This document shows, in pieces, positions 1-64,000 of a stretch of 64,000 nt of DNA. Origin of the DNA: Sphingomonas abietis (GTDB taxonomy: Bacteria > Pseudomonadota > Alphaproteobacteria > Sphingomonadales > Sphingomonadaceae); assembly GCF_027625475.1 (NCBI RefSeq), contig NZ_CP115174.1, positions 2,639,001-2,703,000 of the forward strand, written 5' to 3'. The translations under genes were made by a program, and so were the position numbers. The notes beneath the pieces are model-generated. The model searched no databases and had not been told where the DNA came from. It saw nothing but the letters and a program-made list of their open reading frames with translations. How positions within the stretch are numbered: position 1 is the first letter of the stretch; each line of letters opens with the position of its first letter.

Positions 1-1494
<1,494 letters not shown>

Positions 1495-1503
1495 ATCAGA
1501 AAT

Positions 1504-1533
1504 GGCGCCGCGACAGGGTCGCGGCGCCGTTTC
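1504..1533. terminator. Rho-independent terminator-like hairpin after leuA
   Basis: Perfect 11-bp inverted repeat (GGCGCCGCGAC, 3-base loop, then its complement) followed by GTTTC on the plus strand. It sits in the 57-base convergent gap between leuA and the minus-strand glycine-zipper gene, so it may serve both. The U-tract is poor on both strands. Confidence 0.7.
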
Positions 1534-1551
1534 GATCAACCGATCGGCGGA

Positions 1552-1899
1552 TCAGCAGCGGGTGCGATGGCGCCCGATCGCATTGCCGAGCAGCGCACCA
1601 CCACCCGCACCGACGACGGTGCCGAGCGTCTTGTCGCCACGGCCGGCGATGGAATTACCCGCGAGACCACCCGCCAGCGCGCCGACGATGGCGCCGGTGC
1701 CGCCGCCGCGATGGCAGCGATAGCCCCGATCATAGCCGCCGCGATCGCCATAATAGCCACCATGGCGGCCATAGCCGCCGCGGTCGTAACCGCCATGATC
1801 ATAGTAACCACCATGATGATGGTGCGCCTGCGCAGGGACGGCGACGCCCACCACGCCCATGCTCGCCAGTGCGGTGGCGGCGATGACTTTCTTGAACAT
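1552..1899 (-). CDS. Secreted His/Gly/Tyr-rich glycine-zipper 2TM protein
   Basis: A 115-residue envelope protein. Residues 1-25 form a clear Sec signal peptide ending VPAQA. A low-complexity His/Gly/Tyr/Arg stretch (about 26-65) follows, then a glycine-zipper pair (about 68-108, with GAIVGALAGGLAGN and GTVVGAGGGALLGN) of the kind that inserts in or associates with the outer membrane. The start ATG is preceded by GGGAGTGAG. The His-rich part could bind metal, but this is inference. A 12-bp perfect inverted repeat lies 56-91 bases upstream and may be its operator. Similar small Rick17kDa/Gly-zipper proteins are common in sphingomonads; their exact function is not known. Confidence 0.85.
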   Translation of the reverse strand: MFKKVIAATALASMGVVGVAVPAQAHHHHGGYYDHGGYDRGGYGRHGGYYGDRGGYDRGYRCHRGGGTGAIVGALAGGLAGNSIAGRGDKTLGTVVGAGGGALLGNAIGRHRTRC

Positions 1900-1954
1900 G
1901 GACTCACTCCCGATGTCTGGACCGTGATCAGGTCTAGGCCATCGCGCTTGACCT

Positions 1955-1990
1955 GCGACTGAACCGCCCTGTCAGCATCGGTTCAGTCGC
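1955..1990. promoter_or_regulatory. Perfect 12-bp inverted repeat upstream of the glycine-zipper gene
   Basis: Arms GCGACTGAACCG (1955-1966) and its exact complement (1979-1990) flank a 12-base loop. There is no T-run on either side, so it is unlikely to be an intrinsic terminator for the TonB receptor gene ending at 2055. Its position 56 bases upstream of the glycine-zipper start suggests an operator or mRNA leader hairpin. Confidence 0.55.
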
Positions 1991-2054
1991 CATTCTTCGA
2001 TCCGGGAGGAATTCCGGCCGCCGCGCGTCGCTGCGCAGGGCGGCCGGCGCGGCC

Positions 2055-4055
2055 TTATATCGCGAGCTTCACCACGAAGCGGACATTGCGGCCGGGCAGC
2101 ACCACGTCGTCCTTGTTGAGCGAGGCCGCGTTGCGCTGGATGTCGTTGGTCAGATTATGGCCGACGATCGCCAGTTCGAGGCCCGGATGCTGCTCAAGCG
2201 GCCGCCAGGCGAGGTTCGCATCCAGCTCGACATAGCTGGGCGTCGCGGTGTCAAAGGCGCCGAAGCGGTTCTGCCGCCCATAATAAGTGAACAGGAAGCC
2301 GGCATCGACCGGCTTGCTCTCCCACGACAGGCCGCCGCCGACGCGATAGGGCGGGATGCGCGGCACATTGCCGTCATGGTTCAGCGTGGCGCGGGTATAG
2401 TCGCCGATCGCCTTGGCCTCCAGCGTGCCGCCCGACGCGGTCTTGACCAGCGCATAGGAGGCCTGCCCTTCGAGGCCGCGGAAATGCGCGCCCTGCTGGC
2501 GATAGTTGAGCTCCTTCAGATCGTCGCCATCGCCGACCACGCAATCGCCGTCATCGTCGCAGGTGCGGCCGGTGAGTTCGCCATAGATATAGTTGTGGAA
2601 CCAGGTGCTGTAGACGCTGCCCTCGAAGCGGAAGCCGCCGGTGTTGACGCGGATCGTCCCTTCCAGCGAGTTGGCGCGCTCGATCTTGAGGTTGGGATCG
2701 CCGGTCTCGAAGGTGTCGGGGCCGTCATGGCCGCCGCGCGCGAACAATTCGGTCTGCGCCGGGGCGCGGCCGGTGCTGGAGAAGGTCAGGCCGAGCTTCA
2801 CCGCCTTGTTGACGTCGAGCAGCGCGCCGATCGATCCGCTCGCCGGCGTGAAATTGTCCCTGGTGGGGACGTCGGAGCGCGGCGTGCCCTTGACGCTGAC
2901 ATGCTCGATACGGCCGCTCGCCTGGATCTTCAGCGCCGCAGTGATCGGCGCCTCGGTGAAGATATAGCCGGCCTCCGATTTGGTCAGGGTCGGGAAAAGA
3001 TAGGAGCTGTCCTCGCCCAGCGCGGAGAATGTGCGATGCTGGACCTCGGCACCGAGCGCCGTGTTTTGCAGGAAGCCGATCGGGCCGAGCAGCAATTCGG
3101 CATGGCCGTCATATTCGCGGTTGCGGAAGGTGCTGTCGACGCTGCCGTCGGGTTCCTTTTCGCTATGCTGATATTTGGCATAGCTGCCGTCGAAGGTCAG
3201 CGTTCGGAACAGGCCGCTTCCGAGATCGAAGCTGTCGCGGGTCAGCAGCTTGGTCTGGTGCATGTCGATATAGGTGGTGTCGCTGGGGATGCCGTATTGC
3301 GCGTCATAATCCATGATCGCGATGCCGACATGGCTCGTCTTGCCCGGGCCGAAGAAATAGGAGGTGCCGACCGTCTCGCCATAGCCATGGAAGAAGCTGT
3401 TCTGCTGGGTGCCGAGCGGCGTGTCATAATCGTCGGCATGGCGGTAGAAGCCGTCGACATGCACGGCGAGATCGCCGACCTGCCCGTCCGCCATCAGCGA
3501 GCCCTGCCCGGTGTTGGAGACGGTATCGAAGCTGCCGTCCATCTCGGCCGACAGCGGCCTGGTCGGCAGGGTCATCGGCACGCGGTTGTTGAGCACGTTG
3601 ACGACGCCGCCGATCGCCTGGCTGCCATAGCGCAGCGTGCCGGCGCCGCGCACCACCTCGATGCTCTGCGCGGACAGCGGATCGATCGGGACGCCGTGAT
3701 CGGGGCCGATGTCCGACACGTCCGAGCTGCTCGAGCCATCCTCCAGGATGCGGACGCGGGTGGCGTCCATGCCGCGGATGATCGGGCGGCTGGCGCCGGA
3801 GGCAAAGGTCGTCGCCGCAATGCCGGGCACCTGGGCGAGCGCGTCGGCGATGCTGGCGCCGCCATTCTGCAGGATCGTCTCGCGATCGACCTTGGCGGCG
3901 ATGGTCGGCGTATCGCTGCCGTCGGAGACGAAGGGCGAGGCGGTGACGATGATATCCTGCGCCTTCGTCGGGGCAGCGACAGGGGCCTGCTGCGCGGACA
4001 CGGCGGCAGGGATGAGCGCGGCGGAGGCCACGCCCAGCAGGAAGAGGGTACGCAT
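2055..4055 (-). CDS. TonB-dependent outer-membrane receptor, ZnuD-like (probable zinc uptake)
   Basis: A 666-residue outer-membrane receptor. It has a signal peptide (1-21, ending AVSAQ), a plug domain (about 35-150 with IIVTASPF, PGIAATTF, IEVVRGAGTLRYGSQAIGG) and a 22-strand barrel ending in a C-terminal aromatic-poor KLAI. The features GPDHGVPIDP in the plug, GGHDGP and a long Asp/Cys/Gly loop (around residue 500) resemble ZnuD-type zinc receptors rather than siderophore receptors. The start has GGAG 9 bases upstream. It lies 100 bases downstream of a DUF2946-like gene on the same strand, and a ZIP metal transporter is divergent, which supports zinc import. Regulation by Zur is suggested by a palindrome upstream of the pair. 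The substrate is inferred from resemblance and neighbours. Confidence 0.85.
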   Translation of the reverse strand: MRTLFLLGVASAALIPAAVSAQQAPVAAPTKAQDIIVTASPFVSDGSDTPTIAAKVDRETILQNGGASIADALAQVPGIAATTFASGASRPIIRGMDATRVRILEDGSSSSDVSDIGPDHGVPIDPLSAQSIEVVRGAGTLRYGSQAIGGVVNVLNNRVPMTLPTRPLSAEMDGSFDTVSNTGQGSLMADGQVGDLAVHVDGFYRHADDYDTPLGTQQNSFFHGYGETVGTSYFFGPGKTSHVGIAIMDYDAQYGIPSDTTYIDMHQTKLLTRDSFDLGSGLFRTLTFDGSYAKYQHSEKEPDGSVDSTFRNREYDGHAELLLGPIGFLQNTALGAEVQHRTFSALGEDSSYLFPTLTKSEAGYIFTEAPITAALKIQASGRIEHVSVKGTPRSDVPTRDNFTPASGSIGALLDVNKAVKLGLTFSSTGRAPAQTELFARGGHDGPDTFETGDPNLKIERANSLEGTIRVNTGGFRFEGSVYSTWFHNYIYGELTGRTCDDDGDCVVGDGDDLKELNYRQQGAHFRGLEGQASYALVKTASGGTLEAKAIGDYTRATLNHDGNVPRIPPYRVGGGLSWESKPVDAGFLFTYYGRQNRFGAFDTATPSYVELDANLAWRPLEQHPGLELAIVGHNLTNDIQRNAASLNKDDVVLPGRNVRFVVKLAI

Positions 4056-4155
4056 GGGAATTCACTCCAGAATCTGGGTGGCCGGGCGCACGCGCGCCGG
4101 CGGCGAGGAGAGGCGACGCGCCCCTCTCCCTTCGATGTCGTTCAGGTGATGTGGT

Positions 4156-4605
4156 TCAGGCGTGGGTGGGGGTCGGCGGCCCGCGACCACGCCATGCATG
4201 GGATCGCGCCTGCCCGGTCAGATCGGAGAGAATGACGAAGAGACGCCAGTAGATCGCGGCGATCGGCAGCGGAACGCGGATATCCGCCGACGAGACATAG
4301 GCGCCCGCCTGACGGGCATCGAAACAGATCGCGCAATCCGTCGGCTGGCCCGAGAAACGCCCCGCTGCCGAAACGACGGTGGGCGCCGCCGCCTGCGTCG
4401 CGACCGGACGGGATCGCACGGCCCGGTCGACATGGGTTTCGATCACGAAGCTTTGCCACAGCAGAGCGGCGAGCAAGGCGATCGTCAGCACGAGGCGATG
4501 CCCCGGCCGCAACCTCAGCCCCGGCCGACCGACGGCATCATCACCGGCGGACGCGGCGCGCGGTCGCAAGTCCGTCCTTCCCACCCTGCTGCGACATATG
4601 ATCAC
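4156..4605 (-). CDS. DUF2946-like small membrane-anchored protein
   Basis: A 149-residue product when read from the GTG at 4605, which has AGGTGGGA about 2 bases before it. An ATG upstream at 4746 would add 47 low-complexity residues and would run through the regulatory palindrome, so it is less likely. A single hydrophobic segment (LVLTIALLAALLWQSFV, about residues 40-57) is followed by a CAIC motif and a C-terminus ending RGRGPPTP. Both features are typical of DUF2946 proteins, which often sit beside metal-related TonB receptors. The function of the family is not known. It probably forms an operon with the downstream receptor gene (50 codon-free bases plus short leader). Confidence 0.7.
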   Translation of the reverse strand: MIICRSRVGRTDLRPRAASAGDDAVGRPGLRLRPGHRLVLTIALLAALLWQSFVIETHVDRAVRSRPVATQAAAPTVVSAAGRFSGQPTDCAICFDARQAGAYVSSADIRVPLPIAAIYWRLFVILSDLTGQARSHAWRGRGPPTPTHA

Positions 4606-4648
4606 GGTCCCACCTTTTCGCGACGCCTGGCGGCGCTCTGCGTTCAGG

Positions 4649-4672
4649 GATGAGATGTTATGATATCTCATC
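4649..4672. promoter_or_regulatory. Zur-like operator palindrome
   Basis: A 24-bp palindrome with perfect 8-bp outer arms GATGAGAT/ATCTCATC. Its core ATGTTAT-N3-ATCTCAT matches about 14 of 16 defined positions of the alphaproteobacterial Zur box ATGTTATAnTATAACAT. It lies 44 bases upstream of the GTG start of the DUF2946-like/TonB-receptor pair. A weaker match (about 12 of 16) lies at 4852-4868 near the divergent ZIP gene. The assignment rests on motif similarity and metal-transport neighbours. Confidence 0.55.
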
Positions 4673-5003
4673 GGTGGTGGCAATGGCCTATCGATGCGGA
4701 TCAGCGCGGTGGACCGCCATCCGCTTCCGGCGGCTCGCATCCTCAAAATATCTCGGAGTGTCGATGCGCCCCGTCCCCCCGATGGCCGCCCCGCGCCCCT
4801 CTACGCCGCCGAACCGCCGCTTTTCGCTGTCCGTTCACGATCCATCGTTTAATGTGATGGTATATCGTTCTATATTGTCGCATGGCCACCGTCAAACCAG
4901 CGAACGATAGCGATGCCATGATGACCATCCCCCGCTCCCGCGCCCCACGGCCGAGGCCGCCGATCCGGCCATGGCCCGCTGCCCGCCATCGGGAGGCCGG
5001 ACG
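4673..5003. other. Divergent intergenic region, no gene
   Basis: About 330 bases between the DUF2946-like gene and the ZIP gene. The section 4845-4885 is unusually AT-rich (TTTAATGTGATGGTATATCG) and probably holds the ZIP promoter and a second, weaker Zur-like site. No credible coding frame was found here. Confidence 0.5.
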
Positions 5004-5720
5004 GTGACCGGTCCATCCGGCATGGCGCTGCTGCTCGGGATCGCGGCGAGCGGGGCGACGCTGATCGGCGGCACGCTCGCCTTGCGCTACCATCGCCGGC
5101 TCGGCGTGATCCTCGGCCTGGCGGCCGGCATGGTGATCGGCGTCGCCCTGTTCGATCTGCTTCCCGAAGCGCTGGCGCTGACCGGCACCCGCTTCGCCGA
5201 TGGATCGGTGCTGACGATGACCGGGCTGGCGCTGATCGCCTATATGTTCGTCGATCGGCTGGCGGGGGGCGCAACATCCCTGTCGGGCCGTCTGCGCGCC
5301 CATCTCGCGCCGGCGAGCCTGACCCTCCACAGCTTCATCGACGGCACCGGGATCGGGCTGGCCTTCCAGCTGTCCCCGGCCGCAGGCGTGCTCGTCGCCA
5401 CCGCCGTCATCGCCCATGATCTGGCCGATGGCGTGAACGCCGTCAGCCTCGCCCTCGCCACCGGGGATCGCGCCTCGGCGCGGCGCTGGCTCGCGCTCAA
5501 CGCGGCCGCGCCGATCGCCGGCGTGCTGGCGGGAAGCGCGGTGCCGGTCTCGGCGCCAATCCTCGGCATGACGCTGGCGACCTTCGCCGGCGTCTTCCTT
5601 TATATCGGCGCGTCGCAACTGCTGCCGCGCAGCCATGCGCTCCGCCCCGCGCCGTCGACCAGCCTCGCCAGCCTGGCGGGCGCGCTGTTCATGCTGGTCG
5701 CGGTGCGGCTGGGCCACTGA
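5004..5720 (+). CDS. ZIP-family divalent metal transporter
   Basis: A 238-residue inner-membrane protein with about eight hydrophobic segments. The two signature helices are visible: LHSFIDGTGIG (His109, Asp113; TM4) and IAHDLADGVNAV (His138, Asp139, Asp142; TM5), which together form the binuclear metal site in ZIP carriers. I chose the GTG at 5004 because GGGAGG lies 7 bases upstream; an ATG at 4971 has no SD. ZIP proteins import Zn2+ or other divalent metals into the cytoplasm. Here the metal is probably zinc, because the divergent operon encodes a ZnuD-like receptor. The family includes exporters and broad-range members, so specificity is inference. Confidence 0.86.
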   Translation: MTGPSGMALLLGIAASGATLIGGTLALRYHRRLGVILGLAAGMVIGVALFDLLPEALALTGTRFADGSVLTMTGLALIAYMFVDRLAGGATSLSGRLRAHLAPASLTLHSFIDGTGIGLAFQLSPAAGVLVATAVIAHDLADGVNAVSLALATGDRASARRWLALNAAAPIAGVLAGSAVPVSAPILGMTLATFAGVFLYIGASQLLPRSHALRPAPSTSLASLAGALFMLVAVRLGH

Positions 5721-5847
5721 TCCGCGGCGCCAAGCCATTCCACCATGGCCAGGGGCGACGCGCCCGCGCCCGCCCGCGTCGATGGCGATCGTGCCGGGGG
5801 ATCACGCAATGGGTTACAGCGGTCGCTGCGTCCGTTAAAGGGAGGCC

Positions 5848-6093
5848 ATGAGGCAAGCATCCGGCACCATCGAACGCGCCTATCAACTGGCGGGCACAGG
5901 GCATTGTCGCACGATAGACGAGATCGTTCGACGCCTCACCGCCGAAGGCTATGACAGTCCGCAGGCGCATCTTGCCGGCAAGGGCCTCCGCCTCGAATTG
6001 CGCAAGCTGATCAAGGCGCGCGAAAATCCGTCCGCCGCCCGGCCGACCGGCACCGAGCCCGGCACCGAGCCCAACACCTCGGCAGCGGGCTGA
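5848..6093 (+). CDS. Small conserved hypothetical protein
   Basis: An 81-residue, basic, probably cytoplasmic protein. The start ATG has GGGAGG 5 bases upstream. Residues 1-58 look like a compact helical unit (IERAYQLAGTG, TIDEIVRRLTAEGYDS, LRLELRKLIKAR) reminiscent of a small DNA-binding or helix-turn-helix fold. The tail is a disordered Pro/Thr/Glu repeat (GTEPGTEP). Similar short proteins occur in sphingomonads, but I know no function. The codon pattern and SD support a real gene. Confidence 0.7.
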   Translation: MRQASGTIERAYQLAGTGHCRTIDEIVRRLTAEGYDSPQAHLAGKGLRLELRKLIKARENPSAARPTGTEPGTEPNTSAAG

Positions 6094-6114
6094 GCGCCGG
6101 CTGACGACCACGCC

Positions 6115-6975
6115 TCAAGGGGAAGGATAGACTTCCAGCAGGGCCTTGATCCGCGCCTTTATCTCGGCGGGCAGCACGAAGCTTCGCCCATAGGACGCCC
6201 GATCCACCGCGCGCCGCTCGACCAATTGATCATGGAGATCGCCCATCAGGCCGTTGATCGCGCTGAGCGAGCGCGACATGTCGTATCGGTCCTGCGTCGG
6301 CTCGATCGTCCGCAGCGTATCCCAGAACGACACCTGCCGCCCGATCACCTTGCGGGTGACGTGAAACCGATGCCCCGTCACCATGTCGTCGGCCACCAGC
6401 GCGGCGAGCGAGCGGACGTCTTTCTCCAGCAACGCCCGGAACGCCGACGGGCTGGTCAGCAGCAGCCGATCGGCCTCCCGGTAGAGCCGGGCCAGCGGCA
6501 GCCGGGCCAGCAGCAGCCGAAGAATATAGGCCTCCCGCAGCACCGTGCCCCGCCGCTTGTTGCGATAGGCGTCCTGCAGATGGCCCATCGTGACCGTCAC
6601 GCGGTTGAGCAGCCGCGGATAGGCATGGGGCGCGCCATAGAGCGCGTGCGCGTACCGGAAATGCTTGAACTTCGCGCGGATGTGCTTGAATCGCAGCCGA
6701 TCCGCGGCATCCAGGTCGCGATCCCGCACCAGCCTGGCGATGAGCTGGCCGAGGCCGTCCCGGTCGAAGCCCGAATACCAGAGCTGTCGGCAGATCCGGA
6801 AACAGGCGGCCAGCTCGTCCTGGGCATAATCGAACCGAATCTCGGCCGGCAGCCGGGCGTCGGCGTCCAGCTCGTCGTCGATCAGCACGGCGGCGAACAG
6901 CGCATCGCATTGCGCGATCGGGAACGGGCCGGCGTCGAGCGCGGCGCGGTCCAGCGCGCGGGGTGCGTCGGTCAT
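6115..6975 (-). CDS. Conserved alpha-helical protein coupled to a P-loop kinase-like gene
   Basis: A 286-residue soluble protein with no signal peptide or membrane segment. It appears almost entirely helical, with many Arg, Leu and His residues (for example RFKHIRAKFKHFRYAHALYG near 95-115 and HRFHVTRKVIGRQ near 198-210). I do not recognise the family; a distant relation to CHAD-like helical bundles is possible but unproven. The ATG overlaps the stop of the preceding P-loop gene by four bases (ATGA), so the two are translationally coupled and probably act together. The product of the upstream gene resembles thymidylate kinase, so this protein may be its partner or act on a related substrate. 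Confidence 0.72.
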   Translation of the reverse strand: MTDAPRALDRAALDAGPFPIAQCDALFAAVLIDDELDADARLPAEIRFDYAQDELAACFRICRQLWYSGFDRDGLGQLIARLVRDRDLDAADRLRFKHIRAKFKHFRYAHALYGAPHAYPRLLNRVTVTMGHLQDAYRNKRRGTVLREAYILRLLLARLPLARLYREADRLLLTSPSAFRALLEKDVRSLAALVADDMVTGHRFHVTRKVIGRQVSFWDTLRTIEPTQDRYDMSRSLSAINGLMGDLHDQLVERRAVDRASYGRSFVLPAEIKARIKALLEVYPSP

Positions 6976-7655
6976 GCCGGCTGCCGTTCGAGCATGGCGG
7001 CGACCGCCGCCTTGGCCTCCGCGACGACGATCGCCAGCGGCTGGCTGGTATCGATATCGACGATGGGGACGGTCCCGCCAAAGCGCAGGTCCGAGATCCG
7101 GGCGATCTTCTTGGCCAGCGCGGCCGGATCATGATCCGGCTTGCGTAACATAGCCGTCTCGACATCGACATGAAGCCGGATCACGAGATCGGGCGCGTGC
7201 GCCGTCATCCATTCGAAATGCTTCTGCTCGCGCACCGCGAGCGTCCGGGCGATCCCGCGATCATGACGCACCTTGCCGAACCCGGGGCCATCGAGCCCGT
7301 CGGGCACGTCCAGTTGCGGAAAACGATCGGCCAGGATCGCGATACCCTGCCGGCGCATGGCGAGCATCCGCCGGAACCGCCGCAGGCGCCGCAACGAGAA
7401 GGCGTAGATGGCGAGCGCGGCGATCGGGCTCGGCCCCTTCCGGCTGCCCGCGTCCTTGACCGTCTTCTGGATCGTGCGGTCCATCCGGCGCCCGATCATC
7501 GGCATCCGCCCGATGGCGCGGCCGAGATTGCCCGACTGCTTGCCGAGATGACAGAGCATGGCGGGACGCTGTTCGCCCATCCATTCGAGCAAGGCCTGAC
7601 CGACCGTCGATTTCCCCGATCCGTCCGAACCGACGATGGCGATCAATGGTGCCAC
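6972..7655 (-). CDS. Thymidylate-kinase-like P-loop NTPase (first of a paralogous pair)
   Basis: A 227-residue product from the GTG at 7655. This start places GAGGA 9 bases upstream and lines up with the core start of the divergent paralogue (VAPLIAIVG versus MAPLVAFVG). A longer frame from ATG 7757 lacks an SD. A Walker A motif GSDGSGKST is near residue 9, a DR(F)P motif typical of dTMP kinases is near 132, and a RKPDH motif is near 183. Unlike a canonical Tmk it has an inserted RMPMIGRR region and a basic FSLRRLRRFRRML segment. It phosphorylates or binds an unknown substrate. The pair with the helical gene 6115-6975 is in one operon. Confidence 0.75.
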   Translation of the reverse strand: MAPLIAIVGSDGSGKSTVGQALLEWMGEQRPAMLCHLGKQSGNLGRAIGRMPMIGRRMDRTIQKTVKDAGSRKGPSPIAALAIYAFSLRRLRRFRRMLAMRRQGIAILADRFPQLDVPDGLDGPGFGKVRHDRGIARTLAVREQKHFEWMTAHAPDLVIRLHVDVETAMLRKPDHDPAALAKKIARISDLRFGGTVPIVDIDTSQPLAIVVAEAKAAVAAMLERQPA

Positions 7656-7810
7656 GCGCACAAATCCTCGATCCGATGCCCGGAAAAGGGCCGACCGGGC
7701 CGGCAGATGCTGCCGCTCACCAAATATGTCAAATCGAATATTATTGATCTGGAACATTGCAGAATGATGACAAGATGATCATCTAGCGCGGCGGGAAGCG
7801 TTGATCGAAT

Positions 7811-8746
7811 GTGTCGGAGTCTGCCGTGAAGAGCTGGGCCGTGAAGAGCTGGAACGTGGTGGCGGGGCATCGCTGGCTGAGCGTCGCCATCCTGCTGGTC
7901 CTGTGTCTGGTCGCGGCCGCACGCCTGACCCTGACCCATCGCGACGATATCGGCCTGATCGTCATCCTGTGCGCCATTGCCCTTATCGCGGATCGCTTCT
8001 GGCCGACGCTCGACTATCGGCTGACCGCCGCGCCGATGGCGCCGCTGGTCGCGTTCGTCGGCTGCGATGGATCGGGCAAGTCGACCCTGACCACCGATCT
8101 TTTCAAGGCGGTGAGCGACGTGCAGCCGACGGCGGTCAGCTATCTGGGCCTGGGCTCCGGGGCGATCGGCGAACGGATCAAGCGGCTGCCGATCATCGGC
8201 CGGCATGTCGAGCGCAGGCTCGCCCGGAAAGCCGCCCAGACCCGGACGAGGGGCGAGAAGATTCCCGGTCTCTTCACGGCGCTGGTCGTCTACATGTTCT
8301 CGCTCGCCCGTCTTCGCCGCTTCAACCAGATGCTCAAATTGCGCCGCGCCGGGGTCGTCATCCTGACCGACAGATATCCGCAGATCGAATATCCCGGCTT
8401 CTATGACGGCCCGGGGCTGTCCGCGGCATCGCCACGCAGCCGGCTGGTGTTCGCGCTCGCCCGGCAGGAGCGCCGCCTGTACGAATATATGACGAGCTTC
8501 CGCCCGGATGTCGTGGTCCGGCTGGATGTCGATGTCGACACCGCGCTGGCGCGCAAACCCGATCATCGCGCGGACCTGCTCCGCAAGAAGGTGGAGGTGA
8601 CCCCGCTGCTGCGTTTTGCGGGCGCCCCGATCGTCGATCTGGACGCCACCCTGCCCTACACCGTGGTCTATCGTCAGGCCGCCCAGATCCTGGGCAGCAC
8701 GATCGCGCGCCGGGCGGTCGATCGTCTGTCGGCGATCGCGGCCTGA
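7811..8746 (+). CDS. Membrane-anchored thymidylate-kinase-like P-loop NTPase (second paralogue)
   Basis: A 311-residue protein. Two hydrophobic segments (about 22-41 and 46-64) precede the kinase-like domain, so this paralogue is likely anchored in the inner membrane with the catalytic domain in the cytoplasm. Walker A GCDGSGKST is near residue 83. It shares with the divergent gene the inserted RLPIIGRHVERR, FSLARLRRF, DRYPQIEYPGFYDGPG and RKPDH motifs, and so is a clear duplicate. The gene is divergent from its paralogue with only a short AT-rich spacer (7656-7810). Kinases of this type appear near polysaccharide genes in some genomes, but nothing here identifies the substrate. Confidence 0.75.
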   Translation: MSESAVKSWAVKSWNVVAGHRWLSVAILLVLCLVAAARLTLTHRDDIGLIVILCAIALIADRFWPTLDYRLTAAPMAPLVAFVGCDGSGKSTLTTDLFKAVSDVQPTAVSYLGLGSGAIGERIKRLPIIGRHVERRLARKAAQTRTRGEKIPGLFTALVVYMFSLARLRRFNQMLKLRRAGVVILTDRYPQIEYPGFYDGPGLSAASPRSRLVFALARQERRLYEYMTSFRPDVVVRLDVDVDTALARKPDHRADLLRKKVEVTPLLRFAGAPIVDLDATLPYTVVYRQAAQILGSTIARRAVDRLSAIAA

Positions 8747-8752
8747 TCACGG

Positions 8753-8807
8753 CCCCCTCTCCGCCGAGCGGCACAGGGGAATGTTGGGGAATGGCGGGGA
8801 GAGGGGG
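8753..8807. repeat. Inverted repeat in a convergent gap
   Basis: Arms CCCCCTCTCC (8753-8762) and GGAGAGGGGG (8798-8807) are exact complements, with extra GCC/GGC pairing inside. The loop holds the related sequences GGGGAATGTTGGGGAATGG. No T-run follows. It may help end both convergent transcripts (P-loop gene and SDR gene). Confidence 0.45.
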
Positions 8808-8952
8808 AACGGCCGGGTGGTCGCGCCGACGCTCGATTGCCCGGCGGGCGCTCGCTCGGTCGACGATCCGATGGCGCCGGCGTTGCGCGACGGCGCAAAG
8901 CCGATCGCGGGCCCCCCTGCCGGCCGATCCGGCGCCATCGGCAGGCCGCCTG

Positions 8953-9855
8953 CTACATCTCCCGGATCGCACCGAAGTCCATGTTGCGCAGGTCGGTGAG
9001 GAGATCCGGCCCCGTCGGCTCCCAGCCCAGCATGGCGCGGGTCTTCGCGCTGGCGGCGGGCATGTCGAGATGGGCGAACATGGCGAACCAGCCGAAATGA
9101 GCGGCGGCCGCCTCGGCGGCCAAGGCGACGACCGGCAGGTTCAGGCCCGCCCCCAGCACCTCGGCGACGTGGCGGGCGGCCACCCCTTCCTCGGCCACGG
9201 CATGGTAGCGCGCACCTGGCTCCGCCCGGTCCAGCGCGAGCGCATAGAGCCTGGCGACGTCGACGACATGGGCGGCGGGCCAGCGGTTGAGCCCCTCGCC
9301 GACATAGGCGAACGCGCCTTTCGCGAGTGAAATCTGGATATAGGGCGAGATGAGGCCCTGCTTGACGGTGTCGTGGACCTGCGGGAGCCGCACCACCGAC
9401 AGGTTGATGCCGTCCTCCAACAGCGTCTGCCCGGCCCGTTCGGATGCGATCCGCGGATTGGGGTGGTGCGGGTTGAAGACAGTCTCGACGGCGGGCCGGC
9501 CGTCGCCGGGATCGCCGATCCCGGTGCCCGACGTGATCAGCAGAGGCCGGTTCGAGCCCTTCAGCGCCGATCCCAGAGCCTCGATCACGCGGCGATCCTT
9601 CTCGCAATTCGCCGCGAAATTGGAGAAGTCATGGTCGAAGGCGGTGTGGATCACGCCATCGGCCTCGGCCGCCCCGGCGGCGATGCCGGCGGGATCCTCC
9701 AGCGTGGCGAAATGGGCGCGGGCACCGGCTGCGGCGAGCGCCCTCGCCCCCTCTTCCGATCGCGTCATGCCCACCACTTCATGGCCGGCAGCGAGCAATT
9801 CGGGGATGATGCGCGACCCGATGAAGCCGGTCGCACCTGTGAGGAATATACGCAT
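8953..9855 (-). CDS. Atypical SDR-family NAD(P)-dependent oxidoreductase
   Basis: A 300-residue Rossmann-fold enzyme. The nucleotide-binding motif GATGFIGS is at residues 7-14, and an ITSGTG motif is near 110. The catalytic YxxxK of classical SDRs is not conserved: the expected region reads RIASERAGQTLL, as in atypical SDR5-like members. I chose ATG 9855 because GGAGAG sits 5 bases upstream; a GTG at 9861 is two codons earlier. The substrate is unknown. It is divergent from an XRE/MmyB-type regulator, a pairing seen often where the regulator controls the oxidoreductase gene. Confidence 0.85.
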   Translation of the reverse strand: MRIFLTGATGFIGSRIIPELLAAGHEVVGMTRSEEGARALAAAGARAHFATLEDPAGIAAGAAEADGVIHTAFDHDFSNFAANCEKDRRVIEALGSALKGSNRPLLITSGTGIGDPGDGRPAVETVFNPHHPNPRIASERAGQTLLEDGINLSVVRLPQVHDTVKQGLISPYIQISLAKGAFAYVGEGLNRWPAAHVVDVARLYALALDRAEPGARYHAVAEEGVAARHVAEVLGAGLNLPVVALAAEAAAAHFGWFAMFAHLDMPAASAKTRAMLGWEPTGPDLLTDLRNMDFGAIREM

Positions 9856-9908
9856 GGACACTCTCCGTCATTGTTCGGAGGGCCAAGGTGGCCTATGGAT
9901 TTTCCTGT

Positions 9909-9924
9909 TAAAGTAGTGACTTTA
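9909..9924. promoter_or_regulatory. Candidate operator between the SDR and XRE-regulator genes
   Basis: Inverted repeat TAAAGT-N4-ACTTTA lies in the 97-base divergent promoter region, 54 bases from the SDR start and 29 from the regulator start. It is close to an AT-rich TATAAAAA stretch that could be a -10. Probably bound by the adjacent MmyB-type regulator. Confidence 0.5.
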
Positions 9925-9952
9925 TCATGGTATAAAAACCAACAGGCCCGCG

Positions 9953-10801
9953 ATGCTCCTGCAAGAGACCACCCCGCTCGGCACCTTCCTGCGTGATCGC
10001 AGGATGCGGCTCGATCCCGCCACCTTCGGATTTTCGACCGGACGGCGCCGGACCCCGGGGCTGCGCCGGGAAGAGGTCGCCCAGCGCGCGAACATCAGCC
10101 CGACCTGGTACACCTGGCTCGAACAGGGCCGCGGCGGGGCGCCCTCGGCGGACGTGCTGGAGCGGATCGCGACCGGGCTGATGCTGACCGAACCCGAACG
10201 CGAGCATCTCCACATCCTCGCCTTCGGGCATCCGCCGGAAGCCCGATACCGGGAACCGGAGGGGATCACGCCACGCCTGCAGCGCGTTCTCGATGCCATC
10301 CCGGCCTGCCCCGCCATGATCCGCACCGCGACCTGGGATATCGTCGCCTGGAATCGCGCGGCGGCGCTCGTCCTGCTCGATTATGCGACGCTTCCCCGCC
10401 CGGCGCGCAACATCCTGCGGCTGATGTTCTCCGATTCCCGGGTGAAGGCGGTGCAGGAGGATTGGCGCAGCGTCGCGCGCTTCGTGGTCGGGGCGTTCCG
10501 CGCCGATGCCGCGCGCGCGGGTGCCGGTGACGAAATCCGGCAGCTCGTCGAAGAACTCTCCGCGATGAGCCCGGAGTTCGCTGCGATGTGGCGCGACAAT
10601 GAGGTGGTCGGCCATGGCGAGGGCGTCAAGCGCCTGCACCATCCCGAACTCGGCCCCATCGAGCTCGAATTTTCCACCTTCGCGGTCGAGGGCCGCCCCG
10701 ATCTCAACATGTTGGTCTATGCGCCGGCGACCGAGGACGTCGCCGCGCGCATCCAGGCCCTGGTCGCGGGCGGAGCGGCTGGGCAAGCCGCACCATCATG
10801 A
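9953..10801 (+). CDS. XRE-family transcriptional regulator with MmyB-like ligand domain
   Basis: A 282-residue cytoplasmic regulator. Residues 9-80 form the helix-turn-helix domain with the GRRRTPGLRREEVAQRANIS and WYTWLEQGR segments typical of this subfamily. Residues 105-275 form the MmyB-like ligand-binding domain (TWDIVAWNRAA, ELSAMSPEFAAMWRDNEV, HHPELGPIELEFSTF). Such regulators usually repress a divergent oxidoreductase gene and respond to small or fatty ligands. The divergent SDR gene and the inverted repeat between them fit this. The true ligand is unknown. The start ATG lacks a strong SD. Confidence 0.88.
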   Translation: MLLQETTPLGTFLRDRRMRLDPATFGFSTGRRRTPGLRREEVAQRANISPTWYTWLEQGRGGAPSADVLERIATGLMLTEPEREHLHILAFGHPPEARYREPEGITPRLQRVLDAIPACPAMIRTATWDIVAWNRAAALVLLDYATLPRPARNILRLMFSDSRVKAVQEDWRSVARFVVGAFRADAARAGAGDEIRQLVEELSAMSPEFAAMWRDNEVVGHGEGVKRLHHPELGPIELEFSTFAVEGRPDLNMLVYAPATEDVAARIQALVAGGAAGQAAPS

Positions 10802-10877
10802 CGGCGGCCCGCGGTCACGCTTGCCGGGAGGGTGCGAACCCGCAGGCCGTCGCCTGCGAAAGCATCGTCCGATCCGC

Positions 10878-11015
10878 TCAGATCAGGATCAATTCCTCTT
10901 CGTCGATCCGCATCGCCAGCAGCCACGCCTCCCGATAGTCGAGCCGGTCGAGCGCCGCGTCGAGAGCGTCGCGCAATCGCTGCATCGCGTTTTCATGTCG
11001 TTGATCGTCGAACAC
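10878..11015 (-). CDS. Short hypothetical protein, 45 codons
   Basis: A short gene that standard ORF size limits would miss. It starts at GTG 11015 with a strong SD (AGGAGG, 6 bases upstream) and encodes an acidic, helical peptide (VFDDQRHENAMQRLRDALDA, then a Trp- and Glu-rich tail ending in EEELILI). The frame shows normal codon choice and ends in TGA at 10878. It lies on the minus strand between the XRE regulator and the MFS gene. There is no signal peptide. Function unknown; the helix pattern (heptad-like Leu/Ala) suggests a small protein-binding helix pair. Confidence 0.6.
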   Translation of the reverse strand: MFDDQRHENAMQRLRDALDAALDRLDYREAWLLAMRIDEEELILI

Positions 11016-11227
11016 CAAGCCCCTCCTGCACAATGGTCGGATAGGCCGAGATCGTTACCAGCCCGACACGAGGGCCGGTTAACATCGGTAAAGCAGACCT
11101 GCGTCTGGCGGCGATGTCGACGGCGACGGCCGGAGCGAACCGTCCACGCCGCCGATGGCGGCGGCGCGAACGCCGCGCGCGATGTCATCACGCTGCCATC
11201 GTCTTTCGCCATGGCGATCCGATCGCA

Positions 11228-12388
11228 ATGCTCCAAAGCCAATCCGTGCCTATCAGCCGCCATTCGCTCGATACCCTCGCGGGCCTGTGGATCGGCGCCC
11301 TCGGCCTCGCATCGCTAGGTCTCCAGCCCCAGATTCTGCTGGCGTCGGTCACGACAAGCCTGACCGCGATGGAGGCCGGCCGCCTGGCGACGCTCGAGAT
11401 CGGCGCGATGGCGATCGCCAGCGCGGTGGTCATATGCGGTGCGGCAGGCCCGTTTCGCAGTACCCTGTCCGGTCTCGGCTGCGCGCTGATGGCCGGTGGA
11501 AGTCTGCTCGCGGCCTGTTCGGCGAATATAGTCACGGCCTCCGCCGGGCGGGCGCTGGCCGGTATCGGCGAAGGCATATTGGCCTCGGCGGGCGTCGTCG
11601 CCGTTCTGGGCAGCGCCAGGCCCGTCCGCGCCAGCGCCGGCTTCGTCACCATCGCCGCCCTGCCCCCGCTTGCGGGTTCCGTCGTCCTGGCGCTGATCGG
11701 CCGGCAGATATGGGGCGGCAATGCGCCGCTGCTGCTGCTCGCCGCCGGTGGCCTGCTGGCCCTGATTCCGGTCCTTTTCCGGCGATCCCGCACGCCGGTG
11801 CCGCTCCCGAAGCCCCGCCCGCCCGCGATCGGATCGGTCATCGTCATCATGCTGCTATGGCTGCTGAACGCGATCGCCAGCGCCTGTTGGACCTATCTCG
11901 GGGCGCTGGGTGCCGAACAGGGCCTCGCGCCGCCGTTCGTCGCACACAGCCTCTCCGTCGGGCTTCTGGCGCAGATGGCGGCCAGCATTTTGCTGGCGTG
12001 GCGCGGGCCGGATGCTCGCCTCGCGCTTTTTCTCCTGATCGCCGTCGGCGCCGAGGGGGGTGGCGTCCTCCTCGCATCCGGGGCGGCGGGCCGGCCGACC
12101 GCCTATCTGGTCGCGACCGCGATCTTCGGCTTCGCCCTGCACGCCGCCTCTCCGCTGGTGACCGGCCTCTTCACCCAGTCCGATCCCACCCGCCGTTGCA
12201 GCTATCTGATCCTGCCGGTCACGCTTCTCGGCATCGCGACCGGCCCGGCCATGGCCTCGCTCTTTCCGGATCCGGCCTCCGCCTTCCTCGCCGGCGGCGG
12301 GCTGCTGATCGGGGTCGCCGTCGCGCTCGCGGTCTTCACGCAACGGCCCATGCCCTGGGCCAGGGAGTCCTTCATCGCGATGCCCTAG
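11228..12388 (+). CDS. MFS-type transporter
   Basis: A 386-residue inner-membrane protein with about 11-12 hydrophobic helices and short loops, in the size range of MFS carriers. A GRALAGIGEGIL segment near residue 115 fits the motif region of helix 4. A basic RRSRTPVPLPKPRP loop near 195 marks the central cytoplasmic loop between the two six-helix halves. I chose ATG 11228. An upstream ATG at 11114 would add 38 Arg-rich residues that look non-coding. The substrate is unknown. Its stop overlaps the stop of the convergent GH92 gene within CTAG. Confidence 0.75.
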   Translation: MLQSQSVPISRHSLDTLAGLWIGALGLASLGLQPQILLASVTTSLTAMEAGRLATLEIGAMAIASAVVICGAAGPFRSTLSGLGCALMAGGSLLAACSANIVTASAGRALAGIGEGILASAGVVAVLGSARPVRASAGFVTIAALPPLAGSVVLALIGRQIWGGNAPLLLLAAGGLLALIPVLFRRSRTPVPLPKPRPPAIGSVIVIMLLWLLNAIASACWTYLGALGAEQGLAPPFVAHSLSVGLLAQMAASILLAWRGPDARLALFLLIAVGAEGGGVLLASGAAGRPTAYLVATAIFGFALHAASPLVTGLFTQSDPTRRCSYLILPVTLLGIATGPAMASLFPDPASAFLAGGGLLIGVAVALAVFTQRPMPWARESFIAMP

Positions 12389-14622
12389 CCGGGGTGACCG
12401 GATGCCATGGCCAGGGTCGGCGCCGGCGGCGGTGCGGTCCCCCATGCGCCGGGCTTCGGCCCCATGTGCAGCACCAGCATCCCGCCATGGGCGATCTCTT
12501 CGTGGCGCAGCCACGCGCGATCGAGCGGACGCCCGTCGAGTTCTGCCGATTGCACGAACGGGTTCTCGCCGGTCGCGCCGAGCCCCGGCGCGCGAATGTG
12601 GAGGATATGGCCGCCGCCCAGATCGATGTCGCTGGCGGTGAATTCCGGCGACCCGATCAGATAGAGATCCTGCCCGGCCACCGGGAACAGCCCGAGCGAC
12701 TGGAACACCAGCCAGCTCGACATCGCGCCGCTGTCGTCATTGGCGGGCAGGCCGCCGCGGCCGTCGAAGAAGCCCTTTTCGCGATAGTCGATCAGCCGCT
12801 CGACCGAGAGATCGGGCCGTCCGAGCCAGTGATAGAGCATCGGGATCAGGAAGCCCGGCTCGTTGGTGATGTCGAAATGGAGATGGTCGAACAGCGTATC
12901 GAGCCGCTTGCGGAACGCGTCGGCCCCGCCCGCCTTGGCGATGAGGCCGGGGATGTCCTGCGGCGCATAGAGCGAATAGGTCCAGATATCGCCTTCGTAG
13001 AGGAAATCCGGCCAGGTGCCGCGCGTGACGAGATAGGGATCGGCCCATGTCCCGTCGGGCTTGCGCGGGCGCAGGAAGCCCGAGACGCCCTCGCGGCTGA
13101 GTGCGGGATCCCACAGATGGGCCCAGTTGCCCGAGCGCTTCAGCGCCGCGCGCGCGATATCGGCGTGACCCAGACCGTTCGCCAGCTCGGCGATGGCGAA
13201 ATCGTCATAGGCATATTCGACAGTGCGCGAGCCGGCCCGCGGGAAATCAGTGCTGACATAGCCCTTGGCGAGATAGTCGCTGATGCCGCCGCGGCCATAT
13301 TGCTCGGGGCGGTCCGGCTCGACCGCGGCGTTCTTTTCCATGCCCTGGAGCGCGGTGGCATAGTCGATGCCGCGCAGGCCCTTCACATAGGCATCGGCGA
13401 TCATCACGTCGGCGTTGCTGCCGCCCTGGGTGCGGCCGGTGCTGTTGCCGCTGCGGCCATCGGGCAGCCAGCCCTCATGGCGATAGATGTCGACCAGCGA
13501 GCGGACCAGATCGCGCTCGCGTTCCGGCGCGATCAGGGTGAGCAGCGGGGCGTTGGTGCGGAACGTGTCCCAGATCGTGTAATAATCGTCATAATAAGGT
13601 TCGCTCGACGACCATTTCGGATTCTCGCCGCTATGATCCGACGGCATCATCATGACGTGGTAGAGCGCGCTGTAGAATTGCCGCTGCTGGGAGGCGGTGC
13701 CGCCCGCAATCCGGATCGGGGACAGGGCGTGGCGCCATGCCTGCTCGCCGGCGGCGCGGGTCGCGTCGAAGCCGGCGGCGGCCAGCGCGTTCTGCCGGGC
13801 CTTGTCGACGCTGACGAACGAGATACCGACGCGCGCGGTGACGGTCTGGCCGGCACGACCGGGGAAATCGAGCGTGGCGCCGATCGGATGGTCGCCGTCC
13901 ACGGACGCGGATGGCGCGGCGGACAGCGCCTCGCCGGTCCATGTCCGGGTGCCGGCCGCATCGCGATCGGCGATCAGCGCGAAATAGACGCGATATTCGT
14001 CGCCCATGTTCCAGCCGCCGGCATAGCGCCCCATGCCGTCAATCTCATGGGCCGAGCGCGCCGTGACATTGCCGCCGAGGAAACGCTGATCCTCCTTGCC
14101 GCCGCGCTTGTTGAGCATCTGGTCGAGCCGCACCGTGATGTGCGCGGCCTGCGCCGTGCGGAAGGTGTAGCGATGGACCCCGGCGCGGGCGCCGGCGGTG
14201 AGTTCGGCGCGGACAGCGGGGCGCACCAGCGTCGCCGCATAATAGCCGGGCCGCACCACCTCGTCGGTGCGCGGGCTGGCGACATCGGCGATGTCGAGCG
14301 CGCCGCTGGCGGGCATCACCCGGATATTGCCATATTTGCCGGCGGCGCCGCTCAGATGGAGATGGCTGAAGCCCAGCACATTGCCGTCGCGGCGATAGCC
14401 ATATTTGGAGGCCACGCCATCGAAGCTCGCCATGTCGGGGCCGAGCTTGACCATCCCGAACGGCACCGTCGCGCCGACAAAGGTGTAGCCATACCAGTCG
14501 GTGCCGATCAGCGGATCGACCAGGGGCAGCGGATCGGCGGTCATCGCCGCCCGATCCGCTGCCAGCGCCGGAAAAGCGAGCGTCGCGAGCAGCAGGGCGA
14601 TCGCGCGCGCCGGGCGGTTCAT
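12385..14622 (-). CDS. Glycoside hydrolase family 92 alpha-mannosidase
   Basis: A 745-residue secreted enzyme. GH92 enzymes are Ca2+-dependent exo-alpha-mannosidases, mostly alpha-1,2, that trim glycans in the periplasm or at the surface. Residues 1-22 form a signal peptide (ending ALAAD). The N-terminal motif VDPLIGTDWYGYTFVGATVPFGM opens the beta-sandwich domain. The catalytic region carries GRSGNSTGRTQGGSNADV and later NDDSGAMSSWLVFQSLGLFPV, both hallmark GH92 segments. ATG 14622 overlaps the stop of the upstream PLC-like gene (ATGA), so the two are translationally coupled. Together with the TonB receptor further upstream they look like a small glycan-use locus. Confidence 0.9.
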   Translation of the reverse strand: MNRPARAIALLLATLAFPALAADRAAMTADPLPLVDPLIGTDWYGYTFVGATVPFGMVKLGPDMASFDGVASKYGYRRDGNVLGFSHLHLSGAAGKYGNIRVMPASGALDIADVASPRTDEVVRPGYYAATLVRPAVRAELTAGARAGVHRYTFRTAQAAHITVRLDQMLNKRGGKEDQRFLGGNVTARSAHEIDGMGRYAGGWNMGDEYRVYFALIADRDAAGTRTWTGEALSAAPSASVDGDHPIGATLDFPGRAGQTVTARVGISFVSVDKARQNALAAAGFDATRAAGEQAWRHALSPIRIAGGTASQQRQFYSALYHVMMMPSDHSGENPKWSSSEPYYDDYYTIWDTFRTNAPLLTLIAPERERDLVRSLVDIYRHEGWLPDGRSGNSTGRTQGGSNADVMIADAYVKGLRGIDYATALQGMEKNAAVEPDRPEQYGRGGISDYLAKGYVSTDFPRAGSRTVEYAYDDFAIAELANGLGHADIARAALKRSGNWAHLWDPALSREGVSGFLRPRKPDGTWADPYLVTRGTWPDFLYEGDIWTYSLYAPQDIPGLIAKAGGADAFRKRLDTLFDHLHFDITNEPGFLIPMLYHWLGRPDLSVERLIDYREKGFFDGRGGLPANDDSGAMSSWLVFQSLGLFPVAGQDLYLIGSPEFTASDIDLGGGHILHIRAPGLGATGENPFVQSAELDGRPLDRAWLRHEEIAHGGMLVLHMGPKPGAWGTAPPPAPTLAMASGHPG

Positions 14623-15878
14623 GGCTGCACGATCGCGTCGCGCGGCGCCGGCTGGCTGATCGGCGCGGCCTCGGCGCGCGCCCAGTCGGCGTCGCTCACC
14701 CGCTCGACCGGCAGTCCGCTGCACTGCGCGGCGGCCCGCACCGGGTTGCAGACCGCCGCGTCATGATCGGGCAGCCGCACCGCGAAGCCGCCGGGCAGGC
14801 GCGGATCGGGCCAGAGATAGTCGGTCGAGACGAATTGCGCGCCGGTCTTCAGCGCGAGATCGCGATGAGCGACGTCGTTGCGCCGCGCCTCCCAGGTGTT
14901 GTCGTCGGCGCGGGTGCGGACGAGGAAGCCGGCGCGGACGTCGTCGGCGATCCGCTGCCCCTGCTCGACCGGATGGTTGAGCGTCAGATAGGCGGCGGCG
15001 GGCGAATGCTCGTCGGTGTTGACGAAGGCGACCCGGCCCTCGAGCGAGGCGCGCCCCCCCCGATAGATCGCGACCTTCTCGGGGGTTTCGTCGAGCGCGA
15101 ACAGGATCTTGCCGCGCGCCGCGCCGAGCGTCGGCCAATGGTCGGCGAGCACCGCCTCGCGCAGCGTCGGATAATGGCCCTGTACGTCATCGGGCGTGAT
15201 CAGCTTCGACGGCGGCAGCACCGCGCGGATCTCCGCGTCGAAGGCATCGAAGGCGGCGGTGTCGAAGGACAGCAGCGGCACGCCGCCGGGCGCGGCCTTG
15301 CCGTCCTTGGCGTTGATCAGGATGGTGATCGGGGCGTGGCGCGGATGCGCGTCGGACCAGGCCTTCACCAGCCCGAGGCATTGCTTGAAGGTGACGCAGC
15401 TCGATCGGAAATCGACGTCGGGGATGTGCAGCACCTTGAAGCCGGGCTGCATCATCGTCGCGGTCCACGCCGGATCGAGCGCGGTGTGGGTCGCCTCGGC
15501 AATGTGCGGATGGGCGTAGCGGCCGCCCTGCGGATCATAGACCACATCGATCTCGATCTGCCGCATCCCGGCGTCGAGCTCGGCCGGCAGCGACTTGTGG
15601 GTGTAATCGAGCGACTGGGCGCCCTTGGCGGTGGCGGCGGCGATCAGGCGATAATCGGCCGGCGGGATCGCCTGCTTGTAGCTGTTGTGGGTGCCGACCG
15701 TCATCAGGTCGTTGAGCCTGAGGTGGCGATCCATCCAGGCCTCCGCGCAGCCGTCACCGGCCTGGCGCGCGTCCGCCGCGGCCAGGTGGCAGCCATGGCG
15801 CGCCGGCGGCGTCGCCGATGCGGCATGAGCGGACAGCCCTGCACCACCCAGCATCAGGATAGGGATCAACGCACGCAT
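14619..15878 (-). CDS. Secreted Ca2+-dependent phosphoinositide phospholipase C-like protein
   Basis: A 419-residue exported protein. Residues 1-19 form a signal peptide (MRALIPILMLGGAGLSAHAA). The catalytic domain has the motif VGTHNSYK with a catalytic His, followed by DAGMRQIEIDVVYDPQ and HTALDP, as in the bacterial PI-PLC-C1 family. The start ATG 15878 has AAGGAAG 5 bases upstream; a longer frame would add 56 residues without a signal. The enzyme would cleave phosphatidylinositol or an inositol phospho-glycolipid outside the cell or in the periplasm. Its coupling to a GH92 mannosidase suggests a mannosylated inositol lipid substrate (inference). Confidence 0.82.
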   Translation of the reverse strand: MRALIPILMLGGAGLSAHAASATPPARHGCHLAAADARQAGDGCAEAWMDRHLRLNDLMTVGTHNSYKQAIPPADYRLIAAATAKGAQSLDYTHKSLPAELDAGMRQIEIDVVYDPQGGRYAHPHIAEATHTALDPAWTATMMQPGFKVLHIPDVDFRSSCVTFKQCLGLVKAWSDAHPRHAPITILINAKDGKAAPGGVPLLSFDTAAFDAFDAEIRAVLPPSKLITPDDVQGHYPTLREAVLADHWPTLGAARGKILFALDETPEKVAIYRGGRASLEGRVAFVNTDEHSPAAAYLTLNHPVEQGQRIADDVRAGFLVRTRADDNTWEARRNDVAHRDLALKTGAQFVSTDYLWPDPRLPGGFAVRLPDHDAAVCNPVRAAAQCSGLPVERVSDADWARAEAAPISQPAPRDAIVQP

Positions 15879-16076
15879 ACGCACTTCCTTCATGGGGCGG
15901 CCACGGGTTGCTCTCGCCCCCTGCTCGCCGCGATATAGAACGGGTTTGTGAGGATCGCGGGACGGCGCGATGCCGAGCGCGGCTGCGATCGGAGCGGCAA
16001 TCATCGGCACCTCGGTCAGTGTCCTGCGAATATGGGCGGCGGCCAAGGGGGGTAAGACCGCCGCCCCGGTTCACGA
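15879..16076. other. Gap between TonB receptor and PLC-like gene
   Basis: A 198-base spacer on the minus-strand operon. It holds a hairpin with arms GGCGGCGG and CCGCCGCC (about 16034-16063) but no T-run, so it may slow rather than end the transcript from the receptor gene into the PLC/GH92 pair. No coding frame seen. Confidence 0.4.
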
Positions 16077-18617
16077 TCAGAATTTGTAGCTGATCGCGCC
16101 CCGAACGCTGCGGCCGAAGATCGAGCGCGCCAGATAGGTGGCGGCCCCGGCCTCTGAATTGTCGATCGTGCCGGCGCGGGGATTGCCCTCGGTCAGGCCG
16201 ATCGTGTTGGTGACATTGTCGACATAGAGGTTGAGCTCCAGGCGCTTGGTGACATCGAACTGCGCGTCGAGATCGAGCGTCGTGTAGGACGGCAGCTTGA
16301 TCTGGTTGGCGACGTCCGAGAAGCGCTTGCCATAATAGGAGATGCCCGCCTCGATCCGCAGGCGTCGATCGAGCAGGTTGACCGCCGGCGTGATGCGGAA
16401 CGAGTTCTTCGGCACGCGGATCAGATAATGGTTGGAATAGTCGGTCAGCACGCCGCTGCTGTTGGTATAGATGAACTTCGAGAAGCGCGGATCCTGCCAG
16501 GTATATTGCGCATGGAGATCGAACCAGGTGCGCGGGTGCCAGGTGCCTTCGAGCTCGACGCCCCAGGTCTTGGTGTTGCCGTACACGGTTCGCCCGCTAT
16601 AGGCGCCATTGGTGAGGGTGTAGTCCGTGATCGCATAGCTCTTGTAGATCGAACGGAACGCCGTCGCGTAGAAGTCGAAGCTGTGCTTCGAGACCTTGAG
16701 GCCGCCTTCCAGGAAGTTCATCTTCTGGACGATCGGATTGTTGTTGGCGTTGCCGATGAAATCGCCGACGCTCGGCAGGCGGAAGGCGGAGGTGTAGCGC
16801 GCGAACAGGCCCAGGCCCGGCTGGAACTGGTAATTGGTGCCGAGTGTCCAGCCGGTGTGGCTGAAGCTGCGCGAGAATGGCGTGTAGACGCCCGAGCCGG
16901 TGAGCACGGCATTGTCCGCAATGGTGGCGGACTGGCCGAGATTGACCGTCTGCTTGCCTTCCACCGTGCCGCTGGTGTGGACATGCTCCCAGCGGAAGCC
17001 GCCATCGATCCGCAGCTTGTTGGTCACCTGCCATTCGTCGCTGCCGTAGATCGCGGCGGTATCGGACTGGCCGCGACCGTTCGCGAATTCGGCACCATAG
17101 CTGAGGATGCCATTCTCGGTGATCGACTGGGTGGGATTGCCGGCGGCATCGAGCGCATAGATGTCGAGCAACTGCGCCTGGTTCTTCACGTCGGTCAGCG
17201 CGGTGGCGGACGTCGAGTGATATTGTTCGGAGACATGCGCGAAATAGCCGCCCAGCGCGAAATCATGCTTCTGGCCGAAGATATAGGCGGTCTTCTGGAA
17301 GCGGCCGTCGTTGATGAACTCCTTCTCGGGGATGGTGAAGGAGCGGATCAGGTTGACCAGCGCCAGGCCGTTGCCGTTGCGCCCGGTCATGTCGATGGCC
17401 TGGGTCGGGTTGTCGGTATAGGCATAGCCGACGCTCGTTCCGCCATAGGCCGAGGCATATTTGCTGTAGGCCGACAGCAGGGTGGCCGCGTCATACACCG
17501 CATAGGGCGTCACCGCGTTGCGCTTGGTGAAGCTCGACCGGTAGCGCATATTGTCCTGGAAGGTCAGGCCTTCGGCGATGTTGAGCTTGAGCTCGCCGGT
17601 CAGCTGGGTGAGCTTCTCCGTGGTGCCGACGCCGTCGTCGAACCGGTAGGTGCTGCCGTCGGCCTGGCGGAAGTTGAAGTAGCGCGTGTCCGGCCCGGCG
17701 ATGGTGTCGTAGAGCGCGTTGAAGCCGTTCACGCCGACCGGATTGCCGCTGCTGTCGTTGACGAAGGGCGAGACCATCGAATTGCCGATGCGCTCGTCGA
17801 TCCGCTTGACGCCGAACATCAGCGAACCCCAGTCATAGCTGGCGTTCAGCGTGCCGCGGATCTGGCCGCCCTGGTCCTGGCGATAGCCGCTCTGCCGCTG
17901 GCCGTCGGAGAGGGTATAGAAGCCGCCGATCAGATAATGCCACGGCGTCGAACCGATCGGGCCGCCGATCCAGCCGTCGACGCGGTGGTCGTTATAGCTG
18001 CCGACCTCATATTTGGCGTAGCCCTCGAAATGATCGCCGCCCTTGCGGGTGATGAAATTGACCGTGGCGCCCGGCGCGTTCGAGGCGAAGATCGACGACG
18101 GGCCGCCGCGGACCACCTCGACCTGCTCGATGGTCGAATCCATGCGGAACGACTGATCCGCGTTGAGCCAGCCGAGGCCGCCATCATGCTGGGTGGTCAG
18201 CCCGTCTTCCTGCAAGGTGATGGTCGAATAGCCATCATTGGGAATGCCGCGGACGCGGATATTGCCGCTGGCCTCGCCCGACGAGCTTTCGATCCAGAAG
18301 CCGGGCACGTTCTTGAGCGCCTCGCCGACGCCGCGCGGCGACTTCATCTGGAGTTCGGCGGCGCTGATCGTGGAGATGGCGTAGCTCGCCTCGACCTTGC
18401 GGCGCGCGGTGTTGCCGGCGCGGCCGGTCACGATGATGTCATTGCCGCTCGACGTCGGATCGGCCTGTGCGGCGGAACTATCCTGATCCGTGTCCGGCTT
18501 GGCCGCATCCGCCGCGGCCGACGTCGCTGTCGCCGTCTCCGCGACGACCGGCGTCGCCAGCACGCACGCCATCATTAGCGCGGGCAGCGCCGCGCTATTC
18601 AAAAACCGAACTCGCAT
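16077..18617 (-). CDS. TonB-dependent receptor (glycan/lipid locus)
   Basis: An 846-residue outer-membrane receptor. The signal peptide (about 1-28) ends LATPVVAET. A short Ala/Asp-rich linker holds the TonB box region IIVTGRAG (about 61-68). The plug domain spans about 70-200 with VPGFWIESSSGEASGNIRVRGIPNDG and VEVVRGGPSSIFASNAPGATVNFI, and the barrel ends in the aromatic residue SYKF typical of outer-membrane proteins. The start at 18617 has AGGGG about 10 bases upstream. Sphingomonads carry many such receptors. Its neighbours (PLC-like, GH92) suggest uptake of the inositol/mannose products. The divergent TetR gene probably controls it. Confidence 0.9.
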   Translation of the reverse strand: MRVRFLNSAALPALMMACVLATPVVAETATATSAAADAAKPDTDQDSSAAQADPTSSGNDIIVTGRAGNTARRKVEASYAISTISAAELQMKSPRGVGEALKNVPGFWIESSSGEASGNIRVRGIPNDGYSTITLQEDGLTTQHDGGLGWLNADQSFRMDSTIEQVEVVRGGPSSIFASNAPGATVNFITRKGGDHFEGYAKYEVGSYNDHRVDGWIGGPIGSTPWHYLIGGFYTLSDGQRQSGYRQDQGGQIRGTLNASYDWGSLMFGVKRIDERIGNSMVSPFVNDSSGNPVGVNGFNALYDTIAGPDTRYFNFRQADGSTYRFDDGVGTTEKLTQLTGELKLNIAEGLTFQDNMRYRSSFTKRNAVTPYAVYDAATLLSAYSKYASAYGGTSVGYAYTDNPTQAIDMTGRNGNGLALVNLIRSFTIPEKEFINDGRFQKTAYIFGQKHDFALGGYFAHVSEQYHSTSATALTDVKNQAQLLDIYALDAAGNPTQSITENGILSYGAEFANGRGQSDTAAIYGSDEWQVTNKLRIDGGFRWEHVHTSGTVEGKQTVNLGQSATIADNAVLTGSGVYTPFSRSFSHTGWTLGTNYQFQPGLGLFARYTSAFRLPSVGDFIGNANNNPIVQKMNFLEGGLKVSKHSFDFYATAFRSIYKSYAITDYTLTNGAYSGRTVYGNTKTWGVELEGTWHPRTWFDLHAQYTWQDPRFSKFIYTNSSGVLTDYSNHYLIRVPKNSFRITPAVNLLDRRLRIEAGISYYGKRFSDVANQIKLPSYTTLDLDAQFDVTKRLELNLYVDNVTNTIGLTEGNPRAGTIDNSEAGAATYLARSIFGRSVRGAISYKF

Positions 18618-18653
18618 TGAAATGACCCCTAGCTGTCTCGTCTCGCCGGCCAT

Positions 18654-18693
18654 ATGATAGCGATAGATATCATTTTTATGACAGAGCTGTCAT
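18654..18693. promoter_or_regulatory. Two nested palindromes in the receptor/TetR divergent promoter
   Basis: ATGACAG-N2-CTGTCAT (18678-18693) is a perfect 7-bp arm palindrome. ATGATA-N8-TATCAT (18654-18673) lies just beside it. Both are in the 175-base region between the receptor start (18617) and the TetR start (18793), 37-76 bases upstream of the receptor. They are good candidate operators for the divergent TetR regulator. Confidence 0.55.
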
Positions 18694-18792
18694 TATTTGG
18701 ACGGGCGGACAAAATAGCGACCGCGGCATGGCGGGGGTCGGCGTGACGAGGATGGGATGGATGGACATGATCAAAGCGGTGAGACCGGCACG

Positions 18793-19458
18793 ATGAGCAG
18801 CGAGGGCAAGCGTCAGCCCGTGAAGCCGAAGCAGGCACGCTCGCTGCTGACCCGTGCGCTGCTGCTGCGCGCCGCCGACGAGCTTCTGGCCGAGGTGGGC
18901 GTGGAGCGCATCTCCACCAATATGGTGTGCAAGCGCGCCGGCGTCTCCCCGCCCGCTTTATATCGATATTTCCAGGACAAATATGACATCATCGTCGCGC
19001 TCGCGGTCGAGATGATGGAGCGCAAGAGCCTCGTGGTCGATGCCTGGATCGCCCGCCACTCACCCGGCGGATTGCCGGCCATGTCCGCCCATGTCGAGGA
19101 ATTGCTTCGGCAATTGACCGCCGCCCGGGAGGAGCAACCGGGCGCGGTATGGATCATGCGGAGTTTCCGCGCGATCCCGCAATTATTCACCATGCGCGAA
19201 GGCGCGCAGGTGCAGGCGACCGAACAGCTGGTCCGAATCTACCGGCCGTTCCTGCCCGATGTGCCCGAGGACATGCTGCGCGTCCGGGTCAGGCTGTCGG
19301 TCGAGTTCGGGATCGCCATCGACGAGCTGCTCGCAGACGGCGCGATGGACCGCGAACGGATTTTTTACGAGGGGGGCAGGATGCTCGGCTCGCTCTTCCA
19401 ATTCGCCGAAGCGGCCAACATCGCCCCTCCGGGAAGCGAGCCTCGCTCGGGCAATTGA
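18793..19458 (+). CDS. TetR-family transcriptional regulator
   Basis: A 221-residue regulator. The N-terminal helix-turn-helix (about 15-62) contains RISTNMVCKRAGVSPPALYRYFQDK, the TetR signature. The rest is a helical ligand-binding domain (ERIFYEGGRMLGSLFQFAE near the C-terminus). The start ATG 18793 removes 12 weak residues of a longer frame. It is divergent from the TonB receptor gene, and two palindromes lie between them, so it likely represses the receptor and perhaps the PLC/GH92 genes. The inducer is unknown. Confidence 0.88.
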   Translation: MSSEGKRQPVKPKQARSLLTRALLLRAADELLAEVGVERISTNMVCKRAGVSPPALYRYFQDKYDIIVALAVEMMERKSLVVDAWIARHSPGGLPAMSAHVEELLRQLTAAREEQPGAVWIMRSFRAIPQLFTMREGAQVQATEQLVRIYRPFLPDVPEDMLRVRVRLSVEFGIAIDELLADGAMDRERIFYEGGRMLGSLFQFAEAANIAPPGSEPRSGN

Positions 19459-19561
19459 TCGGCGACTGATCGACGACCGCCGGAGACAACCCTTTGCCAC
19501 GCCCGATAGCATGCGGAAATGTCAAGGAAACGTGGTACAGTGAGCCATCGGAGATGATCCC

Positions 19562-21673
19562 ATGGGTGACGCGTACCAGACGGCCGAAGGCGATTCGCGG
19601 CACCCGCAATTGTTCCTGATCGAGGCGAGCGAGCAGCTGGCGGCCGCCCGATCGATGGACGAAGTCGTCGAGGTGCTCCGGCGCACCGCCCGGACGGTGG
19701 TCGGCGCCGAGGGCATCGCCGTCGTCATTCGCGACGAGGGCCGCTGCTTCTACGTCGCGGAGGATGCGGTGGGTCCGCTGTGGTCCGGCAGCCGCTTCGA
19801 TGAGAATATCTGCATTTCCGGCTGGGCGATGCAGCATCTCGAAACGGTTGCCATTGCCGATGTGCGGTGTGACGATCGGGTGCCGCAGGCGGCCTATGCG
19901 CCGACCTTCGTGCGCAGCCTGCTCATGGCGCCGATCGGCCGGCCGCAGGCGGTGGCGGCGCTCGGCGCCTATTGGTCGGACGTTCGCCTACATGATGTCG
20001 AGACGATCCGCCGGCTGGAAAGCCTCGCCCGGCTCGCGGCGATCGCGATCGAGAATGCCCGGCTGCTCCGCCAGGCGGAGGATAATGGCCGCCAGCGCAG
20101 CCTCATGGTCGCCGCCGGGCGCATGGGCATGTGGTCGTTCGACATCGCGACGGAAGTGCTCGAATCCTCCCCGATGTGCCGCGAGAATTTCGGCCGGGAT
20201 CCACTGATCCCGTTCAGCTACGGCGATCTGCACGCCGCCATCCACGATGACGACAAGGCGCGCGTGCAGGACGCGATCGCGACGAGCATCCGCACCGGCG
20301 GCGACTATGACATCGAATATCGGGTGATCACGCCGACCGGCGACACCCGCTGGATCGGGATACGGGCGAAGCCGTCCTATGCGGCCGACGGCACGCCGCG
20401 TTCGCTCGACGGCCTGTCGATCGACATCACCGAGCGCAGGCGGATGGAAGAGGTGCTCCAGACCTCCGCCGCCACGCTGGAGCATCTCGTCGAGGAGCGG
20501 ACCCGCGAACTCGTCGCGGCGCAGGAAGCCTTGCGTCAGGCGCAGAAACTCGAGGCGATGGGCCAATTGACCGGCGGGGTCGCGCACGACTTCAACAATC
20601 TCCTCACGCCGATCATCGGCAGCCTCGATCTGCTCCAGCGCCGCAAGATCGGTGGCGAGCGCGAACAGCGCATGATCACCGGCGCACTCCAGTCGGCCGA
20701 TCGTGCCCGCACGCTGGTCCAGCGGCTGCTCGCCTTCGCCCGGCGCCAGCCCCTGAAACCGGAGCCGGTCGACGCCGCCGCGCTGATCATCGGGATGAGC
20801 GAGCTCGTCGCCACGACATGCGGGCCGCAGGTCGAGTTGCGGATCGATGTGCCCATCGGCCTGCCGCTCGCCGTCGCCGATCCGCACCAGATCGAGATGG
20901 CGATCCTGAATCTGGCGGTGAACGCCCGCGACGCCATGCCCCAGGGCGGGCGACTGACGCTATCGGCCGCCCGGCAAAGCCCCGGATCGGATCATCGCGA
21001 CGTGGCGGCGGGGAGCTACATCGTCATCGCGGTGGCCGACACCGGCACCGGCATGGACGAGACCACCCGCCGCCGCGCGATCGAGCCATTTTACTCGACC
21101 AAGGGCATCGGTCGCGGCACCGGCCTCGGCCTCTCGATGGCCCATGGCCTCGCCTCGCAGCTCGGCGGCGCGCTGACGCTGGAGAGCGCCATCGGGGTCG
21201 GCACGACGGTACGCCTTTGGCTTCCGATCAGCGCCCAGACGCAGCCTCGGGCGACGACACCGGCGATCGAGGACATACCGATTGCCGGTGTCGCGCTGCT
21301 GGTGGACGACGAGGATTCCGTGCGGGCGAGCACCGCCGACATGCTCGCCGAGATCGGGTTCGAGGTGATCGAAGCCCGATCCGGTGCCGAGGCGCTCGCG
21401 CATCTGCGCCGGCGGGGGCCGGTGGACGTCCTCGTCACCGACCATCTGATGCCGCACATGACCGGCGTCGATCTGGCGCGGACGGCGGTCGTCGAGTGGC
21501 CCGGCCTGCCGGTGCTGGTCGTCTCCGGCTATTGCGACGCCATCGGGATCGACGCGGAGTTCCCGCGCCTCGAAAAGCCGTTCCGCCAGGCCGATCTGGC
21601 CGCATCCCTTGCCGCCGTGCTGTCGAAGGCGCCCGCCGCATCGGACGTGCCCATCATCATCACCGAATGGTGA
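19562..21673 (+). CDS. GAF-PAS hybrid histidine kinase with receiver domain
   Basis: A 703-residue soluble sensor kinase with no membrane helix. Order of domains: GAF (about 17-168), PAS/PAC (about 178-292, ending ITERRRME), coiled linker, HisKA with GGVAHDFNNLLTP (phospho-acceptor His342), HATPase (N-box NLAVNARDAM near 450; G-boxes DTGTGM and GRGTGLGLS), and a C-terminal receiver (574-690) with DD582-583, phospho-Asp627 and Lys672. It would transfer phosphate from His to its own Asp and on to other proteins. The GAF domain may bind a small ligand or chromophore. It lies tail-to-tail with a second hybrid kinase. Confidence 0.92.
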   Translation: MGDAYQTAEGDSRHPQLFLIEASEQLAAARSMDEVVEVLRRTARTVVGAEGIAVVIRDEGRCFYVAEDAVGPLWSGSRFDENICISGWAMQHLETVAIADVRCDDRVPQAAYAPTFVRSLLMAPIGRPQAVAALGAYWSDVRLHDVETIRRLESLARLAAIAIENARLLRQAEDNGRQRSLMVAAGRMGMWSFDIATEVLESSPMCRENFGRDPLIPFSYGDLHAAIHDDDKARVQDAIATSIRTGGDYDIEYRVITPTGDTRWIGIRAKPSYAADGTPRSLDGLSIDITERRRMEEVLQTSAATLEHLVEERTRELVAAQEALRQAQKLEAMGQLTGGVAHDFNNLLTPIIGSLDLLQRRKIGGEREQRMITGALQSADRARTLVQRLLAFARRQPLKPEPVDAAALIIGMSELVATTCGPQVELRIDVPIGLPLAVADPHQIEMAILNLAVNARDAMPQGGRLTLSAARQSPGSDHRDVAAGSYIVIAVADTGTGMDETTRRRAIEPFYSTKGIGRGTGLGLSMAHGLASQLGGALTLESAIGVGTTVRLWLPISAQTQPRATTPAIEDIPIAGVALLVDDEDSVRASTADMLAEIGFEVIEARSGAEALAHLRRRGPVDVLVTDHLMPHMTGVDLARTAVVEWPGLPVLVVSGYCDAIGIDAEFPRLEKPFRQADLAASLAAVLSKAPAASDVPIIITEW

Positions 21674-21731
21674 CGGCCGAACGCTGACGGCCGCATGGTG
21701 ACGGCTGAATGGTGACGGCCGCAGGGTGACG
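21671..21731 (+). repeat. Degenerate 14-bp tandem repeat at the kinase stop codon
   Basis: About 4.4 copies of a 14-base unit with consensus TGACGGCCGCATGG (units start at 21671, 21685, 21699, 21713 and 21727). The stop codon TGA of the kinase gene is the first three bases of copy 1, and each further copy repeats a TGA at the same phase. The array lies in the convergent gap before the second kinase gene. Confidence 0.75.
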
Positions 21732-21839
21732 AGGACCAGCCGCCTGCGATAATCCTGCATGGCCGGCGATTGGGTGATCGGCCGCCCGGTGTCGGTTCAC
21801 CGCCGATCGAGCCGGGTCAGCGCCGCGATCCGGATATCG

Positions 21840-23708
21840 TCACCCGCGGGCGCGGCGGGCGTCGCGCAGGACACGCGAAAGCTCGTCGACGGAATATGGC
21901 TTGTGCAGCAGGGCGAAGCCATGCCCCGCATCCTCTGCCAGCACATGGCTGTAGCCGCTGGTCAGCACGATCGTCAGATCGGGCCAGCGCGCGCGGACCA
22001 GCCGGCCAAGCTCGACGCCATCGATCCCCGGCATCACGACGTCCGAGAACAGGATGTCGATCTCGTCATGCTGGTCTTCGAGTATCGCGATCGCCTCGTT
22101 CGCATTCGCCGCGCGGCGGGTGGCAAAGCCCAGATCGGTCAGCAGATGCGACGCGAACTCCCCGACCTGGTCATTATCCTCCACGATCAGGATGCTGGCC
22201 TCGCTGGCGACGATCCTGTCGCGAAACGCCATGTCGCCGGACGGCTTCGGCGCGGCGACGCGGGGCAGATAGAGGCTGAAGACCGTGCCTTCGCCGATCC
22301 GGCTGCGGACGTCGATCTCGCCGCCGGACTGTTTGGTGAAACCATAGACCTGGCTCAGCCCGAGGCCGGTCCCCTTGCCGACCTCCTTCGTGGTGAAGAA
22401 CGGCTCGAAGATCCGCTCCAGCTGCTCGGGCGGCATGCCCGACCCGACGTCCGACACCGACAGCTTCACGAAGTCGCCCTTCGCGCCGGCATGGCCCCGC
22501 CGCGGAGGAATCGATCCGGCCGCCTCGATCGAGATTTCGATGCGGCCTTCGCCGTTCATCGCGTCACGGGCGTTCACCGCCATGTTCACGAGCGCGGTCT
22601 CGAACTGGCTCGCATCGACCTCGACGAAGCAGGACGAGCAGATCGGATCGACGGCCAGGGCGACCCGCGAACCGATCACCGTCCGCAGCATCTCCGCGAC
22701 GCTGCCGACCTTGTCCGCGACGTTGAACACCTCCGGCTTGAGCGCCTGCCGCCGCGCGAAGGCGAGGAGCTGGCTCGTCAGCTTCGCGGCCCGGTCGGCC
22801 GTCTCCGAGATCGCGTCGATATAGCGGCGCTGCTTCTCGCGCGGGAGTTCGCGGCGGGCGAGAAGCTCGGCGGACGAGCGGATGATGGTGAGCAGATTGT
22901 TGAAGTCATGCGCGACGCCGCCGGTCAGCTGACCGATCGCCTCCATCTTCTGTAGCTGGCGCACCTGATCCTCGGACGCCAACAGCTCGCGCGATCGCTC
23001 TTCGACGCGGATCTCCAGCGTTTCATTGAGTTCGCGCAGCGCCTCCTCGGCGATCGTGCGCTCGAGAATGTCGGCGGCCTGTCGCGCGACGATGTCGAGC
23101 ATCCGCAGATCGCGATCGGACGGTTCGTGGCGCGTGCTCCAATGCGTCGAGATCATGCCGAGCAGCTTGCCGCTGCGCGAGAGCAGCGGCGTGGTCTGGG
23201 CGGAGCGGATGCCGGCACGGCGGAACGCCTCGAGATCGGGCGTGCCCGCAATGTCGTCCCATTCCTCGAAATCGGGCACGATCGATCGCTGCCCGAACTT
23301 CAACGCCAGGGTGCAGCTGCTGAACGCCGCCGGATTGACCCATTGCCAGAAGCCGACCGCTTCCGGCGGAAGGCCGCGATGCGCCAGGAGCTGAAGTTCG
23401 CCGCCATGGCCCGAGGGATCGCCCGCCGGGCACAGCAGCTGCATCGTGCCGCACTGCGATCCCGTGATCGCCACGGCCGCCTCGACGATCTTGCCATAGA
23501 GTTCGTGGCGGTCCTGCTCGTTGATCAGTTCGACGCTGATCCGATGGAGCAGGCCGACGTCCGACATTTCGCCGTCCACCGTGACGATCGGATCGTGGAG
23601 CGACATGAGCCGCGGTCCGTGCTGCGATGTCTTCATGAAACTGCTATCCCCCGCGGCCGCCTGAACAGCGAAGCGCACCGTGTCGGTGAAACCGACCAAC
23701 ATCGTCAT
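21840..23708 (-). CDS. GAF hybrid histidine kinase with receiver domain
   Basis: A 622-residue soluble sensor kinase. A GAF domain (about 54-212) is followed by a coiled linker, HisKA with GGVAHDFNNLLT (His267), HATPase (NMAVNARDAM, DVGSGM, GKGTGLGLS) and a C-terminal receiver (503-620; phospho-Asp556, Lys603). The ATG 23708 was chosen because GGGGG lies about 5 bases upstream. It is not a tandem copy of the plus-strand kinase: it lacks the PAS domain and its GAF differs. The opposite orientation and shared 3' gap suggest separate control. Signal and partner are unknown. Confidence 0.92.
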   Translation of the reverse strand: MTMLVGFTDTVRFAVQAAAGDSSFMKTSQHGPRLMSLHDPIVTVDGEMSDVGLLHRISVELINEQDRHELYGKIVEAAVAITGSQCGTMQLLCPAGDPSGHGGELQLLAHRGLPPEAVGFWQWVNPAAFSSCTLALKFGQRSIVPDFEEWDDIAGTPDLEAFRRAGIRSAQTTPLLSRSGKLLGMISTHWSTRHEPSDRDLRMLDIVARQAADILERTIAEEALRELNETLEIRVEERSRELLASEDQVRQLQKMEAIGQLTGGVAHDFNNLLTIIRSSAELLARRELPREKQRRYIDAISETADRAAKLTSQLLAFARRQALKPEVFNVADKVGSVAEMLRTVIGSRVALAVDPICSSCFVEVDASQFETALVNMAVNARDAMNGEGRIEISIEAAGSIPPRRGHAGAKGDFVKLSVSDVGSGMPPEQLERIFEPFFTTKEVGKGTGLGLSQVYGFTKQSGGEIDVRSRIGEGTVFSLYLPRVAAPKPSGDMAFRDRIVASEASILIVEDNDQVGEFASHLLTDLGFATRRAANANEAIAILEDQHDEIDILFSDVVMPGIDGVELGRLVRARWPDLTIVLTSGYSHVLAEDAGHGFALLHKPYSVDELSRVLRDARRARG

Positions 23709-23873
23709 GGTTCCCCCACCGTTGCACGACAAGCCGTTGCAAGGTGAGCCGTTGCACGGCCCGCGCCGGCATGTTCAGCATGCTGTTCCAGCATCCCGGG
23801 AAGATGGAAGAAAGAGCAAGGATCGCGCCGAAATGCGCCGAATTCGCGCAATCGCCGCAGCCGATCGGGGCAC

Positions 23874-23910
23874 GAAAAAGCCCCGGAAAACCGAACGTTT
23901 TCCGAGGCTT
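23874..23910 (-). terminator. Rho-independent terminator after tRNA-Val
   Basis: On the minus strand the transcript forms GCCTCGGAAAAC/GTTTTCCGGGGC with a 5-base loop, followed by a T-rich run (TTTTTC). It starts 5 bases past the tRNA 3' end. A textbook intrinsic terminator with a U tail. Confidence 0.9.
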
Positions 23911-23914
23911 GATC

Positions 23915-23989
23915 TGGTGGGCGTGGCAAGGATTGAACTTGCGGCCACTGCGATGTCAACACAGTGCTCTACCACTGAGCTACACGCCC
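23915..23989 (-). tRNA. tRNA-Val (anticodon GAC)
   Basis: 75 bases including an encoded CCA. Cloverleaf: acceptor GGGCGTG/CACGCCC, D-stem GCTC/GAGC, anticodon stem CTGTG/CGCAG with loop TTGACAT (anticodon GAC), T-stem GCAAG/CTTGC with loop TTCAATC. The gene lies between a histidine kinase and cpdR and has its own terminator. Confidence 0.96.
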
Positions 23990-24047
23990 GTGGGGGGTGC
24001 CTCTAACCATGCGCCCCGGCGATGGCAAGCGACATTTTCCGCCTTTT

Positions 24048-24428
24048 TTAGAGATCCCCTCCGGCGACATTGCCGACGCCGAAGATGCGATCCACCTCGA
24101 GCACGAGATCGCGCAGATGGAAGGGCTTGGAGAGGACTTTCGCGTTCGGATGGGTGATGCCGCCCTTCAGCGCGACGGCGGCGAAGCCGGTGATGAACAT
24201 CACCCGCATGTCGGGCGCGATCCGGGCGGCGCGCTGGGCCAGCTCGATGCCATCCATCTCGGGCATCACGATATCGGTCAGCAACAGGTCGAAATGTTCG
24301 GTCTCGAGCAGCGGCAGCGCCGCCGTGCCGCAATCGACCGCGGTGACGGCATAGCCGACCTTCTCCAGCGCGCGCGAAAGATATTCGCGCATCGACGTGT
24401 CGTCCTCAGCCAGCAAGATCCTGATCAT
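24048..24428 (-). CDS. cpdR: CpdR-type single-domain response regulator
   Basis: A 126-residue stand-alone receiver domain. It shows the acidic pair (E8/D9/D10), the phospho-acceptor Asp52 in LLLTDIVMPEMDG, Thr80 and Lys101 in VLSKPFHLRDL. The sequence closely matches Caulobacter CpdR, which in the dephosphorylated state primes ClpXP to degrade cell-cycle and signalling proteins and which is phosphorylated via the CckA-ChpT relay. I chose ATG 24428 (MIRILLAEDD); a longer frame would add an unrelated N-terminus. It is divergent from an N-formylglutamate amidohydrolase gene, an arrangement common in sphingomonads. Confidence 0.92.
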   Translation of the reverse strand: MIRILLAEDDTSMREYLSRALEKVGYAVTAVDCGTAALPLLETEHFDLLLTDIVMPEMDGIELAQRAARIAPDMRVMFITGFAAVALKGGITHPNAKVLSKPFHLRDLVLEVDRIFGVGNVAGGDL

Positions 24429-24559
24429 TATGTTCCAAACGCCCCCGCCGGGTTCCTGATCCACCGGCGGAAACAGTCCGCCAGCGGCGCCTCGATCAGC
24501 GGTGTCCGGTCTATGCCGAACCGCTTGCCCGCGACGCTCCTGATGCCTAGCAGAATAGC

Positions 24560-25432
24560 ATGGCCACGCATCTGCCGGAACCGAGCGCTTATGCCAGGTT
24601 GGGACAGGTCGCCGCACGCTCGCCGCTGGTCATCGCGGTGCCCCATGCCGGGCACCATTATCCCAAGACGATGCTCGCCGCGTCGCGCCTGCCGCCGGCG
24701 GCGCTGGAGACGATCGAGGATCGCCATGCCGACCTGCTGGTGAGCGATGCAGTGCAGGCCGGCGCGATCGCGATCGTCGCCCGCTATGCCCGCGCCTATG
24801 TCGACCTCAACCGGGACGAGCGCGAACTCGATCCGGCGCTGCTCGGCCGCCGCCCGCCGCCAGGCCTGCTGATCCATTCGGCGAAGGTGGCGGGCGGGCT
24901 GGGCGTGATCCCGAGCCGGATCGCCGCCGGTGGCGCGGTCTGGGCGCGGCCGCTCGGCGAGCAGGAGATCGAGACGCGGCTGGCGACCGCCTACCGGCCC
25001 TATCATGCCGCCATCGAAGCCGCGCTGGATGCCGCTTATGCCGCCCATGGCATCGCGATCCTGCTCGATTGCCATTCGATGCCGCCGCTGCCGTCTTCGC
25101 CGCACCACGGCATCGCGCCGCGCGTGGTGGTGGGAGACCGGCACGGCCGCTCCTCCGATTCGCGCTTCGTCGTGGCGATCATGGAGCGTGTGAAGCGGGC
25201 TGGATTCGCGGTGGCGCGCAACCATCCCTATGCGGGTGGCCACAGCCTCGATCGGCACGGCGCGCGCGCCGTCGGCCGGCACGCCATCCAGATCGAGGTC
25301 GATCGCAGCCTCTATCTGGACCAGGCCCAGCGCGATCCGGGCGACGGCCTGGCCGATACCCGCCGCCTGGTCGCCGCCATCGCCGCCGCACTGGAGGCGG
25401 AGTCCCGCAGCTATCCCCTTGCGGCGGAATAG
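24560..25432 (+). CDS. N-formylglutamate amidohydrolase
   Basis: A 290-residue soluble hydrolase that releases formate and glutamate from N-formylglutamate, the last step of one histidine-degradation route, or acts on related N-formyl amides. Motifs: IAVPHAGHHYP (metal-binding His) near 25, YVDLNRDERELDP near 95, LLDCHSMP near 170, and NHPYAGGH near 225. A hutH/hutU cluster is not present nearby, so its role may be more general. Divergent from cpdR by 131 bases. Start ATG 24560 has no strong SD; confidence in family is high. Confidence 0.9.
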   Translation: MATHLPEPSAYARLGQVAARSPLVIAVPHAGHHYPKTMLAASRLPPAALETIEDRHADLLVSDAVQAGAIAIVARYARAYVDLNRDERELDPALLGRRPPPGLLIHSAKVAGGLGVIPSRIAAGGAVWARPLGEQEIETRLATAYRPYHAAIEAALDAAYAAHGIAILLDCHSMPPLPSSPHHGIAPRVVVGDRHGRSSDSRFVVAIMERVKRAGFAVARNHPYAGGHSLDRHGARAVGRHAIQIEVDRSLYLDQAQRDPGDGLADTRRLVAAIAAALEAESRSYPLAAE

Positions 25433-25446
25433 GTTTTTCCGGCCAT

Positions 25447-25549
25447 AAAAAAACCGCCCCGCGTTTTCACGCGGAGCGGCCAAGGTTCAGGGAGGGATGC
25501 GCCCGGAGGCGCATCGTGCGCGACCACGAAGGGGGGGACATGACCGCGC
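25447..25549 (-). ncRNA. Candidate three-hairpin small RNA with C-rich loops
   Basis: The minus strand holds, in order: a promoter-like TTGAAT (25583-25578), a 16-base spacer and TATTTG (25561-25556); an 11-bp hairpin (25549-25539 with 25528-25518, two or three G-U pairs) with loop UCCCCCCCUU; a second perfect 8-bp hairpin GAUGCGCC-UCCG-GGCGCAUC (25515-25496); a single-stranded CCUCCCUGAACC; and a 10-bp hairpin (25479-25454) followed by seven Ts. The predicted start point coincides with the base of hairpin 1. No ORF fits. C-rich loops are typical of sRNAs that pair with Shine-Dalgarno regions. No family was recognised. Confidence 0.65.
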
Positions 25550-25583
25550 CCAACCCAAATAGGCCGGTGAGAATCTTATTCAA
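25550..25583 (-). promoter_or_regulatory. Predicted promoter of the candidate small RNA
   Basis: -35 TTGAAT and -10 TATTTG separated by 16 bases on the minus strand, with the expected start seven bases downstream of the -10, at the first paired base of hairpin 1. The region upstream (25600-25640) is AT-rich with runs of T. Confidence 0.45.
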
Positions 25584-25843
25584 GCGCCGCAGTGCAAAAA
25601 AATCACGCTTTTCAAAAAAAAATCCGGCTTCGGCCAAATATTCTTGACTTATCCCGACCACGCCCTCCGCGATGTCCGATCGAGAACCCCGTCGCGATCC
25701 GGCAAGCGATGCTTCAGCGCAGCGGCGATGGCGAGGATGGGGACCGCGATCGCCCAGTGCGGCGTCACCGCACCCCGGTCGCGCCGGGTGCGCCGGCTTC
25801 GATCCCGGCGGTGGCCGGTGCGGTCCCCTCGCCTCTGCCGATA
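25584..25843. other. Non-coding spacer between sRNA promoter and SapC gene
   Basis: 260 bases without a supported gene. It holds a small GGCCGAAGCC hairpin followed on the minus strand by nine Ts (about 25609-25636), which could end the SapC operon transcript. A plus-strand TTGACT at about 25646 has no clear partner gene. Confidence 0.45.
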
Positions 25844-26620
25844 TCAGCCGAGCAACGGCCCGTTGGGCGGCGGCAGCTTGCCCTGAATGCTCTGCCGACC
25901 GAAGATATCGGCCATCCGCTGCAAGGAGAAGAGGTGGGCGTAGATCAGCGGCATCAGGCCGTTCTGGAGCCACTTGCGGGCGACGTCGCCACGCAGATTC
26001 TTCACCGCATCCTCGGAGATGATCTGGAATCCGCGATAGATATAAGGCTGCGGCGCGCCGTTCGGCTGGGCGGTGAACTCACCGTCGGTCAGCAGCTTCT
26101 GCTCGCGAATGTCCTGGAAGAAGGCGTTGGTCAGCACGCTGGCTTGCTCGACCTGCTCGCAGAATTGCAGGATCGCGGTGGTCCGCTCGCTGGGCGCGCC
26201 ATCGGTGAAGATCGCCTCGCCGTCCTCGAACGGGCCGATCGCCCCCGACGTCGGATCGAAGCATAGCGACAGATCGTCGCTGTCCGGGCGCAGACGCGCG
26301 AGCAGGAACGGGTAGCGGCGCACATAAGCAGGCACGTACCAATCGTCCGGGAACATGCCGCGCTCGTCGACGATGACGTTGACGCCTTCGTTCAGGCCCA
26401 TCAGCGCGAGCGGCACGGGCGTATCGCCCAACGAGAAGACGATCGGATAGAAACGGCTCGCCTGGATGAACTCCTCGGCGAGAAGCGGCACCGCATGGGC
26501 GGTCTTGAGGAACTGCGCGCCTTCGATCGGACGGAATTTCCAGTCGCCATGCTCCTGGCTCGAGATCGGCGTCAGATCGTTGTAGAACAGCGGCAGGCCC
26601 TGCTGGGGTGCGCTCGCCAT
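25844..26620 (-). CDS. SapC-family protein
   Basis: A 258-residue protein of the SapC family, named after a surface-array-associated gene of Campylobacter; in alphaproteobacteria it is a cytoplasmic or peripheral protein of unknown role. The family features are visible: YNDLTPISSQEHGDWKF near the N-terminus, FYPIVFSLGDTPVPLALMGL near 55-75, and DWYVPAYVRRYPF near 95. The start ATG 26620 has AGGAG 9 bases upstream; a longer open frame upstream overlaps the FAD oxidase gene out of phase and is not real. It is 62 bases downstream of the FAD oxidase gene and likely co-transcribed. Confidence 0.86.
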   Translation of the reverse strand: MASAPQQGLPLFYNDLTPISSQEHGDWKFRPIEGAQFLKTAHAVPLLAEEFIQASRFYPIVFSLGDTPVPLALMGLNEGVNVIVDERGMFPDDWYVPAYVRRYPFLLARLRPDSDDLSLCFDPTSGAIGPFEDGEAIFTDGAPSERTTAILQFCEQVEQASVLTNAFFQDIREQKLLTDGEFTAQPNGAPQPYIYRGFQIISEDAVKNLRGDVARKWLQNGLMPLIYAHLFSLQRMADIFGRQSIQGKLPPPNGPLLG

Positions 26621-26682
26621 AACATGATACTCCTGAATATGCCCCGAAACGGCCCCCCGGCCGCCCGACGAAGCGTTGTCGT

Positions 26683-28134
26683 CTATTGAGGCTCGTCTTT
26701 TTCTGCAAGCGGCAGCAGCGCCCCGGGGTTCATGATTCCGGCCGGATCGAGCGCCGCCTTGATCGCCAGCATCGCCCGCATCCGGGCCGGATCGGTCAGC
26801 GCGACGAAATCGCCGCGCTTGAACCGCCCGATGCCATGTTCGGCCGACATCGTGCCCCCCGCCTCGGTCGCCAGGCCGTGGACGAAGCTCGAGACGGCCG
26901 ACGCCTGCGCCGCGAACCAGGCCCTGTCGTCGCTGCCCGCCGGCGCGCGGACGTTGAAGTGGACATTGCCGTCGCCCAGATGTCCGAAGGCGATCGGCCG
27001 CGTGCCCGGAAAGCGCTCGACCACCGCCTGCGATGCACTCGCCATGAAGTCCGGCATCGCCGCGACCGGCACCGCGACGTCGTGCTTGGCCGCCATGCCA
27101 TCGCGCGCTTCCGCTTCGGACAGGCTTTCGCGGAGTTTCCACAGCGCGTCGGCCTGCGCCTCGCTCGATGCGAAGGCGGCATCGCCCGCCGTGCCACGCG
27201 CGATCGCATCGATCAGCGCCACTTGCAGGCGGTCGGCGACGGCGCCGTCGCCCACCGCCTCGACCAGCACGTTCCACGGCCATGCCTCGCCGAGCGGTGC
27301 CCGGGTATCGGGGATATGGCGCAGCACCAGCGCCAGCCCCTCGGCGGGGACCAGCTCGAAACTCTCCACCGCCTCGCCGAGCCGATCTTCCAGGCCGCGC
27401 AGCAGGGTCAGCGCGTCGTGCGCAGAGCGCAGCCCGATCCACGCCACCGCCCGCGATTCGATCGCCGGCACCAACCGGAGCGTGGCCGCGGTGACGAGCC
27501 CGAGCGTCCCTTCCGCACCGATCAGCAACTGCTTGAGATCATAGCCCCGATTGTCCTTGCGCAGCGGCGCGAGGCCATGCAGCACCGATCCGTCCGGCCA
27601 CACCGCCTCCAGCCCCAGCACCAGCGATCGCATCGGGCCGAAGCGCAGCACCTGCGTGCCCCCCGCATTGGTGGAGATCAGCCCGCCGACCGTCGCATTG
27701 CCCTTGGCCGCGAGCGACAGCGGGAAGCGGCGCCCCGCCCCGGCCACCGCCGCGTGCAGATCGGCCAGCACCACGCCGGCTTCCGCCACCACCGCATTGT
27801 CGCCGGCGGAGACCGACCGGATCGCCCGCATCCGCCGCATCGAGACGAGCAGCGCCCGCCCCTCCGCCGGCCCCGCCGGGGTCGCACCGCCGACCATCGA
27901 GCTATTGCCCCCCTGCGGCACGATCGCGATCCCGTCGGCCGCGGCCCGCGCCACCACGAACGCCGCCTCCTCGAGAGTCGCGGGCGAGACGAGCGCGGCA
28001 GCGGCCCCGGTCAGCCGCCGCCGCCAATCGGTGAGCCACGGCGCCAGATCGGCAGGATCGGTGGTGAGCCCCGCCGGCCCCAGTCGTTCGGCGAGATCGG
28101 CAAGGCAGCGGGCGGACGGTGCGGGATAGGCCAT
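26683..28134 (-). CDS. FAD-linked oxidase, D-2-hydroxyacid (D-2-hydroxyglutarate) dehydrogenase-like
   Basis: A 483-residue flavoprotein of the GlcD/FAD-oxidase family. The FAD-binding domain (about 45-220) carries VPQGGNSSMVGG and GLISTNAGGTQVLRFG. The C-terminal FAD-oxidase domain (about 240-475) carries AFGHLGDGNVHFNV and GGTMSAEHGIGRFK, with the metal/substrate His residues. These enzymes oxidise D-2-hydroxyglutarate, D-lactate or glycolate and pass electrons to an acceptor. I chose ATG 28134, with AGGGA 7 bases upstream, over ATG 28140. The exact substrate cannot be fixed from sequence. It leads a two-gene operon with SapC. Confidence 0.88.
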   Translation of the reverse strand: MAYPAPSARCLADLAERLGPAGLTTDPADLAPWLTDWRRRLTGAAAALVSPATLEEAAFVVARAAADGIAIVPQGGNSSMVGGATPAGPAEGRALLVSMRRMRAIRSVSAGDNAVVAEAGVVLADLHAAVAGAGRRFPLSLAAKGNATVGGLISTNAGGTQVLRFGPMRSLVLGLEAVWPDGSVLHGLAPLRKDNRGYDLKQLLIGAEGTLGLVTAATLRLVPAIESRAVAWIGLRSAHDALTLLRGLEDRLGEAVESFELVPAEGLALVLRHIPDTRAPLGEAWPWNVLVEAVGDGAVADRLQVALIDAIARGTAGDAAFASSEAQADALWKLRESLSEAEARDGMAAKHDVAVPVAAMPDFMASASQAVVERFPGTRPIAFGHLGDGNVHFNVRAPAGSDDRAWFAAQASAVSSFVHGLATEAGGTMSAEHGIGRFKRGDFVALTDPARMRAMLAIKAALDPAGIMNPGALLPLAEKDEPQ

Positions 28135-28306
28135 CGTCATTCCCTAGCGGCGCGGCCCGCATCGGCACAATCCGCCTCGCCTGCCCGCACCGGCCAAGAG
28201 GCGCGGCGGGCAACACGCATTTCAACACTGAAATTCATCTGGCGTTCAAGCCGGGCAAGTCAGCGTCGGTGATCGTCATGACAGAAAATTTCCAGGGTTT
28301 GCGCCG

Positions 28307-28777
28307 GTGATTACCCTCGCGCTGGCCGCCTATCTTTTCGGCACCACCGCAGCGCCCGCCTCCCCCTCGAAGGGAGCCGGCGCGGGCAGCGCCGAATTCG
28401 CGGAACTCAGGATCACCCAGTCGCTCGTCATCCGCGTCCCGGCGCGGCGCTCGCGCCGCTATGCCGGGCCGGACATGGCGCCGCCCCCGGCCGCCTTCAA
28501 GGAGCATAAGGGGCCGAAATGCATCGACGCGGCCACGATCGGCGGCGCAGCGGTGACGTCGCAGGATCGCGTCGATTTCATCCTGAAGGGCGGCAAGAGA
28601 GTGAGGGCGGTCCTGGAAAATGAATGCCCCGCGCTCGATTATTATTCGGGCTTCTACTTCCAGGCGCCGGCCGACGGGAAACTCTGCGCCGATCGCGATT
28701 CGATCCACACCCGCTCCGGCGGCGATTGCCAGATCGACAAGTTTCGCGCCCTGACCCCGATTTCGCCCGGCAAATAA
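28307..28777 (+). CDS. Exported hypothetical protein
   Basis: A 156-residue protein from a GTG start. Residues 1-19 form a short signal peptide (ITLALAAYLFGTTAAPAS). The mature part is small and basic and has three Cys (CIDAATIGGA, ENECPALDYYSGFYF, LCADRDSIHTRSGGDC), which could form disulfides in the periplasm. I do not recognise the family; similar proteins occur in sphingomonads. It is divergent from the FAD oxidase operon. No strong SD is visible (CCAGGG 10 bases upstream). Confidence 0.68.
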   Translation: MITLALAAYLFGTTAAPASPSKGAGAGSAEFAELRITQSLVIRVPARRSRRYAGPDMAPPPAAFKEHKGPKCIDAATIGGAAVTSQDRVDFILKGGKRVRAVLENECPALDYYSGFYFQAPADGKLCADRDSIHTRSGGDCQIDKFRALTPISPGK

Positions 28778-28866
28778 CCGCTTTGCCTTGACTTTGCGCG
28801 CCCAAACCTTAGGGCGGCGGCGTCTCCGCACGCACGCACGCGAGCGGGCAAATCCCGGACCCGTGC

Positions 28867-30318
28867 ATGAACTTCGCCGACCTCGGCCTTTCCGACGAGA
28901 CCCTCCGCGCCGTTACCGAAGCCGGCTATACCGAGCCGACCCCGGTCCAGGCCGCCGCGATCCAGCCCGTGCTGATGATGCGCGACCTCATCGCGATCGC
29001 GCAGACGGGCACCGGCAAGACCGCCTCGTTCGTGCTGCCGATGATCGACATCCTCGCCCATGGCCGCGCCCGCGCCCGGATGCCGCGCTCGCTGATCCTC
29101 GAGCCGACCCGCGAACTGGCCGCGCAGGTCGCCGAGAATTTCGAGAAATATGGCCAGTATCACAAGCTTTCGATGGCGTTGCTGATCGGCGGTGTGAACA
29201 TGAGCGATCAGGTGGCGGCGCTCGAAAAGGGCGTCGACGTGCTGATCGCCACGCCCGGCCGGCTGATGGACCTGTTCCAGCGCGGCAAGATCCTGCTCAC
29301 CGGCTGCTCGCTGCTCGTCATCGACGAGGCGGATCGGATGCTCGACATGGGCTTCATCCCCGATATCGAGGAAATCTGCACCAAGCTGCCGGCCAGCCGC
29401 CAGACCCTGCTCTTCTCCGCGACGATGCCGCCGCCGATCAAGAAGCTGGCCGACAAGTTCCTGAACAACCCCAAGCAGATCGAGGTCGCCCGCACCGGAT
29501 CGACCAACGACTCGATCGAGCAGGCGCTGGTCGAGACCACGTCGCGCGGCAAGCGCGAGACGCTGCGCGGCCTGCTGCGCGCCGAGGACGTCAAGACCGC
29601 GATCATCTTCGCCAACCGCAAGACCACGGTGCGCGAGCTCAACCAGTCGCTCCAGCGCAACGGCTTCGCCTCGGGCGAGATTCATGGCGACATGGAGCAG
29701 TCCGCCCGGATCAAGGAGCTGGATCGGTTCAAGGCCGGCGCGATCAACATCCTCGTCGCCTCCGACGTCGCCGCGCGCGGGCTCGACATCAAGGGCGTCT
29801 CCCACGTCTTCAACTATGATGCGCCCTGGCACCCGGACGATTATGTCCACCGCATCGGCCGTACCGGCCGCGCCGGCGCGACCGGCAAGGCGTTCACGCT
29901 GATCACCGCCGAAGATGCCGAGAACATCGCCAATATCGAGAAGCTGACCAGCCAGAAGATTCCGCGCATCACCGGCGCCGCCAAGGCCCCGACCGAAGAC
30001 GCGGCCGAACCGACCATCGACGCCGGCAGCGTGCGGGACGCCGAAGCCGGCGGCGACGAGCGCGTGGCCAAGCCCCGGCGTCGCCGCGGTGGCGAGCGCG
30101 CTGCCAAGCCGGAAGCCGCGCCCGAGCGTGCCGCCAAGCCGGAGCGCGCCGCACCGCCCCCGCGCGAGGCCTCCGAGACCCCGGCCCCACGCCCGGTCGC
30201 GCCCCAGCGTGCGCCCGCGCGCGCGCCGGAGCCTGTCGCCGAGCCGATCGCGGCGGATGCCGACATCAACTGGAACGGCCCGGTCCCGGCCTTCCTCAGC
30301 GCGCGCATTCCTGACTAA
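28867..30318 (+). CDS. DEAD-box ATP-dependent RNA helicase (RhlE-like)
   Basis: A 483-residue RNA helicase. Visible motifs: Q-motif region PTPVQAAAIQP, Walker A AQTGTGKT, Ia PTRELAAQV, Ib TPGRLMDL, II VIDEADRML (DEAD), III SATMP, IV IIFANRK, V VASDVAARGLD and VI HRIGRTGRAG. After the core (about 1-375) comes a low-complexity basic Ala/Pro/Glu/Arg tail (about 385-470) as in RhlE and CsdA-type proteins, likely for RNA or ribosome binding. It remodels RNA, for example in ribosome assembly or mRNA decay, in the cytoplasm. The exact paralogue is uncertain, since alphaproteobacteria have several. Confidence 0.93.
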   Translation: MNFADLGLSDETLRAVTEAGYTEPTPVQAAAIQPVLMMRDLIAIAQTGTGKTASFVLPMIDILAHGRARARMPRSLILEPTRELAAQVAENFEKYGQYHKLSMALLIGGVNMSDQVAALEKGVDVLIATPGRLMDLFQRGKILLTGCSLLVIDEADRMLDMGFIPDIEEICTKLPASRQTLLFSATMPPPIKKLADKFLNNPKQIEVARTGSTNDSIEQALVETTSRGKRETLRGLLRAEDVKTAIIFANRKTTVRELNQSLQRNGFASGEIHGDMEQSARIKELDRFKAGAINILVASDVAARGLDIKGVSHVFNYDAPWHPDDYVHRIGRTGRAGATGKAFTLITAEDAENIANIEKLTSQKIPRITGAAKAPTEDAAEPTIDAGSVRDAEAGGDERVAKPRRRRGGERAAKPEAAPERAAKPERAAPPPREASETPAPRPVAPQRAPARAPEPVAEPIAADADINWNGPVPAFLSARIPD

Positions 30319-30346
30319 AGTCGAAAAGCTTCGGGCTTTATTTACG
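30317..30346 (+). terminator. Weak terminator after the helicase gene
   Basis: AAAGTCGAA-AAGC-TTCGGGCTTT forms about 9 bp with one bulge and is followed by ATTTACGG. The U tract is short, so read-through to the diguanylate cyclase gene is possible. Confidence 0.5.
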
Positions 30347-30427
30347 GATTTGCGGTAGACCGTTTCTGCGAACGGGTTTCAAAGCTACCGGGGGGTAGCG
30401 ACCGTCGCGTGAGGGACAGCTCCGGCC

Positions 30428-31432
30428 GTGAGCGACAGCAGAGGCACCTTCGATCGGATTCGTGCCCTTCTGGAAGAGGGCGCGATCGCGCCCACCCCCT
30501 CCAACTATGAATTCCTCTATCGCTACGTCACCGGCGCGGACCCGCAGCTGGTGGAGGCGGTGGATGGCGCCCGCCGCGAACATGGCCAGCTCGCCGATCG
30601 CAACCTCGCCCATATCCGCCGCGATCTCTATGGCACCGGCCGCGCCGGCGTCGGCAAGGTGCTCGAAGACACCGAGCAGCAGCTCGCGCGGATGAACGAC
30701 TATATCGAGCGGCAGGATGCCGGCGCGCGCGATTATGCGAGCAAGCTCAGCCGTTCGGACCTCGATGCCTCGGCGACGCTGGAGCGCCAGCGCCAGATGC
30801 TCGCCGACATGATCGAGGCGACCAACCAGATGCTCTCGACCACCGAGCAGCTGCAGGCCGAACTGGCCGCCTCGTCGCGCGAGATCGACATCCTCAAGGC
30901 CGATCTGGAGATCGCCCGCGTCGATGCGCGTTCGGACGCGCTGACCGGCCTGTCCAACCGCAAGGCGTGCTGCGACTATCTCGACGCCCAGCTCGATCGC
31001 GCCTTCGCCGAGGACCGCCCGCTCAGCCTGATCTTCCTCGACATCGATCACTTCAAGAAGTTCAACGACAATTTCGGCCATCGCATGGGCGACGAGGTGC
31101 TGCGGCTGGTCTCCGCCAGCCTCGAGCGCTTCTTCCACGGCCGCGGCTTCGTCGCGCGCTGGGGCGGCGAGGAATTCGTGATCGTGATGCCGATGCACGA
31201 GGCCGAGGACGCCACCCAGTTCGCCGAGCGCTTCCGCCAGCATATCGGCAGCCGCGCGGTGAAGGGCAGCCAGTCGGGCCGCGAGGTCGGCCGGGTGACG
31301 CTCTCGCTCGGCGTCGCCGGGCTGATCGCGGGCGACAGCGCCCAGACCCTGATCGACCGCGCCGACGCCGCGCTCTACGACGCCAAGGCCGATGGCCGCG
31401 ACCGCGTGGTCTGCTGGAAGGCGGCGGCCTGA
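30428..31432 (+). CDS. Diguanylate cyclase (GGDEF domain)
   Basis: A 334-residue soluble protein from a GTG start. The N-terminal half (1-155) is a coiled, helical sensor region with repeats of Glu/Gln/Arg (RQMLADMIEATNQML). The GGDEF domain (about 165-330) has DALTGLSNRKA, LDIDHFKKFNDNFGH, RWGGEEFVIV (active-site GGEEF) and DAALYDAKADGRDR. It makes c-di-GMP from two GTP. An RxxD inhibitory site five residues before GGEEF is not evident. It lies 109 bases after the helicase gene. The input signal is unknown. Confidence 0.92.
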   Translation: MSDSRGTFDRIRALLEEGAIAPTPSNYEFLYRYVTGADPQLVEAVDGARREHGQLADRNLAHIRRDLYGTGRAGVGKVLEDTEQQLARMNDYIERQDAGARDYASKLSRSDLDASATLERQRQMLADMIEATNQMLSTTEQLQAELAASSREIDILKADLEIARVDARSDALTGLSNRKACCDYLDAQLDRAFAEDRPLSLIFLDIDHFKKFNDNFGHRMGDEVLRLVSASLERFFHGRGFVARWGGEEFVIVMPMHEAEDATQFAERFRQHIGSRAVKGSQSGREVGRVTLSLGVAGLIAGDSAQTLIDRADAALYDAKADGRDRVVCWKAAA

Positions 31433-31982
31433 ACCGGCATCATCATCCATCCTTGACAAATATAACCATTTAGGTTATCGACCTGTCTGTCCTTTGACCC
31501 CGAAGGCCACGGGCAAGAAGGACGGGAACCGATCGGCGCGGCGCGGGCGACCATGCGGCATCGATCGGGCGGCCGGCGCGGAGTCATCCGGTATCAAGCC
31601 GAAGCTTCGCGAAAGAACGTAACCCGTGGACCGTCGTGACATCCTGCCATGCCAACCGTGGGCAGGAGCTTCAGGTCCGCAAATACAAGTCTGGACGCGG
31701 CTGTTCTGGTTACCAACCGCACTTGGCGTACCCCAAGCCGTCCAGCACCGGGTGCCATTGGCGCAGGACGCGCCGGCCGTGAACTTCCCTCTGTCCTGAT
31801 TTTGCGGGAGAATTGTGCCTGCATGATGTCGATGACGGCGATCGCCCATATCCAAGGCCCGGAAAGTGTCGATCAGCGGATATGACGGCGGCCTTTCACC
31901 AGGAGCGAAGTGGTGGCGTCCGCCACTATCCGCTCGCTCGGTGCTGACACGCCTTCCGGCTGTGAAGGGGGCGTCCGATCGA
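31433..31982. other. 550-base gene-poor stretch with orphan promoter/operator
   Basis: Contains no supported gene. At 31453-31481 it has a strong promoter-like TTGACA-N17-TATCGA with an inverted repeat ATAACC-N5-GGTTAT in the spacer (31462-31478), which looks like an ArsR/MarR-type operator. No ORF follows it. The rest (31500-31980) shows short frames in all phases and reads as degenerate sequence; it may be a deletion scar left where a regulated gene was lost. Confidence 0.55.
31453..31481 (+). promoter_or_regulatory. Orphan promoter with embedded operator
   Basis: TTGACA (31453-31458), 17-base spacer and TATCGA (31476-31481). The spacer holds ATAACC-ATTTA-GGTTAT. The layout (operator inside the spacer) matches repressor-controlled ArsR-type promoters, but no regulator or target gene lies downstream. 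Confidence 0.5.
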
Positions 31983-32567
31983 CTAGCTCTCGCCAAGAAC
32001 GACTGCGTATAATTCTGCCTGGCAGGCGTGAACATGACCGGCAAAATCCTGCGTCGAACAATCTCTGCTCCACCGGTCGATCGCGACCCGCCAGATTACG
32101 ATGGAGGTCTCGGCGGCGATACGGGCTGCGGCCTGCGAAATTCCACGCGCGACGAGCACGGCGTGGATCGCAAGCGTGAGCGCGTGCATCTTCGCCAATT
32201 CGCGCTCCTGGAAATCGACATGCGCCGCGATGACGGCCTGCCGCACGAGGACGTCGGCCCGGTTCTCGTCAAAGAAACGCCCTGCGACTGCGAGCGCTGC
32301 GGTTGCGAGATCAAGCGGCCTGTCGCCTTCGGCCTTGTCGATCGCCGCGACGATATCGGCCTCCAATTCGCCGGCGCGCCAGAACAGCACCTCCGGCTTA
32401 TCGACGAAGTAGCGAAAAAACGTGCGCTCCGTGAGGCCTGCGGCGGTGGCGATTTGGGGGATGGTGGTTTGCGAATAGCCCTGCGTGCGAAACAGCTCCA
32501 TCGCCGCCCTTCCGAAGCGCTCGCGCGCATTTTCGATCCTGCGAACCATAATCCTCCATAAAGTCAT
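31983..32567 (-). CDS. TetR-family repressor with overlapping operator
   Basis: A 194-residue regulator. The helix-turn-helix (about 17-60) shows GYSQTTIPQIATAAGLTERTFFRYFVDK, and the C-terminal ligand domain is helical (IAAETSIVIWRVAIDRW). Two starts are possible: ATG 32567 with AGGAG 6 bases upstream, or ATG 32549 with GGAGG 3 bases upstream. The first is better spaced and lies inside the 19-bp operator, which suggests tight autoregulation. The gene is divergent from a small hypothetical gene that shares the two operators. Confidence 0.88.
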   Translation of the reverse strand: MTLWRIMVRRIENARERFGRAAMELFRTQGYSQTTIPQIATAAGLTERTFFRYFVDKPEVLFWRAGELEADIVAAIDKAEGDRPLDLATAALAVAGRFFDENRADVLVRQAVIAAHVDFQERELAKMHALTLAIHAVLVARGISQAAARIAAETSIVIWRVAIDRWSRDCSTQDFAGHVHACQAELYAVVLGES

Positions 32568-32613
32568 TGGCAGCTCCTGCCAATACGCTTAGACATTGGC
32601 AGTGACTGCCAAT
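32566..32613. promoter_or_regulatory. Two identical 19-bp operators in a divergent promoter
   Basis: ATTGGCAG-N3-CTGCCAAT occurs twice, at 32566-32584 and 32595-32613. Arms are identical 8-mers in both copies; only the 3-base centre differs (CTC and TGA). The centre-to-centre distance is 29 bp. The first copy covers the SD and start codon of the TetR gene. The second lies 26 bases before the start of the small hypothetical gene. This is strong evidence for TetR binding sites. Confidence 0.8.
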
Positions 32614-32638
32614 CACGTTCATGACTAAGGAGACTGGT

Positions 32639-33022
32639 ATGACTCGCATCCTCGTGATCGGTTTCGATCCCGAAAGCGTCGATTTCAGCGACCCGGGTTC
32701 GCCGCCGGGCCTGGACCCCGCCAAAATCTGGGAGGGCGTAAGGCGGAGTTTGGAGCGGATTGCCGAACATGGCTGGGAAGGCACCCAGTGCATGGTGAAG
32801 CCAGACGAGACGGCTGTCGCGACGGTCGAACAGGCCCTCGCCAACATGTCGTATGCATGCGTTGTGATCGGCGGGGGCGTGCGGCTCGCGCATAATAGCG
32901 TGCCGATCCTCGAGGCCATCGTTGATGCTGTTCGCCGGCTGGCTCCCGCCACCCCGATCGCCTTCAACGAAGGGCCGGAAAAAAGCCTCGAAGCTGCTCA
33001 GCGCTGGGTCAGGGGTGCCTGA
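32639..33022 (+). CDS. Small alpha/beta hypothetical protein under TetR control
   Basis: A 127-residue soluble protein. Start ATG 32639 has AAGGAG 6 bases upstream (an ATG at 32621 has none). The sequence alternates strands and helices (RILVIGFDPESVDF, YACVVIGGGVRLAHN, VDAVRRLAPATPIAFNEGPEKS) and resembles a flavodoxin/Rossmann-like or response-regulator-like fold, but no catalytic motif is recognisable. It is paired with a divergent TetR gene through two identical operators, so it is probably the main target of that repressor and may modify or detoxify its inducer. Role is unknown. Confidence 0.72.
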   Translation: MTRILVIGFDPESVDFSDPGSPPGLDPAKIWEGVRRSLERIAEHGWEGTQCMVKPDETAVATVEQALANMSYACVVIGGGVRLAHNSVPILEAIVDAVRRLAPATPIAFNEGPEKSLEAAQRWVRGA

Positions 33023-33023
33023 A

Positions 33024-33053
33024 CGTCGGGCGGTGCATCATGCCTCGCCCGAC
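33024..33053 (+). terminator. Perfect 9-bp hairpin after the small TetR-linked gene
   Basis: CGTCGGGCG (33024-33032) and its complement (33045-33053) with a 12-base loop. No T-run, so it is a weak or Rho-dependent site or an mRNA 3' stabiliser. Confidence 0.4.
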
Positions 33054-33210
33054 GGAGCCCGATATCCGGCGCAGAATATCCATTGATATCCACGCGTCTG
33101 ATCGCGCCGAACGTCGAGGCTGCCGGCACCTTCCACGAAACCCTCACGGGCGCGACTAGACCGGACGATCCGCCCAGACCTGTCCGCCACCAACCCCGGC
33201 CCCGTCGCGC

Positions 33211-34335
33211 CTACCCCTTGCCACCCCGATAGCGTGCCCTGAACCCGTCGGCGAACGTGGTCAGCCGCCCCTCGGCGATGGCGTCGCGCAGGCCCTGCAT
33301 CAGCTGCTGGTAGAACCACAGATTATGCTCGGTCATCAGCATCGCGCCGAGCATCTCGCCCGAGCGGACGAGGTGGTGGAGATAGGCCTTGCTCCACGCC
33401 GCGGTCGGGCTGGCGGGGTCGATCGGGGTCTGGTCCTCGGCGAATTTGGCGTTGCGGATGTTGATCGGGCCGTCCCAGGTGAAGGCCTGGCCGTTGCGCC
33501 CCGATCGCGTCGGCAGCACGCAGTCGAACATGTCGATGCCGCGCTCGACCGCGCCGACGATGTCGTCCGGCTTGCCGACCCCCATCAGGTAGCGGGGCTT
33601 GAGCGGATCGAGCTGGCCCGGCGCATAATCGAGGCAGCCGAACATCGCCTCCTGCCCCTCGCCGACCGCCAGCCCGCCGACCGCATAGCCGTCGAAGCCG
33701 ATATCGAGCAGCGCGTCGGCCGAGGCCTTGCGCAGCCCTTCATCCAGCGCACCCTGCTGGATGCCGAACAGCGCGGCGCGCCCGGCATGATCGCCGCCCG
33801 CATCGAACGCGGCGCGCGATCGCCGCGCCCAGCGCATCGATCGCTCCATCGCGGCGGCCTGCACCTCGCGGGTCGAGGTGGTCGGCACCAGCTCGTCGAA
33901 CGCCATCACGATGTCCGAGCCGAGCAGCCGCTGGATCTCCATCGAGCGTTCGGGCGAGAGCATGTGCCGCGATCCGTCGAGATGGCTGGCGAAGGCGACG
34001 CCCTCCTCCTTCACCTTGGTCAGCGCGGACAGCGACATCACCTGATAGCCGCCGCTGTCGGTGAGGATCGGGCGATCCCATTGCATGAAATTGTGCAGCC
34101 CGCCGAGCCGGTCCATCCGCTCGGCGCCGGGGCGCAGCATCAGATGATAGGTGTTGCCGAGGATGATGTCGGCGCCGGCGGCACGGACATCGGCCGGCTT
34201 CACCGCCTTCACGGTGGCGGCAGTGCCGACCGGCATGAACGCCGGCGTGCGGATCTCGCCGCGCTGCATCTGGATGCGCCCGGTGCGGGCCTTGCCGTCG
34301 GTCGCGGCGATCTCGAAAGAAAAACGGGATGTCAT
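33211..34335 (-). CDS. tgt: tRNA-guanine transglycosylase lacking the zinc-binding cysteines
   Basis: A 374-residue enzyme that exchanges G34 of GUN-anticodon tRNAs for preQ1 (queuosine pathway). Catalytic Asp93 ([12 protein letters not shown]) and the nucleophile Asp271 ([14 protein letters not shown]) are present, and the barrel is complete. The expected zinc motif CxCxxC before SRAYLxHL is missing: that segment reads [17 protein letters not shown] (307-321), about three residues shorter. The fourth ligand His (His337 in MTEHN) remains. I checked this against the bases. Start ATG 34335 is preferred over a longer frame. The enzyme probably still folds, but without structural zinc. Confidence 0.9.
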
Positions 34336-34404
34336 GGCCGCGGCATCTAGACGATTTCCCGCCGTCGCCAAAGCCCGCTCCCGAAGCCCGCGCCGATATC
34401 CGCC

Positions 34405-36390
34405 TCAGCCCTTGAGCAGCGCCTCCAGCGCGCGCGCGTCGATCGGGGGGGAGCAGAGGAAGCCCTGATAATAGTTGCAGCCCTCGCGCGCGAGCAGCAC
34501 CAGTTGCTCGTCGGTTTCGACCCCCTCGGCGATCACGGTGAGATCGAGCGACCGCGCCATGTCGATCACCCCGCGCACGACGATGCGATCGCGGGCCGAG
34601 CCGGCGATGTCCTGCGCGAGCCGGCGGTCGATCTTGATGGTGTCGAGCGGCAGCGCCTTGAGATAGGCAAGGCTCGAATAGCCGGTGCCGAAATCGTCGA
34701 TCGCCACCCTGAGCCCGCCCGAGCGCAGGCGGGCGAGCAGTTCGGCGGCGCGGCCGAGATCGGCCATCAGCCCACTTTCGGTGATCTCCACGGTGAGTCG
34801 CCCGATCAGGCCGTTCTCCGCCGCCATCGCCAGCATCCGCTCGGCGAAGTCGGGCTCGGCGACGTCGGCGGCGGTCACATTGATGGCGACGCGCAGAGCG
34901 GCGAGCGGCCCCTTCCAGGCGGCCACCGCCGCCATCGCCTTGACCTGCACATGGCGGGACAACTCGACCAGATAATCGGAGCGCTCGGCGGTGGCGAACA
35001 GCGCCTCGGCGCCGAGCTCGCCGAGCACCGGATGCCGCCATCGCGCCAGCGCCTCGACCCCGACGATGCGGCCGGTCGGCATCGCTACCTGCGGCTGCCA
35101 GAGGATCTCGATCCGGTCCTCGTCGAGCGCGAGGCGGAGATCGAGTTCGAGCCGGCGATCCTCGGCGCGGCGGCTGACATTGCCCTCCTCGAACACGCGG
35201 ACGCGGGCCGGCTCGCCGTCGCGCGCATCGGCCAGAGCGAGGCTCGCGTCGCGCAGCAATTCGCCGGCATCGGGGTCGCCCGCCCGCGCCCCGGCAATGC
35301 CGACCCGCGCGGTGAGGTTGACGACATGCTCGCCGGCCACGAACGGCCGCGCGATCGCGGCGACCAGCTCGCCGGCCAGCATCTCGGCCTGTTCCAGCGT
35401 CGCCGGCGGCGACAGGCCGATGGCGAATTCGGCGCCGGCCAGCCGCGCGACCAGCCGCCGCCGCCCGCCGCCGCCGGCCAGCCGCTCGATCCGCCGCGCC
35501 ACCGACCGGATAATCGTGTCGCCGACCAACCGGCCGAACGCGGCATTGACCATCTCGAAGCGCGACAGCCCGAGCACGATCAGGATCGGCGCCTGCCCCT
35601 GCGCGATCCGCCCCTCGATCCAGCGGCGCGCGCCATGGCCGTCGTCCAGCCCGGTGAGCGGATCGCGGGGCACCGCGTCGGTGGTCCGCATCCCGTCGAG
35701 CGGCTCGACATGGCCGACGACCATGCCGTCTTCCAGCATCAGATGATGGGCGATCCGCCGGCCGTCGAGCGCATTGTGCGCGAACGGCGCGACGCCGCCC
35801 TCGCCGCGCAGCCGCGCCACCGCATGGAGCGCCGCACGCAGGCCGCCGCGCCCGAGCAGCCGCTGCGCCACTCCACGCGGCATATCCGCCGTCCCCTCCG
35901 CCAAACCGCTCGCCTGGGCCAGGGCGGGGCTGAAAGCCAGCCGCGCGGGACGATCCGGCGACCAGCGCCACGTCATCGCCTCGCTCTCGATCAGCCGCGC
36001 CCGGCCCGCCGCCGCGCGATGCCCGCCGGCCAGCCGCTCGGCATGGCGCTGGGCGAAGCGGAGCGCCTGCGCGAATTCCCCTTCCGCGAACGGCATGGCG
36101 AGATAATGGGTGGCCCCCGCCTCGAACGCCGCCGCGACCGCCGAGGCCTCGCGCCGGCCGATCAGGAACAGCAGCGCCGCGCCATTGGCCTGCACGGTAT
36201 CGGCGAGCTGGCGGGCCGCCGACAGCCCCTCGGCCAAGGTCGCCCGCGCATCGATCACGACCACCGACGCGCCGCTCGCCAGGAAGCGCCGCTCCAGCCC
36301 CTCGGATCGCCGCGCGGCGATCGCCGCCCAGCCGGCGCGCTCGGCCATATGGGCCAGCTCGTCCCGCTGCCGGAATGACAGCAGGAACAA
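34405..36390 (-). CDS. c-di-GMP phosphodiesterase (receiver-like, degenerate GGDEF, EAL)
   Basis: A 661-residue soluble protein from a TTG start (alternative ATG 36348). The N-terminal 120 residues look like a receiver domain without the phospho-Asp set (SVVVIDARAT in place of the usual acceptor). A GGDEF domain (about 245-400) has the active site replaced by AGAEF and is probably non-catalytic. The EAL domain (about 420-660) keeps VGVEALARWRHP, NVTAADV, EITESG, DDFGTGYSS, KIDRR and VIAEGVET, so it should hydrolyse c-di-GMP. Input and partner are unknown. It lies between tgt and moaA. Confidence 0.88.
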   Translation of the reverse strand: MFLLSFRQRDELAHMAERAGWAAIAARRSEGLERRFLASGASVVVIDARATLAEGLSAARQLADTVQANGAALLFLIGRREASAVAAAFEAGATHYLAMPFAEGEFAQALRFAQRHAERLAGGHRAAAGRARLIESEAMTWRWSPDRPARLAFSPALAQASGLAEGTADMPRGVAQRLLGRGGLRAALHAVARLRGEGGVAPFAHNALDGRRIAHHLMLEDGMVVGHVEPLDGMRTTDAVPRDPLTGLDDGHGARRWIEGRIAQGQAPILIVLGLSRFEMVNAAFGRLVGDTIIRSVARRIERLAGGGGRRRLVARLAGAEFAIGLSPPATLEQAEMLAGELVAAIARPFVAGEHVVNLTARVGIAGARAGDPDAGELLRDASLALADARDGEPARVRVFEEGNVSRRAEDRRLELDLRLALDEDRIEILWQPQVAMPTGRIVGVEALARWRHPVLGELGAEALFATAERSDYLVELSRHVQVKAMAAVAAWKGPLAALRVAINVTAADVAEPDFAERMLAMAAENGLIGRLTVEITESGLMADLGRAAELLARLRSGGLRVAIDDFGTGYSSLAYLKALPLDTIKIDRRLAQDIAGSARDRIVVRGVIDMARSLDLTVIAEGVETDEQLVLLAREGCNYYQGFLCSPPIDARALEALLKG

Positions 36391-36575
36391 CGGCGCCGAT
36401 CCCGCCGGATACTCGTCGCTGGCCGAAATACGCGCTCTCCCCCCGCCGGAACCTGCTGATCCGGAATGGGCGCACGCTAGCCGGGCGGCAGCCTGCCTCC
36501 AATGGCTTTCGTCGTTCCACCTGTCCCGCCTTGGGCGCGGCTGGCCTTGCCGATGGCCGGGACAAGCCCTAGCTG

Positions 36576-37595
36576 ATGGCGATGACGATCGCGCCTCCCG
36601 TATCCGCGCCGCTCAGTGATGCCTTCGGCCGGCGGATCGATTATGTCCGCCTGTCCGTCACCGATCGCTGCGACCTGCGCTGCCGCTATTGCATGAGCGA
36701 GGCGATGAGCTTCCTGCCGCGCCAGGCGATCCTGTCGCTGGAGGAGCTGGCCGAACTGGCCGGAGCGTTCGTGGCGCGCGGCGTCAAGCGGATCCGGCTG
36801 ACCGGCGGCGAACCGCTGGTGCGGCGCGGCATCGACGATCTCGCCCGTGCGATCGGCCGCCATCTCGGCCATGGGCTGGACGAACTGACGCTCACCACCA
36901 ACGCGACGCGGCTGGCCGATCATGCCGCGGCGCTGGCCGATGCCGGCGTGCGGCGGATCAACGTCAGCCTCGACAGCCGCGATCCCGATCGCTTCCGCCA
37001 CATCACCCGCACCGGCGACGTGGCCGAGGTGCTGGCCGGCATCGCTGCCGGCAAGGCGGCGGGCCTCGCGATCAAGATCAACATGGTGGCGCTCAAGGGC
37101 GTCAACGAGGACGAGATCGCGCCGATGCTGCGCTGGTGCGGCGAGCAGGGCTTCGACCTGACCCTGATCGAGACGATGCCGCTCGGCGTCGTCGAGGAGG
37201 ATCGCACCGATCGCTATCTGCCGCTCGACGCGGTGCGCCGCGATCTGGAGCGGGATTTCACCCTCATCCCCGACATCCATCGAACCGGCGGCCCGGCCCG
37301 CTATGCCAAGGTCTCGCAAACCGGCGGCCGAATCGGCTTCATCACCCCGCTCACCCATAATTTCTGCGACGGCTGCAATCGCCTGCGCGTTACCGTGGAG
37401 GGCCGGCTTACCATGTGCCTGGGGCATGACGATCATGTCGATCTCAAGCAGGCGCTGCGCGAAGGCGGCCGCGATGCGCTCGACGCGGCGATCGACACGG
37501 CACTGCGGCTCAAGCCCGAGCGGCATCATTTCCGTATCGCCGGGCGCGGCGCGGCGCCTGCCGTCACCCGCCATATGAGCGTGACCGGCGGATGA
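36576..37595 (+). CDS. moaA: GTP 3',8-cyclase MoaA (molybdenum cofactor synthesis)
   Basis: A 339-residue radical-SAM enzyme. With MoaC it turns GTP into cyclic pyranopterin, the first step of molybdenum cofactor synthesis. The N-terminal iron-sulphur cluster motif is Cys32-x3-Cys36-x2-Cys39 (DRCDLRCRYC). The second cluster ligands are in FCDGCNRLR and MCLG near 264-281. Substrate-contact TGGEPLVRRG is near 76. It ends in the conserved C-terminal GG. The neighbour molybdoenzyme (44092-46332) would need its product. Start ATG 36576 is one of two close in-frame Met codons. Confidence 0.96.
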   Translation: MAMTIAPPVSAPLSDAFGRRIDYVRLSVTDRCDLRCRYCMSEAMSFLPRQAILSLEELAELAGAFVARGVKRIRLTGGEPLVRRGIDDLARAIGRHLGHGLDELTLTTNATRLADHAAALADAGVRRINVSLDSRDPDRFRHITRTGDVAEVLAGIAAGKAAGLAIKINMVALKGVNEDEIAPMLRWCGEQGFDLTLIETMPLGVVEEDRTDRYLPLDAVRRDLERDFTLIPDIHRTGGPARYAKVSQTGGRIGFITPLTHNFCDGCNRLRVTVEGRLTMCLGHDDHVDLKQALREGGRDALDAAIDTALRLKPERHHFRIAGRGAAPAVTRHMSVTGG

Positions 37596-37622
37596 GCGGC
37601 ACCCTATCGAGCGCCCGCCGTC

Positions 37623-38426
37623 ATGGCTGAGACACGCGGCCGGGACAGCCGGAACGAATTGCGCAAGATGGCGCTGGTCGCCTCGCCCGCGCCGGCCGCG
37701 CAGGCGGCGGAGGCGGAGCTGCGCCAGCGCTACGAATGGACCGATATCGGCGACGCCGACGTGATCATCGCGCTCGGCGGTGACGGCTTCATGCTCCAGA
37801 CGCTGCACCTGATGCTCGATCGCCACCAGATCCGGCCGGTGTTCGGCATGAATCTCGGCACCGTCGGCTTCCTGATGAACGAGTGGCGGCTCGATGCGTT
37901 GTCCGATCGGCTGCAGCGCGCCCGCGCTTTCTCGGTGACGCCGCTGCGGATGGATGCCGAGACGATCGACGGCGAGCGCTATTCCTCGCCTGCGATCAAC
38001 GAAATCTCGCTGCTGCGCGAAACCCGCCAGACGGCGTGGATCGAGGTCAGCGTCGATGGCCGGGTGGTGCTGCCCGAACTGGTCTGCGACGGCGTGATGG
38101 CGGCGACGGCGGCGGGATCGACCGCCTACAACCTGTCCGCGCAGGGGCCGATCCTGCCGCTCGGCTCCGGCCTGATCGCGCTCACCCCGATCAGCGCCTT
38201 CCGCCCGCGCCGCTGGCGGGGCGCGATCCTGCCCGAAACCGCGAAAATCTCGTTCCGCGTGGTCGATCCGGTCAAGCGCCCGGTGTCGGCGGTGGCGGAC
38301 CAGCGCGAGATTCGCGACGTGTCGGTGGTGAACATCTCGATCGATCGCTCGATCGCGCTGACCCTGTTGTTCGATCCCGAGCATGCGCTCGACGACCGGA
38401 TCACGATGGAGCAATTCGCGGTTTGA
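37623..38426 (+). CDS. nadK: NAD kinase
   Basis: A 267-residue enzyme that makes NADP+ from NAD+ and ATP. The GGDG nucleotide motif is at 52-55 (ALGGDGFML), followed by NLGTVGFLMNE, the conserved NE/D region (PAINEISLLR) and the GSTAYNLSAQGPI segment near 165 that contacts NAD. Length agrees with alphaproteobacterial members (about 255-265). It is 27 bases downstream of moaA and may share its transcript. Start ATG 37623; a Met 15 codons later is an alternative. Confidence 0.95.
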   Translation: MAETRGRDSRNELRKMALVASPAPAAQAAEAELRQRYEWTDIGDADVIIALGGDGFMLQTLHLMLDRHQIRPVFGMNLGTVGFLMNEWRLDALSDRLQRARAFSVTPLRMDAETIDGERYSSPAINEISLLRETRQTAWIEVSVDGRVVLPELVCDGVMAATAAGSTAYNLSAQGPILPLGSGLIALTPISAFRPRRWRGAILPETAKISFRVVDPVKRPVSAVADQREIRDVSVVNISIDRSIALTLLFDPEHALDDRITMEQFAV

Positions 38427-38522
38427 GCTTTGTTGTGGATGAATGTTCGAGGGGCTTGCAACGCAAACCAAGCTGATGCATAGGCGCGCCTCGCCCGGAC
38501 AAACGGGCGACGAAATGGACAT

Positions 38523-38597
38523 TCCTCGGTAGCTCAGCGGTAGAGCTCTCGACTGTTAATCGAGCGGCCGTAGGTTCGAATCCTACCCGGGGAGCCA
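38523..38597 (+). tRNA. tRNA-Asn (anticodon GTT)
   Basis: 75 bases with encoded CCA. Acceptor TCCTCGG/CCGGGGA, D-stem GCTC/GAGC, anticodon stem CTCGA/TCGAG with loop CTGTTAA (GTT), T-stem GTAGG/CCTAC. Lies between nadK and the peroxiredoxin gene. Confidence 0.97.
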
Positions 38598-38739
38598 TTT
38601 CCTTCTACCCGCACCACCGGCCGCGCTACGGCTGGGGCGAGGCAGACATCCCCACCCCTATATCGCGACGGGCTGGCCCATACTGCCCGTTCATGCGTAT
38701 CTGCTGCGATCCCTTCCGGGGCGAACCGTGGAGCGCTGC

Positions 38740-39282
38740 ATGACCAAGGCCTTTTTCCCGTTCCTCGCCACGCTCGCGCTGGCCGGCTGCTCGCCCTCCT
38801 CGGCGGCGCTGCCGGTCGGCGCGCAGGCGCCGGACTTCACCACCCAGGCGACGCTGGCCGGCAAGCCCTTCGCCTTCCATCTCGCCGACGCGTTGAAGAA
38901 AGGCCCGGTGGTGCTCTATTTCTACCCCGCCGCCTTCACCAGCGGCTGCACCGTGGAGGCCCACGACTTCGCCGCGGCGACCGATCGCTTCCATGCGCTG
39001 GGCGCAACCGTGATCGGCGTCTCCCGCGATCCGATCGCCACGCTCAACCGCTTCTCCGTCACCGAATGCCGCAACAGGTTCGCGGTGGCGTCGGCCGACG
39101 GCAAGCTGGTCGATGCCTATCATGTGAAGCTGCCGCTGCTCGCCAAATCGAACCGCACCTCGTTCGTGATCGCGCCCGACGGCAAGATTCTGTTCGAATA
39201 TAGCGCGCTCGATCCGGCCGGGCACGTCGACAAGACGATGGCGGCGGTGCAGCAATGGCGGGCGCAGCACCCGGCTGGCTGA
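38740..39282 (+). CDS. Lipoprotein peroxiredoxin (AhpC/PrxQ-like)
   Basis: A 180-residue thiol peroxidase on a lipoprotein signal. The lipobox ALAGCS (Cys18) marks it as probably anchored on the periplasmic side of the membrane. The thioredoxin fold carries the peroxidatic site FYPAAFTSGCTVEAHDF, and a second Cys (VTECRNRF) could resolve it. This places it near the Bcp/PrxQ class. It would reduce peroxides in the envelope with an unknown electron donor. Start ATG 38740 has GGAG 6 bases upstream; a GTG four codons earlier is less likely. A repeat element fills the convergent gap after it. Confidence 0.85.
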   Translation: MTKAFFPFLATLALAGCSPSSAALPVGAQAPDFTTQATLAGKPFAFHLADALKKGPVVLYFYPAAFTSGCTVEAHDFAAATDRFHALGATVIGVSRDPIATLNRFSVTECRNRFAVASADGKLVDAYHVKLPLLAKSNRTSFVIAPDGKILFEYSALDPAGHVDKTMAAVQQWRAQHPAG

Positions 39283-39296
39283 TCCGCCCTAGCGCG

Positions 39297-39482
39297 GATT
39301 GACATTCAGCGGATCGGGTGACGATCTACACCCGAAGCGATCGTCATCCTGAACGTGTTTCAGGATCCCATCGAAGCTTGGCGCTGAGCGCCCGGAGGAG
39401 GCGGGATGCCGAAACACGTTCAGCATGACGGTCTGCAACGAAACGATCGCCCATATTCAACCAATCCGAATGTCGATCGGCC
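39297..39482 (+). repeat. Dispersed 186-bp palindromic element, copy A
   Basis: First of three copies. It starts GATTGACATTCAGCGGATC and ends ATCCGAATGTCGATCGGCC, so the ends form an imperfect terminal inverted repeat. Inside are two near-palindromes, GATCGTCATCCTGAAC...GTTTCAGGATC and GATGCCGAAACACGTTCAGCATG. It fills the convergent gap between the peroxiredoxin (+) and glutathione peroxidase (-) genes and touches the latter's stop codon. The CATCCTGAAC motif recurs in many sphingomonad intergenic repeats. Confidence 0.75.
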
Positions 39483-39962
39483 CTAAAGCAGCCGCTCGAT
39501 CGCCGGGCCGAGCGCTTCCGGCTTGGTGGTCGGCGCGTAACGCCGGACGGCATGGCCGTCGCGATCGACCAGGAATTTGGTGAAGTTCCACTTGATCCGC
39601 TCGCTGCCCAGCACGCCGCGCGCCGCCTTGCGGAGATAGGCGTAGAGCGGCGGCGCGTCCGGCCCGTTGACGTCGATCTTGGCGAACATCGGGAAATCGA
39701 CATCATAGGTCAGCGAACAGAAGTTCGCGATCTCGGCGGCGTCGCCCGGCTCCTGCGCGCCGAACTGGTTGCACGGGAAACCGAGCACCACCAGCCCCTT
39801 GGGGCCATAGCTCTGGTGCAACGCCTCCAGCCCGGCATATTGCGGGGTGAAGCCGCACTGGCTGGCGGTGTTGACGATCAGCAGCGGCCGGCCGCGATAA
39901 TCGGCCAGCGGCTTCTCCTCGCCGGAGAGTGTCCGCGCGGTGAAATCATAGACGCTCGTCAT
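39483..39962 (-). CDS. Glutathione peroxidase (Cys type)
   Basis: A 159-residue soluble peroxidase. The catalytic motifs are NTASQCGFTPQYAGL (peroxidatic Cys36), VLGFPCNQFGAQEPG and KWNFTKFLVDRDG with the conserved Gln, Trp and Asn. It reduces H2O2 and organic hydroperoxides with thioredoxin or glutathione. Together with the convergent peroxiredoxin gene it forms a local peroxide-defence pair. The stop TAG is at the edge of repeat copy A. Confidence 0.92.
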   Translation of the reverse strand: MTSVYDFTARTLSGEEKPLADYRGRPLLIVNTASQCGFTPQYAGLEALHQSYGPKGLVVLGFPCNQFGAQEPGDAAEIANFCSLTYDVDFPMFAKIDVNGPDAPPLYAYLRKAARGVLGSERIKWNFTKFLVDRDGHAVRRYAPTTKPEALGPAIERLL

Positions 39963-39983
39963 GCCTGTCCCTGTCGTTGGCGC

Positions 39984-40373
39984 CTAACGCTGGGTCTGGA
40001 GATTGCCCATCCCGGCCATCGGCAGCATGTTGTGGTTGAGGTTCGCCATGATCCACAGCGAGCCCGCCACCACCAGGAACACGATCAGCACGCCGAACGC
40101 CAGCGCCAGCACATTGTTGGTGTTGTCCGGCCCGCTGGTGACGTGGAGGAAGAAGACCAGGTGGATGCCCATCTGGGCAACCGCCAGCACGCACAGGCCG
40201 ATCGGCACGCCCGGCCCCCACAAGGCATGGGTGGAGGCGACCCAGAAGGAGGTCGCGGTCAGCCCGGTCGCCAGCACCAGCCCGACCAGATAGCCGATGA
40301 TGCCGGAGAGGACATGGCCATGCTCGTCGCCGGGCGCGGTATCGCCATGATGGCCATGCTCATGCTCGCTCAT
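39984..40373 (-). CDS. cyoD: Cytochrome bo ubiquinol oxidase subunit IV
   Basis: A 129-residue membrane protein with three hydrophobic segments (about 22-45, 50-74 and 87-110). The N-terminus is His-rich ([20 protein letters not shown]), which is unusual and may bind metal. Subunit IV helps insert copper and haem during assembly of the terminal oxidase. The ATG overlaps the stop of cyoC (ATGA). It is the last gene of cyoABCD here; no cyoE follows, so haem O synthase must be encoded elsewhere. Confidence 0.93.
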   Translation of the reverse strand: MSEHEHGHHGDTAPGDEHGHVLSGIIGYLVGLVLATGLTATSFWVASTHALWGPGVPIGLCVLAVAQMGIHLVFFLHVTSGPDNTNNVLALAFGVLIVFLVVAGSLWIMANLNHNMLPMAGMGNLQTQR

Positions 40374-41068
40374 TGCCCTGCTCCCAGCAGATAGACGATC
40401 GTGAACAGCGCCACCCAGATGATGTCGAGCGCATGCCAGAACAGGCTGAAGCACAGCAGGCGCCGCAGGATCGCCGGCCGGAATCCCTTGCTCCACAGCT
40501 GGGCCATCATTGTGCCGAGCCATAGCAGGCCGACCGAGACGTGCAGCCCATGGCAGCCGACCAGGGTGAAGAAGGCGGAGAGGAAGGCCGATCGCTGCGG
40601 CCCCGCCCCCTGCCCGATCATCTCGGCGAACTCCTTGAGCTCCAGCCCGAGGAAGGCGGCGCCGAGCAGGCCGGTGACGACCAGGCCGATCTGGGTCCAC
40701 AGCAGGTTGCGGACGTTCGCCGCGATCATCGCGAGGCCGCAGGCGAAGCTGGAGAGCAGCAGGCAGACCGTCTCGATCGCCACGTTGGAGAGATCGAACA
40801 GCTGGGCGCCGCCCGGCCCACCATTGGTCGCGCCCTGGAGCACCGCATAGGTGGCGAAGATCGCCGAGAACATGATGATGTCGGACAGCAGGAAGATCCA
40901 GAAGCCGTAGCCGACGATGATCCGCTTGCCGGCCGGGCCGCCCTCGCCCGATCCCGTGCCGTCATGATCGTGGCCGTGCCCGTGCCCGTGTCCGCCGGAA
41001 CGATCGCCCGCCGCGCGGCCGAGCCGGTGCGGATCATGCGGGCTCTGGATGGCGTGGGCGTCGCTCAT
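40370..41068 (-). CDS. cyoC: Cytochrome bo ubiquinol oxidase subunit III
   Basis: A 232-residue membrane protein of the COX3 family with five hydrophobic helices. Its N-terminus is rich in His and Gly ([15 protein letters not shown], about residues 25-39), an extension not found in E. coli CyoC. The core has [19 protein letters not shown] and [14 protein letters not shown] (COX3-type). It is part of the quinol oxidase of the inner membrane and stabilises the core. Start overlaps the cyoB stop (ATGA, 41065-41068). Confidence 0.94.
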
Positions 41069-43074
41069 GCGGGCTTGCTCAGGCTGGGGAGGAGGACTTC
41101 GGTGCGGACCCGGCGGCGCTCGCGATCGATCCGCGCCACCTCATCGGCCGGGATTTCATATTCGTCCTCATCCCGCCACGCGAACCAGACGAACACGCCA
41201 TAGGCCCCCACCAGCCCGAGGATCGCCATCCACCAGATATGCCAGATCAGCGCGAAGCCAATCATCGTCGTGAAGAAGGCGGTGATGACGCCGGTCGGCG
41301 AATTGTGCGGCATCTCGATCGGCCGGTAATCGGGCTCGGCGGCGAGCTGCTGCTCCGCGATGGCGCGCTGCTTGATCCCCCAATAGGCCTCCTCGCCCTC
41401 GACATTGGGCATCACCGCGAAGTTGAACACCGGCGGGGGCGAGGGTGTCGCCCATTCCAGGCTGCGCCCGTCCCAGGGATCGCCGGTGACGTCGCGCAGG
41501 CTCTCGCGCTGGCGGATCGAGACGACCAGCTGGACGATCTGGCAGACGATGCCGCACAGGATCATCCCCGCGCCGGCCAGCGCCCACAGCATATAGGGCT
41601 GCCAGGCGAGATCGTCATAATGCTGCATCCGCCGGGTCGCGCCCATCAGCCCGAGCCAGTAGAGCGGCATGAAGGCGAAATAGAAGCCGAACAGCCAGCA
41701 CCAGAAGGCCGCCTTGCCCCAGCCGTCGTGCAGGCGGAAGCCGAACGCCTTGGGGAACCAGAAGGTGTATCCGGCGAAGAAGCCGAACACGACGCCGCCG
41801 ATGATGACGTTGTGGAAATGGGCGATCAGGAACAGCGAATTGTGCAGCACGAAATCGGCCGGCGGCACCGCCAGCAGCACCCCGGTCATCCCGCCGATCA
41901 CGAAGGTCACCATGAACCCCAGCGACCACAGGATCGGCACCTCGAAGCGCACCCGGCCGCCATACATGGTGAACAGCCAGTTGAAGATCTTCACCCCCGT
42001 TGGCACCGCGATGATCATCGTCGCGACCCCGAAGAAGCCGTTGACGTCGGCGCCGGCGCCCATCGTGAAGAAATGGTGCAGCCAGACGAGGAACGACAGG
42101 ATGCAGATCGCCATCGTCGCCATGATCATCGAGCGGTAGCCGAACAGCGGCTTGCCGGAGAAGGTGGAGATCACCTCGGAGAACACGCCGAACGCCGGCA
42201 GGATCAGGATGTAGACCTCCGGATGGCCCCACACCCAGATCAGGTTGATGTACATCATGGCGTTGCCGCCGCCGTCGTTGGTGAAGAAGTGGAAGCCGAG
42301 ATAGCGATCGAGCGACAGCATCGCGAAGGTCGCGGTCAGCACCGGAAAGGCCGCGACGATCAGCAGGTTGGAGGCGAGCGCCGTCCAGCAGAACACCGGC
42401 ATCCGGGTATAGCTCATCCCCGGCGCGCGCATTTTGAGGATCGTTGTCACCAGGTTGATCCCGGAAAGCAGCGTCCCGACCCCCGAGATCTGGAGCGACC
42501 AGAGATAATAATCGACGCCGACGCCGGGCGAGAATCTGAGCTCGGAGAGCGGCGGATAGGCGAGCCATCCGGTGCGCGCGAACTCGCCGATGACGAGGCT
42601 CATATTGGTGAGCAGCACGCCCGAGGCGGTCAGCCACAGGCTCACCGAATTGAGCGTCGGGAAGGCGACGTCGCGCACGCCGAGCTGGAGCGGCACCGCG
42701 AAGTTCATCAGCCCGATCATGAACGGCATCGCGGTGAAGAAGATCATGATCGTCCCGTGCGCCGAGAAGATCTGGTCATAATGTTCGGGCGGCAGATAGC
42801 CCTGCGCGCCACCGGCGGCGAGCGCGAGCTGGCTGCGCATCATGATCGCGTCCGAGAAGCCGCGGATCAGCATCACCATGCCGAGCAGACAGTACATCAC
42901 GCCGATCCGCTTGTGATCGACCGAGGTGATCCACTCGCGCCACAGATAGGGCCAGTGCCGCCCGATCGTGATCCACGCCAGCACCGCGACGATGACGATG
43001 CCGACGACCACCGAGGTCATCAGCGGGATCGGCTCGTCGAACGGGATCGCCGCCCAAGTCAGCTTGCCGAGCAT
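41065..43074 (-). CDS. cyoB: Cytochrome bo ubiquinol oxidase subunit I
   Basis: A 669-residue core subunit of the haem-copper quinol oxidase with about 15 membrane helices. It reduces O2 to water and pumps protons. Haem and copper ligands are visible: [10 protein letters not shown] (low-spin haem His), [15 protein letters not shown] (CuB His and the linked Tyr), HHFFTMGA (two CuB His) and [10 protein letters not shown] (haem His pair). It is in the cyoABCD operon; cyoA is 1 base upstream (43076) and cyoC overlaps by four bases. Confidence 0.97.
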
Positions 43075-43075
43075 G

Positions 43076-43963
43076 TCAGGACTCCGTCCGGGGCGAGACG
43101 GCGGCGTTGGGCCGCCCGTTATGCGGGGTTTCGGCGGGCGGCGCCTGTTGCTTGACGATGGTGTCGAACAGGCCCGGCATCACCGCGCGATAGGTGAAGG
43201 GGGCGACCTTCCGGCTCTCCTGCGCCAGCGCGGCATAGCCGCCGGCATCGAGCGTCGGCCCCTGTGCCTTCGCCTGCGCGACGAAGCTGTCGAACTGGGC
43301 GCGCGGCACCGCCTCCATCGTGAAGCGCATGTCCGAGAAGCCGTCGCCGCTGAACTGCGCCGAAAGCCCCGGATAGAGGCCGGGTTTGTCCGCCATCAGG
43401 TTCAGCCGCGTCGCCATGCCGGCCATGGTGTAGATTTGGCTGCCGAGCTGCGGCACGAAGAAGCTGTTCATGACGGTGGCGGAGGTCAGCCGGAAGCTCA
43501 CCGGCGTGCCCGCCGGCACCACCAGCCGGTTGACGCTGGCGATGCCCTGGTCCGGATAGAGGAACAGCCATTTCCAGTCGAGCGAGACGATCTCGACATT
43601 CACCGCCTTCACCGGCGAGGCGAGCGGTTTGGGCGGATCGAGATCATGGCTGCCGACCCAGCCGATGCCGCCGAGCAGCAGCACCACCATCGCCGGGATC
43701 GCCCAGACCACCAGCTCGATCCGGCCGGAATATTCCCAGTCGGGCCGGTAGAGCGCCTGGCTGTTGGACGCCCGGAACCACCAGGCGACGGCCAGGATCG
43801 CGACGATGGTGGGAATGACGATCGCCAGCATGATGCCCAGCGAATTGAAGAGGATCAGCCGCTCCGCCGCGCCGATCGGCCCCTGCGGGTCGAGCACGCC
43901 GGCCGACGCGCAGCTGCACAGCGCGAGCGGCGCGGCCGCCACGGCGTTTCGCATCCTCGTCAT
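43076..43963 (-). CDS. cyoA: Cytochrome bo ubiquinol oxidase subunit II
   Basis: A 295-residue lipoprotein-type subunit II. The signal ends in a lipobox-like ALCSCAS (Cys near 16-18). Two membrane helices (about 35-57 and 80-103) are followed by the periplasmic cupredoxin domain. The copper A ligands of cytochrome c oxidase are absent (the region reads [18 protein letters not shown]), so this is a quinol oxidase. First gene of cyoABCD; no gene lies upstream for 128 bases, so its promoter is probably in 43964-44091. Confidence 0.95.
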
Positions 43964-44091
43964 GGTGTCGGCAAGCTCATGAGCCCGATCCCCACCCGGT
44001 CTTATTTTTTACGTCACTCTTTGCTGCGCAACGCCGGCGAGGCGGAAACGATCCCTTTCCTTTTCACGACAAGACAAGCCCGGCGGCGCGA
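43964..44091. other. Spacer before cyoABCD
   Basis: 128 bases with an AT-rich section TCTTATTTTTTACGTCACTC (about 44001-44020) that likely holds the cyo promoter. No coding frame. Confidence 0.4.
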
Positions 44092-46332
44092 TCAGGCCGC
44101 CTTGCGCAGGCTCACCGCCACCGATTTGTAGGCCGGCGTGCCGCTCTCGCCATCATAATCGCCCAGCGCGATCAGGCAGTTCGCCTCCGGATAATAAGCG
44201 GCGAGCGAGCCGCGCGCGATGGCATGTTCCACCACCGTCTGCCCCGCCAGCACGCGCTCGCCGGCGATCACGTCGATCCGGTCGCCATGGGCGAGGCCGA
44301 GCGCGGCGAGATCTTCGGCATTGGCGAAGATCACGTCGCGCCGCCCGAAGATGCCGCGATAGCGATCGTCCAGCCCGTAGATGGTGGTGTTATACTGATC
44401 GTGGCTGCGGATCGTGGTGAGGGTCAGCGGGCCGTCGTCGCGCCCGTCATCCTCGTCGAGCGTGGGCGCGACGAGGAAATGGGCCTTGCCGTCCTTGCCG
44501 CCCCAATCGCGATCGGAGGCGCCGACGGTCAGGCGGAAGCCGCCCGGCTGGCGGATGCGGGCGTTGAAGTCGGCGAAGTCGGGGAAGACCTGCTCGATAT
44601 GATCGCGGATGCGATCATAGTCGGCGACCATCCCCTCCCAGTCGATCGGCGAATCCGGGCGCGTGGCACGCGCCAGCCGCGCGACGATCATCGGTTCGGA
44701 CAGGAGATCGGCCGCCACCGGCTTCAGCTTGCCGCGCGAGGCGTGGACCATCGACATCGAATCCTCGACCGTCACCGATTGCGGGCCGGTCGCCTGGATA
44801 TCCAGCTCGGTGCGGCCGAGGCAGGGCAAGATGATCGTGTCCCGCTTCGCCGCGAGCAGGCAGGTGCGGTTGAACTTGGTGACGATCTGGACCGAGAGAT
44901 CGAGATTGCGGAACGCCGCGAAGCACGCTTCGGGATCGGGCATGGCGATGGCGAGATTGCCACCGAGACCGACGAACGCCTTCGCCGCCCCGTCCCGCAT
45001 CGCCGCCAGCGCCTCGACCGCATTGTGGCCATGATGGCGCGGGCTGGTGATGCCGAAGCTCCGGTCCAGCCGCGCCAGAAAGGCCTCGGTCGGGATCTCG
45101 GTGATGCCGACGGTGCGATCGCCCTGCACGTTGCTGTGGCCGCGCAGCGGGCAGATGCCGGCGCCGGGCTTGCCGATGTTGCCGCGCATCAGCAGCAGAT
45201 TGGCGATCTGCTGGACATTCTCGGTGCCGTGCCGGTGCTGGGTGATGCCCATGCCGTAGCAGAGGATCACGCGATCGGCCGCCGCATAGGTATCCGCCAT
45301 GCTCTCGATCGCGGCGCGGGTGAGGCCCGATCGACGCTCGATCTCGTCCCACGGCAGCGCCTCGATATCGGCGCGCAGCGTCTCGAAGCCGGTCGTCTCC
45401 GCCGCGATGAAATCATGGTCGATCGCGTCCAGCGCCAGCAGCCGCTTCATCATCCCCTTCAGCATCGCGGCATCGCCGCCGACCTTGACGAGATGATAGG
45501 CGGAAGCGAGCGGCGTCGATCCGGGCGTCAGCATTTCGGTGGGATGCTGGGGCGACTTGAAGCGCTCCAGCCCGCGCTCGCGCATCGGATTGGCGACCAC
45601 GATCGGCACGCCGCGCCGCGAGGCGTCGCGCAGGGTGGAAAGCATCCGCGGATGGTTGGTGCCGGGGTTGTGGCCGATGCAGAAGATCGCATCGCACAGA
45701 TCGAAATCCTCGAGCGTCACCGTGCCCTTGCCGACGCCGATCGACTGCGGCAGCCCGACCGAGGTCGCTTCGTGGCACATGTTCGAGCAATCGGGGAAAT
45801 TGTTGGTGCCGAACTCGCGCGCATAGAGCTGGTAGAGGAAGGCCGCCTCATTGGAGGCGCGGCCCGACGTGTAGAATTCGGCCTGGTCCGGGTGATCGAG
45901 CGCCCGCATCCCCGCCCCGATCCGGGCGAAGGCATCGTCCCACGCGATCGGTACGAAATGGTCGCTCGCCGCATCGTAGCGCAGCGGATGGGTCAGCCGA
46001 CCGGCATCCTCCAGCGCATGGTCGCTCCACGTCCACAATTCCGCCGCGCTGTGCCGGGCGAAGAAATCGGGATCGACGCGCTTGGCGGTCGCCTCCCAGG
46101 TCACCGCCTTGGCGCCATTCTCGCAAAATTCGAAGGAGGAGGCGTGCTTCGGATCGGGCCACGCGCAGCCGGGGCAATCGAAGCCGTCGGGCTGGTTCAT
46201 CTGGAGCAGCGCGCGGGTGTCGCTGCTGACCCCCATCTGCCCGCGCACCGCCTGCGCCACGGCCTTCAGCGCCCCCCAGCCACCGGCGGGGCCATCATAA
46301 TCCTCGACGCCTTCGAGCGAATTCTTGGTCAT
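44092..46332 (-). CDS. FdhF/YdeP-family molybdopterin oxidoreductase
   Basis: A 746-residue molybdoenzyme of the FdhF/YdeP family. The N-terminal motif CPGCAWPDP holds two Cys for a [4Fe-4S] cluster or its remnant. Bis-MGD-binding segments follow (WDDAFARIGAGM, GRASNEAAFLYQLYAREFGTNNFPDC, NPGTNHPRML), and the C-terminal Molydop_binding domain contains TTIRSHDQYNTTIYGLDDRYRGIFG. The substrate is unknown; E. coli YdeP is linked to acid resistance and formate metabolism. Start ATG 46332 has GAGGAAG 2 bases before it. It needs the molybdenum cofactor, and moaA lies 6.5 kb away. Confidence 0.88.
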   Translation of the reverse strand: MTKNSLEGVEDYDGPAGGWGALKAVAQAVRGQMGVSSDTRALLQMNQPDGFDCPGCAWPDPKHASSFEFCENGAKAVTWEATAKRVDPDFFARHSAAELWTWSDHALEDAGRLTHPLRYDAASDHFVPIAWDDAFARIGAGMRALDHPDQAEFYTSGRASNEAAFLYQLYAREFGTNNFPDCSNMCHEATSVGLPQSIGVGKGTVTLEDFDLCDAIFCIGHNPGTNHPRMLSTLRDASRRGVPIVVANPMRERGLERFKSPQHPTEMLTPGSTPLASAYHLVKVGGDAAMLKGMMKRLLALDAIDHDFIAAETTGFETLRADIEALPWDEIERRSGLTRAAIESMADTYAAADRVILCYGMGITQHRHGTENVQQIANLLLMRGNIGKPGAGICPLRGHSNVQGDRTVGITEIPTEAFLARLDRSFGITSPRHHGHNAVEALAAMRDGAAKAFVGLGGNLAIAMPDPEACFAAFRNLDLSVQIVTKFNRTCLLAAKRDTIILPCLGRTELDIQATGPQSVTVEDSMSMVHASRGKLKPVAADLLSEPMIVARLARATRPDSPIDWEGMVADYDRIRDHIEQVFPDFADFNARIRQPGGFRLTVGASDRDWGGKDGKAHFLVAPTLDEDDGRDDGPLTLTTIRSHDQYNTTIYGLDDRYRGIFGRRDVIFANAEDLAALGLAHGDRIDVIAGERVLAGQTVVEHAIARGSLAAYYPEANCLIALGDYDGESGTPAYKSVAVSLRKAA

Positions 46333-46643
46333 GTCTTCCTCGGCTCTGCTTACGCGCCAACCTAAGCCTGCCGCTGCCGCATGGCCAGCACCGCTCCATG
46401 ACTTTTCGGACAGATACCATCCGGCGCGGCACCCCCGGAGCGCTCCAGCACGAGAAAGCTCCATTTTGAATATTTTGATGCTTGTTGCACGTCCGTAATA
46501 ACAACCGACACAACTCGGCGCACATCAGGGGCAGTCGGTATCCGAAATGGTCCGCGGCCGGACAAGGTGGCTATCCCGTTTAACCCAATGGAAAGTTATC
46601 GGTGCATAGCAACAATTCGCCAGATTCAATGCGGTGATCCAGA
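46333..46643. other. Divergent spacer between molybdoenzyme and GGDEF-EAL genes
   Basis: 311 bases, no gene. Contains an AT-rich centre TTTTGAATATTTTGATGC (about 46465-46482) and two far-apart halves CAGATACC/GGTATCCG. It probably holds both promoters. No certain operator was recognised. Confidence 0.4.
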
Positions 46644-48983
46644 ATGCACTATCCCCCGGCAACCATGACCAAGAAACGTGGCCTTGTCGCGCACGAGGAT
46701 GGCGGCGCCGTCCTTCGGGAAAGCCTGACGCCGCAGGGTCAGCTGCGTGCCAACCAGATCGAGGCGCTGGCCCAGTTCGCGCCGTTGCTGGCCGGCGCCG
46801 TCATGCTCAGCTGCTTCGTGCTGGCCGCCATCCTCTACGGCCGGATCTCGCCCGCCCATGTCGTCACATGGTCGCTGCTGGTCATCGCGAGCTGCTGGTT
46901 GATGATCCGGCGGATCGAAAACACCGCGCTCGTCTACGCACGGCGCGATCCGCCGACGCAGGCGCTGATCGAAGCCGCATTGCTGGTCGGGCTGGTCGCA
47001 GGGATGTGGGCCACCATCCCGGTCACCGTCTATCCCCGCGAGCCGAGCGATATCCAGACCGTGCTGGTCGGCGCGATCTACGCGATGATGTGCGGCGCCC
47101 TCGCGATCGCCGCGGTGCCCAGGGCCGCATTGATCTGGGCCGGCATCCTGGCCGGCAGCCTGGCCGTCGCCCTGCATCTCGATGGCGATCACTTTTCCCT
47201 GCCGCTGACCGCTCTGCTGCTCTTCCATTTCGGCTTCACCGTCGCGGTCATCAGCCGCAACGCAGCGATGCTCTCACGGCGCGCCGAGGAGCAGGCGCAC
47301 GCGCAGAGCGAGATCGAATCGACCTCGCTGCTGATGCGCGAATATGAGGAGCGCGGCACCAGCTGCCTGTGGCAGACCGACGCCGCCCATATCCTGAGCT
47401 ATGCCACCCCGGGCATCGGCGCCCTGCTCGGCCGGCCGGTCAACCAGCTGGTCGGGGCCTCGCTTCCGGTGCTGGTCGGCGGCAGCGGCGCGCTCGGTTC
47501 GGCGATGCTGCGGCGCGCCGACTTCAACGCCATCGAGGTCGAGTTCGGCGAGGGCCGCAGCCGGCGCTCGGTGGTGTTCTCCGGTACGCCGATCATGGAT
47601 TCCGCGTCCGGCTTCCTGGGTTTTCGCGGCAGCTGCACCGATGTCACCGAGGCGCGAACCTCCGAACGGCGCCTGCGCCAGCTCGCCAGCCTCGATGTGC
47701 TGACCGAATTGCCCAACCGGATGCGGATGCGCGAGCTGCTGGGCGAGGCCCTGCTGTCGGCGCGCAGTTCGGGCCGGCCGTGCGGGATATTGCTGCTCGA
47801 CCTGGACGGCTTCAAGCCGGTCAACGATACCTTCGGCCATCCCAAGGGCGACGCCGTGCTCAAGACCGTGGCCGAGCGACTCGTCGCCCGGATCACGGAT
47901 CGCGGCATCGTCGGGCGCCTCGGCGGCGACGAGTTCGGCATCGTCCTGCACGACGCGCAGAACCGCAAGGCGATCGCCGAGCTGGCGGAGACGCTGATCG
48001 CGCAGATTTCCGAGCCCTATGTGCTGGATGGCGTATCGGTGCGGATCGGCGTGTCGATCGGCAGCGCCTTCGGCCCGATCGATGGCGACACGGTCGACGA
48101 ACTGATCAAGAAATCGGACATGGCGCTCTATGAGGCCAAGGCGGCCGGTCGCGGCGTCTATCGCCAGTTCGAATGTGCGATGCAGAACGAAGCCGAGAAC
48201 CGGATGCGGCTGGAGCATGATCTGCGCCTGGCGCTCCCGCTCAAGCAGTTCCGCCTCCATTATCAGCCGCTGATCGACTCCCACACGCAGGAAGTGAGAG
48301 GCTTCGAGGCGCTGATCCGCTGGCAGCATCCGGTGCGCGGCTTCGTCAGCCCCGCCGATTTCGTGCCGCTCGCCGAAGAGATCGGGCTGATCCACGAGAT
48401 CGGCGAATGGGTCGCCAGCACCGCGATCAAGGATTGCGCGCAATGGCCCGCCTCGATCAGCGTCGCGGTCAACATCTCGCCGATCCAGCTGCTGTCGCCG
48501 GGCTTGCCGGCGATGATCTCCGATGCGCTGAGCCGCGCCAAGCTGCCGGCCAACCGGCTGGAACTGGAAGTGACCGAGAGCGTGTTCCTGCGCGACTCGA
48601 ACGGATCGCTGGACGTGCTGCGGCGGCTGCGGGCGCTGGGCGTGCGGATCGCGCTGGACGATTTCGGCACCGGCTATTCCTCGCTCGGCTATCTCAACCG
48701 CACGATCTTCAACACGCTGAAGATCGACGGCAGCTTCGTGCGCGGCGCCTCGGTTCGCTCCGAGACGGTATCGATCATCCAGGCGATCGTGACGCTGGCC
48801 AATTGCTTCCAGATGACGATCATCGCCGAGGGCGTGGAGACCCAGGAGGATTACCGCCTGATGGTGGAACTGGGCTGCCACCAGATCCAGGGCTATCTGT
48901 TCGGCCGCCCCGTCCCCTTCGACCGCGCGACCGAGATGGTCGGCACCCGCTGGAGCGAAGCGCGGCGCCTCGCCAGCGTCTGA
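46644..48983 (+). CDS. Membrane GGDEF-EAL protein (c-di-GMP turnover)
   Basis: A 779-residue inner-membrane signalling protein. Five or so hydrophobic helices (about 45-205) form a membrane sensor. A PAS-like region (about 230-340) is followed by GGDEF (345-505) with LGGDEFGIV, and EAL (520-770) with FEALIRWQHP, NISPIQL, EVTESVF, DDFGTGYSSLGYL, KIDGSF and IIAEGVET. Both catalytic sites look intact, so it may be bifunctional. Start ATG 46644 is preferred for its GGTGATCC; ATG 46665 is an alternative. Confidence 0.9.
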   Translation: MHYPPATMTKKRGLVAHEDGGAVLRESLTPQGQLRANQIEALAQFAPLLAGAVMLSCFVLAAILYGRISPAHVVTWSLLVIASCWLMIRRIENTALVYARRDPPTQALIEAALLVGLVAGMWATIPVTVYPREPSDIQTVLVGAIYAMMCGALAIAAVPRAALIWAGILAGSLAVALHLDGDHFSLPLTALLLFHFGFTVAVISRNAAMLSRRAEEQAHAQSEIESTSLLMREYEERGTSCLWQTDAAHILSYATPGIGALLGRPVNQLVGASLPVLVGGSGALGSAMLRRADFNAIEVEFGEGRSRRSVVFSGTPIMDSASGFLGFRGSCTDVTEARTSERRLRQLASLDVLTELPNRMRMRELLGEALLSARSSGRPCGILLLDLDGFKPVNDTFGHPKGDAVLKTVAERLVARITDRGIVGRLGGDEFGIVLHDAQNRKAIAELAETLIAQISEPYVLDGVSVRIGVSIGSAFGPIDGDTVDELIKKSDMALYEAKAAGRGVYRQFECAMQNEAENRMRLEHDLRLALPLKQFRLHYQPLIDSHTQEVRGFEALIRWQHPVRGFVSPADFVPLAEEIGLIHEIGEWVASTAIKDCAQWPASISVAVNISPIQLLSPGLPAMISDALSRAKLPANRLELEVTESVFLRDSNGSLDVLRRLRALGVRIALDDFGTGYSSLGYLNRTIFNTLKIDGSFVRGASVRSETVSIIQAIVTLANCFQMTIIAEGVETQEDYRLMVELGCHQIQGYLFGRPVPFDRATEMVGTRWSEARRLASV

Positions 48984-49074
48984 CGCGCCGACGATCCGCT
49001 GGATACGAGGTTGCCGATCATGCCGCGACAGGGCAATAGTTGGTAACAATTGATATCAAGCGTCGGGAGAGATC

Positions 49075-50094
49075 ATGAAGCTCGCATCGCTCAAAGGGGG
49101 GCTCACGGGCGCCCGTGACGGCCGCCTCGTCGTCGTGTCGGACGATCTCGCCTGGTGCGCGGACGCCGCCCATATCGCCCCCACCCTGCAGGCCGCGCTC
49201 GACGATTGGGGCCGGGCCGGCCCGGCGCTGGCGAGCCTCGCGGTCGATCTCCAGCATGAGGTGATCCCGATGATGCGCTTCCACGAGCGCGACGCCGCCT
49301 CGCCGCTGCCGCGCGCCTATCAGTGGGCGGATGGGTCGGCCTATGTGAACCATGTCGAGCTGGTCCGCCGCGCCCGCGGCGCCGAACTGCCCGAGAGCTT
49401 CTGGAGCGATCCGCTGATGTACCAGGGCGGCTCCGACGCCTTCCTCGCCCCGCGCGATCCGATCCCGCTCGCCGATCCGGCCTGGGGCTGCGACCTGGAG
49501 GGCGAGGTCGCGGTGATCGTCGACGACGTGCCGCAGGGCGCGAGCCGTGATCAGGCGCTGGCGGCGATCCGCCTCGTCTGCCTCGTCAACGACGTCTCGC
49601 TGCGCAACCTGATCCCGGCGGAACTGGCCAAGGGCTTCGGCTTCTTCCAGTCCAAGCCCGCCTCCACCCTGTCGCCGGTCGCGGTGACGCCCGATACGCT
49701 CGGCGCGGCCTGGCAGGATGGCAAGCTCCATTGGCCGCTGCTCATCACCGTCAACGGCCGGCCATTCGGCAAGGCCGATGCCGGCGTCGACATGACCTTC
49801 GATTTCGGCACGCTCGTCGCCCATGCCGCGAAGACCCGGTCGCTCGGCGCCGGCACGGTGATCGGATCGGGCACCGTCTCCAACCGCGATGCCGATGGCG
49901 GCCCCGGCAAGCCGATTGCCGAAGGCGGCCTCGGCTACAGCTGCATCGCCGAGATCCGCATGATCGAGACGATCCGCGACGGCCAGCCGGCCACCCCCTT
50001 CCTGCAGCCCGGCGACCGGGTGCGGATCGAGATGAAGGATGGTCAGGGCCACAGCCTGTTCGGCGCGATCGAGCAGGAGGTGGTGACGGCATGA
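49075..50094 (+). CDS. Fumarylacetoacetate hydrolase family protein
   Basis: A 339-residue hydrolase of the FAH family, which cleaves fumarylacetoacetate in tyrosine/homogentisate breakdown or acts on other 3-oxo acids. The metal-binding site shows [16 protein letters not shown] (Asp/Glu set) near 140 and the conserved VNDVSLRN near 177. N-terminal FAA-N like region is shorter. Start ATG 49075 has GGGAGAG 3 bases upstream. Its neighbour (pterin dehydratase) supports a phenylalanine/tyrosine role. A perfect palindrome TTGATATCAA is 15 bases before the SD. Confidence 0.88.
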
Positions 50095-50384
50095 TCGCGA
50101 AACTGACCGATGGCGAACGATCGGACCTGCTGCCGACGCTCGACGGCTGGGCGCACGAGCCGCAGCGCGACGCCCTGACCAAGCGCTTCACCTTCGACGA
50201 TTTCGTCGGCGCCTTCGGCTTCATGACGCAGGTCGCGCTGCTGGCGGAGAAGGCGGACCATCATCCCGAATGGTCGAACGTCTACAACCGCGTCGACATC
50301 CTGCTCACCACCCACGACGCCGGTGGATTGTCGCAGCGCGATATCGAGATGGCACGGCAGATCGACGCGGTGGCGAAGGGCTGA
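50091..50384 (+). CDS. phhB: Pterin-4a-carbinolamine dehydratase
   Basis: A 97-residue protein that recycles the pterin cofactor of phenylalanine hydroxylase. The catalytic motif [14 protein letters not shown] (two His, Pro and Trp) is near residue 55. The ATG overlaps the stop of the FAH-family gene by four bases (ATGA), so both are co-translated. Coupling of a fumarylacetoacetase-type gene to a pterin dehydratase points to aromatic amino acid degradation. Phenylalanine hydroxylase itself is not in the window. Confidence 0.92.
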
Positions 50385-50403
50385 GTCTCTCTTTCCCAGC
50401 CTC

Positions 50404-50859
50404 CTAGAACGCCATCTCCAGACGGCGCAGCAGGCCCTGCGCCGGGCTGGAGAAGGGCACCGGCCGGCTCATCCCCGCATCGAGCCGCGCGACCCGCGCA
50501 TAGAGGTCGCCGGTCGCCGCGATGATGTGCCGCGCCGTCTCGGGCAGGCCCGTCACCATCTCCGGATCATGGCCCTGCGCCCGGCCGAGCCGCCGCTCGG
50601 GCGCCGCCGCCTGTTCCGCGCTGATCTCGCCCGCGAACACCGCGCGTTGGGTCAGCAGCCAAGCGATGATGTGCATCAGCCGGGTCGTCACCCGCAGCGA
50701 CTCGCAGGAGAAGCCGACCCGCTGCATCGGCGCCAGCGCATCGCGCTCGGCGCGGCCATGGGCATCGAAATAGCTGCGGGCTTCGTCCGCCAGCAGCATC
50801 GACTCGAGGTAGAGCGAGTCGACCAGCTTGCGGTTGAGGGCGAGGGGTGCGTGGATCAT
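50404..50859 (-). CDS. DUF1465-family protein
   Basis: A 151-residue, probably cytoplasmic helical protein. The family feature CESLRVTTRLMHIIAWLLTQRAVF (about 50-73) is clear, with the N-terminal LYLESMLLADEARSYFD helix. DUF1465 proteins are widespread in alphaproteobacteria and have no firm role. Convergent with the FAH/phhB operon. The start ATG 50859 removes a long out-of-context N-terminus. It is near the RpoH-type promoter of the hsp20 gene. Confidence 0.86.
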   Translation of the reverse strand: MIHAPLALNRKLVDSLYLESMLLADEARSYFDAHGRAERDALAPMQRVGFSCESLRVTTRLMHIIAWLLTQRAVFAGEISAEQAAAPERRLGRAQGHDPEMVTGLPETARHIIAATGDLYARVARLDAGMSRPVPFSSPAQGLLRRLEMAF

Positions 50860-50932
50860 GGGCGCAGCCTGCCACCGCCGCCGGCCCGGCAATATGCGCT
50901 CCTGCGCGGCACCGTCCCAACCCAGCACAGCT

Positions 50933-50961
50933 CTTGAAAGAGATATCGCCGCCAACCATCT
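50933..50961 (+). promoter_or_regulatory. RpoH (sigma-32)-type heat-shock promoter
   Basis: CTTGAAA (50933-50939), 14-base spacer and AACCATCT (50954-50961) fit the heat-shock sigma consensus (CTTGAAA and CCCCATnT). The gene it would drive is hsp20 at 51064, giving a leader of about 95 bases that carries the RNA thermometer. Confidence 0.7.
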
Positions 50962-50967
50962 CAGCGG

Positions 50968-51066
50968 GGCCGCGGCGCTGCCCGATCGGGGGTGCCGAGG
51001 CTGGCCTGGCGGAATGCCCGCAGGCCGCACGAAATGGTCATTCGCTTTGAAAGGAAGAGACCCATG
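50968..51066 (+). promoter_or_regulatory. ROSE-type RNA thermometer in the hsp20 leader
   Basis: The last hairpin (51036-51062) is the diagnostic ROSE fold. GGUC/GACC pairs close it, and inside UUC-G-CUU pairs with AAGGAA, with the G bulged opposite the Shine-Dalgarno. The SD AAGGAA (51051-51056) is thus hidden at low temperature and melts on heating. An upstream hairpin GGCCTG...CAGGCC (51003-51026) and a GC-rich 5' hairpin complete the multi-hairpin plan. The leader follows an RpoH-type promoter. Confidence 0.85.
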
Positions 51067-51525
51067 CGTACCCTGGATTTCGCACCGTTGCTGCGCTCGT
51101 CGATCGGCTTCGAGAATCTCAATCGGCTGGTCGATTTCGCCACCCGTGGCGAAGGCGACGCCTACCCCCCCTATAATATCGAGAAGCGCGCCGAAGATGC
51201 CTATCGCATCTCGATGGCGGTCGCCGGTTTCAGCCGCGACGAGCTGGAACTCACCGTGCAGGACAATGTGCTGATCGTGATCGGCAAGACCGATGCGGCC
51301 GGCGAACAGGCCGAGCGCCAGTTCCTCCACCGCGGCATCGCCAAGCGCGCCTTCGAGCGCCGCTTCCAGCTCGCCGACACGATCAAGGTGACCGGCGCCG
51401 GCTATAGCGACGGCCTGCTCAACATCGAGCTGAAGCGCGAAGTGCCCGAGCACAAGAAGCCGCGCCGCATCGCGATCGACGGCCAGTCCGACGAGGGCGA
51501 GGCCCCGATTCTCGCCGCCGCATAA
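51064..51525 (+). CDS. Small heat-shock protein Hsp20/IbpA-type
   Basis: A 153-residue alpha-crystallin family chaperone that binds unfolding proteins in the cytoplasm. The ACD spans about 38-135 with YNIEKRAEDAYRISMAVAGFSRDELELTVQDN and SDGLLNIELKREVPE. The C-terminus has an AIDGQ tail instead of the strict IxI motif (RRIAID). Start ATG 51064 follows the ROSE element, and RpoH-type promoter sequences lie further upstream, so expression should rise with heat. Confidence 0.93.
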   Translation: MRTLDFAPLLRSSIGFENLNRLVDFATRGEGDAYPPYNIEKRAEDAYRISMAVAGFSRDELELTVQDNVLIVIGKTDAAGEQAERQFLHRGIAKRAFERRFQLADTIKVTGAGYSDGLLNIELKREVPEHKKPRRIAIDGQSDEGEAPILAAA

Positions 51526-51547
51526 CAGCGGCGTTCGCGCCCCCGAA

Positions 51548-51587
51548 GGGTCGGGCCGGCACCGCCGGACCCGGCCCTTTTCTTTTG
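51548..51587 (+). terminator. Rho-independent terminator after hsp20
   Basis: A GC-rich hairpin (GGGTCGGGCCGGC and GCCGGACCCGGCCC) followed by TTTTCTTTT. A good intrinsic terminator 23 bases past the stop. Confidence 0.8.
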
Positions 51588-51657
51588 GCCGCCATTTTTG
51601 GACCATAGCCATTGCTGCGCCAGAGCGGTCCCGACGAAGACGTTGGGCGCTGTGGGA

Positions 51658-51843
51658 GATCGACATTCAGCGCATCAGGCTTGGATTCGCGCCTGAAGCG
51701 ATCGTCATCCTGAACTTGTTTCAGGATCCCCGCTAAGCTGGGCGCTGAGCGCCCGGAGCAGGCGGGATGCTGAAACAAGTTCAGCATGACAGTGTGAAAC
51801 GAAACGATCACCCGACATCCAACCCATCGGAAGTCGATCGGCG
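51658..51843 (+). repeat. Dispersed palindromic element, copy B
   Basis: Same orientation as copy A and about 80% identical by eye over 186 bases. Starts GATCGACATTCAGCGCATC and ends GAAGTCGATCGGCG. Fills the convergent gap between hsp20 (+) and a DUF465 gene (-), touching the stop codon of the latter. Confidence 0.75.
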
Positions 51844-52041
51844 CTAGGCGATGATGTCGGGGATCAGTTCGTCGCCCAGTTGCGAGATCTCGTCCTTGAT
51901 CCGCAGCTTGCGCTTCTTGAGTCGCGCGACCTGGAGCTGATCGGGCTGCGTCATCGAGGCGAGCGCGAAGATCGCCGCGTCGAGATCGCGGTGCTCGGTG
52001 CGCAGATGCGCGAGCCTGCGGCCGATATCATCGACGTCCAT
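51844..52041 (-). CDS. DUF465 (YdcH-like) small protein, first of two
   Basis: A 65-residue coiled, charged protein. Start ATG 52041 has GGAGG 8 bases upstream. The longer open frame upstream is not supported. Family hallmarks: HLRTEHRDLDAAIFALAS and LKKRKLRIKDEISQL. DUF465 proteins are short helical hairpins with no established role. A second DUF465 gene begins 230 bases away on the other strand. Confidence 0.85.
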   Translation of the reverse strand: MDVDDIGRRLAHLRTEHRDLDAAIFALASMTQPDQLQVARLKKRKLRIKDEISQLGDELIPDIIA

Positions 52042-52270
52042 GCCAGCTGCCTCCAGCACGCGGCGGATCGGGACGATCCATCGATGCCGGTTAACGCGAT
52101 GCCTCGCCCGAACCGGCGTGGCAAGCCCGGATTCGGATTGCCGCCCGAGCGTCAACGGATCGTCGCATTTAACCCCGCAGCCGACCGCTTTCGCTCTTTG
52201 TCTACGCGACACCGCCCGCGAATCATGATCTATTCGTCGGTGCTGACCAAAACCAAGGAGGAGATATCCT

Positions 52271-52423
52271 ATGGACAAGCATTCCAGTGCTTTGGTTACT
52301 CGCCACGCGGGGCTCGACGCGCGGATCGCCGATGAGACACGGCGGCCGTCCCCCGATCAGCTGATCATCGCCAGCCTCAAGAAACAGAAGCTGCGGATCA
52401 AGGAAACCCTGTCGAGAATTTGA
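52271..52423 (+). CDS. DUF465-like small protein, second of two
   Basis: A 50-residue gene below usual size limits. ATG 52271 has AAGGAGG about 9 bases upstream. The product MDKHSSALVTRHAGLDARIA continues with a LKKQKLRIKETLSRI C-terminus, matching the LKKxKLxIKxxL end of the first DUF465 protein. Divergent from it. Probably a diverged duplicate. Confidence 0.8.
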   Translation: MDKHSSALVTRHAGLDARIADETRRPSPDQLIIASLKKQKLRIKETLSRI

Positions 52424-52662
52424 ACGGGGCCAACCTGTGAACGGCGTAGCGGTCCCCAGCGTCATGCCGACGCTGCGGGCCGCACTGTTCACGCCGTGGA
52501 TGGTTCAGCCCCCAGACGCTTGACTGCGCAGCCCCGCCATTCCGATGGGCACGCCATTCCCATAAGCGCGCCATTCCGACGAACACAGCCCCGGAACTGC
52601 GGTGATCGAGGCGCTGGTGTCGCGTCGACCTTATCTGCCCCGCATGATCCGTCGGCTTGGAG
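52424..52662. other. Spacer with three-copy 17-bp direct repeat
   Basis: 239 bases with no gene. Three direct copies of CGCCATTCC-N8 lie at 52535, 52552 and 52569 (17-base period). Palindromic or promoter signals were not recognised. Confidence 0.5.
52535..52585 (+). repeat. Three tandem copies of a 17-bp unit
   Basis: Each copy starts CGCCATTCC and differs in the second half (GATGGGCA, CATAAGCG, GACGAACA). It is in the spacer before element copy C. Possible binding sites or slipped-strand repeats. Confidence 0.6.
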
Positions 52663-52849
52663 CCGATCGACATTCGGATGGGTGGGATATCGGGCGATCG
52701 TTTCGTTTCCGATCGTCACGCTGGACGTGTTTCAGCATCCCGCTGCCTCCGGCGCTCGTCGCCAAGTTTTGCTGAGATCCTGAAACATGTTCAGGATGAC
52801 GATCGCTTCAGGCGCGGATCGTAATCCGATCCGCTGAACGTCGATCGGC
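52663..52849 (-). repeat. Dispersed palindromic element, copy C (inverted)
   Basis: Third copy, in opposite orientation to A and B. Its reverse complement begins GCCGATCGACGTTCAGCGGATC and contains the CATCCTGAAC/GTTTCAGGAT core. Ends next to the stop of the PilZ gene. Located in a convergent gap between the DUF465-like gene (+) and the PilZ gene (-). Confidence 0.75.
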
Positions 52850-53248
52850 TTAGCGCGATCCTGGCTTCAGGCCGGGGCGGCGGTGATCGAGCGGGGCCGG
52901 GCGGAACAGCTCGTCATCCTTGCTGGCCTTGGGCTTGCGCGCCCGCGTCTTGTCGATCGGATGGTCGAAGGCCACGCCGATCCGGCCGGCTTCCGCCCAC
53001 GCCACCGATCCGCCGAGATCGCCAATCCCTTCCAGCGAAAGCTCGACTCGCATTCCCGGCCGATATTCGGCCGGCACGTCCGCCATCAGCCCGCCCGACG
53101 AGACATTGCGGACCCGCACCGAGATGCCGTCGCCGGCATCGCCCTCGATCTTGATACGGGCGAGCACGAACAGGCTGTCGCGCGCGTCCCGGCGCTGCGA
53201 CTCCATGCTGCCTTCTGGCGAGTGATTGCCGATCGGAGTATCTTCCAC
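52850..53248 (-). CDS. PilZ-domain c-di-GMP effector
   Basis: A 132-residue protein, GTG start at 53248 (alternative ATG 53206 with AAGG upstream). The PilZ domain carries ESQRRDARDSL (RxxxR c-di-GMP-binding arm) near 17-27 and VSSGGLMADVP (DxSxxG-like motif) near 50. It should bind c-di-GMP and pass the signal to motility or envelope targets. Given four GGDEF/EAL genes nearby, it is a plausible local output. The C-terminal tail is basic and disordered. Confidence 0.82.
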   Translation of the reverse strand: MEDTPIGNHSPEGSMESQRRDARDSLFVLARIKIEGDAGDGISVRVRNVSSGGLMADVPAEYRPGMRVELSLEGIGDLGGSVAWAEAGRIGVAFDHPIDKTRARKPKASKDDELFRPAPLDHRRPGLKPGSR

Positions 53249-53329
53249 TGTACCCAGTCCCGCGATGTTTACGCCAAGCCGCCCTTCCCCTGGAGCCGCC
53301 TAGCCTAACGCGCAACGGTGGCCAAAGCC

Positions 53330-53788
53330 TTAATCGTCGCGCGAGATTTTCTCGTTTCGTTCGTGGCGCTCCTGCGCCTCCACCGTCATCGTCGCGATCG
53401 GCCGCGCTTCCAGCCGGGCCAGCGAGATCGGCTCGCCGGTGACTTCGCAATAGCCATATTCGCCCTCCTCGATCCGGCGCAGCGCCGCGTCGATCTTGGA
53501 GATCAGCTTGCGCTGGCGATCGCGGGTGCGCAGTTCGATCGACCAGTCGGTCTCGCTCGACGCGCGATCGGTGATGTCCGGCTCGCGCATCGAATCGGTC
53601 TGCAACTGGACGAGCGTTTCCTTCGATTCTGCCAGGATCGATTCTTTCCAGAGCAACAGCTTGCCCCGAAAATAGCGTGCCTGCCTTGGCCCCATGAAGG
53701 GCTCGTCGGGCGACGGACGATAATCGTCCGGCAGCAGAACCTCATTGGTCCCGCTTTTGCCACCCAGCGTCTCAACCGCCGTAGCCAT
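53330..53788 (-). CDS. DksA-type RNA polymerase regulator lacking the Cys4 zinc finger
   Basis: A 152-residue DksA/TraR-family protein. The coiled-coil ESILAESKETLVQLQ...RDRQRKLISKIDAALRRIEEG precedes the finger region YGYCEVTGEPISLARLEARPIATMTVEAQE. Only one Cys remains in place of the CxxC...CxxC set, as in many alphaproteobacterial DksA. It should modulate transcription with ppGpp in the stringent response. Start ATG 53788. The C-terminal motif HERNEKIS is conserved. Confidence 0.9.
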   Translation of the reverse strand: MATAVETLGGKSGTNEVLLPDDYRPSPDEPFMGPRQARYFRGKLLLWKESILAESKETLVQLQTDSMREPDITDRASSETDWSIELRTRDRQRKLISKIDAALRRIEEGEYGYCEVTGEPISLARLEARPIATMTVEAQERHERNEKISRDD

Positions 53789-54218
53789 GCAACTCTCCGC
53801 TCCACAAAAGGAGCCGCGATCGGGCCGCCACACGCCTGCACCGCGATGCTCCTGTCCCCGGTGCGGGCCTATACCGGGCCGGCCAACGCCGCACAAGCGG
53901 CGCCGACAGCTTGATGCGCCGGAACCAACCGGGTTGCCGGACAAGTGCGGCATCGCCGACACGCTCCGCCCCGTCGATCGCGCGACGCGCATGCGACACG
54001 TTGCAATCTTGACGCAAAACGGGACATATTGACCCCATAGCCACGAAACCCGCTCTTTCCAACCGAAGCGGGACAGGCGAGGAAGAGTGCCTGAGCTTGC
54101 GATTAACTGATAATTTTGCATTGCCCGGCCAATAAGGCGCGCAATGTAGCAAGTCTGGGTGTGGCAACAGACCGGATGCCGCCGGGCGTCTGGCGATCGA
54201 GGGGCGAGAGACAAAGCG
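53789..54218. other. 430-base divergent region before the Gly-rich gene
   Basis: No gene. It holds the dksA promoter (minus) and the Gly-rich gene promoter (plus; AT-rich TTAACTGATAATTTTGC at about 54102-54118). An inverted pair GCATTGC / GCGCAATG surrounds 54118-54145. TTAA-N7-TTTT resembles a weak CtrA site. Confidence 0.4.
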
Positions 54219-54959
54219 ATGTCGGTAAGAATGGCCATCGCCAAATTGTGCGCCTGCGCATGCGGCGGCGCCGTCATCGGCGGCGGTGCCGTGCATTATG
54301 CCGAGCACCCGCATCGCGCCTTCCATCGGGTCGCCAAGCCGATGATGGTCCGCAAGGTCGCGGTTCGTCAGGCCCGGCGCACGGTAACCACCACCACGAC
54401 CTGCACCCCGGGCGTCGTGACGCTCGCATCCGCGCCGGCCGCACCCGTTCCGTTCGAGGCCCCCTCTTATGGCGGCGGCGCAATCGCACCGGCGATCATC
54501 GGCGGTGGCGGCTTCGGGGGCGGTGGCTTCTTCGGCGGCGGCTTCTGGGGTGGCGGCGGCGGTGGATCGGGCGGCTGGTTCATTTCCTCGACCTCCTCGA
54601 GTTCGAGCAGCGGCGGCGGTAATGGCGGAAACGGCGGCGGCGGCGGAAACGGCGGCGGCGGCGGAAATGGCGGCGGCGGTGGTAACGGCGGCAATGGCGG
54701 TAACGGCGGCGGCGGCGGGAACGGCGGCGGCGGCGGGAACGGCGGCGGCGGCGGTTGGGGCCATGGTGGCGGCTGGGGTCATGGCGGCAGCGGCGGCCAT
54801 GATGGCGGCTGGGGCCATAGCAGCGGCGGCGACGGTCACCACCCTCACCCGCCCGGCACGCCGACCGACGTTCCGGCGCCCCCGATGCTGCTGCTGTTCG
54901 GCGGCGCGGCCGCGGCGCTGGTGGCGCGGCGCAAGTTCGGCAAGCGCACGACCGCCTGA
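54219..54959 (+). CDS. Gly/Asn-rich exported protein with PEP-CTERM-like C-terminus
   Basis: A 246-residue exported protein. Residues 1-28 are a signal-like segment with AIAKLCACACGGAV. A Thr/Ala/Pro stalk precedes a long low-complexity Gly region (about 85-195) of repeated GGG and GGN units, then His-rich GWGHGG motifs. The C-terminus (about 215-245) has VPAPPMLLLFGGAAAALVARRKFG, a short-motif/hydrophobic/basic pattern like PEP-CTERM sorting signals. It may be an extracellular matrix or surface protein processed by an exosortase. The Asn/Gly repeats suggest rapid length variation. Confidence 0.75.
   Translation: MSVRMAIAKLCACACGGAVIGGGAVHYAEHPHRAFHRVAKPMMVRKVAVRQARRTVTTTTTCTPGVVTLASAPAAPVPFEAPSYGGGAIAPAIIGGGGFGGGGFFGGGFWGGGGGGSGGWFISSTSSSSSSGGGNGGNGGGGGNGGGGGNGGGGGNGGNGGNGGGGGNGGGGGNGGGGGWGHGGGWGHGGSGGHDGGWGHSSGGDGHHPHPPGTPTDVPAPPMLLLFGGAAAALVARRKFGKRTTA
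54612..54765 (+). repeat. In-frame GGC/GGN tandem codon repeat
   Basis: About 150 bases of near-perfect repeats of GGCGGCGGCGGNAACGGC type, coding Gly-Gly-Gly-Asn units of the surface protein. Likely prone to slippage. Confidence 0.7.
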
Positions 54960-55013
54960 GCCCTATCTATCCGGCAACCTGCCGGGCGCGCCTCGACGAG
55001 CGCCCCAACAAAA

Positions 55014-55041
55014 GGGCCGCGACGCACCCGCGTCGCGGCCC
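55014..55041. terminator. Perfect bidirectional terminator hairpin
   Basis: GGGCCGCGACGC (55014-55025), 4-base loop and its exact complement (55030-55041), then TCTT on the plus strand and, on the minus strand, a CTTTTGTTG-type run (AAAAGGGCC on plus). Serves the convergent Gly-rich gene and the minus-strand gene at 55064. Confidence 0.8.
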
Positions 55042-55063
55042 TCTTCGTCAGCGAAACCGGGCG

Positions 55064-55684
55064 TTACTTGCCCGTGCTTCCGCCGCTGGCACCGGCCGCC
55101 GCGCCGAGCTGCTGGGCGGTCATCGCGATCTTGAGGCCACCATTGTCCCCGGCCGCGAATGCCGTGATCGGCAGACGCACCTTGGTGCCGGTGGCCAGCT
55201 GAACCGTCGCGAACTGCGCGTTTACCGCTGCGACGGTGCCCACCGCACCACCCTGCATATCGGAGACGGCAGCGCCCTGCGTGACGCTCGGCTTGTCGGC
55301 CGCAGCGGCCTTGGCCGGGGCAGCCTGCGCGGCCGCGGCATCGATCTGGGCCGCGGTCATCGCGATCACCGGACCATTCGGTCCCATTGCGAAGCTGCTC
55401 TTGGGCAACCGCACCTTGCTGTTGGTCGTCGCCAGCACGGCATAATCGCCGTCGACGCTCTCGATCGTTCCGACCGGGCCGCCCGACGTGTCGACGACCT
55501 TGGCGCCGGCGGCGAGCGTGGCGGAAGACGGTGCGGCCGGGGCGGCCGGGGCTGCCGCGGTTGCCGGCGTGGCAGGCTGCATCGCGGCCGCCGGAGCGGC
55601 CTGGGCCAGCGCCACCGCCGGAATCATCAACGCCGGCAACACCACACCGGCCCCCATCAACATCCCCATTTTAACGATCTTCAT
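55064..55684 (-). CDS. Exported duplicated-domain hypothetical protein
   Basis: A 206-residue secreted protein. Signal peptide 1-26 (ending ALAQA), then an Ala/Pro linker, and two similar domains (about 61-115 and 132-190). Each has GAxVxDxxGGxVGT...VxxxxAxxxT...KVRLPxxxFAxGxNG...IAMTAxQ. The domain resembles a PRC-barrel-type beta fold. Start ATG 55684 has GGAGGG 6 bases upstream. Function unknown. Confidence 0.72.
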   Translation of the reverse strand: MKIVKMGMLMGAGVVLPALMIPAVALAQAAPAAAMQPATPATAAAPAAPAAPSSATLAAGAKVVDTSGGPVGTIESVDGDYAVLATTNSKVRLPKSSFAMGPNGPVIAMTAAQIDAAAAQAAPAKAAAADKPSVTQGAAVSDMQGGAVGTVAAVNAQFATVQLATGTKVRLPITAFAAGDNGGLKIAMTAQQLGAAAGASGGSTGK

Positions 55685-55801
55685 ATGGAACCCTCCATCA
55701 AAAACATGCTTGGACGCGGGAGAGCAACGCACGCGACACCCGGATCGGCGACACCCGGATAGATGAACCGAGCCGCAAGAACGGCGAGTCGATCCCGATC
55801 T

Positions 55802-56242
55802 TCAATCCAGGTTCGTCAAAAGGCGCTCGATTTCACCAACCGGGTGTCCCGTGACATCCTTGGCGATTTCGCGCAGCAACCGCTTTTCGACCTGCGGGCC
55901 GATGCTCTTGCGCAATTTTCCCAGGGTTTTGGGCGGTGCCACCAGGATCAGCGCCTCATAGTCGCCGGCATCGGCGCCCCGGTTGAGCTCCTGCGCCGTC
56001 TCGACCGCGAAGCGCTGTTCTTCCACCTTATGGGCGTCCGACGACGGTATCGCGCCGCCGCCCGACACCGGCGACGACACCCGCCCGGCCGAATCGGTGA
56101 CCTGATCGCGGGTCTTCGGGTTGAGATTCTCGGTCGCCGAGATCACCACCAGCGACGGTGCCAGCGCATCGCCTTCGTTGCGGAAGAACAGCCTTTTGCG
56201 CCCGTCGGTGACCAGCACCATCGACTGCGAGGGGATATGCAT
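55802..56242 (-). CDS. Host-attachment (Host_attach) family protein
   Basis: A 146-residue protein of the family named from a plant-symbiosis context. The features VTDGRKRLFFRNEGDA, VEEQRFAVETAQELNRGADAG and KTLGKLRKSIGPQVEKRLLREIAKDVTGHPVGEIE are visible. The family may be related to eRF1-like archaeal/bacterial nucleases (baeRF), but this is not established here. No signal peptide. Divergent from serS. Confidence 0.8.
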   Translation of the reverse strand: MHIPSQSMVLVTDGRKRLFFRNEGDALAPSLVVISATENLNPKTRDQVTDSAGRVSSPVSGGGAIPSSDAHKVEEQRFAVETAQELNRGADAGDYEALILVAPPKTLGKLRKSIGPQVEKRLLREIAKDVTGHPVGEIERLLTNLD

Positions 56243-56331
56243 GGGCTTTCTCCTGAAGCGGGGTTTCGCTCCACCAACGCCATCGGCCCGAGACGGTTGC
56301 GAAAGCCGCGCCGCCCGGTCATAGCCCGGCC

Positions 56332-57612
56332 ATGCATGATATCCGCCTGCTCCGCGATGATCCCGCCGCCTTCGCCGCCGCTCTCGCCCGGCGCGGCACG
56401 GCCTTCGATACCGAGGCTTTCGGGGCGCTCGACGCCGAACGCCGCAAGGCCGCGCAGGAGACCGAGGCGGCGCAGGCCGAGCGCAATCGACTGTCCAAGG
56501 ATATCGGCAAGGCGTTCTCTTCGGGGGATCGCGCGGGCGGCGAAGCGATGCAGGCCGAGGTCGCGCGGCTGAAGCAGGTGATCGCCGATGGCGACGCCCG
56601 CGAGGCCGAGGTCGCCGCCGCGCTCAGCGCGCAGCTCGCCGAAATCCCCAACCTGCCTTATCCCGACGTGCCCGAGGGCGCCGACGAGGACGGCAACGTC
56701 ATCGTCAAGCATTGGGGCGAACCGACCGCGTTCGCGTTTCCCGCCAAGGAGCATGACGAACTTGGCAAGCGGCTGGGCATGGACTTCGATGCGGCGGGCA
56801 CCGTCTCCGGCGCGCGCTTCGTCTATCTGAAGGGCACGTTGGCGCGGCTCAACCGCGCGCTCGGCCAGTTCATGCTCGATCACCAGACCCAGGCGCAGGG
56901 CTATACCGAGGTGGTGCCGCCCGTGCTGGTCCGCGAGGAGGCATTGTTCGGGACCGGGCAGCTGCCCAAGTTCGCCGACGACCTGTTCCAGACCACCGAC
57001 GGCCGCTGGCTGATCCCCACCGCCGAGGTGAGCCTCACCAACTATGTGCGCGAGCAAATCCTCGGCGAGGCCGAGTTGCCGCTGCGCTTCACCGCGCTGA
57101 CCAACTGCTTCCGCGCCGAGGCCGGTGCCGCCGGCCGCGATACCCGCGGCATGATCCGCCAGCACCAGTTCGAGAAGGTCGAGATGGTCTCGATCGTCAC
57201 CCCCGACCAGTCCGAGGCCGAGCATGAGCGGATGACGCTCGCCGCCGAGAGCGTGCTGGAGGCGCTCGGCCTGCCTTATCGCCGGATGCTGCTCTGCACC
57301 GGCGACATGGGCTTCACCGCCCGGCGCACCTTCGATCTGGAGGTCTGGCTTCCCGGCCAGCAGCGCTATCGCGAGATCAGCTCCTGCTCGACCTGCGGCG
57401 ATTTCCAGGCGCGCCGGATGAACGCGCGCTACCGCCCCGCCGGCGAGACCAAGGGCACGAAATTCCTGCACACGCTGAACGGCTCCGGCCTCGCGGTCGG
57501 CCGCACCCTGGTGGCGGTGATGGAGAATTACCAGACCGCCGAGGGGGCGATCCGCATCCCCGAGGTGCTGCGCCCCTATCTGGGCGGCCTCGCGGCGATC
57601 GAGCCGGCCTGA
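56332..57612 (+). CDS. serS: Seryl-tRNA synthetase
   Basis: A 426-residue class II synthetase that charges tRNA-Ser and tRNA-Sec with serine. The N-terminal helical arm (about 1-110) is the tRNA-binding coiled coil. Class II motif 2 reads [21 protein letters not shown] near 262 and motif 3 reads [21 protein letters not shown] near 380. The Ser-binding TAEVSLTN is near 230. Stop overlaps the surE start by one base (TGATG). Length fits bacterial SerRS. Confidence 0.97.
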
Positions 57613-58369
57613 TGCGCATCCTGGTTACCAACGACGACGGCATCCACGCCCGCGGGCTGGCCGTCGCGGAGGCGATCGCGCGGCAGTTCAGCGACGATGT
57701 GTGGGTGGTGGCGCCGTCCGAGGAGCGATCGGGCGCCGGCCATTCGCTCACCCTCACCCGCCCGCTGCGGCTACGCCAGCATGGCGAGAAGCGCTTCTCG
57801 GTCAGCGGCACGCCGACCGACACGGTGATGATGGCGCTGCTCGAGGTGATGGACGGCAAGCCCGACCTGATCCTCTCCGGCGTCAATCGCGGCGCCAATC
57901 TGGGCGAGGACGCGACCTATTCGGGCACCATCTCGGCGGCGATGGAGGGCGCGCTCGCCGGCATCCGCGCAATCGCGCTGAGCCAGGTCTATGCCCGCGA
58001 GGGCGTCGGCGACCAGGTGCCCTTCGCCACCGCCGAGGCCTGGGGCGAGCGCGTGATCCGGCCGCTGCTGACCGCGGACTTCTCGCCCGGCATGCTGGTC
58101 AGCGTCAATTTCCCGGCGCTGCCGCCCGAGCAGGTGCAGGGCATCCGCGTCGTCCGGCAAGGGATACGCGATTATGGCCGCGCGAAGATGGTGAAGCAGA
58201 CCGATCCGCGCGGCTTCCCTTATACTGGCTGTCCTTTCACGGCGTCGTCGAGACCGCCGCCGGGGACAGCGACCTGGCCGCAATCCGTTCCGGTTACGTC
58301 ACGGTCACGCCGATGCATCTCGATCTCACCTATCGTGATGCGCTGGCGCCACTGGCCACGCTCTATTGA
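57612..58369 (+). pseudogene. surE: 5'/3'-nucleotidase SurE, C-terminal frameshift
   Basis: SurE dephosphorylates nucleoside monophosphates and is linked to stationary-phase survival. The N-terminal 200 residues are intact, with the catalytic [10 protein letters not shown] (Asp8/Asp9), SGAGHS (Ser-containing site) and NRGANLG. At 58221 the frame is lost: after RGFPYT the expected YWLSFHGVVETAAGDSDLAA appears one frame away, consistent with one missing T in TAT-TAC. The corrected gene would end at 58369 (LATLY). The present frame runs instead to 58391. Either a disruption or a sequencing error. Directly coupled to serS. Confidence 0.85.
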
Positions 58370-58439
58370 TATGGCCCGCTTGGCACGGTGATCAACCAAG
58401 GTTAATGCACCTGCTCCGGGGGATCGAGCGGGGACGAGT

Positions 58440-59543
58440 ATGACGTCGCGTATCGGGCGTTTGATGGCTGTTGTCGCGTGCTGCTCCACCGCGGGCTGCA
58501 TTCCGCGCGTCGCGCCGCCCGAAGACTATAGCCGTCCTGCGACGATGCCCGGTTCCCGCCCGCTCTCGTCGGCGGTGCCCAATGTCCATGACGGCGCGAT
58601 CCGCAACACCGACATTCCGAGCTCGGTTCGCCAGCCGACCCCCTCTTGGCTGACCCGCCCGGTTCCCGCCGATGCCGTGACGATCCCGGATTCCAGCTAT
58701 GTCGTGAAGAGCGGCGAGACGATCCGCTCGATCGGCAACCGCACCGGCGCGGGATCGGAGGCGATCGCCAAGGCCAATAATATTCCGGTGCCGTTCATGG
58801 TCCGCACCGGGCAGCGCCTGCGGATTCCGGGCGGCCGCTATCATCTCGTGCGGGCCGGCCAGAGCGGCATCGCGATCGCGCGGGCCTATGGCCTCGAATG
58901 GTCGCGCATCGCCGATCTCAACAACCTCCAGCCGCCTTATGTGCTGCGCAACGGCCAGCGCCTGCTGCTGCCGAGCACCGCCGAGGCCGCCAGCATGACG
59001 CCCGAGCAGCGCTCGCGGGCGTTCAATCTCGATATCGACGATCTCGCCACCGGCTCGGAGCCCGCGCTGGCCGCCAATGCCGCGCCCAAGGCGCCGAATG
59101 CGACGCCGAAGAAACCGCTGCCGAAGGACCAGGCGGTGGCGACGCCCGCCACCTTCACCGGGCGTTTCCAGTGGCCATTGAACGGCGCGATCATCGGCAA
59201 GTTCGGGCCGGCCGGCGATGGCCGCCGCAACGACGGCATCAACATCGCGGCCGAGCGCGGCCAGGAGATCCACGCGGCGGCGGACGGCGTCGTCGCCTAT
59301 GCCGGCTCGGCGATCGCCGTCTATGGCGGCCTGATCCTGATCAAGCATGGCGATGGCTGGATCACCGCTTATGGCCATGCCGAACAGATCCTCGTCACCC
59401 GCGGACAGACCGTCCGTCGCGGCGACGTGATCGCCCAGGCCGGCGCCACCGGATCGGTCAACAAGCCCCAGCTCCACTTCGAGATCCGCAACAAGCGCAC
59501 CCCGGTCGATCCGCTGCGCTACTTGCCTCCCGGCCAGAATTAG
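58440..59543 (+). CDS. NlpD-like LysM/M23 lipoprotein, degenerate metallopeptidase site
   Basis: A 367-residue envelope lipoprotein. The lipobox STAGC (Cys20) is followed by a disordered linker, two LysM repeats (about 88-131 and 133-180) that bind peptidoglycan, and an M23/LytM domain (about 240-365). The first metal ligands of active M23 enzymes are replaced: GRRNDGINIAAERG has Asn in place of the usual His/Asp. YGHAEQ and QLHFEIR keep the later His. Such degenerate LytM proteins (NlpD, EnvC type) activate amidases. It follows surE, a common order. Confidence 0.87.
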   Translation: MTSRIGRLMAVVACCSTAGCIPRVAPPEDYSRPATMPGSRPLSSAVPNVHDGAIRNTDIPSSVRQPTPSWLTRPVPADAVTIPDSSYVVKSGETIRSIGNRTGAGSEAIAKANNIPVPFMVRTGQRLRIPGGRYHLVRAGQSGIAIARAYGLEWSRIADLNNLQPPYVLRNGQRLLLPSTAEAASMTPEQRSRAFNLDIDDLATGSEPALAANAAPKAPNATPKKPLPKDQAVATPATFTGRFQWPLNGAIIGKFGPAGDGRRNDGINIAAERGQEIHAAADGVVAYAGSAIAVYGGLILIKHGDGWITAYGHAEQILVTRGQTVRRGDVIAQAGATGSVNKPQLHFEIRNKRTPVDPLRYLPPGQN

Positions 59544-59552
59544 GCGGCTTCA

Positions 59553-60728
59553 ATGGGGGACATGGAAGCTTATGCGATCATCTCGGGGACGATGCTGTTC
59601 GTCAGCCTCATCCTCGCGACCGCGCTCGCCATCGCGTGGCGATCGCTGGGCCGGCCGCGCCATGCGCTGAGCTGGTCGATCGCCTATCTGATGTATGGCG
59701 GCGAAGTGCTGTTCCAGATCATCGAGGCGCTGAAACCGGCCAGCAACGCGGTGCTGGCCCCGATCGAACTGGTCTTCGTGCTGGCGCCCGGCACGCTGGT
59801 CGCGATCGGCGCCCGCCAGCGCGCCAACCTGCCGCCGCGGCACCGGCTGTTCGTCATCGCGACTGTGGCGGCGCTGTGCATCGGCGATCTGCCTTATGCC
59901 TTTCCGGGCCGGTTCGCCTGGACGTCGATGGTCGCGGGCAGCTTCACCACGATCATGCTGGGCGTGGCGATCGCGGCGATCCTGCCGCGCGGGCGCAAGG
60001 CCCAGCCCGCCGAATGGGCGACCATCGCTGCGCTCGCCATTTTCGCGATGTTCGAGATGATGATGGTGATCGCCGACGGCGTGCAGCAGACATCGAAGAC
60101 CGTGCCCGATCACGACAAGCTGTTCGTGACCATCTATCTGGTCGCGCTGACCCCGGTGTTCGTCACCAACGGCATGGCGGCGATCCTGCTGCTCGCGTCC
60201 GATCTGGCGGCCAAGCTCCGCACGCTGGCGGTCAACGATCCGCTGACCGGCGTGCTCAACCGGCGCGGTTTCCATGAGGCCGCGCTGCGCGCCGTTTCCA
60301 ACGGACGGCGCCAGCACCAGTCGATCACCGCCTGCATCGCCGATATCGACCATTTCAAGAGCATCAACGATCGCTTCGGCCATACCGCCGGGGACAACAC
60401 GCTGAAATATATCTGCGACCGCCTGACCGAGGGGTTGCGCGGCGGCGATCTGGTCGGCCGCGTCGGCGGCGAGGAATTCGCGATGCTGCTGGTCAATTCC
60501 TCTGCCGAACAGGCGGCCGAGGCGATGGAGCGGATCCGCGCCGACATCGCCGCGGGCTATGCCGAGGACGGTGCGCCGACCCCGGTGACCGCCAGCTTCG
60601 GGGTCGCCCCGGTCGCGTTCGGCACCACCTCGCCCGAGCAGATGCTGCTCGACGCCTTCGATCAAGCCGATCGCGCACTTTATCGATCGAAGGTCGATGG
60701 CCGCAACCGAACCTCGATAGCCGCCTGA
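59553..60728 (+). CDS. Membrane diguanylate cyclase
   Basis: A 391-residue inner-membrane protein with about seven hydrophobic segments (about 8-215) as a sensor, then a GGDEF domain (220-385). The catalytic site is RVGGEEFAML, with ADIDHFKSINDRFGH and DRALYRSKVDGRNR. It makes c-di-GMP. No obvious inhibitory RxxD site. It directly follows the NlpD-like gene (10-base gap), so it may be co-transcribed. The signal is unknown. Confidence 0.92.
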   Translation: MGDMEAYAIISGTMLFVSLILATALAIAWRSLGRPRHALSWSIAYLMYGGEVLFQIIEALKPASNAVLAPIELVFVLAPGTLVAIGARQRANLPPRHRLFVIATVAALCIGDLPYAFPGRFAWTSMVAGSFTTIMLGVAIAAILPRGRKAQPAEWATIAALAIFAMFEMMMVIADGVQQTSKTVPDHDKLFVTIYLVALTPVFVTNGMAAILLLASDLAAKLRTLAVNDPLTGVLNRRGFHEAALRAVSNGRRQHQSITACIADIDHFKSINDRFGHTAGDNTLKYICDRLTEGLRGGDLVGRVGGEEFAMLLVNSSAEQAAEAMERIRADIAAGYAEDGAPTPVTASFGVAPVAFGTTSPEQMLLDAFDQADRALYRSKVDGRNRTSIAA

Positions 60729-60788
60729 GCGCATCCTCCCGCGCCCTCTAGTAAAAATCCGCGCACTCCCTTATGTGCGCGCGTCCCC

Positions 60789-62156
60789 ATGGCAACAACG
60801 CTCCCCTCCCCGCCCAAGGTCGGCATGGTTTCGCTCGGCTGTCCGAAGAACCTCGTCGACAGCGAACGCATCCTCACCAAGCTCCGCTCGGATGGCTATG
60901 CCATGTCCGCCGACTATGCCGGCGCCGACATCGTGCTGGTCAACACCTGCGGCTTCCTCGACTCCGCCAAGGAAGAGAGCCTCGAGGCGATCGGCGAGGC
61001 GATCGCGGAGAATGGCCGCGTCATCGTCACCGGCTGCATGGGCAAGGAAGCGGAGATGATCCGCGCGCGCTTCCCGGACGTGCTGGCCGTCACCGGCGCG
61101 CATCAATATGAGCAGGTCGTCGGCGCGGTCCACGAGGCGGCGCCAGTGACGCCCTCGGCCTATCTCGATCTGGTGCCGCAGGCGTCGCTGCCGGGCGGCG
61201 ACCTCAAGCTGACCCCGCGCCACTACAGCTATCTGAAGATCTCGGAGGGCTGCAACCACCGCTGTTCCTTCTGCATCATCCCGAGCCTGCGCGGCGACCT
61301 CGTCAGCCGCCGCCCGGATGCGATCCTGCGCGAAGCCGAGAAACTGGTCGCGGCCGGCACGAAGGAATTGCTGGTCATCAGCCAGGACACCTCGGCCTAT
61401 GGCGTCGACCTGCGCCACGCTTCCTATCCGCTGAAGGGCGGTGGCCCCCGCCGGGAGGCAACGGGAGAAGTGCGCGCCCACATGACCGATCTGGCGCGCG
61501 CTCTGGGCCAGCTCGGAGCGTGGGTGCGGCTGCATTATGTCTATCCCTATCCGCATGTCGATCAGGTGATCCCGCTGATGGCGGAGGGGCTGGTGACGCC
61601 CTATCTCGACATCCCGTTCCAGCATGCGGCCCCTGCCGTGCTGAAGCGCATGAAGCGCCCGGCCAACGAGGCCAAGGTGCTCGAGCGGATCAAGGGCTGG
61701 CGGGCGATCGCCCCCGACATCGCGATCCGATCGACCTTCGTGGTCGGCTTCCCCGGCGAGACCGAGGCCGATTTCCAGTATCTGCTCGACTGGCTGGACG
61801 AAGCCCAGCTCGATCGCGTCGGCGCCTTCCGCTTCGAGCCGGTCGAGGGCGCGGCCGCCAATGCGCTGTCCGATCCGGTGCCCGAGGAGGTGAAGGAAGA
61901 ACGCTACCAGCGCATCATGGAGAAGACCGCCGCGATCTCGGCGGCCAAGCTCCAGGCCAAGATCGGCCGCACGCTGGACGTGATCATCGACGTGGTGGAC
62001 GGCGAAGGCGCCACCGGCCGCTCGCAGGCCGACGCGCCGGAGATCGACGGCGAGGTCCATCTGCGCGACGCCGGGCATCTGGCGGCGGGCGACATCGTGC
62101 CGGTCACGATCGAGGATGCCGACGAGCATGACCTGTTCGGGGTGCCGCTGGCCTGA
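60789..62156 (+). CDS. rimO: Ribosomal protein S12 methylthiotransferase
   Basis: A 455-residue radical-SAM enzyme that adds a methylthio group to Asp89 of ribosomal protein S12. The UPF0004 N-domain carries [25 protein letters not shown] and VTGCMGK (the three Cys of the auxiliary cluster). The radical-SAM motif [15 protein letters not shown] is near 155. The C-terminal TRAM domain (about 380-450) reads [10 protein letters not shown]...[18 protein letters not shown]. It is a stand-alone gene after the diguanylate cyclase gene. Confidence 0.96.
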
Positions 62157-62222
62157 GGACCGCTTCTCCCCATTCTCATTTGAGGGTGACGAGGCGGCGC
62201 TATCCGCGTTAACATCCTCATC

Positions 62223-63626
62223 ATGACCGATTTTGCCTCGCTACTCGTCCCCGATCGCGGCCAGCCCGCACATGTCCTCCACATCGTCCGCGCCGCCGGG
62301 TTCGACGAATGGCTGAACGCCCAGCCCGAACGGGTGCGCGCTGCCGTGGCGGCCGCCAGCTTCAAGGCCAAGCCGGGCGAGTTCGCGCTGATCCCCGGCA
62401 ACAAGGCGGACGACTGGTCGGCGGCGCTCGGCGTCGGCGACACGGCGACCCCATGGGATCTCGCGCCCGCCGCGGCCCGGCTGCCCGAAGGCCATTATCG
62501 CCTGCCCGACGGCCACCCCGGCATCGCCGCGCTCGGCTGGCTGCTCGCCCAGCATCGCTTCGATCGCTACAAGCAGGCCGAGCCGATGCCCCAGCGGGTG
62601 CTGCTGAGCGGCGATCCGGCGCGCATCGAGGAGAGCGTGGCGCTCGCCCGGGCCGTCGCGATGGTCCGCGATCTGGTCGATACCCCGGCCAACGACATGG
62701 GGCCGGCCGAGCTTCAGGGCGCCGTCGAGGATGTCGCCAACCAGCATGGCGCCTCGACCCGCACCACGCGCGGCGACGGGCTGGAACAGGGCTTCCCGAT
62801 GATCGCCGCCGTCGGCCGCGCGGCGGTGCCGGCGCGCGCGCCGCGCCTGGTCGAGCTGGAATGGGGCGATCCTGCGCACCCGCGCATCGCCATCGTCGGC
62901 AAGGGGGTGTGCTTCGATTCGGGCGGCCTCGACATCAAGCCCGGCTCCGGCATGAGGCTGATGAAGAAGGATATGGGCGGTGCCGCCCATGCGCTGGCGC
63001 TCGCCGACCTGATCATGGCCGCCCGCCTCCCCGTGCGGCTCCATCTGCTGATCCCGGCGGTGGAGAATGCGATCGCCGGCGATGCGATGCGGCCCGGTGA
63101 CATCCTGCCTTCGCGCAAGGGGCTGAGCGTCGAGATCGCCAATACCGATGCCGAGGGCCGGCTGATCCTCGGCGATGCGCTGGCCAAGGCGGCCGAAGGC
63201 GATGGCGGCATCAGGCCCGAGCTGATCGTGGATTTCGCCACGCTGACCGGCGCCGCGCGGGTCGCGCTCGGGCCGGAGCTGCCGGCGCTGTTCGGCAATG
63301 ACGAGGCGCTCGTCGCCGCCTTGCTCGCCGCCGGCCGCGAGGTCCGCGATCCGCTGTGGCAGCTGCCGCTGTGGCCGGGCTATCGCGACATGCTGAAATC
63401 CGATGTCGCCGATCTCAACAATGCGCCGGATGGGGGATTCGCGGGCTCGATCACGGCCGGGCTGTTTCTGGAGAAATTCGTCCCCGCCGATCTTCCCTGG
63501 CTGCACCTCGATACGTTCGCGTGGAATCCCTCGGCCAAACCGGGTCGTCCGAAAGGTGGCGCGGCGCTGGGTTTGCGGGCGGTATGGGCGATGCTGGAGA
63601 ACCGTTACACGCCCGACCGAGATTAG
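62223..63626 (+). CDS. M17 leucyl aminopeptidase family protein
   Basis: A 467-residue peptidase that trims N-terminal residues from peptides in the cytoplasm. The catalytic motifs VGKGVCFDSGGLDIKPG (Lys, Asp), KKDMGGAAH (Lys/Asp) and NTDAEGRLILGDAL (Asp/Glu metal ligands, Arg) are intact. The N-terminal domain is divergent from PepA. The enzyme uses two metal ions (Mn2+ or Zn2+). Convergent signals are not seen; a MarR-type gene follows. Confidence 0.93.
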   Translation: MTDFASLLVPDRGQPAHVLHIVRAAGFDEWLNAQPERVRAAVAAASFKAKPGEFALIPGNKADDWSAALGVGDTATPWDLAPAAARLPEGHYRLPDGHPGIAALGWLLAQHRFDRYKQAEPMPQRVLLSGDPARIEESVALARAVAMVRDLVDTPANDMGPAELQGAVEDVANQHGASTRTTRGDGLEQGFPMIAAVGRAAVPARAPRLVELEWGDPAHPRIAIVGKGVCFDSGGLDIKPGSGMRLMKKDMGGAAHALALADLIMAARLPVRLHLLIPAVENAIAGDAMRPGDILPSRKGLSVEIANTDAEGRLILGDALAKAAEGDGGIRPELIVDFATLTGAARVALGPELPALFGNDEALVAALLAAGREVRDPLWQLPLWPGYRDMLKSDVADLNNAPDGGFAGSITAGLFLEKFVPADLPWLHLDTFAWNPSAKPGRPKGGAALGLRAVWAMLENRYTPDRD

Positions 63627-63670
63627 CTTTTCATACGGTAAGGAAACGATCCGCGCTTTCGCGTGTTTCT

Positions 63671-63704
63671 CTAATGTCCAGCAGCAATGGCTGCGGCACA
63701 TTAG
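63671..63704. promoter_or_regulatory. Hairpin/operator upstream of the MarR gene
   Basis: CTAATGT (63671-63677) and ACATTAG (63698-63704) are exact complements, with a nested GCAGC/GCTGC pair inside. Only 14 bases before the likely GTG start of the MarR gene. It could be the regulator's own operator or a leader hairpin. Confidence 0.5.
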
Positions 63705-63718
63705 TAGGATGTCGACGC

Positions 63719-64000
63719 GTGAAGAACGATATGCTCAGCACATGGATGGAAGCCTTGGTGGCATACGTCCGCTCGGGCCAGCCGGATCTTACCAACCGTC
63801 AAATGGCTCTATTGCTCCTCGTCTACCGGACCAACGGACCACATACGGTACGCGGGCTGGCCAGCACCCTCGGCGTATCGAAACCTGTCGTCACACGCGC
63901 CTTGAATACGCTGGGCCGTCTCGGCTATCTGCGCCGCGAACGCGACGAACGTGATCGTCGCAACATCTTCGTGACACGCACCAGCCGGGGAGCGGATTTT
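63719..64000 (+). CDS. MarR-family transcriptional regulator, 3' end cut by the window
   Basis: The first 94 codons of a MarR-type winged-helix regulator. From GTG 63719 (AGGA 9 bases upstream) the product reads VKNDMLSTWMEALVAYVRSG. The recognition region (TVRGLASTLGVSKPVVTRALNTLGRLGYL) and the wing (RRERDERDRRNIFVTRTSRG) are clear. An ATG at 63731 is the alternative start. The gene continues past base 64000, so its length and effector domain are unknown. A palindromic hairpin upstream suggests autoregulation. Confidence 0.8.
   Translation, partial: MKNDMLSTWMEALVAYVRSGQPDLTNRQMALLLLVYRTNGPHTVRGLASTLGVSKPVVTRALNTLGRLGYLRRERDERDRRNIFVTRTSRGADF

Follow-up and report, generated by a model that had tools for sequence, protein, structure and literature searches.

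A three-hairpin small RNA beside the N-formylglutamate amidohydrolase gene of Sphingomonas abietis, probably a sphingomonad variant of the alpha-R8 family

The window analysed here is a stretch of 64,000 nucleotides from the chromosome of Sphingomonas abietis (contig NZ_CP115174.1, positions 2,639,001 to 2,703,000). Within it, a gene for an N-formylglutamate amidohydrolase (FGase; PF05013, 222 bits, E 1e-65) and the sapC gene face each other by their 3' ends, and the space between them holds a small RNA (sRNA) candidate on the minus strand, the 3' end of which lies 14 bases from the FGase stop codon. The original prediction had described, at 25447-25583, a minus-strand unit made of the promoter-like TTGAAT-N16-TATTTG, an 11-bp hairpin, an 8-bp hairpin with a UCCG loop, a single-stranded CCUCCCUGAACC and a 10-bp hairpin followed by seven Us. 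Every one of these elements was located where it had been placed, the 16-base spacing of the two hexamers included (Table 1), and the only correction concerns the last hairpin, the stem of which counts 13 pairs when those reaching into the T-run are included. Two tRNA genes are also present in the window, at 23918-23989 on the minus strand and at 38523-38594 on the plus strand, and 11 of the relatives scanned have a tRNA within the 3-kb locus that holds the sRNA.

Table 1. Features of the sRNA locus and of its surroundings (positions in the window)
Feature	Position	Strand	Basis or remark
-35-like hexamer TTGAAT	25578..25583	-	Located by sequence; CTTGA position-locked in relatives; absent from consensus scan
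-10-like hexamer TATTTG, 16 bases past the -35	25556..25561	-	TAnnnT position-locked in relatives
Hairpin 1, 11 pairs, C-rich loop UCCCCCCCUU (loop 25529-25538)	25518..25549	-	Folding; covariation
Hairpin 2, 8 pairs, loop UCCG	25496..25515	-	Folding; covariation
Single-stranded putative seed CCUCCCUGAACC with the alpha-R8 core CCUCCCU	25484..25495	-	Folding; conservation
Hairpin 3 and T7, Rho-independent terminator	25447..25481 (T7 25447-25453)	-	Terminator scan; covariation
Rfam suhB/mmgR match below threshold (31.8 bits against 41)	25439..25519	-	
Convergent FGase gene (N-formylglutamate amidohydrolase, PF05013), synteny anchor of alpha-R8	24560..25432	+	
Weak terminator-like site separating the sRNA promoter from sapC	25622..25639	-	7 pairs, 3 of them G-C
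sapC, next upstream same-strand gene	25844..26578	-	Context, outside the sRNA; start codon assigned in this analysis

The folding of this unit is far more stable than its composition would suggest. The 106-nucleotide strand 25545-25440 reaches -52 kcal/mol against -37.8 in shuffled sequences (z -4.26), and none of 200 shuffles was as stable. This strand begins inside hairpin 1, and its minimum-energy fold keeps hairpins 2 and 3 and exchanges hairpin 1 for other pairings, one of which extends to bases beyond the T-run. A strand that opens before hairpin 1 and stops in the T-run forms the three hairpins together. In an alignment of 95 loci, unconstrained folding of the 5' portion recovered hairpins 1 and 2 for almost every row, as judged by eye.

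This alignment combines 94 loci of the family Sphingomonadaceae with one locus, L023, from another family of the same order. A covariance model, R1, was built from eight same-genus sequences including that of the window; those of the family loci that were retrieved with it represent mostly one locus per genus, taken among the matches listed. A check of compensatory changes in the three stems had been proposed together with the prediction, and such changes are abundant: double changes affect 12 of 12 pairs in hairpin 1, 8 of 8 in hairpin 2 and 9 of 13 in hairpin 3, that is 29 of the 33 pairs, and 95.7% of the cells are paired. Covariation scored 0.714, where shuffles reached 0.223 and slid controls no more than 0.112. 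These values are read with the reservation that fitting the alignment to the model favours the structure, and that related sequences can exceed shuffles in any case. The unfitted alignment of the eight sequences gave the same picture on a smaller scale, with 98.1% paired and 7 double-change pairs against 2.4 in shuffles.

The promoter is weak by consensus, and a consensus scan at its cut-off detected none before the sRNA. It was retained nevertheless, because the relatives keep its motifs at fixed distances. Among 94 relatives, CTTGA gave 67 matches at -38 to -32 before hairpin 1 and TAnnnT gave 58 at -15 to -11 (matches being counted rather than sequences), over a background of 0 to 4 matches at each other position. 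The transcript would start near 25550. At the other end, the stretch 25380-25900 has two terminator-like sites, against an average of 0.7 in shuffles, and the terminator of the sRNA is one of them. The weak hairpin at 25622-25639 on the minus strand, with eight T after it, separates sapC from the sRNA promoter and bears indirectly on read-through from sapC, one of the refuting conditions set with the original prediction.

A locus flanked by facing gene 3' ends, with no promoter at the cut-off of the consensus scan, could also be read as an untranslated element or terminator of the neighbouring genes devoid of any independent RNA. We hold this to be very improbable: the U-run is restricted to the minus strand, the promoter motifs are locked in position among relatives, the covariation extends to three stems rather than to the terminator alone, and a separate, weak terminator-like site is found upstream. 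As far as sequence can tell, covariation, promoter position and terminator together argue strongly for a stand-alone sRNA of three hairpins.

This sRNA is widespread among sphingomonads. BLASTN returned matches in 19 of 40 genomes, two of the loci (L028 and L029) being unlike the window sRNA by eye and a third (L025) lacking the FGase gene. With R1, at E <=0.01, 171 of the 199 family genomes searched, which are an even sample of a larger group, gave a match and 28 gave none; the matches cover 87 of 96 genera. At the level of the class, R1 matched 14 of 142 genomes, two of which belong to the family itself. The exact 18-mer CCTCCCTGAACCTTGGCC is present in 76 of the 95 aligned loci and in at least 120 stretches of contigs from named genomes. 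The 80 titles among the matches listed are nearly all those of sphingomonad relatives, Sphingomonas, Novosphingobium, Sphingobium and Erythrobacter among them; a few metagenome bins have broader labels, and one is labelled Actinobacteria.

The gene neighbourhood provides an indication of the identity of this RNA. A convergent FGase gene lies downstream of the sRNA in 91 of the 95 loci, where the aligned FGase stretch ends at a median distance of 48 bases (maximum 433); the four others are L039, L083, L085 and L106, and L085 stops at a contig end. The alpha-R8 family, which includes MmgR and SisA and corresponds to suhB (RF00519) in Rfam, has been described as carrying a copy adjacent to FGase in most species (PMC12559287). 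The same arrangement was observed beside Rfam suhB loci, with a convergent FGase gene at 24 of the 30 loci taken at class level and at 14 of the 30 taken at order level, these being the best-scoring 30 of 81 and 30 of 57 matching genomes respectively, one locus per genome. In 8 of those 38 loci the FGase gene lies more than 400 bases away, and the 16 order-level loci devoid of it include four CCUCUCC-type copies from the window's own family.

The covariance models point in the same direction. No sRNA in the window passes the Rfam gathering level, and the best Rfam match of the window sRNA, at 31.8 bits against a gathering threshold of 41, is suhB/mmgR. Outside the family, 10 of the 12 class-level R1 matches overlap RF00519 matches, and L023, in which FGase occupies the same place, bridges the two models with 54.3 bits for RF00519 and 36.7 for R1. 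Among other candidates tried, BjrC1505 (RF02356) reached 24.5 bits for a gathering threshold of 50, the ar7, SorY and Burkholderia families gave scores far below their thresholds, and in two publications consulted for Zymomonas Zms4 and Zms6 as described homologues, neither FGase, suhB nor the core motif occurs.

It could be argued that sphingomonads possess a separate sRNA family beside FGase whose likeness to alpha-R8 reflects convergence on a CCUCCC seed. Indeed, the RF00519 threshold is reached in none of 57 family loci (that of the window, 16 and 40 others), and the S. abietis genome contains five canonical suhB-type loci (L001-L005) with a CCUCUCC core; three of them exceed the Rfam threshold, the other two score about 37 bits, and none has an FGase gene within its 3-kb locus. 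This explanation appears improbable in view of the gene position and orientation, which match those of alpha-R8 loci across the class, and of the reciprocal model matches and the bridging locus. A further sRNA-like unit was noticed in the same genome (L007, 1501-1572 minus, equivalent to G000:C1:949557-949632 minus); it has a hairpin with a loop of seven C, followed by CCCGAACCUCGGCC, a terminator hairpin and nine T, and scores 26 bits with RF00519 and with R1. Since this genome holds both the CCUCUCC loci and the C7-loop unit, the window sRNA has several siblings in it, and the cores differ between them.

The C-rich character of hairpin 1 calls for another comparison. C-rich loops are typical of ar14 and cuckoo RNAs. 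The window sRNA has such a loop together with a C-rich linker, and in one relative (L021) a sub-threshold ar14 match of 32.8 bits exceeds that for suhB (28.3). We consider it extremely unlikely that the window sRNA belongs to this ar14, cuckoo or CcsR type of alphaproteobacterial sRNA: in the window, ar14 (RF02344) scores 16 bits against a gathering threshold of 58.8, far below the 31.8 bits of suhB, and the immediate neighbours on the two sides examined are FGase and SapC, whereas CcsR loci have been described with a short DUF1127 gene as neighbour (PMC10253847).

On the basis of the FGase adjacency, the CCUCCCU core and the reciprocal model matches, the window sRNA is identified with alpha-R8/MmgR/suhB, and we conclude that it is orthologous to the FGase-linked member of that family. 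It very probably represents the sphingomonad variant of a trans-acting sRNA with its own promoter and terminator, for which Hfq-assisted pairing to mRNA leaders is the predicted mode of action. These three observations also speak against the part of the original prediction that presented the RNA as a novel candidate matched to no known family; rather than a categorically new family, it is a variant of a known one that lies under the Rfam threshold. Literature searches found no publication tying alpha-R8 to the Sphingomonadales by name, a search that the Greek letter or its spelling may defeat, and, among titles and abstract openings on sphingomonad sRNAs, Hfq or RNA-seq, none on the window sRNA. 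The alpha-R8 phylogeny (Lagares 2016) may already list sphingomonad copies.

Possible targets were sought with the motif CAGGGAGG N3-10 ATG, which places the perfect complement of CCUCCCUG in ribosome-binding position. It occurs at 16 sites in the S. abietis genome against 2 for the reversed pattern, and at 84 sites against 12 in six relatives of the genus. With frames below 60 amino acids dropped, 78 entries remained, some of them counted twice where loci overlap. The clusters recurring most often comprise glnK (PII), in 6 of the 7 genus genomes, and a sulfate-binding-type protein, in 5 of 7; of the remaining clusters, six are found in two genomes and 53 in one genome only. The motif AAGGGAGG, a single control with fewer sites than the target motif (57 sites, 47 entries), gave three clusters in two genomes, all from the pair G002/G009, and none above two.

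The recurrence of glnK was followed across the family in the best 30 of 43 genomes with a match, out of 44 searched, S. abietis included. Of these 30, 6 retain the exact 8-mer at the glnK start and 10 a 7-mer, and outside the genus the site drifts among G-rich forms. By eye, the glnK ribosome-binding sites are G-rich (GGGAGG or runs like AGGGGG) in most of these 30 genomes (L462-L491). For the sulfate-binding protein, found at the cut-off in 14 of 44 genomes, the exact 8-mer precedes 2 of 14 starts, several of which are uncertain as the matches stop short of residue 1.

Predicted pairing between sRNA and leaders was compared at 26 of the 30 glnK loci, the four others being without an sRNA locus; seven were paired with the sRNA of a congeneric species, and the start of at least one locus (L483) is out of register. 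A first comparison, strong on its face, gave a mean of -15.0 for glnK leaders and of -8.7 for 182 other frames (p 2e-10), but some of these frames are probably no genes. Against controls more likely to be genes, picked by a Shine-Dalgarno-like string, glnK averaged -14.7 against -11.5 for 13 next genes (p 0.013, uncorrected) and against -12.2 for 22 FGase starts from the 91 loci with FGase (p 0.025, uncorrected). Because these fairer controls leave a modest advantage, and because the site had been singled out by the genus screen before the pairing tests, glnK is not claimed as a target; glnK and the sulfate-binding protein are tentatively proposed as candidates.

A mode of action can be proposed from these elements. 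The sigma-70-type promoter and the dedicated terminator would produce an RNA of about 105 nucleotides folded into three stem-loops, and the single-stranded CUCCCUGAACC would pair with G-rich ribosome-binding sites and block translation, most likely with the assistance of Hfq, by homology with the SisA RNA of Caulobacter. For SisA, experiments have demonstrated mRNA repression through pairing of the core at leaders with Hfq (PMC12559287). The earlier suggestion that the C-rich segments mask Shine-Dalgarno sites fits this published behaviour of the family, as well as that of the Sphingopyxis SuhB (PMC6563040). By analogy with these two RNAs, the probable role of the window sRNA would be to hold down genes of nutrient uptake and assimilation under nutrient plenty. 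The loop of hairpin 1 is C-rich far more often in sphingomonads than in other alpha-R8 loci, and it would most likely serve as a further contact site of a similar kind. A bolder scheme, which we judge unlikely, would make the FGase-linked sphingomonad alpha-R8 a two-seed regulator, with the linker CUCCCUGAACC and the C-rich hairpin-1 loop each masking G-rich ribosome-binding sites, and with glnK(-amtB) as a conserved target whose site shifts among genera between GGGAGG, the linker complement, and AGGGGG, the loop complement, thereby linking nitrogen control to the adjoining glutamate-yielding enzyme.

Sphingomonads are important degraders. The only alpha-R8-type sRNA of these bacteria that our literature searches brought up is the Sphingopyxis SuhB. 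As none of the 57 family loci passes the Rfam threshold, routine annotation likely skips the FGase-linked form, for which the present recognition supplies a covariance model. It also makes it possible to ask whether alpha-R8 steers carbon and nitrogen use in sphingomonads as the SisA RNA of Caulobacter does in carbon starvation, and the C-rich loop may illustrate how an additional contact site arises in a conserved sRNA.

Among known systems, SuhB of Sphingopyxis granuli TFA bears the same Rfam family name, belongs to a sphingomonad host and acts by repression at a 5' leader, that of thnR, with Hfq (PMC6563040). As described there, it measures 61 nucleotides, which is too short for the three hairpins of the window sRNA, and our guess is that it may correspond to the FGase-less CCUCUCC copies (L001-L005). 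The sm8/MmgR RNA of Sinorhizobium meliloti, of about 76-80 nucleotides, is also shorter (PMC2573895). A C-run of at least four is found in the hairpin-1 loop region at 77 of the 95 aligned loci, 94 of them from the family, and one of at least three at all 95, whereas in other alpha-R8 loci a run of four or more was seen in 9 of 56, for a scanned upstream stretch of 36 bases, 7 of the 9 being from the same order. In 46 of the 56 non-family loci a 5' hairpin-like fold stands ahead of the part modelled by Rfam, under a lenient rule that gave 33.6 in mononucleotide shuffles, with a mean energy of -15.2 against -8.6 kcal/mol in shuffles, so that a 5' hairpin as such is probably older.

The closest counterpart remains alpha-R8 itself, as known from MmgR of S. 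meliloti, SisA-D of C. crescentus and RF00519. Both have FGase as neighbour, convergent wherever it is present in the loci examined, a hairpin preceding the single-stranded CCUCCCU core, and a Rho-independent terminator starting with GGCC. The published family is characterized by the single-stranded 10-mer UUUCCUCCCU following a weak hairpin (PMC12559287); the window sRNA has AUCCCUCCCU, identical at 8 of 10 positions and with CCUCCCU unpaired, but its U-stretch is relaxed, the conserved stretch extends in the 3' direction to CUCCCUGAACCUUGGCC, and the hairpin before the core is a strong one of eight perfect pairs.
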